Position numbers and translations under genes: made by a program
Notes under the pieces: model-generated
The model's database searches: none
Seen by the model: the letters and a program-made list of their open reading frames with translations, nothing else
Told to the model about the DNA's origin: nothing
Shown: positions 1-33,049 of the stretch, one piece after another
Layout: each line of letters begins with the position of its first letter
Position numbering within the stretch: the first letter of the stretch is position 1
Source of the DNA: Acidobacteriota bacterium
GTDB lineage: Bacteria; Acidobacteriota; Terriglobia; Acidiferrales; UBA7541
NCBI GenBank assembly: GCA_003224085.1
Contig: QHYK01000150.1
Location: 1-33,049, forward strand
Reading direction: 5' to 3'
DNA length: 33,049 bases

Positions 1-21
1 GAATCGTGTTCCTGCTGGTGG

Positions 22-264
22 TCACTTCTCCGGAGCCCGACTTGGTAATTCCTGCTGAGCGCCAAAGGCATCTGTTTTGATCTCGGGCTTCATTTGCATC
101 ATTTCCTTGTGGGATTGGCTCAACGAATGAACATTCAGCGCGCACTGCGTATCGGCAATTTCGCCCTTGAAGGTCTTCTCGCCTGCTCCGCGGCCTTGGG
201 CCGCACACAAGACAGCCCCAGCCAACGTTGTGGCAAGGAAAATGGTATTCCATCTCTTGGTCAT
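22..264 (-). CDS. Small secreted protein, probably frame-disrupted
   Basis: The 80-residue product has a signal peptide (about residues 1-27, basic start then a hydrophobic stretch ending at AAQGRGA). It is followed by KTFKGEIADTQCALNVHSL and SHKEMM, a signature I associate with small secreted proteins common in Acidobacteria, whose function is unknown to me. Family members usually continue for another 50 or so residues through a second Cys pair and a glycine/valine-rich strand. Here the frame stops soon after KTDAFGAQQ. Shifting by one base near position 55 opens a frame reading GITKSGSGEV, which looks more like the missing part, so a frameshift (natural or from assembly) is likely. AAGAGG lies about 9 bases before the ATG. 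It is the last gene of the minus-strand operon and starts 45 bases after the cupredoxin stop. Family assignment is from memory of the motif only. Confidence 0.5.
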   Translation of the reverse strand: MTKRWNTIFLATTLAGAVLCAAQGRGAGEKTFKGEIADTQCALNVHSLSQSHKEMMQMKPEIKTDAFGAQQELPSRAPEK

Positions 265-309
265 TTTTGTAACCTCTTATCCTTAGCCGCATGCACGTCG
301 CAAATCCCG

Positions 310-750
310 TTAAGGCAGCACGACAAGCTTCATGTTCATCCCTTCATGGTCCTGGCTGCAGATCACTGTGCAGACCACTACGTATTCGCCTGGTTCGCTC
401 GGGGCCGTCACGGAGAACTCCTGGACGCCCGGCTTTAACTGGAAATCCCAGTCGGGAACGGGGCTGCGATCCTTCGCGCGCAGAAGCGTGAAGCCGTGAA
501 TCGCGCCATCGCGATTAACGTTTTTCGCCTTCTTGGCCGTGATGCGCAGCGTTACCGGCTCGCCTGCCTTCAGTGTCATGGACGGCCGCTTCTGGTCCGC
601 CATCTTGTACCGGCTGTCGTGGTCCGCCAGGACTTCAATGACCCGCGCGGCCGGAGGCGCGCTCTGGCCCCCTGCATCCACACTGGTAACCATCCACATC
701 GCCAATACACATCCTACCCCTATCATCGCAAACAAGCATTTCACCTTCAT
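310..750 (-). CDS. Secreted CuA-type cupredoxin (COX2 periplasmic-domain-like)
   Basis: The 146-residue protein has an N-terminal hydrophobic export signal (about residues 1-26) and a single cupredoxin domain. The C-terminal motif C127-x3-C131-x3-H135-x2-M138 is the binuclear CuA ligand loop of cytochrome c oxidase subunit II and nitrous oxide reductase. H85 in AIHGF is the expected first histidine ligand. The protein lacks the two transmembrane helices of a true subunit II, and no oxidase subunit I lies nearby. It should therefore be a free or signal-anchored periplasmic electron carrier or copper-binding protein. Its start overlaps the stop of the cytochrome c gene in an ATGA, implying translational coupling. 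It could act in one-electron transfer with the neighbouring cytochrome or in copper delivery; the sequence does not decide this. Confidence 0.85.
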   Translation of the reverse strand: MKVKCLFAMIGVGCVLAMWMVTSVDAGGQSAPPAARVIEVLADHDSRYKMADQKRPSMTLKAGEPVTLRITAKKAKNVNRDGAIHGFTLLRAKDRSPVPDWDFQLKPGVQEFSVTAPSEPGEYVVVCTVICSQDHEGMNMKLVVLP

Positions 751-1115
751 TGGGTCATGTAGCGCAGAATGAACCTCATGTCTTCGTCGGTGATCATGGC
801 GCGAACTCGCATGTGGCGTATCGCCGTAGCCATGACTCGTGGCGGAAATTTGTGCGGCTGCTGATGGCAGCGGCCGCAGTTTGTGCGGAATCTCTTTTCG
901 CCCTCAAGACGCGCGGCCCGCTCTTCGGCGACAACCTCTCGGCCAGGCTTGGGCAGAGCTGGGCTATGCATGTCCGGGGAACTCGCCGTTGCTGCGGCGG
1001 CAGCGGCTCCCGTACCCGAAGACTTTTCCGCTTTCTCCTGTTCCTGAGCCATCGCCGAGCGCACCAACAAAGCAACGGCCGCCAGGCAACACCGTAGAAT
1101 CCAGGTTTTCCTCAT
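747..1115 (-). CDS. Periplasmic mono-haem cytochrome c
   Basis: From the ATG at 1115 the protein is 122 residues. It has a signal peptide (MRKTW, then a hydrophobic run to AMAQ, about residues 1-24), an Ala-rich low-complexity linker (about 32-46) and a single haem-attachment motif CGRCH at residues 80-84. Methionines at about 95 and 102 are candidate axial ligands. I prefer this start to one 60 bases upstream because it overlaps the porin stop by four bases (ATGA) and puts the signal peptide at the very N terminus. The haem domain is short, about 50 residues after the motif, so this is a minimal class I-like domain. Coupling to the CuA cupredoxin gene suggests the two exchange electrons in the periplasm; that is inference. 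Confidence 0.83.
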   Translation of the reverse strand: MRKTWILRCCLAAVALLVRSAMAQEQEKAEKSSGTGAAAAAATASSPDMHSPALPKPGREVVAEERAARLEGEKRFRTNCGRCHQQPHKFPPRVMATAIRHMRVRAMITDEDMRFILRYMTQ

Positions 1116-2215
1116 CGGGCGCTCCCCGTGGGCCCAAGGGGCACCACAAACCGATACGTAAGCCCTAATGTCCACACGTTAGCGTTTCCGGCGCTGCTGA
1201 ATTGCCGGCCGTAATTGCTGCTGCCCTTCAATCCGTCCAGGAAGTAGTAGTTCAGCCCGAATTCGAACTGTTTCGTGTTCACGGGGGGAAGCGAGTCGCT
1301 CGGCAATGGTCCCGTGAAGAACTGCTGATATCGCGCCACGAGCTGCGTGCGGCGCATTTCGTTTTGCAGGAACGGAAGCTGGCTCAGCTTGTAAGCGGGC
1401 TCAATCCAGTATCCACTTCCTCTTTTCGAATCAGCGTACTCGCCGCGAATATCCAGGGGCAATCGCGTCGGTTGCCAAATCAGGTGAAATCCAAACAGAT
1501 CCGAGCGCTCTTGTTGCAGTAGATGTTGAAAGGATCCGCCAATCTCTAACCGCGCCTTCGGTACAAAAATCCCCGCCCGTCCACCTGCAAACCGGTCGGA
1601 ATCCACCGGACTTGTGGTTGAAAGGGCTGAAAAATAAACGGCGTAATTGATGTTGAATTGAGGATGTGCCCTAAAGCCTCCTCGCATCATGGCACCGGTG
1701 CTTGCGTTGCTGGGGCCGATTCCGATCGGCAGGATGAGAGGATCGGACTGCAAGTTTCGAATCCACACCGGATACAGCCTCTCGTTGAATATCCCGAAAG
1801 GCGTCAGAAACCGGCCCACGGTCATCGTTATGTATGGATTCGCAATGAAATCCAGTTGGGCGTATTCGACTTCCTTTTGAACGGGGCCACTGTGGAACCC
1901 GCTTCTTCCCGGCACTTGAACCAGGTCCGTTTCGAGCGTGGCTCGGGTTTCGAAGAGCCACTTTGGCCCGATGGGCAACAGCACCAGCGGCGTCACAAGG
2001 GGATGCAAGTCGGGCTGGCCGCCGGTAAAACCAGTGAGGAAGCCCGCGCTCCCTGTAAGCAGCGGTATGGGCCTGGCTTCTTCCTCCGGCGCTGCTTGCC
2101 CGAGCGCACTGGGAACAAAAGCAGTAAGAGCGAGAAGCAGCGCTATGACGGGCGTGAGCCCAGCCAGAGTGCGAAGGCAACCGCGCAAAGAGATGAATAT
2201 TGTGGTCCTTTTCAC
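1112..2215 (-). CDS. Outer-membrane beta-barrel (porin-like) protein
   Basis: The 367-residue protein has an N-terminal signal (hydrophobic core VIALLLALTAFVPSALGQA, about residues 22-41). It then shows alternating hydrophobic/polar strands typical of an outer-membrane barrel, such as YAQLDFIANPYITMTVGRF, NINYAVYFSAL and a final strand TLGLTYRFVV close to the C terminus. The section around GRFLTPFGIFNERLYP resembles porins of the phosphate-selective OprO/OprP type, though a specific substrate cannot be read. It is the first gene of the minus-strand operon and its stop overlaps the cytochrome c start, so barrel, cytochrome and cupredoxin are probably co-expressed. The single downstream CXXCH makes this unlike the multi-haem porin-cytochrome conduits used in metal reduction. 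Confidence 0.72.
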   Translation of the reverse strand: MKRTTIFISLRGCLRTLAGLTPVIALLLALTAFVPSALGQAAPEEEARPIPLLTGSAGFLTGFTGGQPDLHPLVTPLVLLPIGPKWLFETRATLETDLVQVPGRSGFHSGPVQKEVEYAQLDFIANPYITMTVGRFLTPFGIFNERLYPVWIRNLQSDPLILPIGIGPSNASTGAMMRGGFRAHPQFNINYAVYFSALSTTSPVDSDRFAGGRAGIFVPKARLEIGGSFQHLLQQERSDLFGFHLIWQPTRLPLDIRGEYADSKRGSGYWIEPAYKLSQLPFLQNEMRRTQLVARYQQFFTGPLPSDSLPPVNTKQFEFGLNYYFLDGLKGSSNYGRQFSSAGNANVWTLGLTYRFVVPLGPTGSAR

Positions 2216-2370
2216 AAATCATCCAAAAAGGCTGATTCTGGTCTTAAAATCCAGCTTGGGAGAGCCTCTGGGACCGGTCAAGTTAGGTTCTTGTAAAATG
2301 TGCTTGGAGAGGTATTTGCTAAGAGGCTGCGCGGGCAATTTTCCCGGGAATATTCAAGCGGTCCCAAAAC

Positions 2371-2430
2371 GGGGCCGGAGCCCCGAGTCTCGGACTCGAA
2401 AGCGGCAATTGCCTGCTTTTTCGACTTTTT
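2371..2430 (+). promoter_or_regulatory. Clustered hairpins in the pqq leader, last one terminator-like
   Basis: The 297 bases between the porin start and pqqA hold three consecutive hairpins: GGGGC-CGGA-GCCCC (2371-2384), CGAGTC-TCG-GACTCG (2384-2398), and a longer one with GGC-AATT-GCC at its tip. In the third, TCGAAAGC pairs with GCTTTTTCGA (2396-2424, with bulges), followed by CTTTTT. The third has the shape of an intrinsic terminator and lies about 80 bases before pqqA. It shares bases 2396-2398 with the second, so the two could compete. This could be an attenuator or simply structured intergenic DNA. I see no convincing -35/-10 pair for pqqA; TATTCT at 2465-2470 is a weak -10 candidate. 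Confidence 0.4.
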
Positions 2431-2497
2431 CGACTCCCCTGTTCCCTTCCACCGTGTCTCGTGGTATTCTCTTGCGGCCGTCAAAGTTTGACTCCAA

Positions 2498-2503
2498 AAG
2501 GAG
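2498..2503 (+). promoter_or_regulatory. Ribosome binding site of pqqA
   Basis: AAGGAG ends 9 bases before the ATG of the 25-codon pqqA frame. It is one of the clearest Shine-Dalgarno sequences in the window and supports translation of this very short gene. Confidence 0.7.
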
Positions 2504-2512
2504 CCTTGTTCC

Positions 2513-2590
2513 ATGGAATGGACTACCCCTCGGCACGAAGAGATTGACCTCAACTGCGAAGTCAGCTCCTACGCCAACGCCGAGCTCTAA
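2513..2590 (+). CDS. pqqA: PQQ precursor peptide PqqA
   Basis: This 25-residue peptide begins MEWTTP and contains E16-V-S-S-Y20. The spacing Glu-x3-Tyr is the hallmark of PqqA, whose Glu and Tyr side chains are cross-linked by PqqE (with PqqD as chaperone) to form the carbon skeleton of pyrroloquinoline quinone. Start MEWT and length match known PqqA peptides of about 22-29 residues. A strong AAGGAG lies 9 bases upstream, and pqqB starts 42 bases after the stop, giving the canonical pqqA-B order. Unlike the few PqqA sequences I recall, there is a Cys (C15) next to the reactive Glu and the C terminus is NAEL rather than a basic tail. The function rests on the motif and the unmistakable pqqBCDE context. 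Confidence 0.88.
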   Translation: MEWTTPRHEEIDLNCEVSSYANAEL

Positions 2591-2632
2591 TCGTTCGGTC
2601 CGCCAGACGAGCAAGCTGACTGGCGTACTGAA

Positions 2633-3568
2633 ATGCGCGTAAAGGTCCTCGGATCTGCTGCCGGGGGCGGCTTTCCTCAATGGAATTGTTACTGTCCGAA
2701 CTGTAGCGCTTTGCGCCGCGGCAAACTGCAGGTTCGTCCGCGCACGCAAACGCAGGTTATTTTCTCTCTCGACTCCAAAGTTTGGTTTCTTCTTTGCGCT
2801 TCTCCCGACCTGCGGCAGCAGATCCTCTCGGCGCGCGAATTAGCTCTGCCAACCGATGATTCAGCCTCCTTTCCCATCGGGGGCGTGTTCCTGCCAAACG
2901 CCGATGTGGATTCCGTGATGGGCCTGCTCCACCTGCGCGAGTTCCAGAGTTTTTTTGTTTTTGCGACGCTCGGCGTCCAATGCGTGCTCCTCAAGGAGAA
3001 TCGCATCTTCCGCGTCTTGGAGCGCTCGAACCCGCCCGCGAAATGGCAAACGCTTTCCAGCAAGGGGCGTTTGGGTTGTCATTTGTCGGAGGATTCTTCC
3101 GGGCCGTCGGACTTTATTTGCGGCACCGTGCCACTGGGAGGCTGTTACCCGGACTACGTGAGCGAGGAAACGCTCCGCGCAGTTCCTGCCGAAGACGCGT
3201 CTGTCGGATTCGTGATGGAGCAAGACGACAAGCATCTCTTCTTTGCCCCGGCGATTTCGGGAGTTTCGGCAGTGTGGAAAGCCGCCGCGGAAAGGGCGGA
3301 CGTTTCCCTTATCGACGGCACTTTTTGGAGCGACGATGAGTTAATGCGCACGGGCCGCAGCCGAAGAACTGCGCGCGAAATCGGCCACTTGCCGCTCTCC
3401 GGCCCCGGCGGCCTGCTCGAACAATTTCCAGCCAAGGCAAAAGGCCGCAAAATCTTGATTCACATCAACAATACCAATCCCATCCTTGACGAAGACCGCG
3501 CGGAGCATCGTGTGGCGCTCGATGCCGGCTTCGAAATCGCCTACGATGGCATGGAGTTTCAACTATGA
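2633..3568 (+). CDS. pqqB: PQQ biosynthesis protein PqqB
   Basis: The 311-residue protein belongs to the metallo-beta-lactamase fold. It opens MRVKVLGSAAGGGFPQWNC followed by CPNC, the characteristic PqqB N terminus with its structural zinc cysteines. LIHINNTNPIL near the C terminus (about residue 277) is another PqqB signature. PqqB is a cytoplasmic non-haem iron hydroxylase-type enzyme acting on the cross-linked Glu-Tyr intermediate before the PqqC step. Length is normal for the family (about 300). Its stop overlaps the pqqC start in ATGA, so the two are translationally coupled. Confidence 0.95.
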   Translation: MRVKVLGSAAGGGFPQWNCYCPNCSALRRGKLQVRPRTQTQVIFSLDSKVWFLLCASPDLRQQILSARELALPTDDSASFPIGGVFLPNADVDSVMGLLHLREFQSFFVFATLGVQCVLLKENRIFRVLERSNPPAKWQTLSSKGRLGCHLSEDSSGPSDFICGTVPLGGCYPDYVSEETLRAVPAEDASVGFVMEQDDKHLFFAPAISGVSAVWKAAAERADVSLIDGTFWSDDELMRTGRSRRTAREIGHLPLSGPGGLLEQFPAKAKGRKILIHINNTNPILDEDRAEHRVALDAGFEIAYDGMEFQL

Positions 3569-4329
3569 CCGTGCCAAGGACAAAAGCAATCGAGACACCT
3601 CTGCTCTCCGAAGCCGAGTTCATCGCCGGCTTTCACGCCATCGGCGAAGAGCGCTATCACCACAAGCATCCGTTTCATCTGCTCATGCATGAGGGCAAAC
3701 TGACGCGTGGCCAGCTTCAGGCGTGGGCGCTGAACCGCTATTTCTATCAAAGCCGCATTCCTATTAAGGACGCCGCGATTCTCGCGCGAAGTGAAGATCC
3801 CGTTTTTCGCCTGGCTTGGCGCAAGCGCATTCTCGATCACGACGGCGACGGCACAAAACCAGGCGGCATCGAAAAGTGGCTGAAGCTGGTTGAAGCTGCC
3901 GGGCTTTCGCGCGATCTCGCCCTGCGCGGCGACGGCATCCTCCCTGCCACACGCTTTGCCGTGCAAGCCTATGTGGATTTCGTCTCCACTCGATCGCATC
4001 TTGAAGCCGTAGCTTCTTCGCTTACGGAGCTTTTTTCCCGCAAACTGATCGTTCTGCGCATGGACGGCTTACGCGAGCATTATCCCTGGCTTTCCGGCGG
4101 CCTTGATTATTTCACCGGACGCCTCACGCAAGCCCCCGAAGACGCGGAGTTCGCCCTGTCTTGGGTCGTAAAACACGCGCGCACGCCCGAGGAACAAGAC
4201 AAAGCTCACGCCGCCTTGCGCGCGAAGTGCGACATTTTGTGGGCCCAGCTCGACGCTCTTTATTTCGCATACGTGAACCCCGGCTGGCCTCCCCCCGGCG
4301 CTTTTCTGCCAACCAAGGAAACCGCATGA
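3565..4329 (+). CDS. pqqC: Pyrroloquinoline-quinone synthase PqqC
   Basis: The 254-residue all-helical protein is of the haem-oxygenase/TENA-like fold. It catalyses the final cofactorless ring closure and eight-electron oxidation of AHQQ to PQQ in the cytoplasm. Recognisable PqqC segments are ERYHHKHPFHLLMHEG (about residues 29-44), ALNRYFYQSRIPIKDA and ILDHDGDG. They contain the conserved His/Tyr/Arg residues of the substrate pocket. Length is typical. The start overlaps pqqB and the stop overlaps pqqD, both as ATGA, so the middle of the operon is strictly coupled. Confidence 0.95.
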   Translation: MTVPRTKAIETPLLSEAEFIAGFHAIGEERYHHKHPFHLLMHEGKLTRGQLQAWALNRYFYQSRIPIKDAAILARSEDPVFRLAWRKRILDHDGDGTKPGGIEKWLKLVEAAGLSRDLALRGDGILPATRFAVQAYVDFVSTRSHLEAVASSLTELFSRKLIVLRMDGLREHYPWLSGGLDYFTGRLTQAPEDAEFALSWVVKHARTPEEQDKAHAALRAKCDILWAQLDALYFAYVNPGWPPPGAFLPTKETA

Positions 4330-4604
4330 GCCTGGACTTGAACAGCCGGCCGCGGCTCGCCCCGGGGTGCCGCATGGGAGAGAACAACAATCAGCGCGTC
4401 CTGCTGATGCCCGAACGCGCCCTGCGCCTCAACGGTCCGAGCTTGGAAATCGTTTCGCGCTGCGACGGCAAGCACTCGGTGTCACAAATTATCGGAGAGT
4501 TGCAATTGCTCTACTCGAAAGCCGAGCCGCATAGAGTCGCACAGGACATCCTCGGCTATCTCGCGCTTCTGCAAAAAGAACGCGCCCTCGATTTTGAAAT
4601 GTAG
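4326..4604 (+). CDS. pqqD: PqqA-binding chaperone PqqD
   Basis: The 92-residue protein is a RiPP recognition element that binds the PqqA precursor and presents it to the radical-SAM enzyme PqqE. Family features visible are RPRLAPGCRM near the N terminus, then LLMPERALRLNG, a region that gives the beta strand and turn contacting PqqA, and the helical CDGKHSVSQII. The ATG at 4326 overlaps the pqqC stop (ATGA); a longer reading upstream would lie inside pqqC and is discarded. The stop codon TAG is the first three bases of a dispersed palindromic repeat lying between pqqD and pqqE. PqqD is separate here, not fused to PqqC or PqqE as in some genomes. Confidence 0.93.
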   Translation: MSLDLNSRPRLAPGCRMGENNNQRVLLMPERALRLNGPSLEIVSRCDGKHSVSQIIGELQLLYSKAEPHRVAQDILGYLALLQKERALDFEM

Positions 4605-4628
4605 CGGCCGCCTTCCGAGGCGGGCCGC
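4602..4628 (+). repeat. Dispersed palindromic (REP-like) element, copy 1
   Basis: TAGCGGCCGCCTTCC followed by GAGGCGGGCCGC forms a roughly 10-bp GC stem with loop TCCG and one bulged G. The same motif recurs at 12153 and 12927. Its first TAG is the pqqD stop codon and it fills most of the 36-base pqqD-pqqE gap, so it may stabilise mRNA or attenuate expression between these genes. Confidence 0.65.
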
Positions 4629-4640
4629 TCTTCGCTGTCC

Positions 4641-5750
4641 ATGATAACAAGCTTGCAAAACCCGCTTGCTCTCGTCGCCGAACTTACGCATCGCTGCCCC
4701 CTTCACTGCGTCTACTGCTCGAATCCTCTCGAATTGCAATCGCGTTCCACCGAGCTTTCCACGGAAGTTTGGTCACGCGTCTTCAAAGAAGCCGCCGCAG
4801 CCGGAGTTCTTCAAGCCGACTTGACCGGCGGCGAGCCTCTGGCGCGCCCAGACATCGTAGATCTTGTTCGCCACACCCGCGCTGTCGGCCTTTACGTCAG
4901 CCTCATCACTTCTGGCCTTCCACTCGACCAGGCCAAGCTCGATGCCCTAGTGCAAGCCGGACTCGATCATTTCCAGCTCAGCTTCCAGGGAGCGCGCGAA
5001 GAAACCTCGAACGACATTTCCGGCACAAAGTCCCATCAGCACAAGCTGCGCGTTCTCGAATGGCTCAAGCGCTATCGCATCGGCCTCACTCTGAATTTCG
5101 TCATCCATCGCCGCAATATTGACGAACTCGAGGAAATGCTCACCATTGTGGAAGAGTCCGGCGCGGGTTGCGTGGAATTTGCCAGCGTGCAGTATTACGG
5201 CTGGGCCTTTGCCAACCGCGAAAATCTTTTGCCCACGCGGGAGCAGCTGGACTATTGCGTTGAACGTTTGCATCGGGCGGAAAAAGAATTACAGGGCAAG
5301 ATTCGCGTCGTCTTCGTTGTGCCCGATTACTACGCTAAGTTCCCCAAGCCCTGCGTTGGCGGCTGGGGCCGCAAACTCATGCTCATCACGCCGAAGGGCG
5401 ATGCGCTTCCCTGCCACGCCGCCCCGGTTATTCCCGGTTTGAAATTTGAAAACGTGAAGAACCGCAGCTTGCGCGAAATTTGGGAACGCTCCGAAGCATT
5501 CCAGAAATTCCGCGGCGAAGATTGGATGCAGGAGCCGTGCAAATCCTGCGACCGCCGTGAACAAGACTTCGGCGGCTGTCGCTGCCAGGCGATGCTCGTT
5601 GCCGGCGACGCCGCCGCGACCGATCCTGTCTGCTCGCTCGCTCCGCAGCGTCCCAAAGTGGACGCCATCCTTGCCAAGATAAGTGGAGCACCTCCCGATC
5701 TGCGGCAACTCACAAGGTCCGATTGGCGCTATCGCCCGAACCCCTGGTAA
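4641..5750 (+). CDS. pqqE: PqqA peptide cyclase PqqE (radical SAM/SPASM)
   Basis: The 369-residue enzyme forms the Glu-Tyr carbon-carbon bond in PqqA. The radical-SAM cluster motif is C19-x3-C23-x2-C26 in ELTHRCPLHCVYC, with the GGEP SAM-binding motif at about residue 64. The C-terminal SPASM region shows LPCH (about 254) and CKSCDRREQDFGGCRCQ. The Asp there corresponds to the unusual aspartate ligand of the PqqE auxiliary cluster. A last Cys lies in PVCSLAP. Length matches other PqqE proteins. It follows pqqD after 36 bases occupied by a palindromic repeat. No PQQ-dependent dehydrogenase or pqqF-like protease is in the window, so the user enzyme must lie elsewhere. Confidence 0.95.
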   Translation: MITSLQNPLALVAELTHRCPLHCVYCSNPLELQSRSTELSTEVWSRVFKEAAAAGVLQADLTGGEPLARPDIVDLVRHTRAVGLYVSLITSGLPLDQAKLDALVQAGLDHFQLSFQGAREETSNDISGTKSHQHKLRVLEWLKRYRIGLTLNFVIHRRNIDELEEMLTIVEESGAGCVEFASVQYYGWAFANRENLLPTREQLDYCVERLHRAEKELQGKIRVVFVVPDYYAKFPKPCVGGWGRKLMLITPKGDALPCHAAPVIPGLKFENVKNRSLREIWERSEAFQKFRGEDWMQEPCKSCDRREQDFGGCRCQAMLVAGDAAATDPVCSLAPQRPKVDAILAKISGAPPDLRQLTRSDWRYRPNPW

Positions 5751-5755
5751 TCGGG

Positions 5756-5778
5756 CGGCGTTTGCAAGCAAAACGCCG
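5756..5778 (+). terminator. Hairpin after pqqE
   Basis: CGGCGTTTGC and GCAAAACGCCG form a stem of about 10 bp with a two-base loop and one bulged A, starting six bases after the pqqE stop. There is no strong T tract on either side. It is a candidate operon-end structure between convergent genes rather than a textbook intrinsic terminator. Confidence 0.4.
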
Positions 5779-5812
5779 GCAAGTTTCGGGCGACCAGTAG
5801 ATTGCGGCCGCA

Positions 5813-5831
5813 CTTCAAGTATTACTTGAAG
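5813..5831. repeat. Perfect 19-base palindrome
   Basis: CTTCAAGTATTACTTGAAG is a perfect inverted repeat (9-bp arms, one central base). It lies in the 146-base gap between the convergent pqqE and MFS genes. It could be a protein-binding site or a bidirectional 3'-end structure. No gene starts here, which argues against a classical operator. Confidence 0.4.
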
Positions 5832-5896
5832 CTTTGTGCCGCAAAGTACACAGGGACTTCTCTGGATGCCCGCCAGGCTTGCTAACCCCTTCTCCT

Positions 5897-7165
5897 TCAG
5901 TCATCTGCGGCCGCTTTCTTGGCTTCGCGGGGGGCCTGGAGCCGCCCGACCACTCGCGAAATAAACACCAGGCTTCCGAGCAACATGAGGGATCCAAAAA
6001 CGGTCAAAGTGTGCGGCGCGCCGATTCGCTTCGCGACCCCGCCAGCGATCAGCGCGCCAATCGGCTGCACGCCCATGAACATGGTCGCGTACACGGCCAT
6101 CACGCGGCTGCGGAGCTCATCAGGCACGCGGTTTTGAATCAGCGTGTTGGTCGCTGCCATCTGGGAGGTAGCCGCGAACCCCACGACGAAGAGCACTGCG
6201 ATGCACAGCCAAAAAGTCTTAGCCCCGGAGAAAATCAGCAGGCCGATCGCGCAGGTCGTTGAAGTCGTTCCAATCCACCGCGCCAGCCCTTTGTAATTCG
6301 TCCGCGCTGCAAAATGCAGCGCGCCCAGCACCGCGCCAACCCCCGCCGAGCTCATCAGCCATCCCAGGGTCCGCGGATTCCCCCTCAAAATGTCCTGCGC
6401 GTAAATTGGCATAAACACCGCATACTGCAATCCAAAAAGGCTCAGCACGCTGAGCAAGAGTAGCGTCGAACGAATCGGCACGTCGCTCATCGCAAAGCGG
6501 AATCCCTGCACCAAACTGTTGAGCGGAGATTCATCGCTCGGCTTGATTTCCGTTTTGGCGATTCTCATCATCAACAACGCCACGATCACTGCCACAAAAC
6601 TCAGCCCGTTCAGAAAAAAACACCAGCCCTCACCCAGCCAAGCAATCGTGAATCCTGCAATCGCTGGCCCCACCACGCGCGCTCCGTTGAATATCGACGA
6701 GTTCAGTGCGATCGCGTTTGGCAAATCTTCTTTGCCGACCATTTGCACCAAAAACGCCTGGCGGATGGGCACGTCGAAGGCGTTGACCATGCCCAACATA
6801 AACGCAATCGCAACGACCACCCACGCTCCATGCCAGCCCTGAATTCTGCCGGTCAGCGTCAGCGCCGCAAGCACGAATGCCAGCACCATCGAAACCGTCT
6901 GCGTAGCGATCACGCCGCGGTGCCGGTTGTAGTGGTCTCCCAGGTATCCGCCGAGCGACGACAGAAACAGCATGGGCACCTGGCTCGCAAATCCGAAGAT
7001 TCCCAGGAGCGCCGCCGACCCGGTCAGCTGGTAGACCAGCCACAGTTGCGCGGTCGTCTGCATGCTCGTTCCGATGAGCGATATGAGTTGTCCGGCGATG
7101 AAGAGCTGGAAATTGCGGTGCTGCATGGCGCGGAAGCGCGTGGAAAAATTGGCGCGGCAAGGCAT
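5897..7165 (-). CDS. MFS exporter, EntS-like (MFS_3)
   Basis: The protein is about 422 residues with twelve predicted membrane segments. The first begins at FQLFIAGQLISLIGTSMQ, and the loop 2-3 motif GGYLGDHYNRHR is characteristic of the major facilitator superfamily. The overall pattern (HRNFQLF start, ALNSSIFNGARVVGPAIAG, SRVMAVYATMFMGVQPIGALIAG) matches the enterobactin-exporter-like MFS_3 group of drug and siderophore exporters. The substrate cannot be told. I chose the ATG at 7165, which gives a normal short N terminus. A TTG at 7228 has a better AGGGG upstream but would place a dispersed palindrome inside the coding region. It converges on pqqE and is not part of the pqq operon. Confidence 0.85.
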   Translation of the reverse strand: MPCRANFSTRFRAMQHRNFQLFIAGQLISLIGTSMQTTAQLWLVYQLTGSAALLGIFGFASQVPMLFLSSLGGYLGDHYNRHRGVIATQTVSMVLAFVLAALTLTGRIQGWHGAWVVVAIAFMLGMVNAFDVPIRQAFLVQMVGKEDLPNAIALNSSIFNGARVVGPAIAGFTIAWLGEGWCFFLNGLSFVAVIVALLMMRIAKTEIKPSDESPLNSLVQGFRFAMSDVPIRSTLLLLSVLSLFGLQYAVFMPIYAQDILRGNPRTLGWLMSSAGVGAVLGALHFAARTNYKGLARWIGTTSTTCAIGLLIFSGAKTFWLCIAVLFVVGFAATSQMAATNTLIQNRVPDELRSRVMAVYATMFMGVQPIGALIAGGVAKRIGAPHTLTVFGSLMLLGSLVFISRVVGRLQAPREAKKAAADD

Positions 7166-7202
7166 AGAGGCGCTGGCGTGAGTGCGCGTAGACAGAGCTG
7201 GG

Positions 7203-7221
7203 TTGACCGCGTTGCGGTCAC
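7203..7221. repeat. Dispersed GACCGC..GCGGTC palindrome
   Basis: TTGACCGCGTTGCGGTCAC is an inverted repeat; on the minus strand it reads GTGACCGCAACGCGGTCAA. It is nearly the same as the units in front of moxR at 15070-15145. It lies just upstream of the preferred MFS start. Confidence 0.55.
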
Positions 7222-7284
7222 TGCTCAAGAGAACCCCCTCCACTTGTTCGATGCCGAAAATCCAAACTAGTCACCATGCCGTGA

Positions 7285-8058
7285 AGCCATGGAAGTTGTC
7301 AACGCAGCGCAGTACTGACGCGAGCGCCGATTTGGTCGTTCCAAGTAGAGCAGCCGTTGCCTGTTGTAAGCCCCGCGAGCCATCGCATAGCTGTGGACAT
7401 GAACACCAAGACGTTCAACTTCTTCAATGGAAGAAGGTGGTCTCAGGTGTCGTTGCCTCGTCCTTGGTTGGCTGCACTGTCAAAGCTCCGCACCGCCCAC
7501 AAGCGTTTGAGCCGTTGTGAGCAGGGTTCTAAGAACCGCGAGAAGGCGCGTAGCAGGGTCGCTCATATTTGTCAGCGAGTAACCGATCTGCGCACGGATT
7601 TTCTCCAGAAATTGAGCACTCAACTGATTCACAAAAACCAAGTGATTATGGTTGAGACGCTCGGCACCAAGAACATACTTAAGAATCGCCGCTTAGCCAG
7701 AGCCATCTCGGATGCGGGCTTCGGCGAGTTCGTTGGCATGTTGGAATACCAGTGCAAGTGGCCTGGAAGAACGCTCGTCAAAGTAGATAGGTTCTTCCCG
7801 TCATCAAAGTTGTGCTGCATTTGTCACCAAAAGAATGTAGACCTCAAACTCCAAGACCGTTGGACGTGTTCGAGTTGCCATACCGAACATCAGCGGGACG
7901 AGAATGCCGTCGTAAACATTTTCGTCGAAGGTTTGAGAATCTTAGCCGAGGGACGCTCGGTATTAGCCTGTGGAGGCACGGTAAGACCTGAACGCGAGTT
8001 TAGGCGTGTGCCCGTGAAGCAGGAAACATCGTCGGAGGTATGTGGCCATGTCGCATAG
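7285..8058 (+). pseudogene. tnpB: TnpB (OrfB) RNA-guided nuclease, N-terminus missing
   Basis: The open frame shows the RuvC core of TnpB. It has IAVDMNTKTF (RuvC-I Asp), VIMVETLGTKN (RuvC-II Glu), a zinc ribbon CxxC...CSSC around residues 170-190 of the 233-residue reading from TTG 7357, and QRDENAVVNI (RuvC-III Asp). A conserved GFGEFVGMLEYQCKWPG segment precedes the ribbon. Homology continues upstream of 7357 (WSFQVEQPLP) to about 7300 with no start codon, then hits a stop at 7282. The roughly 170 N-terminal residues that bind guide RNA and the TAM are gone. All three catalytic acidic positions seem intact, but without the N-terminal domains it should not be an active guided nuclease. The nearest possible starts (TTG at 7357) would give a C-terminal fragment. 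Confidence 0.8.
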
Positions 8059-8072
8059 TAACTCCGAGGAAT

Positions 8073-8105
8073 CCCCCGCCTTTAGAATCACTGTAAGGCG
8101 TGGGG
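8073..8105 (+). ncRNA. Right-end hairpin / omega-RNA 3' scaffold candidate
   Basis: CCCCCGCCTT pairs with AAGGCG-T-GGGG (8095-8105) with one bulged T and a 12-base loop, 14 bases after the tnpB stop. In intact elements this position holds the 3' scaffold of the omega (re)RNA, and the flank just beyond the right end acts as guide. Here the flank (from about 8115) is the end of the DUF3106 gene. Whether any RNA is still made cannot be judged from sequence. Confidence 0.5.
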
Positions 8106-8121
8106 AGTCGTCAACACTGGT

Positions 8122-8871
8122 TCACTCGTTGGCCGGGTCCGGCGCGCCCACGTGCATGTGGCTCAAGTCGCGAAGCATGGCCTTGTCTTGTTCGCTCATG
8201 CCGCGCGTGAAGTTCGGATCGTTTAAGTGCTGATTGCGCGCCGACTCCGGCATATTTTGCAGCACCGCGAGCCGGTTGCTAATCGCCTTTTGACGCTGCG
8301 GCGGCAGCTGCCTCCATTTGGGGAGTACATCGGCCCGAATGTGATTTTGCTGTTCCGGTGTCAGCTTCTGCCAATTCCTGTAGGCATCGCGAATTTCTTG
8401 TTGTTTCTGGGGCGGCAACCGATTGAATTTCTCGCCATTTTGCAAAACCTTTTGCTTCTCTGCCGGACTCAAATCTTGAAAACGCCGCGGCTGCAAATTA
8501 CCCGCATTCGGTGGCCGGTTCGGATTGAAACCCGGCTGCCGGGCGGACTCGTTGCCAGTATTTGGCGGGCGATTCCCGCCGATCATGCCCATCGATTCCG
8601 TTTGTGGGCTCTGAGGTTCCCGGTTCGGCGGAACGTTACTCTGCGGACGATCCTTGCCAGGACGGTTGTTGTTCGGCCGCCCGTATTGCGGTCTCCGATT
8701 TTCTTGTTGCGACTGTCTGCGCTCCTGCCTTGGCGTTTGCCCTTGCTGTGGTTGCCTCTGTGGCTGCGAAGGCTTATTCGCATCGTGCTTCTGCGCCGCA
8801 CACGGCAGCGCCATCGCCGCGCTGATTGCCATCACGGCCAGCCATCCGCCGAATTGGAGTCGCAGTTTCAT
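8122..8871 (-). CDS. Secreted Q/P/R-rich DUF3106 protein
   Basis: The 249-residue protein has a signal peptide (residues 1-26, ending PCAAQ). A long low-complexity segment rich in Gln, Pro, Arg and Asn follows (about 27-125), then a DUF3106 domain. That domain shows the repeating pattern LSPAEKQKVLQNGEKFNRLPP, LTPEQQNHIRADVLPKWRQLPPQ and the like (about 133-205). DUF3106 proteins are periplasmic proteins of unknown function commonly encoded with ECF sigma/anti-sigma pairs, as here: the anti-sigma gene ends six bases upstream. It probably belongs to that regulon. The truncated TnpB element ends seven bases beyond its stop, so the extreme C terminus may have been altered by the insertion. Confidence 0.78.
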   Translation of the reverse strand: MKLRLQFGGWLAVMAISAAMALPCAAQKHDANKPSQPQRQPQQGQTPRQERRQSQQENRRPQYGRPNNNRPGKDRPQSNVPPNREPQSPQTESMGMIGGNRPPNTGNESARQPGFNPNRPPNAGNLQPRRFQDLSPAEKQKVLQNGEKFNRLPPQKQQEIRDAYRNWQKLTPEQQNHIRADVLPKWRQLPPQRQKAISNRLAVLQNMPESARNQHLNDPNFTRGMSEQDKAMLRDLSHMHVGAPDPANE

Positions 8872-8877
8872 TGCACC

Positions 8878-9339
8878 TTACATCTGCTGCTGGCTCTGCT
8901 GCCCGCCATCGTCTTCCTGAACCGGCGCCGGCAATTCCGTCAGCGGCTCGAAGTTCGAAAGCAGGTCGTAATTCTCCAGCACTGGAATATCTTCCTGCGC
9001 AATCTGCGGTGGATTGTTCGCGGAGTGCGTCGCCACCCAAACCGTCGCCAGCGCCAGTATCGCCGCAGCAAACGCCGCGCGCGGCGCCGGGAACCAGGCC
9101 CACCAGATCTGCTTCAACGGCTCCGCCGCCACTCGCGCGCGCACGCGCACATCAAACGCCGGCGAAGGTTCGATCATCGGCAGCTCATCCAGCAAACCGC
9201 TCACAGCGCGAAATTCATTCACGCGCAAACGGCACGCGGCGCACGCCGCGAGGTGCTTTTCCACCTCCAGCCGCTCGCTTTCCTTCAAGCGCCCGTCCAC
9301 GTATCCCAGAATTTTATGTTCCATCCGGCTGCAGCTCAT
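8878..9339 (-). CDS. Anti-sigma factor with zinc-finger domain
   Basis: The 153-residue single-pass protein has an N-terminal anti-sigma zinc-binding motif HLAACAACR (His-x3-Cys-x2-Cys, about residues 35-43) preceded by MEHKILGYVDGRL. A membrane segment (FAAAILALATVWVATH, about 88-103) and an acidic C-terminal periplasmic tail follow. Such proteins hold their ECF sigma factor at the inner membrane until a signal releases it. I chose ATG 9339 (MSCSRMEH), which has a GGAAGGGGAA sequence directly upstream, over a TTG 21 bases earlier. It follows the sigma gene by 24 bases and precedes the DUF3106 gene by six, forming a three-gene operon. Confidence 0.85.
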   Translation of the reverse strand: MSCSRMEHKILGYVDGRLKESERLEVEKHLAACAACRLRVNEFRAVSGLLDELPMIEPSPAFDVRVRARVAAEPLKQIWWAWFPAPRAAFAAAILALATVWVATHSANNPPQIAQEDIPVLENYDLLSNFEPLTELPAPVQEDDGGQQSQQQM

Positions 9340-9363
9340 GACTTCCCCTTCCTGGCCCAATTG

Positions 9364-9960
9364 CTACTTCCCTTGCTGCGCTACGAGGGGGGCGAGTTCC
9401 ACTCGCAGCGCTTCGTATGCCCGGAACAGCAGCGACTTCAGCGCGCTTTCCGAGCATTGCAAGATTTTCGAAATCTCTCCGTAATCCAGCTCCTGATACT
9501 TGTGCAGCAGCACCGCCGCGCGCTGTTTCTCCGGAAGCTTTTCAATGGCGTGACGGATCATCTTTTTGCGCGTTTCCTCCACCAGGTGCTGCTCGATGTT
9601 CGGGTGCTTCTCGGCGATGTCCAGCGTCTTCTCTTCGCCTTCTTCCGCATCCACGGTCACGGGCGCATCGAGAGAAATCTCCATGCGCTGGTACCGCGTG
9701 TCCCGCATCGAATTCAGCGCCAGGTTCGTGGCGATGCGGAAGAGCCACGTCGTGAACTTCGCGCTCGGCACGTAGTCTTCGCGGGCCCGGTACACGCGCA
9801 AGAAAACCTCTTGCGCCAAGTCTTCCGCCTGCTCCCGGTTGCGCACCATGCGGTACAGGAAATTCACCAAGGGAGTCCGGTAGCGATGCAGCAGTAAGGT
9901 GAACGACTGCTCGTCGCCCGCCTTCACGTCCAGCATGAGTTGGACGTCCGACCTGGCCAT
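9364..9960 (-). CDS. ECF (extracytoplasmic function) RNA polymerase sigma factor
   Basis: The protein is about 198 residues from ATG 9960 (a GTG at 9969 is possible). Region 2 is seen in FLYRMVRNREQAEDLAQEVF and KFTTWLFRIATNLALN, which includes the -10 recognition helix. Region 4 is seen in LPEKQRAAVLLHKYQELDY, then EISKILQCSESALKSLLFRA, the -35-binding helix-turn-helix. There is no region 3, as expected for the RpoE/SigW-like ECF class. The acidic linker (VDAEEGEEKTLDIAEKH) between the domains is long. It is the first gene of the operon with its anti-sigma factor and the secreted DUF3106 protein. The inducing stress is not evident. Confidence 0.9.
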   Translation of the reverse strand: MARSDVQLMLDVKAGDEQSFTLLLHRYRTPLVNFLYRMVRNREQAEDLAQEVFLRVYRAREDYVPSAKFTTWLFRIATNLALNSMRDTRYQRMEISLDAPVTVDAEEGEEKTLDIAEKHPNIEQHLVEETRKKMIRHAIEKLPEKQRAAVLLHKYQELDYGEISKILQCSESALKSLLFRAYEALRVELAPLVAQQGK

Positions 9961-10007
9961 AGCCGCCACACTGTATCAAACCCTAGTTGTCTGGAGAAAG
10001 TTGCGAA

Positions 10008-10068
10008 TGAACGCGGTGTCAGAACGGGGCTAATCGCTTGGTTTAGCGGGCTTTAAACGCCGCGTTCA
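10008..10068. other. Nested inverted repeat upstream of the sigma gene
   Basis: TGAACGCGG (10008-10016) and CCGCGTTCA (10060-10068) are perfect 9-bp arms. Between them GCTAA and TTAGC form a smaller internal stem. The structure lies in the 138-base gap between the ZIP gene and the sigma gene, both on the minus strand. It could be a folded 3' end of the ZIP transcript or a regulatory leader of the sigma operon. No T tract follows. Confidence 0.35.
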
Positions 10069-10098
10069 TCGGGCGTTTAGAAATGCGCTTGGCAAGGG

Positions 10099-10842
10099 CT
10101 AGATGTGGAATAAGTGCTGCATTATCAATAAACTAGCAACCCCTGCGAACACTAGCAGCGCCATGCGCCAGTTCGGCTCCCGGTTCACTTCCGGCAGAAG
10201 GTCGGTTGCCGCCACATAAACTGTCACTCCGCCTGAGAGCGGCAGAGCGTACTTCAGCTGCCCCTGCAAGGCGCTCGTTAGGAGCACGCCAAACAGCGTC
10301 GCCGCTCCGAGTAACCCGGCTCCCAGGATGGCGTTGCGCTTCCCGCGCCCGCTGGCCAGCGCCACCGACGCGATCGTAAATCCTTCCGGCAGCTTGTGCA
10401 GGAAGACGGCCAAGAAAAGCACGACGCCCAGCCACGTCGAAATCAGAAATCCCGCGGCAATGGCCACCCCGTCAAAGAAAGTGTGAATCGCCATGCCCAG
10501 CAGCACGGTTTTTCCGGCATGCACCCCGCTGAACTCTTCGTGGTGTGTCTCTTCGCCAAAATGAAAGTGTGGGGCGATGGTGTGCTCGAACAAATGCACC
10601 AAAAAAAATCCAATGAGCACGAACAACAGCGCTCTTTCGCCGGAAAGCCGCACCGACTCTGGGATCACGTCGAGGAACGCCACTGCGAGCATGTATCCCG
10701 CGCCCAGCGCCAGAAAATATTGCAGGTATTGCCGCGGCCAGTGCTTTCGAACGACGAAGTATCCACCCACCAAATTCCCCGCCGCCGCCACCAACCCCAG
10801 CAGCGCCGCAAGCCCGGTCCGAAATGCTATGTCATGTTCCAT
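10099..10842 (-). CDS. ZIP family divalent metal transporter
   Basis: The 247-residue inner-membrane protein has about eight hydrophobic segments. Helix IV carries HTFFDGVAIAAG and helix V carries HKLPEGFTIAS. These are the paired His-x3-Asp-Gly and His-x3-Glu-Gly metal-binding motifs of the ZIP family (zinc/iron import in most members). A His-rich loop HTIAPHFHFGEETHHEE between helices III and IV is the usual variable metal-sensing region. Length is normal for bacterial ZupT-like proteins. It is transcribed alone on the minus strand, and the substrate metal cannot be told from sequence. Confidence 0.88.
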   Translation of the reverse strand: MEHDIAFRTGLAALLGLVAAAGNLVGGYFVVRKHWPRQYLQYFLALGAGYMLAVAFLDVIPESVRLSGERALLFVLIGFFLVHLFEHTIAPHFHFGEETHHEEFSGVHAGKTVLLGMAIHTFFDGVAIAAGFLISTWLGVVLFLAVFLHKLPEGFTIASVALASGRGKRNAILGAGLLGAATLFGVLLTSALQGQLKYALPLSGGVTVYVAATDLLPEVNREPNWRMALLVFAGVASLLIMQHLFHI

Positions 10843-10853
10843 GTTCGGTGATT

Positions 10854-10981
10854 AGAGATCAGAGATCGGAAAAAACAGCGCAGAACCCCAAAGACGCGCT
10901 TCTAGCCGAGTATGCGCGGAAAGAAACCACCCTTCGCGCCAACTCGGTTCTCTTATCTCCGATCTCTGTTCTCTGATCTCT
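10854..10981. repeat. Imperfect inverted repeat of AGAGATCAGAGATCGG type
   Basis: AGAGATCAGAGATCGGA (10854-10870) faces TCCGATCTCT-GTTCTCT-GATCTCT (10958-10981), its reverse complement with a seven-base insertion, across 87 bases. The core GATCAGAGATC recurs at 19048-19058 just before the transglutaminase gene. The 151-base gap between the ZIP start and the ychF stop is essentially this structure. It may be a small non-autonomous element or a folded 3' end. Confidence 0.5.
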
Positions 10982-10993
10982 CTTTGCGTTTCT

Positions 10994-12064
10994 TCACCCC
11001 GAGTGCCGGAACAGAATCACATCGCCTTCCTGCACGACGTACTCTTTTCCCTCCAGCCGCACTTGCGCCTTTTCCTTTGCCGCTGCAATGCTTCCCGCCG
11101 CCACCAAATCGTTCCAGCGCACCACTTCCGCGCGGATGAACCCTCTCTCGATGTCGCTGTGAATCACTCCCGCGGCCTTCACCGCAGGGTCTCCCTTGTG
11201 AACGGTCCACGCGCGCACTTCCGGCTCCCCCGCAGTGAAAAACTGGATCAAGCCCAGCAAATCATACGTCGCGCGAATCAGCCGGTTCAGTCCCGGCTCT
11301 TTCAATCCATATGACGCCAGCAGTTCCGCCGCCTCTTTCTCTTCCATCTCCGCCAGTTCCGCTTCCAGCCGGCCGCAGATCGGAACCACGGCCGCATTTT
11401 TCTTTCCCTGAAGCGCGCCCAACTTGTGCCGCTCCACCGCCGTATCCAGTTTGTCCGCTTCCTCATCTCCTAAGTTCAGCACGTACAAGACCGGCCGTGC
11501 CGACAAAAACAAAAATCCGCCGATGGACTTGCGCTCTTCTGACGTCAGCTCCACTTCGCGCAGGGGCTTCTCCGCCTCCAGTTGCGCCTTGCATTTTTCC
11601 AGCACCGTCTTCTCAAGCTCCAGCGCCGGGTCGCGCTTCTTTTTTAAATCTTTTTCCACGCGCTCGAGCCGCCGCACAATCTGGTCATGGTCGGAAAGCA
11701 TCAGCTCCAAATCCAGATTCGTCGCATCCCGCAGCGGATCGATCCTGCCTTCCGAATGCGGCACGCTCGCATCCTGGAATACGCGAATCACGTGCGCAAT
11801 CACTTCCACTTCACGCAGTTGCGCCAGCGCCTCGCGCATACGCTCTTTCTGCATGCCGCCCAGGTCCACATAATTCACCGTCGCGTAGGTGACTTTCTTG
11901 GGGTTGTAGAGCTTCGCCAGTTCCAGCAGTCGCGGTTCCGGCACTTTGGCCACGCCGACGTGCGTCGCCGACGCGCCGCCTTTCCCCTCGACGTGCGCCT
12001 TCGTCAAGATTCGAAACAGCGTCGTCTTCCCGACCTGCGGCAATCCAATAATCCCCGCTTCCAC
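10994..12064 (-). CDS. ychF: Ribosome-associated GTPase/ATPase YchF
   Basis: The 356-residue P-loop protein is of the Obg/YchF family. The Walker A is GLPQVGKTTLF (residues 7-17). The switch region carries YVDLGGM instead of the usual DxAGL. A coiled helical insert (about 125-180, RRLERVEKDLKKKRDPALELE) and a C-terminal TGS domain ending EGDVILFRHSG are typical. The guanine-specificity NKxD motif is replaced by LNLGDE, in line with the relaxed or ATP-preferring nucleotide use known for YchF. The role in translation or stress response is only partly known. It is monocistronic here. Confidence 0.92.
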   Translation of the reverse strand: MEAGIIGLPQVGKTTLFRILTKAHVEGKGGASATHVGVAKVPEPRLLELAKLYNPKKVTYATVNYVDLGGMQKERMREALAQLREVEVIAHVIRVFQDASVPHSEGRIDPLRDATNLDLELMLSDHDQIVRRLERVEKDLKKKRDPALELEKTVLEKCKAQLEAEKPLREVELTSEERKSIGGFLFLSARPVLYVLNLGDEEADKLDTAVERHKLGALQGKKNAAVVPICGRLEAELAEMEEKEAAELLASYGLKEPGLNRLIRATYDLLGLIQFFTAGEPEVRAWTVHKGDPAVKAAGVIHSDIERGFIRAEVVRWNDLVAAGSIAAAKEKAQVRLEGKEYVVQEGDVILFRHSG

Positions 12065-12152
12065 GCCCGCCCTTTCTCCTGCCGCTCTCTATGAATTTCC
12101 CGCCGGCACAAACCCCTCATGCTAGCACACCCGTCCGCGCTGCTCGTCGTTG

Positions 12153-12179
12153 TAGCGGCGGCCTTCTGAGGCGGGTCCC
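12153..12179 (+). repeat. Dispersed palindromic (REP-like) element, copy 2
   Basis: TAGCGGCGGCCTTCTG continues as AGGCGGGTCCC. It shares the TAG(C/T)GGC lead and CCTTCTGAGGCGGG core with copies at 4602 and 12927, but its stem is eroded. It is the only copy not attached to a stop codon and sits between the divergent ychF and ferric-reductase-like genes. Confidence 0.55.
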
Positions 12180-12260
12180 ACCTCGCAACGTTCCCTGGCT
12201 CTAGTAAGGCAAGGAAAGGTGAAGAAAGGCGGATTGTGTTGAGGCCAGCATGGCATTTCC

Positions 12261-12926
12261 ATGAAACATTTGGCCCTTTCGAGCCGTCTCAAGGCTCATG
12301 CTCGGCCAGAACCTTCCATGAACGTAACCGTCCTCGAGCTTTCCGCCTATGTCGGACTCGTCGCCGTTGGCGCAGTTACTCTGAACCTCCTCCTTGGGAT
12401 GCTCATGGCCTTCCGCTACAGCCCCCACCGCTCCTGGCCGCATCACCGGTTCAACTATTTCCGCCTGCACAACTGGTCCGGCTATATCGCCCTTTCGGTG
12501 TCGCTCCTGCATCCGGCCATTCTGCTTCTGAACAAGGACCCGCGCTTTCGTTTGCTCGACCTTGTCTATCCTGTCCACTCTCCCAGCCAGCCGCTCGAAA
12601 ACACAATTGGCGCCGTTGCCCTCTATCTTCTTGCATTCGTTATCGTTACCTCCTACCTGCGTCTTTGGCTGGGCCGCCACTTATGGAAGTCCTTCCATTT
12701 CAGCATCTATTTCGCCGCTGCTGCTCTCTTCTTCCACAGCCTGTTCACCGACCCCGCCTTGAAGGGCGACCGCATCGACTCGTTCGACGGTGGCAAGATC
12801 TTCGTCGAGTCCTGCTTCATGCTGATCGCGGTGGTCAGCCTCCTCCGGTGGCGCTACGCAAGGCAAAAAGCTCTCCATCTCTTCAAAGTTCCTGGCCAAC
12901 CTGCAGCCTCAACTGAGCCGCCGTAG
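12261..12926 (+). CDS. Ferric reductase-like transmembrane haem protein
   Basis: The 221-residue protein has about six hydrophobic helices. Histidines are placed for bis-His haem b ligation: LHNWSGYIALSVSLLHP (about residues 70-86), SFHFSIYFAAAALFFHSLF (about 143-161). The arrangement matches the ferric-reductase-like transmembrane domain (as in MsrQ/YedZ and the NADPH oxidase membrane core) without an attached flavin domain. No msrP partner gene is adjacent. ATG 12318 (MNVTVLEL) is an alternative start giving a 202-residue protein; neither has a clear Shine-Dalgarno. Its TAG stop is the first three bases of a palindromic repeat. Confidence 0.7.
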   Translation: MKHLALSSRLKAHARPEPSMNVTVLELSAYVGLVAVGAVTLNLLLGMLMAFRYSPHRSWPHHRFNYFRLHNWSGYIALSVSLLHPAILLLNKDPRFRLLDLVYPVHSPSQPLENTIGAVALYLLAFVIVTSYLRLWLGRHLWKSFHFSIYFAAAALFFHSLFTDPALKGDRIDSFDGGKIFVESCFMLIAVVSLLRWRYARQKALHLFKVPGQPAASTEPP

Positions 12927-12955
12927 TGGCCCGCCTTCTGAGGCGGGCGCTTTTC
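12927..12955 (+). terminator. Palindromic element copy 3, terminator-like
   Basis: GCCCGCCT-TCTG-AGGCGGGC (12929-12948) is a perfect 8-bp stem followed by GCTTTTCTT. It directly abuts the stop of the preceding gene, whose TAG is the first part of the repeat consensus. Of the three copies this one looks most like an intrinsic terminator. Confidence 0.6.
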
Positions 12956-13095
12956 TTCCCTGCCAAGACTCCGCCCGAGCGTTAGAATCCTTCCCACGGT
13001 TTCGCCCGACAATCATGTTCCGCCATAAAAACATTGGTCTGGGCCATTTTGATTATGTCGGCTACAAAAGCTAGTTTCCGGATTGGAGCTTCGCG

Positions 13096-13842
13096 TTGAC
13101 CACCGAATACGAACTGTCGTTTGACATGCAGCTCGCAATGAATACGCTTGCGGCAAAGGACCCGCAACTTGCTCGGCTAATCAGGGAAACGCAGGAATTT
13201 CGCGTCGAAAAAGGCGTTGCCGAGAGCCCTTACGAAGTCCTCGTGGAAGCCATCACGCACCAATCTATCTCCGGGAAAGCCGCCGCGACCATTTTCGGCC
13301 GAGTCAAAGCGCTTGGCTCGAACGGGCGCATTCCTACGCCACAGGAAATGCTCAAGTTGCGCAAGCCAGCACTCCGCCAAGCGGGCCTCTCCACCGCCAA
13401 AGTCCTGGCCATGAAAGACCTCGCACAAAAAACCATCGCTGGCACCGTTCCCGCGCTTGAAGAAGCGCGCAAGCTCTCGGACGAAGAACTGGTCAAGCGG
13501 CTGGTTTCCGTCCGCGGCATTGGCGCCTGGACTGTCGAAATGTTCCTCATCTTCCGCCTTGGCCGCCCTGACGTTCTCCCTATCCACGATCTCGGCGTCC
13601 GCAAAGGTTGGGCCATCACCTACGGCAAAAAGCACATGCCCGCGCCCAAAGAGCTGCTCAAATTCGGCGAACGCTGGCGCCCCTACCGCACCGTCGCCTC
13701 CTGGTACATGTGGCGCGCCTGCCAGCGCGCTGGCCAGGCCACGCTGCGCAAAATCCGCCCCCACAAAACCAAGCCGCGCCGCTCCGGCGAATCTTTAAAG
13801 CGGCTACAAGCGAGTAAAAACTCCAAGGCTAGTAGCGGCTAA
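13096..13842 (+). CDS. alkA: DNA-3-methyladenine glycosylase, AlkA-type
   Basis: The 248-residue enzyme belongs to the HhH-GPD base-excision repair superfamily. The helix-hairpin-helix is VRGIGAWT (about residues 139-146) and the catalytic Asp is D165 in VLPIHDLGV. EAITHQSISGKAA (about 51-63) is the conserved AlkA-like helix. It removes alkylated purines from DNA. It lacks the N-terminal AlkA_N domain of E. coli AlkA, like the shorter Bacillus/archaeal types. It lacks iron-sulfur cysteines, unlike MutY and endonuclease III. The start is TTG with GGAG seven bases upstream (ATG 13126 is the next choice). The Lys/Arg-rich C-terminal tail (from about 218) probably contacts DNA. Confidence 0.85.
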   Translation: MTTEYELSFDMQLAMNTLAAKDPQLARLIRETQEFRVEKGVAESPYEVLVEAITHQSISGKAAATIFGRVKALGSNGRIPTPQEMLKLRKPALRQAGLSTAKVLAMKDLAQKTIAGTVPALEEARKLSDEELVKRLVSVRGIGAWTVEMFLIFRLGRPDVLPIHDLGVRKGWAITYGKKHMPAPKELLKFGERWRPYRTVASWYMWRACQRAGQATLRKIRPHKTKPRRSGESLKRLQASKNSKASSG

Positions 13843-14362
13843 ATTTTGTGCCAAAAACGCGGGCCCGATTGCCGATTTTCATGGCACCATTAGAATTGCG
13901 ATGGGCACAGAGGAGCGTGCCCCGTCGCCGGCCGGGCTATTTTTCCTGTCCCGTGGACCACATCTTCGTCTACGTGCACCGGCTGAAATCGCGCCGCGTG
14001 GTTTTTGCGAAGGCTACAGTTCACCAGACGAATTGGAACCACTTTTCGCGGGAACGGGCTGAGGGCAAAACCATCCTGGTCAAACTGGCCGATTTCGCGG
14101 CCGACGATGTTCCGAGCGAAGCGGACATCGCCGTTGTCGTGGACTACTGTCCCTTCGAGCACTTTCCAGGTGCCGTTCCGCAGATATTTTCGATTGGTCG
14201 GGGCTTACGGAGATAACTGGCAGTGGCTCAAACAGCCGTCTGCGGATATTTAAGCCGACGCCGATCAGCAGATCGAGATTCACGCGCAGCGTTCCTTCCT
14301 CGCGGTAGCCTTTCGACGAAGATTCGCCGCCAGCGGGAAACTGGGTTGAGGAATTTAACGCC
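13843..14362. other. 520-base region without a confident gene
   Basis: Open frames exist on both strands (plus 13848-14216, 122 codons; minus 13890-14162 and 14080-14385) but none shows a recognisable domain, a convincing ribosome site or consistent codon bias. The plus frame contains a fairly protein-like stretch (VDHIFVYVHRL, ADIAVVVDYCPFEHF). The minus frames read plausibly in pieces that switch frame. The region may be a decayed gene. I call no product. Confidence 0.3.
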
Positions 14363-14842
14363 CTACGTTTTCGCCGCGATTTCACGCGCCATCAAATACA
14401 TCGCCGCAATTCCCGCCAGCAACACCCCGCTTTCGAGCGAGACGGAAAGGACATGAAGGCGCGTGAACTCGGCGAGCAGCGGACTATCGGCCGCCGTCGC
14501 CTGAATCGAGCCCATTTGGAGCCGCAGAGCCGCCATCTTCGCGCTCACCTTGTATTGCGAAATTGCCGTCAAAGCGATCATCAGCACCACGCCGAGCGCC
14601 GCGGGGGCGGCCAGGCTTGCGAACGTTTTCGTCCGCAGGAGCCGCGCAAGCAAAACGATGCATCCGCAGACGATGCCGCCGACGTGCATCACGTTGAGCG
14701 AATAACCGACCAAGGCCCCCGCCTGGTCGCGGCTGCCCAAAATCCGAAATGCACCCGGAGCAACCACAAAGCTGAGGAATACATCGCTCCCGAGCCATAG
14801 GCTCAAACCTAGAAACTCAATGGCACGAAGGAAGGTTGACAT
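14363..14842 (-). CDS. DUF4149-type membrane protein
   Basis: The 159-residue protein has four hydrophobic helices. It begins with FLRAIEFLGLSLWLGSDVFLSFVVAPGAF, the characteristic DUF4149 (TMEM205-like) start with WLG and a downstream F-x-AP motif. Helices follow at about 45-65 (NVMHVGGIVCGCIVLLARLL), 75-95 and 130-150. Members are small inner-membrane proteins of unknown function. It is monocistronic, with tRNA-Val 41 bases upstream on the same strand, so it could be read from the tRNA promoter. Confidence 0.65.
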   Translation of the reverse strand: MSTFLRAIEFLGLSLWLGSDVFLSFVVAPGAFRILGSRDQAGALVGYSLNVMHVGGIVCGCIVLLARLLRTKTFASLAAPAALGVVLMIALTAISQYKVSAKMAALRLQMGSIQATAADSPLLAEFTRLHVLSVSLESGVLLAGIAAMYLMAREIAAKT

Positions 14843-14883
14843 GCGGTGATTTTAGCTAGAATGGCTTGTGACGCAAAGAAAGA

Positions 14884-14960
14884 TGGTGGGCGACAAAGGA
14901 CTTGAACCTTTGACCTCTCCCGTGTGAGGGGAGCGCTCTAACCAACTGAGCTAGTCGCCC
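14884..14960 (-). tRNA. tRNA-Val (anticodon CAC)
   Basis: On the minus strand the 77-base gene has acceptor arms GGGCGAC/GTCGCCC, a D-arm AGCTCAGTTGGTTAGAGC, and the anticodon stem CTCCC/GGGAG around the loop CTCACAC (anticodon CAC, reading GUG). A T-arm with GGTTCAAGTCC follows. The 3' ACCA (discriminator A plus CCA) is encoded in the DNA. Confidence 0.95.
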
Positions 14961-14984
14961 GACGTTGCCAAGTGAGGCTAACGC

Positions 14985-15000
14985 GACGCCGCGAAGCGTC
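14985..15000. repeat. Degenerate GACGC..GCGTC palindrome
   Basis: GACGCCGCGAAGCGTC, upstream of the tRNA on its strand, resembles the GACCGCGAAGCGGTC units at 15070-15145 with small changes. It is probably a diverged member of the same family. Confidence 0.35.
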
Positions 15001-15069
15001 ATTTATCTTGTAGCAGGAAGGGCCTGAGTTTTCAATGGAAAGCCTAACCGCGAACCGGCTCATTAGACG

Positions 15070-15145
15070 GGTGACCGACAGCGGTTAATTGAAGAGGTGA
15101 CCGCGAAGCGGTCAATTGAAAGGGTGACCACGAAGCGGTCAACAC
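15070..15145 (+). repeat. Three tandem 26-27-base palindromic units before moxR
   Basis: Units start at 15070, 15096 and 15123. Each begins GGTGACC and contains the palindrome TGACCGCGAAGCGGTCA (units 1 and 3 carry mismatches), followed by ATTGAA. The third unit ends at the moxR ATG (15146), so the array forms the immediate 5' leader and replaces any normal Shine-Dalgarno. A related single copy is at 7203. Confidence 0.7.
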
Positions 15146-16093
15146 ATGCCAACCGCCACCGCCCAAGTTGTTTCGCAGCTCCAGCGCTCCATCGCTCGCG
15201 CCGTTTTTGGCAAGGAAGACGCCATCCAGCTCGCACTCATCACGCTCCTTGCGCGCGGCCACTTGTTGATTGAGGATGTTCCCGGCGTTGGCAAGACCAC
15301 ACTGGCGCAGGCGCTCGCGAAATCTTTTCATTGCAGCTTCCAGCGCATTCAATTCACCTCGGATTTGCTTCCGAGCGACGTCCTCGGCGTTAGCGTCTAC
15401 AATCCCGAGAACCGTGAGTTTGAGTTCCGTCCCGGTCCGATTTTCGCGAACGTCGTCCTTGCTGACGAAATCAACCGCACCACGCCGCGCACGCAATCCG
15501 CGCTTCTAGAAGCGATGAACGAGGCGCAGGTCAGTATGGATGGCAAAACGCAGCTGCTGCCGCAGCCGTTCTTTGTGGTGGCCACGCAGAATCCCGTCGA
15601 GCACCACGGCACGTACCCGCTGCCCGAATCGCAGCTCGACCGCTTCCTGATGCGCATCAAGATGGGTTACCCTTCGCATGAAACCGAGCGCGAAATCCTC
15701 CGCAAGCGCATCGGCGACGATCCGCTGCACTCGCTCGAGCCGGTTGCGGAACTGAGCGAAGTTTTAGCCATGCAGCAGGCGGTGAACCGCATCAACGTAG
15801 ATTCGAGCCTTCATGACTATGCACTTGAAATTGTCAATCGAACGCGCAAGACCGAGCAGCTTGCTCTGGGCGTCAGCCCGCGCGGCACATTGATGTTGCA
15901 GCGCGCCGCGCAAGCCCGCGCCTTCCTCGACGGCCGCGACTATTGCCTGCCGGACGATTTCAAGCACCTCGCCGTGCCCGTTTTTGCGCATCGCGTGGTG
16001 GCCAGTTCGCGGCACGCTTCGTTGCAGAAAAAATCGGAGACCACCGAGTCCGTGCTTCGCGAAATCGTCGAATCTGTTTCTGTGCCGCTGTGA
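15146..16093 (+). CDS. MoxR-type AAA+ ATPase
   Basis: The 315-residue protein has Walker A GVGKTT (residues 47-52), Walker B VVLADEIN with D107/E108, sensor-1 VVATQNP, and an arginine-bearing LPESQLDRF. These are all MoxR features. MoxR proteins act as chaperone-like ATPases assembling or activating enzyme complexes, usually encoded with a DUF58 protein and a transglutaminase-like membrane protein, as here. The downstream DUF58 gene starts 45 bases after its stop. There is no clear Shine-Dalgarno: the upstream sequence is a palindromic repeat array ending at the ATG. Confidence 0.92.
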   Translation: MPTATAQVVSQLQRSIARAVFGKEDAIQLALITLLARGHLLIEDVPGVGKTTLAQALAKSFHCSFQRIQFTSDLLPSDVLGVSVYNPENREFEFRPGPIFANVVLADEINRTTPRTQSALLEAMNEAQVSMDGKTQLLPQPFFVVATQNPVEHHGTYPLPESQLDRFLMRIKMGYPSHETEREILRKRIGDDPLHSLEPVAELSEVLAMQQAVNRINVDSSLHDYALEIVNRTRKTEQLALGVSPRGTLMLQRAAQARAFLDGRDYCLPDDFKHLAVPVFAHRVVASSRHASLQKKSETTESVLREIVESVSVPL

Positions 16094-16138
16094 GCTTGAT
16101 GTTTCCGGAAATGTGTCATTCCTTTTTGACCGTTAATC

Positions 16139-17500
16139 ATGGCTTTGATTCGATCCACTCTCGCGCAGTTCCTGGCCAAAGCCGACCTCCCAGCCGTTCG
16201 CGCTTTCTTTCTCTCTTTGACCGCCCTTTCTGGCGCTCTCCTTTTGGCGTTGTATTCCAGCGCGGCCGCGGAACTCGGCCAGCTTGTTCTCGCCAGCACT
16301 TCGGCGCTCGCCGCCCTAGCTATCGCTGGGTGGGTGGCCGTCACGCTGGTACCAGCGCTGGCTCGCCGTACGCCGCTGCGCTGGATCGGCTACAAAATCG
16401 AATACCGAATTTCTCGCGAGGGCTGGATCTATTTTGGAGGGCTGCTGCTCGTGGCGCTCGCGGCCCTCAACACTGGCAACAACCTGCTGTTCCTGATTCT
16501 CGCCAGCCTCATCGCCCTTATTCTCATGTCCGGGATTCTTTCTTCCATCAGCCTCTCTGGCGTGGAAATGCGGCTGGTTCTTCCGGAACACATTTTCGCC
16601 GGGCAGCAGGTACGCGCGGTCGTGGAGCTCGAAAATCAAAAACTCACGCTGCCCTCTTTCTCCTTGCGCGTCGAAGCGTTGCAGGAAAAAGGCGCCGCCG
16701 CTTCCGCCATCCTCGAGAAGCCGGTCTACTTTCCCTACCTCCCCAAGCGAGAAAGTCTCCCGCAAAGCGTTCCCATGACTTTTCAGCGCCGGGGCGTTTA
16801 TCGCCAGGATGCGTTCCGCATCGTCACTCGCTTTCCCTTCGGGTTTTTGCAAAAGTCGCGGCGATTGGAGCTGAAAACCGAAGCCTTGGTGTATCCATCG
16901 GTGGAAGTGACGGCAGAATACATGGCCGTGCTGCCAGTGCTTCAGGGAGCGCTCGAAAGCATTACCAGAGGGCGCGGTCAGGATTTGTACGCATTGCGCG
17001 ATTACGTCCACACGGACAGCGCGCGCCTGGTGCACTGGAAAGCGACGGCGCGTTCCGGTTCGCTGATCGTCCGGGAATTCACACGCGAAGAAGAGTCACG
17101 CATCTTGTTGGTGCTCGATCCTCATTCCGCAGCCGCAGAAAAACCTGCCGCTAATTCGCCATCAACACCAATCCAGATTGACGAGCGTTTCGAGCGCGCC
17201 GTGGCTCTTTGCGCCAACATCGCCTGGCATTTCTATCAGGCGAATGCGCTTCTGCAATTCCGCTGCGTCGGCATGGATACGCCGCTCGCCCCGGCGGAAA
17301 GGAACATCTTCGAAATCCTCGGTCACCTGGCCGTCGTGCAGCCGCTGCCGGTCGATCCGGAACAAAAGCTCATCGCCGAGTTGGCTTCCTGCCCGGAACT
17401 CTTCAAAATCATCGTGACCAGCCAGCCGCGCGGCTTTTTTCCCCACGCCGTCTGGAGCTCCTCCTACATCGTCTTCCTCGACGACCCGGTCTCCGGCTAA
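16139..17500 (+). CDS. DUF58 membrane-anchored protein
   Basis: The 453-residue protein has two N-terminal membrane regions (about residues 25-75, and 105-140 with LLLVALAALNTGNNLLFLILASLIALIL). A soluble part follows with the DUF58 signature GRGQDLYALRDYV, then DSARLVHWKATARSGSLIVREF (about 280-317). These proteins are the standard partners of MoxR ATPases, and the fold of the C-terminal part is von Willebrand A-like. The client of the system is unknown. It forms the second gene of the moxR cluster. A 322-base gap with a tandem repeat separates it from mutY. Confidence 0.88.
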   Translation: MALIRSTLAQFLAKADLPAVRAFFLSLTALSGALLLALYSSAAAELGQLVLASTSALAALAIAGWVAVTLVPALARRTPLRWIGYKIEYRISREGWIYFGGLLLVALAALNTGNNLLFLILASLIALILMSGILSSISLSGVEMRLVLPEHIFAGQQVRAVVELENQKLTLPSFSLRVEALQEKGAAASAILEKPVYFPYLPKRESLPQSVPMTFQRRGVYRQDAFRIVTRFPFGFLQKSRRLELKTEALVYPSVEVTAEYMAVLPVLQGALESITRGRGQDLYALRDYVHTDSARLVHWKATARSGSLIVREFTREEESRILLVLDPHSAAAEKPAANSPSTPIQIDERFERAVALCANIAWHFYQANALLQFRCVGMDTPLAPAERNIFEILGHLAVVQPLPVDPEQKLIAELASCPELFKIIVTSQPRGFFPHAVWSSSYIVFLDDPVSG

Positions 17501-17540
17501 CCTAAAAAACAGCTGAGAGAACAGAGAGAAAAGGCCTTGA

Positions 17541-17572
17541 TACCCGGATTCCAATATATCGAAATCCGAGTA
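17541..17572. repeat. Inverted repeat after the DUF58 gene
   Basis: TACCCGGATT and AATCCGAGTA pair at nine of ten positions around a 12-base AT-rich loop. It lies 40 bases past the DUF58 stop, so it may mark the end of the moxR-DUF58 transcript, although no T tract follows. Confidence 0.35.
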
Positions 17573-17704
17573 TGGGCAAGAATTCTCCGGCACCCTCTTA
17601 CTGTTGCCGTGGAAGCCGCTGCTTTCGTCGGGCTAGTGCGTCTTACGCAGGCGCCTCCGGGGCAGGGTAAGGATCCATCACAAATGATGCGCGAAGAGAT
17701 CATT

Positions 17705-17753
17705 GCGGCGTTGGGCGGCGTTGGGCGGCGTTGGGCGGCGTTGGGCGGCGTTG
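17705..17753 (+). repeat. Tandem 10-base repeat (TTGGGCGGCG, about 4.9 copies)
   Basis: Four perfect copies of TTGGGCGGCG (17711-17750) are flanked by partial copies on both sides. The unit length is not a multiple of three and the array is intergenic, 70 bases before the mutY start. Perfect identity suggests recent slippage and probable copy-number variation between strains. Confidence 0.9.
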
Positions 17754-17822
17754 ATACGGAGGTTCGCGGCACTCGCGTCATTAGGCACTCTTCCTTGAGT
17801 TGTGCGAGAATCGCGACGCGCC

Positions 17823-18956
17823 ATGCTGAAGGGACAGCAGTTCGCCTCATTTCGCAAACAACTGCTTGCCTGGTTTTGGCAATTCCAGCGCGACCTGCCT
17901 TGGCGGCGCACGCGCGACCCATACCATGTCTGGCTTTCCGAAATCATGCTGCAGCAGACGCGAGTCGCGGCGGTGATTCCCTACTACGAGCGATTTCTCG
18001 AGCGCTTCCCAAGTCTTCACGGATTGGCTGCCGCACCGGAGGAAGAAGTGCTGCGACGCTGGTCTGGGCTTGGTTACTACAGCCGCGCGCGCAACCTGCA
18101 AAAAGCGGCCCAGAAGATTGTTGCGGAGCACCGCGGCGAGTTCCCGGCGCGTCTGGAAGACGTGCTGGCGCTGCCGGGCATCGGAAATTACACGGCAGCA
18201 GCGATTTTGAGCATTGCGTTCGACCAAAAGCACGCTGTGGTCGACGGCAACGTCGCGCGTGTTCTTGCACGCCTAGGAGCCGTTCGCGGAGATCTGCGCG
18301 CTCGAGGGCGCTGGCAGGAATTGCAGGAATGTGCGGACGCGTATCTCGACCCAAAATCACCCGGCGACTGGAACCAGGCCATGATGGAACTCGGCGCTAC
18401 GCTTTGCGCGCCAAAATCGCCGCAGTGTCTTATCTGCCCCGTGGCCCAATTTTGCGAAGGCCGCAAATTGGGCATCGCGGAGGTTTTGCCGGAAAAGCGC
18501 AAAAAGCGCGCGACCGTGGAAATTCATCTGGCCGCGGCAGTTTTTGCCGATCAGCGCGGGCAGACGCTTCTGCTGCCTCCGCCGGAAAAGCGGAAGGGGC
18601 AGACCCCGTCCGATCACGTTCCGACGCTTGTTTCCAACTTGTGGCACTTCCCGACAATCCCTGTCTACGATGAGCCCGTCGCTGGGCTGCGCGGCTTTCT
18701 CGGCAAGCTTCGAATTCAAACGCAAAACGGCCAATTACATTTCCTTCCCGCGGACAAAGTTCGGCACACCGTGACGTATCGCTCCATCACCGTACAGCCA
18801 TTCCGTATCAACGTGAAGAAGCTGCCCAGGATCAAGGGCGCGGAAAAGGTTCCGCTGAGCGAGGTCACCGTTCTCCCCGTTTCGAACCTGACGCGAAAAG
18901 TCGCGCGAGCCGCATCAGGTCTAGCCTTTTCCAAGAAAAAAGCAAATTCCTCGTAG
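17823..18956 (+). CDS. mutY: A/G-specific adenine glycosylase MutY
   Basis: The 377-residue enzyme removes adenine mispaired with 8-oxoguanine. Seen in order are DLPWRRTRDPYHVWLSEIML (catalytic Glu in SEIMLQQT), HhH LPGIGNYTAAAI and catalytic Asp in VVDGNVARVL. The 4Fe-4S ligands are spaced Cys-x6-Cys-x2-Cys-x5-Cys (CAPKSPQCLICPVAQFC). A C-terminal NUDIX-like 8-oxoG recognition domain contains LWHFPTI. I prefer ATG 17823 to a GTG at 17802. It sits between the DUF58 and transglutaminase genes, which are usually adjacent, so it is an intruder in the moxR cluster. A tandem 10-mer array lies just upstream. Confidence 0.93.
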   Translation: MLKGQQFASFRKQLLAWFWQFQRDLPWRRTRDPYHVWLSEIMLQQTRVAAVIPYYERFLERFPSLHGLAAAPEEEVLRRWSGLGYYSRARNLQKAAQKIVAEHRGEFPARLEDVLALPGIGNYTAAAILSIAFDQKHAVVDGNVARVLARLGAVRGDLRARGRWQELQECADAYLDPKSPGDWNQAMMELGATLCAPKSPQCLICPVAQFCEGRKLGIAEVLPEKRKKRATVEIHLAAAVFADQRGQTLLLPPPEKRKGQTPSDHVPTLVSNLWHFPTIPVYDEPVAGLRGFLGKLRIQTQNGQLHFLPADKVRHTVTYRSITVQPFRINVKKLPRIKGAEKVPLSEVTVLPVSNLTRKVARAASGLAFSKKKANSS

Positions 18957-19062
18957 CCTTGTTTGGCGATCGGTAAGTCTCATAAGCGTTATCTGTTTGG
19001 GTGCCTTTCCAGCCGCGCGGAGCGGCGGCGGGGATTGCCGGTGCTAGGATCAGAGATCTGCC

Positions 19063-21321
19063 ATGTCCGCCACTGCCGCAACCCCAGCCGTACCCGCTTT
19101 GCCCGCGGGACGCTTTTTTCGCGCTTCCCTTTCCCTGCTCGTTCTTACATCGACCCTGACGCTGGCAAGCACCGGCAAGCTGGATTTTCTCACCTCCATC
19201 GTCGCTCCGCTCGCGGCATTGCATAAGGGCTACGGGTGGTGGCACGGGCGGCCCGCCGAACTCACGCAACGCCGCGCCACGTTGTGTTTGCTGGCGTATC
19301 TCGCGTTTTTCCCGGTGGATGCCTTTTTTCTGTCGCGATTTTTTGTCGGCGGCTCCTCGAATCCGCCGTTGTTTTCGCTGCTGCTGGCGGTGGTTCATTT
19401 CCTGATCGTGGCCATGCTGTTGCGCTTTTACAGCGCATCATCGGATCGTGATGCACTGTTTCTTTGCATGCTTTCGTTCGCCGCGATTCTGGCCGCGGCA
19501 ATTCTTACCGTCGACACGTTGTTCCTGACACTCTTTTTTCTATTTCTCTTGTGCGGAGTCTCGACCTTCAGCGCATTGGAATTGCGGCGCGGAGCCACCG
19601 GGGCTGCCTCGCCCCCTCCCGCGCGCTTGGAAACGGAACGCAAGCTCAATCGCGCCCTGAGTCTTGCAGCGTTCAGCGTGGCGATAGGAGCGATTCTCCT
19701 CGGAGGCATACTCTTCTTCTTCTTTCCCCGATTTAACGCGGGCTACCTGGGACGCGTCAGTTTCAACCCATCGCTCATGACTGGTTTCACGGAAGATGTC
19801 GAACTTGGCCAGATCGGGGAGATCAAAAAAAGCTCCACGGTGGTGATGCGCGTGGAGACCGGAAAGACGGTCGGATACGATCTGTTGCGGTGGAGAGGCA
19901 TCGCACTGGCCCATTTCGACGGAAAACGCTGGACCTCCAGTGCCGGGAACCCTCAAAGGCTGGGAACGAAGCCGGATGGCTGGATTCACATGCCGCAACC
20001 AGCCCAGAAAGAGAACACTTCGGGGCAGACCCTCAATTACACGGTCTTTCTCGAGCCCGTGGCCACGGACGCGATTTTCATTCCGGGACGGGTCTTGTCC
20101 CTGCAGGGAAATTTCAGCGGAGCAGCCTCAAATTCGTTCGCCGCTCTGCAGCGCAACTATCTGATTACCGACGCGACCGAGACGCTGCGAAACCCGTACC
20201 GAAACTTCGCGGCCATTCGCTATGCCGGGATTTCGCGCTTGCCGCCGCGTGATGCAATGAAGCTGCGCAGCGCTGGAAGCAACTATCCCGGTGACATTAC
20301 TCCGGCTTATTTGCAGCTCCCGGCCGCGCTCGACGCGCGCATTCCGGAGCTGGCCCGGCAAATCACAAAAAACGCGCAGACACCCTTCGACAAGGTGATG
20401 CGCCTCGAGAGCTACTTGCGCATACGCTACGCCTATACGCTGAACCTGACGGGAAAACCAGGACCGGATCCGCTGGCACACTTCTTGTTCGAGACGCGCG
20501 CCGGGCATTGCGAATATTTCGCCTCGGCCATGGCCATCATGGTTCGAACCCTAGGCATTCCTTCACGCGAAGTAAACGGGTTCTTGCCGGGAGAGTACAA
20601 CGACCTCGCGGGCGACTACATCGTGCGCGCGAGCGACGCGCATAGCTGGGTTGAGGTCTATTTTCCTGGAAATGGCTGGCAAGTCTTCGATCCAACGCCG
20701 TTCAGCATGGAAAGCGGAGGGGGATTTTTCACGCGGCTCGGGCTGTACATCGATTGGATGCAAATCACCTGGAACGAATGGGTGATCGGCTACGATTTCG
20801 CACACCAGGTGGGGCTGGCGCAGAACTTGCAGCGCGGCTCGAAAAATTGGGGCGAATCCGCGCGGGCTTGGTTCGACCGGAAGCAACAAGACGGAAAGCG
20901 CTGGCTAAAATCGTGGCAGGTGCAACATGGCTCGCTGGGATTCCTGTTGCCCGCAATGCTGGTCCTGCTGCTCGTGGCATTGCGTTACAACGTGCCGGCG
21001 GAAGTGCTTCGCCGCGTGCGGCTGTTCGTTCGAATTCGTGCAGCCAAGCCCGGGCGTTCCGATCCTCAGCTGGCCTCGCGACTGTACGGCGAATTGCTGC
21101 GGATGATGGCGCGGCGGGGGCTAATGCGTAGCGAAACCCAAACACCACTCGAATTCGCAGCAGCGGTGAGCTTGCCGCAGCTTGCCCCTGCCGTGCAGGA
21201 GTTCACACGGCTCTACGCTCTCGCGCGCTTTGGCGGCGCGCCGTGCGACTCGATGCGCCTTGGACAATTGCTCGCGGAGGTTCGCGCTACCTTACGCAGG
21301 CGTCCCCGGGCTTTCCATTAA
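19063..21321 (+). CDS. TgpA-like membrane transglutaminase
   Basis: The 752-residue protein has an N-terminal bundle of about six membrane helices (residues about 15-225, DUF3488/TgpA_N). A periplasmic domain follows, then a transglutaminase core with catalytic Cys483 (GHCEYF), His527 (DAHSWVEV) and Asp543 (FDPTP). A further helix at about 625-645 and a C-terminal DUF4129 segment (from about 665) complete the TgpA architecture. The core is the papain-like thiol fold acting on periplasmic proteins or peptidoglycan; the substrate is unknown. It completes the moxR-DUF58-TgpA set after mutY. The GATCAGAGATC upstream of the start matches an inverted-repeat family seen at 10854. Confidence 0.92.
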   Translation: MSATAATPAVPALPAGRFFRASLSLLVLTSTLTLASTGKLDFLTSIVAPLAALHKGYGWWHGRPAELTQRRATLCLLAYLAFFPVDAFFLSRFFVGGSSNPPLFSLLLAVVHFLIVAMLLRFYSASSDRDALFLCMLSFAAILAAAILTVDTLFLTLFFLFLLCGVSTFSALELRRGATGAASPPPARLETERKLNRALSLAAFSVAIGAILLGGILFFFFPRFNAGYLGRVSFNPSLMTGFTEDVELGQIGEIKKSSTVVMRVETGKTVGYDLLRWRGIALAHFDGKRWTSSAGNPQRLGTKPDGWIHMPQPAQKENTSGQTLNYTVFLEPVATDAIFIPGRVLSLQGNFSGAASNSFAALQRNYLITDATETLRNPYRNFAAIRYAGISRLPPRDAMKLRSAGSNYPGDITPAYLQLPAALDARIPELARQITKNAQTPFDKVMRLESYLRIRYAYTLNLTGKPGPDPLAHFLFETRAGHCEYFASAMAIMVRTLGIPSREVNGFLPGEYNDLAGDYIVRASDAHSWVEVYFPGNGWQVFDPTPFSMESGGGFFTRLGLYIDWMQITWNEWVIGYDFAHQVGLAQNLQRGSKNWGESARAWFDRKQQDGKRWLKSWQVQHGSLGFLLPAMLVLLLVALRYNVPAEVLRRVRLFVRIRAAKPGRSDPQLASRLYGELLRMMARRGLMRSETQTPLEFAAAVSLPQLAPAVQEFTRLYALARFGGAPCDSMRLGQLLAEVRATLRRRPRAFH

Positions 21322-21337
21322 CATTGCTTTCGCAGTG

Positions 21338-21679
21338 TCAAATCGCGGAGCCAAGGGTAAAGAATCGCCCATGACGAATAGCCACAGAAAAGGATGACCG
21401 GTCTGGTGGCATGAATCTTCCTTTCCTCAACACTCTTGTATACCCCTGGTTTCTCGCTCCCAACCACGGGACTGCCTTGTCCAAGACGGCGACTTCCCCA
21501 GTTGCTCCGACTCGGTGAGCTAACACCAGCTTCGTGCTCGGGTAAGGCTGAGTCTTGGTAGTCTTGGTTGTCAGCGCTGAGGCAAACGCAGGCTTGCCAT
21601 CACCATAGAAGTCATTATTATAGCGAGCCCATTCAAGGGTAGGAAGTCGGTTCCCATAACTCAAAGTATGGCCTGTCAC
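21338..21679 (-). CDS. Unrecognised protein-like ORF, possibly a 5'-truncated gene
   Basis: The 113-residue reading from GTG 21679 has balanced, non-shadow composition (TLSYGNRLPTLEWARYNNDF, then YPSTKLVLAHRVG, AVLDKAVPWLGARNQG). The open frame also continues upstream of the GTG in the same protein-like style (GLDPEGATEKGEQYFIKV) to about 21760, with no better start, running into the start of rimO on the other strand. This suggests a gene end whose beginning has been lost or replaced. The stretch is visibly lower in GC than its neighbours. I recognise no family. It opposes both flanking genes in direction. Confidence 0.4.
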   Translation of the reverse strand: MTGHTLSYGNRLPTLEWARYNNDFYGDGKPAFASALTTKTTKTQPYPSTKLVLAHRVGATGEVAVLDKAVPWLGARNQGYTRVLRKGRFMPPDRSSFSVAIRHGRFFTLGSAI

Positions 21680-21738
21680 CTTGATGAAATACTGTTCTCC
21701 CTTTTCCGTTGCGCCTTCGGGGTCAAGTCCGGTCGCGC

Positions 21739-23250
21739 GTGCTAGAATTGAGAATTGCGACCAGGGGTGATTTACTGCATAGGACCAAAGTCGGATTCGT
21801 GAGCCTGGGATGTCCGAAGAACCTCGTGGATAGCGAGGTGATGATGGGCATTGTTGCGCGTGATGGCTATGAGCTTACGCCGCGCGCGGAGGAAGCGGAA
21901 GTGTTGGTGGTCAACACGTGCAGCTTCATCGAGGCGGCGCAAAAGGAATCCATAGACGCCATCCTGGAAATGGCGGAGCACAAGAAATTCGGCGCGGCGA
22001 AGAAATTGATTGTGGCCGGCTGCCTGGTGGAACGCTACCGCGAGCAAATCCTGGAGCAAGTGCCGGAAGTGGACGCCGTGGTGGGCACTGGCGAAGTGGA
22101 ACGCATTCTGGAAGCGGTTCATGGCGACTTGCGCGTGTTGCCGGCGCAGCCGCCGACTTTTTTGTATCACCACTTCACCCCGCGCGTCATGACCACACCA
22201 AAGCACGCCGCTTACATAAAGATCGCGGAAGGCTGCGATCATCCTTGCACGTTCTGCATCATTCCCGAGCTGCGCGGGAAATTCCGCAGCCGGCGATTCG
22301 AATCAGTGGTGCGCGAGGCTGAAAATCTCGCCCGGGCAGGAGCGCGAGAGATCACGCTAATCGGCCAGGACACAACTTCGTACGGGGAAGACCTGGGCCT
22401 GCGCGACGGCTTGGCGCAATTGCTTTCTAAACTCGCACAAATCGAAGAACTATTGTGGGTGCGGTTTCTCTATGCGTATCCCAATCGAGTGACGCAGAAA
22501 TTGCTGGACACGATTGCGGCGCATCCACGGCTGGCCAAGTACATCGACATGCCGCTGCAACACGCCAGCCGGAAAGTCCTGGCGCGCATGAAGCGCGGTT
22601 CGAACGGCGACGCGTTTCTGCGCTTGCTGGAAGGAATGCGAAAGACGATTCCTGGCGTTTCGTTACGCACGTCATTTATCGTCGGATTCCCGGGCGAAAC
22701 GGAAAAAGACTTTCAGGAACTTGGCGACTTCGTGGTGGAGGCCAAGCTGGACTGGATGGGCGTTTTCGAATATTCGGATGTGGATAACGCCGAAAGCCAC
22801 GCGCTGGACGACAAAGTGGACGCGGGGACGATCAGCGACCGGCGAAACAGGCTCATGGCAGTCCAAAAGAAAATTTCGAGAGAAAATCTGCGGTTGAAAT
22901 ATCGAGCGGCGAAGCGCGAAACCCTTCTGGCGCTGGTCGAAGGGCTTTCCAAAGAAAATCCGCTGGTGTGGGAAGCGCGGCTCGAAGGAATGGCGCCGGA
23001 GATTGATGGGAAGCTGTATCTAACTGACATCGAATTGCCCAGCGGCGAAGTGGCGGAGGCCGGAGACGTGGCCCGCGTGCAAATCACAAAGTCCGATGCG
23101 TACGACCTGATTGGGCGCGTGGTCGAGATCCGGCCGCGGCCGGCAAACAGAGCGAACGAGAACGTCAGCGTTGCCAGCGCTGCGCCCGTTCCTCCGGCGG
23201 AAAAACTTCACCGAATCGCGACCGGAGCGCCCCTCCGCGTGTTGGGGTAG
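21739..23250 (+). CDS. rimO: Ribosomal protein S12 methylthiotransferase RimO
   Basis: The enzyme has three parts. The N-terminal UPF0004 domain carries VGFVSLGCPKNLVDSE with cluster cysteines at GCP, NTCSF and AGCLV. The radical-SAM domain carries CDHPCTFC (Cys-x3-Cys-x2-Cys). The C-terminal TRAM domain spans roughly the last 90 residues (ETLLALVEG to VARVQITKSDAYDLIGRV). It methylthiolates a conserved aspartate of ribosomal protein S12 (beta-methylthio-Asp). The SLGCPKNLVD start and GQDTTSYG distinguish it from MiaB. The start is uncertain: GTG 21739 or TTG 21748 are conventional, but the best Shine-Dalgarno (AGGGG, 21763-21767) points to a CTG at 21775, which would give the usual short N terminus. 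Confidence 0.93.
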   Translation: MLELRIATRGDLLHRTKVGFVSLGCPKNLVDSEVMMGIVARDGYELTPRAEEAEVLVVNTCSFIEAAQKESIDAILEMAEHKKFGAAKKLIVAGCLVERYREQILEQVPEVDAVVGTGEVERILEAVHGDLRVLPAQPPTFLYHHFTPRVMTTPKHAAYIKIAEGCDHPCTFCIIPELRGKFRSRRFESVVREAENLARAGAREITLIGQDTTSYGEDLGLRDGLAQLLSKLAQIEELLWVRFLYAYPNRVTQKLLDTIAAHPRLAKYIDMPLQHASRKVLARMKRGSNGDAFLRLLEGMRKTIPGVSLRTSFIVGFPGETEKDFQELGDFVVEAKLDWMGVFEYSDVDNAESHALDDKVDAGTISDRRNRLMAVQKKISRENLRLKYRAAKRETLLALVEGLSKENPLVWEARLEGMAPEIDGKLYLTDIELPSGEVAEAGDVARVQITKSDAYDLIGRVVEIRPRPANRANENVSVASAAPVPPAEKLHRIATGAPLRVLG

Positions 23251-23300
23251 GCTATACTTCTCAGTTGAAGAGCGATCTTCCGCGGACGCATTTGTGTTCT

Positions 23301-23350
23301 TTCTGTGTCTCGCTTTTCTTAACACAGAGGCAACGGAGTTCACAGAGAAG
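23301..23350. repeat. ACACAGAGG-type intergenic repeat before yacG
   Basis: TTCTGTGTC facing AACACAGAGGCAACGG, then TTCACAGAG, gives a CTGTGT/ACACAG inverted pair. It resembles the CACAGAGG-rich dispersed intergenic repeat I have seen in many bacterial genomes (often mis-annotated as N-terminal NTEGTE peptides). It occupies the gap before yacG and rules out an earlier yacG start. Confidence 0.35.
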
Positions 23351-23362
23351 AGAATTTGTTTT

Positions 23363-23581
23363 ATGAAGCACAAATGCCCGATTTGCAAAACGGTGACAGA
23401 TTCGGAAGTTCACAAGGATTTTCCGTTTTGCAGCGAACGCTGCCGGGGGCAAGACCTGGGCAACTGGGCCAGCGAGAAATACGTGGTCTCCGAGCCAATT
23501 TTCGGCGAAGAGGAACCCGCGGAAGGTGAGCGCAAGACGATCCTGCTCGATCTCGACAAATCTGATGACCACGAATCTTAG
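23363..23581 (+). CDS. yacG: DNA gyrase inhibitor YacG (zinc-finger)
   Basis: The 72-residue protein has KCPICKTVTD near the N terminus and FCSERCRGQDLGNWASEKY. The four cysteines are those of the YacG zinc finger and the DLGNW segment is diagnostic. In E. coli YacG binds GyrB and inhibits gyrase. ATG 23363 is chosen because a longer reading upstream translates a dispersed repeat and the end of rimO. The acidic C-terminal tail is longer than the zinc-finger core. Its last 17 bases overlap the pgpA start, so it heads an overlapping gene run. Confidence 0.88.
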   Translation: MKHKCPICKTVTDSEVHKDFPFCSERCRGQDLGNWASEKYVVSEPIFGEEEPAEGERKTILLDLDKSDDHES

Positions 23582-24278
23582 CGCCGCGCCCGCGTTGGCG
23601 CCCCCCAAAAAGCCACGGCTCGCCTTGGCGCTCGCGACTGTGTTTGGGCTTGGCTACACCCGGAAGGCGCCCGGGACGTTCGGATCCCTGGCAGGCGTGC
23701 TCACCGCTTTTCTTTCCGCCATATTTTTTCTGCATCCGAAGTCGGTTCGCGACTTGTTTTCGCTGCATCCGCTGGCAGACACGGTCCTCAGAGAGAGCCT
23801 GTTTGGCGCGCCCGGAACAAACATCCATAACACCTCGTTGGCCTTTCCCTTATTTCTCAGCGGGATTTTGTTTCTTTTGCTTTCCATTCTTGGCGTGTGG
23901 AGCGCCTCGCGCGTGGCTTCCTACGAGCGCATCGAAGATCCGCAACAGGTGATCATTGACGAAGTGGGAGGCCAGCATCTGACGCTCCTGCTGCCGCTAG
24001 TTCCCATCGCTTTGCCGCACCTGACCGCGCACTTGGACTTTTCTGCCTACACAATCTTTTTCGCCCTGAGCCTGGCCAACTGGAAATACCTGCTCTTGGG
24101 TTTTATACTTTTTCGAGTATTCGACATCTGGAAGCCGTGGCCCATCCGCCGCCTGGAGAAATTGCGCGGCGGCTGGGGCATCATGGCGGATGACTGGATG
24201 GCGGGGCTTTACGCCGCAATCCTTTTGCGCGTAGCGTTGCATTTCGGCCTTCTGACAGTTCACATTGGTTGGGTATGA
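23565..24278 (+). CDS. pgpA: Phosphatidylglycerophosphatase A
   Basis: The 237-residue inner-membrane enzyme removes phosphate from phosphatidylglycerophosphate to give phosphatidylglycerol. PgpA motifs seen are GLGYTRKAPGTFGSLAG (residues about 29-45), QQVIIDEVGGQ (about 126-136) and FRVFDIWKPWPIRRLE-x-LRGGWGIMADD, with the acidic metal-binding residues. It is longer than E. coli PgpA (about 170) because of an insert between the first two motifs (about 50-100). ATG 23565 lies inside the yacG end, and the stop overlaps the next gene in ATGA. Confidence 0.9.
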   Translation: MTTNLSAAPALAPPKKPRLALALATVFGLGYTRKAPGTFGSLAGVLTAFLSAIFFLHPKSVRDLFSLHPLADTVLRESLFGAPGTNIHNTSLAFPLFLSGILFLLLSILGVWSASRVASYERIEDPQQVIIDEVGGQHLTLLLPLVPIALPHLTAHLDFSAYTIFFALSLANWKYLLLGFILFRVFDIWKPWPIRRLEKLRGGWGIMADDWMAGLYAAILLRVALHFGLLTVHIGWV

Positions 24279-25333
24279 AATTCGGCTTCGGTTCCTCGGC
24301 TGAAAAGAACGGCATTCCGCACATTGAGAGAGTTGCGCCTGTAGCGGCCATTCCCGGCGGAGAGATGACCATTCACGGACGCGGCTTCGTTTCGCGCGGG
24401 CAGGCGCGGCCGGTGGTGCATTTTGGAGATGCGGAAGCAAGCCTGGCTCTCGCCAGCGAAAATCGCTTGATCGCGCGCGTGCCCGAAGGTGCGAACGGCG
24501 GCATGGTGCGCGTAGCATCCGACGGGCGGGAGAGTTCGCCGCACCCCGTACACATCGGCATTCAAATCGCCGACAATCTGCATCCTGTAACGAATCCCGT
24601 AGTGGATCACGAAGGCAACATTTACGTGACCTTCTCCGGGCCGCGCGGCCAGCGTGTCCCGGTTTCGCTGTACAAGATCACTTCGAACTATGACGTGAAG
24701 CCTTTCTTGACCTCGCTCGTGAATCCCACGGGCTTGGCGCTCGATCGCGAGGGGAATCTTTTTGTTTCGTGCCGGAACGACGGCACCATTCATTGCGTGA
24801 CTCCCGACGGCCGCTCCGAACAATGGATCGAAGGCATGGGCATTGCCACAGGCATGGCCTTTGATCGCACGGGGAACCTGTACGTAGGCGACCGCAGCGG
24901 AACAATTTTCAAGATCAGCCCGACGCGCGAGATTTTTGTTTTTGCGACACTCGAGCCATCGGTGGCCGCCTATCACCTGGCGTTTCATCCCAACGGCGAC
25001 TTGTACGTGTCGGGACCGACGACATCCAGCTTCGACCGCATTTACCGCATCACGCAGGGCGGTGAGGTCAGCGTTTTCTTTCGCGGACTTGGCCGGCCAC
25101 AGGGGCTGGCATTTGACCGCGACGGCAATTTATACGTGGCGGCATCCTATCAAGGTTGGCGAGGCATCGTGCGCATCAATTCGCAAGGGCATGCGGACAT
25201 CGCGCTGAGCGGTTCGGGACTGGTGGGCCAGGCGCTGCAGTCCTCCGGGCGCGCCATCCTGGCTACTACGGGGGCGCTTTTCACTCTGGATTGGGACGTG
25301 CGCGGCCTGCCACTTTTCGGATCATCGAACTGA
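24275..25333 (+). CDS. IPT/TIG domain plus NHL-type beta-propeller protein
   Basis: The 352-residue protein begins with an IPT/TIG immunoglobulin-like domain (about residues 15-95: RVAPVAAIPGGEMTIHGRGF, VVHFGDAEAS). Repeats of the NHL/SMP-30 propeller kind follow: GLALDREGNLFVS, GMAFDRTGNLYVG, LAFHPNGDLYVSG, GLAFDRDGNLYVA. No signal peptide or membrane helix is visible (start MKFGFGSSAEKNG), which is unusual as most IPT/NHL proteins are exported. The gene overlaps pgpA (ATGA) and cinA (TGATG), so it is locked into the operon. Its function is unknown; propellers of this sort serve as lactonases or protein-binding scaffolds. The start ATG 24275 is preferred to a TTG six bases earlier. Confidence 0.8.
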   Translation: MKFGFGSSAEKNGIPHIERVAPVAAIPGGEMTIHGRGFVSRGQARPVVHFGDAEASLALASENRLIARVPEGANGGMVRVASDGRESSPHPVHIGIQIADNLHPVTNPVVDHEGNIYVTFSGPRGQRVPVSLYKITSNYDVKPFLTSLVNPTGLALDREGNLFVSCRNDGTIHCVTPDGRSEQWIEGMGIATGMAFDRTGNLYVGDRSGTIFKISPTREIFVFATLEPSVAAYHLAFHPNGDLYVSGPTTSSFDRIYRITQGGEVSVFFRGLGRPQGLAFDRDGNLYVAASYQGWRGIVRINSQGHADIALSGSGLVGQALQSSGRAILATTGALFTLDWDVRGLPLFGSSN

Positions 25334-26607
25334 TGAAAGCAGAGATCATCGCAGTGGGTTCGGAACTACTGACTCCGGACCGCATGGATACCAACTCGCT
25401 CTTTCTCACGGAAGAATTGAACAAGCTCGGTATCGAAATCGTTCGCAAGACGATTGTGGGCGACAACCGCGAGTTGCTCGCGGAAGCGTTTCGCGATGCG
25501 CTTGAACGCGTGCCGCTGATTCTCGCAAGTGGGGGACTTGGGCCCACCGAAGATGACCTGACTCGCGAAACTGTCGCCGAGCTCCTTCACCGCAAGCTCA
25601 TCTTGAACGAAGCCATTCTCAGGTACATCGAAGGACGTTTCCGCCAGCTGGGCCGCGAGATGCCCCCGGTGAACGCGCGCCAGGCTATGGTGCCGGAAGG
25701 CGCGGTGGTGCTGGAGAATCCGCGCGGTTCGGCGCCCGGATTGTGGCTGGAAGATAGAGGAAGATGCATTGCGTTGCTGCCAGGGCCGCCTCGGGAGCTG
25801 AAGCCCATGTATTTGGAGCAGGTGTTGCCGCGCCTGGGGAGGAGTGGCTCAGGCGTACGTATGTTTCACCGCGAGCTACGCGTGGCGGGACTGGGAGAAT
25901 CGGCGCTGGAACAGCGCATCAAGCCGATTTACACGCGCTACTCCGACGTGAACACCACGATTCTTGCGGCGCCCGGCGAAATTCAGATTCATTTGCGCAT
26001 GTGGACGGACGACGCTGCGCAAGCAGAGAAAACGCTGGACGAGATCGTCCAAGGTTTCGAGCTGGCGCTAACCGACCGGATTTATTCGAAGGATGGCTCT
26101 TCGATGGAGGAAGTGATCGCGCATCTGCTCACCCTGAATAAGGCCACGATTGCCGCCGCAGAGAGCTGCACCGGCGGTTTGCTGGCCGAGCGACTGACGA
26201 GCATTGCGGGAAGCTCGTCTTATTTTCTGGGCGGGGTGGTTTGTTACAGCAACGATTTGAAGACTTCGTGGGCGAATGTGCCTGCCGAGCTGATTCAATC
26301 AAAAGGCGCCGTGAGCAGCGAAGTAGCCAAGGCACTGGCTGACGGCATCCGGCGCAGCGTGGGCAGCACGCTGGGAGTGGGCATCACGGGAATTGCCGGG
26401 CCGGGCGGCGGCAGCGAAGAGAAGCCAGTCGGCACGGTCCACATCGCGCTGTCGCACGCGGGCGGCGTGAAAGAACGCGGCATGCGCTTCCCGGGCGATC
26501 GGGAAGCGATTCGTTGGCACGCTTCGCAACTTGCGCTAGATATGGTGCGTTTGCACTTCCTGTACAACGGCGGAGAGCCGCCACGACACGATGCGAAAAG
26601 GCCGTGA
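25333..26607 (+). CDS. cinA: CinA: competence/damage-inducible, NMN deamidase family
   Basis: The 424-residue two-domain protein has an N-terminal MoCF-binding-like domain (MKAEIIAVGSELL, SGGLGPTEDDLTRETVAE, residues about 1-170). Its C-terminal CinA domain (from about 258: AAESCTGGLLAERLTSIAGSS, then GVGITGIAGPGGG) is the nicotinamide-mononucleotide amidohydrolase module with its catalytic Ser/Lys region. It recycles NMN to NaMN, and in some family members the first domain hydrolyses ADP-ribose. The start overlaps the stop of the propeller gene (TGATG). thpR follows after three bases. Confidence 0.93.
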   Translation: MKAEIIAVGSELLTPDRMDTNSLFLTEELNKLGIEIVRKTIVGDNRELLAEAFRDALERVPLILASGGLGPTEDDLTRETVAELLHRKLILNEAILRYIEGRFRQLGREMPPVNARQAMVPEGAVVLENPRGSAPGLWLEDRGRCIALLPGPPRELKPMYLEQVLPRLGRSGSGVRMFHRELRVAGLGESALEQRIKPIYTRYSDVNTTILAAPGEIQIHLRMWTDDAAQAEKTLDEIVQGFELALTDRIYSKDGSSMEEVIAHLLTLNKATIAAAESCTGGLLAERLTSIAGSSSYFLGGVVCYSNDLKTSWANVPAELIQSKGAVSSEVAKALADGIRRSVGSTLGVGITGIAGPGGGSEEKPVGTVHIALSHAGGVKERGMRFPGDREAIRWHASQLALDMVRLHFLYNGGEPPRHDAKRP

Positions 26608-26610
26608 ACG

Positions 26611-27174
26611 GTGCGCCTCTTCGTTGCGCTGGAAATTCCTTCCACGGTGCGCGAAAATCTCGCCTCCCTGCTAAATTCGTTTCGCGCTATCACGAAGGAG
26701 CCGCGCTGGGTGCGCGCCGAGAATCTCCACGTTACCTTGAAGTTCTTGGGAGAAGTCGCCGAAGAAAAGCTCGCCGCGGTTCGAACTGCGCTTGCAGGTA
26801 TTCGTTCCGAACAAGCCGTGGCGCTGGAGTTTCGCGGCCTGGGATTTTTCCCCAACGAGAAGCATCCACGTGTTTTTTGGGCCGGGATGGAAGCACCGCC
26901 GAATTTGAAAACCCTGGCGGCCGATATCGGAGGAGCGGCGGAAAAGCTGGGAATCCCGCGCGAAAAGCGGGAGTTTTCGCCGCATCTGACGTTGGCGCGT
27001 TTCGAACGACCGCGCCTGCCGGACTCCTTGCGCAAAGCCATCGCGGAAAACGCTCAGCGCGACTTGGGCTCTCTTCGAACGAATGAATTCCACTTAATTC
27101 AAAGTAAGCTGAAACCCTCCGGGGCGGAGTACACTACGCTCGCGAGTTTCCGGTTCGCGACCAATGCACAATAA
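26611..27174 (+). CDS. thpR: RNA 2',3'-cyclic phosphodiesterase ThpR (LigT-like)
   Basis: The 187-residue protein of the 2H phosphoesterase family has the two His-x-Thr motifs, HVTLKFLG (about residues 39-46) and HLTLARF (about 125-131), and the N-terminal RLFVALEIP strand. It opens 2',3'-cyclic phosphate RNA ends. It starts with GTG three bases after cinA, and its last bases overlap plsY. The cinA-thpR neighbourhood (NMN recycling and RNA ends) is frequently conserved in bacteria. Confidence 0.9.
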   Translation: MRLFVALEIPSTVRENLASLLNSFRAITKEPRWVRAENLHVTLKFLGEVAEEKLAAVRTALAGIRSEQAVALEFRGLGFFPNEKHPRVFWAGMEAPPNLKTLAADIGGAAEKLGIPREKREFSPHLTLARFERPRLPDSLRKAIAENAQRDLGSLRTNEFHLIQSKLKPSGAEYTTLASFRFATNAQ

Positions 27175-27811
27175 CAACGCGATCGCACTGCACATTTCGC
27201 TCTCTCTTCTTGCGATTCCAATCGCTGCCTATTTTCTGGGTTCGATTCCGTTTGGGTTGATTCTGGCGCGAGCATTCGGACGCGGCGACGTCCGCAAAGT
27301 GGGAAGCGGAAACATCGGAGCCACCAACGTTGCGCGCGCTGCGGGCCTGTTAGCAGGCCTATCCACGCTGGTGCTCGACATAGGCAAAGGTGCGGGAGCC
27401 GTTCTGCTCGCAGAAAGACTTTCGAACGACAGCGCCACCTGGATGATGATTGCAGCTTTGGCCGCGCTCCTGGGGCATGGTTTCCCGGTTTGGCTGAAGT
27501 TCCAAGGCGGCAAAGGCGTCGCCACGGCGGCGGGAATATTCCTCGTGCTCTCCCCGCTCGCATCTCTTGCCGCGGTCATTCTGTTTCTTCTGGTAGTGAT
27601 TTTTTGGCGATACGTTTCTCTTGGCTCGGTCTGTGCGGCTGCGGCCATGCCACTATTGATTTACTTTCTATGGGCGCCGCGCCACGCTCCGCCGCTGGCG
27701 GTCACGATCGGGGCTTTGGCAGCGGCACTTCTCATCATTTACAAGCACCGCAGTAACCTGCAGCGCCTGATCGAAGGCACGGAACCAAAATTTTCATTCG
27801 CGAAGAAATAA
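27164..27811 (+). CDS. plsY: Acyl-phosphate:glycerol-3-phosphate acyltransferase PlsY
   Basis: The 215-residue inner-membrane protein has five or so helices and the PlsY motifs YFLGSIPFGLILAR (first loop Ser), GSGNIGATNVARAAG (phosphate loop) and HGFPVWLKFQGGKGVATAAG. It transfers an acyl group from acyl-phosphate to glycerol-3-phosphate, the first step of phospholipid synthesis. It overlaps thpR by 11 bases and precedes gpsA by nine. PlsY and GpsA catalyse consecutive steps (GpsA supplies glycerol-3-phosphate), so the pairing is metabolically sensible. Confidence 0.95.
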   Translation: MHNNNAIALHISLSLLAIPIAAYFLGSIPFGLILARAFGRGDVRKVGSGNIGATNVARAAGLLAGLSTLVLDIGKGAGAVLLAERLSNDSATWMMIAALAALLGHGFPVWLKFQGGKGVATAAGIFLVLSPLASLAAVILFLLVVIFWRYVSLGSVCAAAAMPLLIYFLWAPRHAPPLAVTIGALAAALLIIYKHRSNLQRLIEGTEPKFSFAKK

Positions 27812-27820
27812 GGGAGCGCA

Positions 27821-28837
27821 ATGACGCGCATCGCCATCCTGGGGGCCGGAAGTTGGGGCACAGCGCTGTCTGTCGTGCTATCACGCGCGCGGAAACCACA
27901 TGAAATCGCCCTCTGGGCGCGCGACGCGGCGTTCGCGGAAACGTTGCAGAAGCACCGCGAGAATCGTGAGTACCTTGCCGGAATTCGGCTGCCGGATGGC
28001 GTCCGCGTGTCTCATGACATGCCGGCGGCGCTGTCTGAGGCACAAATCGCCATTGGTGCAGTCCCCTCCGTGCACGCGCGAGCCGTCTATACCCAAGCTC
28101 TTCCCTACATTAGGCCCGAAATAATTTTCGCAAGTGCAACGAAAGGGCTCGAACCTCGGACGCACCAGCGCATGAGCCTGGTCCTTGCGCAAGTCCTGGC
28201 AGGAGCCGGAACCGTGGAAACGTCGCGGCGAATCGCCGTGCTATCGGGGCCGTCCTTTGCTGCAGAAGCCGCCCGTGGCGAGCCGACCGCCGTGGTGCTA
28301 GCCGCGCAGGACGCTGCCCTTGCAAGCCTTCTGCAAGAAGAATTTTCCGGCCCATCTTTTCGCCTGTATACCAATGACGACGTGCTTGGCGTGGAACTCG
28401 CCGGCGCGATGAAAAACGTGATTGCCATCGCTGCCGGAGCTTGCCAAGGGTTAGGGCTTGGTTCGAATCCGCTCGCCGCGCTGATTACCCGCGGCCTTGC
28501 GGAAATGATGCGTCTTGCAGCGGCCCTGGGAGCACGCCCGGAAACACTGAGCGGTCTTGCCGGCCTAGGCGATTTGGTTCTCACGTGCACAGGAGCGCTC
28601 AGCCGCAACCGTCACGTAGGAGTCGAACTCGGCAAGGGTCGCAAGCTTCCCGAAATCCTCGCCGGCATGCGAATGGTCGCGGAAGGCGTGGATACCGCCG
28701 CGCCGCTCTTGGCGCTGGCGTGCGAGCACGGAATCGAGATGCCTATTACCGAGCAAGTCGACGCGCTTGTTCACCGCGGCAAATCACCGCAAGACGCGAT
28801 CCGCGAAATCATGGATCGGCCTCTCAAGCGCGAATGA
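27821..28837 (+). CDS. gpsA: Glycerol-3-phosphate dehydrogenase [NAD(P)+]
   Basis: The 338-residue cytosolic enzyme has the Rossmann motif GAGSWGTAL (residues 7-15), ATKGLE, SGPSFAAEAARGEPTAVV, and the catalytic-Lys region ELAGAMKNVIAIAAG. GLGLGSNPLAALITRGLAEM and GLAGLGDLVLTC complete the GpsA signature. It reduces dihydroxyacetone phosphate to sn-glycerol-3-phosphate for phospholipid synthesis, directly upstream in pathway terms from PlsY, whose gene ends nine bases before. GGGAGCG lies just before the ATG. The next gene starts about 110 bases later. Confidence 0.95.
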   Translation: MTRIAILGAGSWGTALSVVLSRARKPHEIALWARDAAFAETLQKHRENREYLAGIRLPDGVRVSHDMPAALSEAQIAIGAVPSVHARAVYTQALPYIRPEIIFASATKGLEPRTHQRMSLVLAQVLAGAGTVETSRRIAVLSGPSFAAEAARGEPTAVVLAAQDAALASLLQEEFSGPSFRLYTNDDVLGVELAGAMKNVIAIAAGACQGLGLGSNPLAALITRGLAEMMRLAAALGARPETLSGLAGLGDLVLTCTGALSRNRHVGVELGKGRKLPEILAGMRMVAEGVDTAAPLLALACEHGIEMPITEQVDALVHRGKSPQDAIREIMDRPLKRE

Positions 28838-28950
28838 ACCCAGGATCGCCGCAAGCTCATTTTGCGCCACTAGTACCAAAGTCCTAGTTGTAGTTGCGAG
28901 ACGCCCTGCCGTAGTTGTCTCCAAGGGAGTCCTGCGGCCACCTAAAATCA

Positions 28951-30780
28951 ATGGAGATGCCGCCCACCTCTCAATCTCCTTGGGCCCTCTGGAAACGCCT
29001 GCGCGCAGGGCACGTGCGCATTCTCTGGCTCGTTCTTGGCGCACTCCTTATGGTCAGCGTTCTGCCACTGGGCCTGTATCATCGCCTTGTACTTCAACTC
29101 AGCCAGGACAAACTGGTGGACCAGGAGCGCGTTCAGCAGACCGACCTGGTGCGCTCGTTGGTGCTCGAAATCCAGCACTTTGAATCCAACTTGACGCAGC
29201 AACTCCTGAGCGAAAGGCAAATTCTGGACCTCACGGAAACGGGGCGGCGCACAAGCCTCATTGACGATGTGGAAGATCCAGTCGCGGAGCCCAAGGTCAC
29301 CCATCTGCTTGAGAATTTCGTTGAAAGCAACCCGAACACGTTTATCTACTTAACGGCCGTAGGCAAATCCGGCCGAGGGACGAGCGCATCACAAGGACAT
29401 TTTCGCGCCGAGCAAGACCCGTTCGTAGCCAAGGCATTGCAGCGCGCGTTTGTCACCTGTTTGCAATCGCAGCAGCTACAAGTCACCAAATTCCGCAGCG
29501 ATCCGTTGGCGTTGGCACCCGACAACCGGCCGGCGTTTGTGGTGGCCGTTCCGCTGAAAGACGCGAACGACAATTTCACCGGCATGCTTGCTGCCGTCGT
29601 TTCGCTGGAACCCATCCTTCGGGGCTTGCAGGACGCCAGCGTTCGCGGCCGCTCCGTTTTTCTCGTGGACCACAACGGGAAAATCGTAGCGCATCATGAC
29701 ACCAACAATTTTGTTCCCGGCGCGGACGCGCAAGGCAACGCGCTGGTCGACCAGGTGCGCGCGCTCCCTCAGGACCTTCGCAACACCGCGACGATGCGCT
29801 TTTCCGAGACTGTCAAAAAGCGTTCCGTCGAAATGGTCGGCACCTACAGCACGTTTCCCGAACTGAATTGGGCGGTCATCGCAGAGCGGCGCCTCGACGC
29901 GGCGGAGAGCGACACGGGTGTCGACGAACTGAACCGACAAGCGCTGGTGTTTGCCAGCATCGTGGTGTTGGCCGCCATCGTCGTCGGATACTTTTTTGCC
30001 GTGGGCATCAGCGGACCCATCCGCGGGCTTGCGGCTTCCACGCGCGCTATCAGCCGCGGTGAATTTCATCAGCGCTCCGTGGCGCGCGGAGCCCTGGAAA
30101 TCAGCGAGCTCGCCGAGAATTTCAACAAGATGGCCGGCGACATCGAGGAATTCATCGAGAAGCTGAAAGAAGCGGCGGAAGAAAACCGCGAACTGTTTAT
30201 CGGCTCGATTCGCATGCTCGCCGCGGCCATCGACGAAAAGGACCCGTACACGCGCGGTCACTCCGGCCGCGTGGCGAAGTATTCAACGCTAATCGGGCAG
30301 GAACTTGGCCTTTCCGCCGAGGAACTGGACAAGCTGCGTATTTCCGCTCTGTTGCACGACGTGGGAAAAATCGGCGTCGAAGATCGCGTCTTGAAAAAGC
30401 CGGGTGCCCTTACACCCGAAGAATTCGCCTTGATGAAACAACACACGGTGAAAGGCGCGAACATCATGCGCCCGGTTTCGCAACTGAAAGAGGTGCTGCC
30501 GGGCATCGAGTTGCACCACGAGCATATAGACGGCCGCGGCTATCCCTATGGATTGTCGGGCGCGCAGATTCCGCTGATGGCGCGCATCATCGGCGTGGCC
30601 GATACGTTCGATGCGATGACCACCAACCGTCCCTATCAGACAGCCATGGATCTCGACTATGCGATGGAACGCATTCGCGCGCTGGCCGGCACGAAGTTCG
30701 ACACCGTGGTCGTGAATGCGCTGGAATCCGCGGTCCAGCACGGCAAGCTGCGCCTTAGCGCCGTCGAAGTCCACGTCTAG
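28951..30780 (+). CDS. Membrane sensor with HAMP and HD-GYP phosphodiesterase domain
   Basis: The 609-residue protein has a TM helix at about 22-45 (ILWLVLGALLMVSVLPLGL). A periplasmic sensor region of about 300 residues, Cache-like, follows (SVFLVDHNGKIVAHHD, TYSTFPELNWAVIAE), then a second TM (about 335-360) and a HAMP segment (SGPIRGLAASTRAISRGEF). A C-terminal HD-GYP domain has HSGRVAKYS, LLHDVGKIG and HHEHIDGRGYPYGL with the intact HD and GYP motifs. HD-GYP enzymes hydrolyse cyclic di-GMP. The upstream TTG 28915 is less likely than ATG 28951 or 28957. A gap of 113 bases separates it from gpsA, so it may have its own promoter. Confidence 0.9.
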   Translation: MEMPPTSQSPWALWKRLRAGHVRILWLVLGALLMVSVLPLGLYHRLVLQLSQDKLVDQERVQQTDLVRSLVLEIQHFESNLTQQLLSERQILDLTETGRRTSLIDDVEDPVAEPKVTHLLENFVESNPNTFIYLTAVGKSGRGTSASQGHFRAEQDPFVAKALQRAFVTCLQSQQLQVTKFRSDPLALAPDNRPAFVVAVPLKDANDNFTGMLAAVVSLEPILRGLQDASVRGRSVFLVDHNGKIVAHHDTNNFVPGADAQGNALVDQVRALPQDLRNTATMRFSETVKKRSVEMVGTYSTFPELNWAVIAERRLDAAESDTGVDELNRQALVFASIVVLAAIVVGYFFAVGISGPIRGLAASTRAISRGEFHQRSVARGALEISELAENFNKMAGDIEEFIEKLKEAAEENRELFIGSIRMLAAAIDEKDPYTRGHSGRVAKYSTLIGQELGLSAEELDKLRISALLHDVGKIGVEDRVLKKPGALTPEEFALMKQHTVKGANIMRPVSQLKEVLPGIELHHEHIDGRGYPYGLSGAQIPLMARIIGVADTFDAMTTNRPYQTAMDLDYAMERIRALAGTKFDTVVVNALESAVQHGKLRLSAVEVHV

Positions 30781-31135
30781 CCTCTTTAACCGGCCAACCG
30801 CATTGAGGTGCATGCAGAAGCGCGTATGGAATGACGAGAAGCAGAAGGCTCCGAAATCTTACAGGCCATCCGTTGTTTTCTCCTGCATCGTCGTTGCCCT
30901 GCCGCGGCTTGAAGATGTAGGAGCTTCGGAGTTTGCAGGAGGCAGGCTTGGCGGTCCTTTGTTTCGAGATGGCCGACTATGGAATTGTTCTTTTTATATG
31001 GGCCGTACTCCTCACTTTTTCCTGTCGACGCACTGCAACGGCTCTTCCTGCCGCTGGCGATAGGGATAAGCCTTCGCCGCGTTGCCGCCGTCAACTTGGA
31101 GAACATTTCTAAGCTAGAAAACAGGGAAACCACTT
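30781..31135. other. Gene-free stretch before the insertion sequence
   Basis: These 355 bases between the HD-GYP gene and the inferred left end of the insertion sequence contain no supported gene. Short frames on both strands have no recognisable content. The stretch is somewhat richer in A/T than its left neighbour. Confidence 0.6.
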
Positions 31136-31160
31136 AGTAACCCCGCAAAAATAACTGCAC
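31136..31160 (+). repeat. Candidate left terminal inverted repeat
   Basis: CGCAAAAATAACTGCAC (31144-31160) pairs with the right end at 13 of 17 positions; the eight bases outside match at about half. It lies 180 bases before the first transposase frame. Confidence 0.55.
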
Positions 31161-31295
31161 GATTCTGAGCGTCACTAAGGCAATATGCCACGCCATTCTC
31201 GCAGGGGGCGTCGGGGACAAGCGTAGCGCTTTGGGCTCTCCAACTGGGCTTTCCGATGCTCCCATCGGGCTGGGAGAGACGCCCTCAATTCTGCT

Positions 31296-31333
31296 ATAGT
31301 TCCGCTTTGATATTTGATGAGAGGCGGAACTAT
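31296..31333. promoter_or_regulatory. Inverted repeat ending six bases before the first IS frame
   Basis: ATAGTTCCGC and GCGGAACTAT are perfect 10-bp arms around 18 AT-rich bases, ending six bases before ATG 31340. It may be an operator for the winged-helix-like N-terminal domain encoded just downstream, or an mRNA hairpin that hides the start in read-through transcripts. Confidence 0.5.
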
Positions 31334-31339
31334 GGCATT

Positions 31340-32092
31340 ATGAGAACACCCTCCTTCCACTCCGAGCGTTTGCGTGAGTTCCTGCGCTTGAAGAAAATCG
31401 CCACCCTGCCCGAGTTGAAAGAAGTCTTGGGGACCAAAGTCGATACCACGGTGTTTCGCAAGTTGAAAGAACTCTCCTATCGCTCCAGCTACTCCCATCG
31501 CGGCCGCTACTACACCCTCGCCGAGATCCCGGTGTTTGATCCTGCGGGCCTGTGGTCTTTTCAGGCGGTGTGGTTCTCTCGCTGGGGGAATCTAGTCACC
31601 ACCCTGGAAGCCCTGGTCAACGGTGCTCCCCAAGGCTACTTCGCCCAGGAATTGCAGCAGGTCCTGCACGTCGAAGTGAAAGATGCACTGCTGCAGTTGG
31701 TCGAGCAACGTCGCGTTGCCCGCCAGCAGGTCACCGGATTGTTTCTGTACTGTTCTCAGGATGCAGCGTTGCGCCGGCGCCAAGTGCTGGCACGACAGGC
31801 TCTTTCGGAAGTCCCTGGGAGCGCTTCTGCCGAGATCTCTGCGGAGGAATTAAAGGCCTCACTGGTCCTGTTCTCTAGCTTGCTGGATGAGCGCCAGCGC
31901 CGTTTGTATGCCGGCCTGGAATCGCTGAAGTTGGGCCAAGGGGGCGATCAGCGACTAGCCGAGTTGCTCCACCTGGATGCGCACACGGTGGCACGCGGAC
32001 GAAAGGAGTTGCTGGCACAGGAAGTGGAGTGGGAGCGGGTACGCAAACGGGGCGGGGGCCGCAAGCCCGTGGAAAAAAAACGCCCCAGGTAA
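31340..32092 (+). CDS. IS frame A: winged-helix-like domain plus transposase N-terminus
   Basis: The 250-residue product starts MRTPSFHSERLREFLRLKKI. A region of about 170 residues looks like tandem winged-helix DNA-binding folds (ATLPELKEVLGTKVDTTVFRK, then YFAQELQQVLHVEVKDALLQL with RRVARQQVTGLFLY). It is followed by the usual N-terminal part of ISAzo13-family transposases (LLDERQRRLYAGLESLKLGQGG, then ELLHLDAHTVARGRKEL and GGGRKPVEKK). The frame stops at 32090, ten bases after an A8 run. The N-terminal 170 residues are additional to the transposase pattern I know for this family. ATG 31340 is chosen because the longer reading crosses the upstream palindrome. Confidence 0.78.
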   Translation: MRTPSFHSERLREFLRLKKIATLPELKEVLGTKVDTTVFRKLKELSYRSSYSHRGRYYTLAEIPVFDPAGLWSFQAVWFSRWGNLVTTLEALVNGAPQGYFAQELQQVLHVEVKDALLQLVEQRRVARQQVTGLFLYCSQDAALRRRQVLARQALSEVPGSASAEISAEELKASLVLFSSLLDERQRRLYAGLESLKLGQGGDQRLAELLHLDAHTVARGRKELLAQEVEWERVRKRGGGRKPVEKKRPR

Positions 32093-33033
32093 TCGCTCAA
32101 ATCGAGAGGCTGTTGGAACACGATACGGCTGGCGATCCGATGAGCCGCCTCAGGTGGACCCACAAGACCACGGCCAAGATCGCCGGGCAACTCCAACGGC
32201 TGGGCATCCGCGTCGGCGCACGCACGGTCGCCCGATTGCTCGACCAACTGCATTTCTCGCTCCGTGTGAATTGCAAAAAGATTGCCGCTGGAAGCCGCTC
32301 GCTACGCGACCGACAGTTCCGTAATATTGCCCGAGTGCGACATCGCTTCTGCCGTCACGGCAACCCCATTATCAGTGTCGATGCCAAGAAACGGGAGCTG
32401 GTGGGCAACTTCAAAAATGGCGGTCGGAAGTGGGGGCGCGTCCCCACCGCGGTCAACGACCACGACTTTCGTTCCCTCGCCAAGGGCGTCGCCCTCCCCT
32501 TCGGCATTTATGATCCCCAAGCCAACCGTGGTTCCGTGTTCGTCGGCGTCAGTCACGAGACCTCCGCTTTTGCGGTCACTTCCATCTCCCACTGGTGGAG
32601 TCGGGAAGGACGCCGGCGCTACCCAAACGCTCAGCACTTGCTGATCCTGGCCGACACCGGGGGCAGCAATTCCGCCACACGTGGCGCTTGGAAGGACCAA
32701 CTCCAGCAACACCTCTGTGACCGATTGGGGCTCACCGTCAGCGTGGCCCACTATCCCACCGGCGCCTCCAAGTACAACCCCATTGAACGCCGCCTGTTCA
32801 GCCAGATCAGCAAGAACTGGGCTGCCGAACCTCTCACCGACTACGACAAGATCCTCCGCTTGATCCGCAAAACCACTACCACCACGGGACTCAGAGTTCG
32901 TGCCTACCTGGACACCAAGGACTACCCGCTCAAAGTCAAACCGTCTGCCCAAAGGTTACGAGAACTCCGAATCACCCGACACACCACCCTCCCAAAGTGG
33001 AACTACACCATCGCCCCCTCCAATGCGAAGTAA
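32029..33033 (+). CDS. IS frame B: DDE catalytic part of ISAzo13-type transposase
   Basis: This frame carries the catalytic core (Rhodopirellula-transposase DDE type). It has DPMSRLRWTHKTTAKIAGQL, ARTVARLL, first Asp in ISVDAKKRELVGNFKN, second Asp in LILADTGGSN, Glu in NPIERRLFS, and the terminal TTTTTGLRVRAYLD and WNYTIAP motifs. The reading from 32029 begins with an unrelated out-of-frame stretch. True homology starts at TPQVIAQIE (32080), exactly where frame A would continue after a one-base slip back. The joined protein would be 564 residues with D348, D439 and E483. The frame itself has no credible independent start, so it is likely expressed only as a fusion. Confidence 0.82.
   Translation: MGAGTQTGRGPQARGKKTPQVIAQIERLLEHDTAGDPMSRLRWTHKTTAKIAGQLQRLGIRVGARTVARLLDQLHFSLRVNCKKIAAGSRSLRDRQFRNIARVRHRFCRHGNPIISVDAKKRELVGNFKNGGRKWGRVPTAVNDHDFRSLAKGVALPFGIYDPQANRGSVFVGVSHETSAFAVTSISHWWSREGRRRYPNAQHLLILADTGGSNSATRGAWKDQLQQHLCDRLGLTVSVAHYPTGASKYNPIERRLFSQISKNWAAEPLTDYDKILRLIRKTTTTTGLRVRAYLDTKDYPLKVKPSAQRLRELRITRHTTLPKWNYTIAPSNAK
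32073..32080 (+). promoter_or_regulatory. A8 slippery run joining the two IS frames
   Basis: GTG GAA AAA AAA then CGC in frame A. A -1 ribosomal slip, or insertion of one A by polymerase slippage, continues as ACG CCC CAG in frame B and restores the family's uninterrupted sequence. A G-rich tract (GGGGCGGGGGCC) lies about 14 bases upstream. A simple one-base deletion mutation is the alternative. Confidence 0.6.
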
Positions 33034-33049
33034 TTCTTGCGCCGATCCT
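33025..33049 (-). repeat. Candidate right terminal inverted repeat
   Basis: Read on the minus strand, CGCAAGAATTACTTCGC (33041 to 33025) mirrors the left end at 13 of 17 bases. The transposase TAA (33031-33033) lies inside it. The outer end of the repeat reaches or passes the window edge. Confidence 0.55.

Follow-up and report, generated by a model that had tools for sequence, protein, structure and literature searches.

Elements of the ISAzo13 family usually encode their transposase in a single uninterrupted open reading frame (ORF). Transposases made by frameshifting, with a DNA-binding product encoded upstream, are already well known from other families. IS3- and IS1-type elements are described with a DNA-binding upstream protein, a catalytic domain in the -1 frame and an A-rich heptamer (PMC5009743), and IS630-type elements with A-runs and both shift directions within one family (PMC3711429). 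The families named as users of frameshifting in the available part of PMC5009743 are IS1, IS3, IS5 and IS630, and ISAzo13 is not mentioned in that part. Searches of the open-access literature for ISAzo13 together with frameshifting retrieved one article naming both (PMC9569102), in unrelated passages of the text available, and none was found for Rhodopirellula transposases together with frameshifting.

The stretch of DNA analysed here, referred to as the window, comprises 33,049 nt of an Acidobacteriota genome (contig QHYK01000150.1) and carries at its right end a complete insertion sequence, 1.9 kb long, from an ISAzo13 branch that is N-extended and occupies two frames. With a probability of about 0.8, we consider that a conserved programmed frameshift parts a repressor-like protein (frame A) from the transposase, as in IS1 and IS3. 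Ordinary translation of frame A would yield a 250-aa protein with two winged helices and the transposase helix-turn-helix (HTH) region, while slippage by -1 on the in-phase heptamer A_AAA_AAA of an A8 run would join this region to the DDE domain and produce the transposase. Such slippage presumably occurs in the cell and would keep the transposase scarce, and the frame A protein would bind an inverted repeat before its own start codon and repress the promoter. Comparison at the level of sequence established that the gene is split, which way the frame shifts in most relatives, that an A-run is present, that selection acts on the two frames and that an inverted repeat precedes the start codon; the repressor role of the frame A protein we infer from its predicted fold and that repeat.

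The element resembles the ISAzo13 family (NF033519, PF07592) in its full DDE domain, its HTH region and its size of 1.9 kb with short inverted repeats, but sampled single-frame members have 402-418 aa, whereas the N-extended branch is about 170 residues longer and occupies two frames. With the programmed -1 elements of IS1 and IS3 it shares overlapping ORFs, the prevailing -1 direction (72 of 82 elements) and the heptamer (67 of those 72), all kept in relatives; unlike them, it belongs to another transposase family, bears a tandem winged-helix module and has no detected downstream stimulator structure. An A-run and both directions are common to IS630-type and N-extended ISAzo13 elements, the latter being mostly -1. 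As far as the open-access literature goes (ISfinder lay outside its scope), the two-frame ISAzo13 branch, its tandem winged-helix module, the associated inverted repeat and the sharing of the module with a second transposase are new. The N-extended branch would add ISAzo13 to the frameshifting families, and the module together with the inverted repeat makes repression directly testable. Since each frame alone looks incomplete, automatic annotation may call such copies broken.

Organization of the window element

The whole element spans positions 31137-33048 (1912 bp), its ends being set by comparison with the relatives L036 and L038 and with multi-copy relatives. It is bounded by imperfect 18-bp terminal inverted repeats, the left one at 31137..31154 (+ strand) and the right one at 33031..33048 (- strand), which match at 12 of 18 positions. 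The TTA at 31134..31136, immediately to the left, is the probable left copy of a 3-bp target duplication; the right copy consists of base 33049 and the next two bases on contig C84 (positions 145-146 of L003). Contig QHYK01000150.1 ends at the right side of the element, and its last 144 bases are the first 144 of contig C84. The triplets flanking both sides are identical for the window element, for L038 and for three of the four inspected copies in genome G587, and mismatched in L036 and L176.

Frame A (31340..32092, + strand, 250 aa) runs from the ATG at 31340 to the TAA at 32090-32092. From sequence, profile matches and AlphaFold2 it is laid out as a tandem winged-helix module (residues ~8-150) followed by the ISAzo13 HTH region (~168-225). 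Frame B is open up to the TAA at 33031-33033, a stop codon that sits within the right terminal repeat, and the part of it entering the fusion (32080..33033, + strand, 317 aa) is the DDE catalytic domain (PF07592, E 7.1e-112). Both frames meet at the A8 slip site (32073..32080, + strand), which holds the in-phase heptamer A_AAA_AAA and where the passage from A to B requires a -1 shift: frame A reads GTG GAA AAA AAA CGC CCC AGG TAA and frame B AAA AAA ACG CCC CAG. The computed -1 fusion has 247 + 317 = 564 residues, the length given in the original prediction for a one-base slip at A8. That prediction had also described frame A as about 170 winged-helix-like residues plus the transposase N terminus, and frame B as an intact DDE core, and the predicted fold and the profile matches bear out both descriptions.

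The NCBIfam model of the ISAzo13 transposase (NF033519, 387 positions) is divided between the two frames, with frame A residues 180-249 corresponding to positions 3-75 and frame B residues 30-353 to positions 63-387. With frame B by itself, the score for this model is 391 bits (cut-off 200), and the IS630 model NF033545 is matched weakly (38 bits, cut-off 100). About 170 N-terminal residues of frame A fall outside both NF033519 and PF07592. The one uninterrupted ORF of the ISAzo13 family is lacking in the window copy, in line with the sampled N-extended branch, and the assignment made here extends only to a variant branch linked to the family through its catalytic domain. The source genome also harbours a second copy, 68% identical at the nucleotide level and disrupted close to its 3' end, as well as fragments; the only intact copy found in that genome is that of the window.

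Split frames and A-runs among relatives

Frame B served as query against 396 genomes from this phylum and had matches in 29; all eight loci of this search whose N extension reaches the join are split, the window and the second copy in its genome included. Frame A alone was used as query as well, and the best 80 of 269 relatives in named genomes, plus loci of close genomes, were taken. The resulting 94 rows were reduced to 89 by removal of 5 duplicates and to 82 by removal of 7 ambiguous rows (L037, L041, L046, L077, L087, L118, L119); among these, L077 is nominally in frame 0 but uninformative, its scores being tied at 24. Also excluded from the 82 was L035, in which a contig end truncates the N part; it has the same A8 in -1. 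Of the final elements, 72 plus 2 from close genomes came from the frame A query and 8, including the window, from frame B; since 74 of 82 were fetched with frame A alone and 8 with frame B, a fused gene would have turned up too.

Among these 82 unambiguous N-extended elements, which derive from the best 80 of 269 relatives and the other loci, the shift needed is -1 in 72 and +1/-2 in 10, and none scores as a single in-frame join. L048, counted among the 72, is continuous across the run itself and loses the frame again within about 25 codons downstream. A run of A7-A10 lies at the join in 75 of the 82; it is A8 in 60, A9 in 9 and A10 in 1, and A7 was recorded in three -1 members. Elsewhere in these elements (127,684 nt) there are 25 A-runs of at least 7, so that about 0.2 would be expected in a 12-nt window for all 82 elements together. 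The join keeps A7-A10 in 20 of the 24 elements with at least 60% GC, where AAA accounts for 27% of the lysine codons of the N ORF, and the position of the run is maintained at frame A identities of 42-85%. An in-phase heptamer is present in 67 of the 72 elements with -1 (A_AAA_AAA in 65 and C_CCA_AAA in 2) and absent from the other five. The original prediction proposed to look for conservation of the A-run and the out-of-frame join in relatives, and both were thus encountered; it had named relatives with one uninterrupted frame as the finding that would speak against it, and none of the 82 unambiguous N-extended elements is of this kind, the single-frame relatives being without the extension.

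Values of dN/dS between the window copy and L036 are ~0.24 for frame A and 0.13 for frame B, and those between the window copy and L038 are 0.26 and 0.10, respectively; judged from these values, purifying selection acts on frame A and frame B alike among close relatives. Six N-extended copies with an A9 join in -1 (L167, L171, L174, L176, L177 and L178) lie on one contig of genome G587, which suggests recent activity of the element in that genome.

The nine sampled single-frame ISAzo13 transposases consist of one ORF of 402-418 aa without the N extension. None of them has an A-run of at least 6 at the join position, although L021 has two elsewhere and the GGGR landmark was not found in L023. 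The phylogenetic tree was built with these nine controls and the 63 of 82 N-extended rows whose downstream (C) frame has at least 250 aa, the frame being shorter in 19, partly through contig ends; L063 and L102 are placed on very long branches. A branch with support 100/99 separates the nine single-frame proteins from all 63 N-extended rows. The N-extended side covers 13 phylum labels in the tree, mostly of metagenome bins, some of them perhaps mis-assigned. As the nine transposases without the extension are single-frame and the 82 with it are split, in this sample the split accompanies the N extension.

Winged-helix module and inverted repeat

AlphaFold2 (68 sequences) gave a mean pLDDT of at least 94 for each ten-residue block from 11 to 150, with a pTM of 0.62 for the whole. 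The frame A extension is confidently predicted to form two tandem winged helices ahead of the transposase HTH region, so that the model supports the earlier guess of a winged-helix fold. Fold search gave generic winged-helix matches (best Z 9.2), the second domain aligning with ArsR- and MarR-type repressors, among others, alignments that tell of fold and not of function; Foldseek found no match of the module at E ≤0.001. A sequence search of solved structures with the module retrieved nothing meaningful (best E 0.17). The Pfam matches of 68 module members were weak and scattered, with DUF6400 in 13 (best E 0.00042) and HTH models in a few, and given this pattern no Pfam family appears to cover the module. 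In PHROGs the HTH part matches phrog_34518 (E 5.9e-8, unknown function), with weak matches elsewhere. Three protein scans of viral contigs, with frame B, the module and the ORF of the second family described below, found no relatives, and the frame A query of plasmids gave one record, whose best place covers residues 171-226 only. Free-standing module genes that might act as cellular regulators were also looked for, with no clear case: L160 resembles a decayed element, and L175, although it continues in frame, is truncated.

A profile of the module only (E ~1e-37 to 1e-42) located the module upstream of a different ORF in other genomes. This second, transposase-like ORF shows a zinc-ribbon-like CPxC motif and a HVDATGEGG-like motif, and has no meaningful similarity to ISAzo13. 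In all six distinct elements (L168, L172, L162, L163, L169 and L189) module and second ORF are split by -1 at A-rich sites, which include A_AAA_AAG and A_AAA_AAA; the second ORF is truncated in L163 and L169. Models of IS66, ISNCY and MULE resemble it weakly and none could be assigned, and the ISKra4 profile NF033572 had no match at the second-family places in genomes G691, G722, G495 and G207. This family may be related to the ISMich2 group, which is Mutator-like and near ISKra4 and for which a conserved -1 split is described in the available part of PMC3942029.

Upstream of frame A, an inverted repeat was located with its left arm at 31292..31305 (+ strand, TGCTATAGTTCCGC) and its right arm at 31324..31337 (+ strand, GCGGAACTATGGCA), the latter ending 2 nt before the ATG. 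The left arm contains TATAGT (31295-31300), which we take to be a -10-like box; a scan of positions 31130-33049 for sigma-70 promoters gave 0 full promoters (0.4 in shuffles), leaving the -10-like box without a -35. In the main test, carried out on 77 of the 82 elements, a repeat score of at least 8 upstream of the start was reached by 58, compared with 2.9% of shuffled sequences and 35 of 752 windows taken from within the elements. Among these 58, the axis of the repeat lies 24.5-26 nt ahead of the start in 40, the right arm ends 0-2 nt from the start in 47 and a TATAGT-like box is within the left arm in 41. The arm sequences vary among lineages yet remain complementary. In a parallel 200-nt test, 41 of 74 N-extended elements scored at least 10, versus 2 of 222 shuffles. 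None of the nine single-frame controls exceeded 7 in the parallel test, their start codons being uncertain, L015 offering only 89 nt and the N terminus of L023 not being recognised. Four of six second-family elements scored 9 in this test, a value also reached by shuffles for L169 and L189. An earlier control, which used many start codons and a different region and was superseded by the parallel test, had given a score of 9 in two of six listed single-frame loci, L011 (GC-rich) and L021, and the earlier test of the second family had given 9-10 in L162, L163, L168 and L169 and ≤7 in L160, L172, L175 and L189.

The simplest reading of the repeat is that of a candidate operator for the frame A protein. 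An RNA hairpin is a genuine possibility too, at rather less than even odds: transcripts entering from outside would include the two arms and so mask the start codon, whereas those from the element's own promoter would begin inside the left arm or beyond it and remain free. Protection from outside transcription is known in IS10 and IS50. A hairpin of this kind agrees with the -10-like box that 41 of 58 elements have in the left arm and with the right arm ending just before the start in 47 of 58; against it, the repeat accompanies the winged-helix module, with a score of 9 in four of six second-family elements and at most 7 in the nine controls without the module. The candidate operator and the hairpin may coexist. 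It is almost an even bet that a self-regulating cassette, composed of the inverted repeat at the start, the tandem winged-helix protein and, where the ORF of that protein ends, the slippery A-run, is common to two transposase families without detectable similarity to one another. Were this sharing real, transposon control would travel as a module that depends neither on the catalytic domain nor on the domain coming after the module.

Passage from frame A to frame B

For the majority of the elements a ribosomal -1 shift is favoured on sequence grounds; slippage of the RNA polymerase may occur instead, with a higher likelihood in the small number of members in +1 phase. In the latter mechanism the polymerase would add or drop an A within the run and the fusion would be translated from the changed mRNA with no shift of the ribosome, an explanation to which we would give a sizeable chance, if somewhat under one half. 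Runs of 8-9 A in IS elements are ascribed to such slippage in the available text of PMC1088944, and mixed directions, here 72 versus 10, are taken as its sign in that of the GeneTack paper (PMC3711429). Four +1/-2 members have intact ORFs (L010, L012, L056 and L083), with A8 or A9 from the first codon position, and two of them, L056 and L083, have a common A8 in the +1 phase, their proteins being 52% (N) and 56% (C) identical, which also favours transcriptional slippage. The same holds for the lack of a detected RNA stimulator: structure downstream of the run gave no signal (0-60 nt, mean z -0.33, not beyond background). On the other hand, the predominance of -1, of A8 rather than A9 or longer runs, and the three -1 members with A7 argue against slippage of the polymerase, as does the in-phase heptamer, which includes the C_CCA_AAA of L097 and L100, near-identical copies in one genome with no A-run above 4. 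Upstream of the run there is a Shine-Dalgarno-like stretch (mean energy -9.75 versus -4.94); because it coincides with the GGGR protein motif, in which GGA/GGG use (87 of 232) is not above that elsewhere (530 of 1339), without codon preference, it is explicable by the motif.

That frame B is instead made by internal initiation, giving two separate cooperating proteins, is improbable. At 32029, ahead of the run, frame B of the window copy contains a GTG, and this copy is one of 13 elements of the 82 with some ATG, GTG or TTG there, but in the other 69 the C frame has no such codon from its preceding stop up to the run, and the NF033519 homology continues across the join.

Even less probable is that an indel in the A-run disrupted the frame and made the window copy a pseudogene, since, although homopolymers are prone to mutation and some relatives look decayed (7 ambiguous among 89 unique rows, short C frames in 19 of 82), none of the 82 scores in frame, L048 breaking again downstream, the position of the run is steady over wide divergence and dN/dS is well below 1 in both frames.

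Other genes were recognised in the window apart from the element. A Cache-HAMP-HD sensor protein is encoded at 28915-30780, upstream of the insertion element. An IS605-type TnpB-like ORF of 233 aa (7357-8058; PF07282, and PF01385 from profile position 15) is probably a fragment. Positions 2633-5750 encode a metallo-hydrolase (PF12706) and a radical-SAM/SPASM protein with ORFs between them, a gene row that presumably resembles a pqq biosynthesis cluster.
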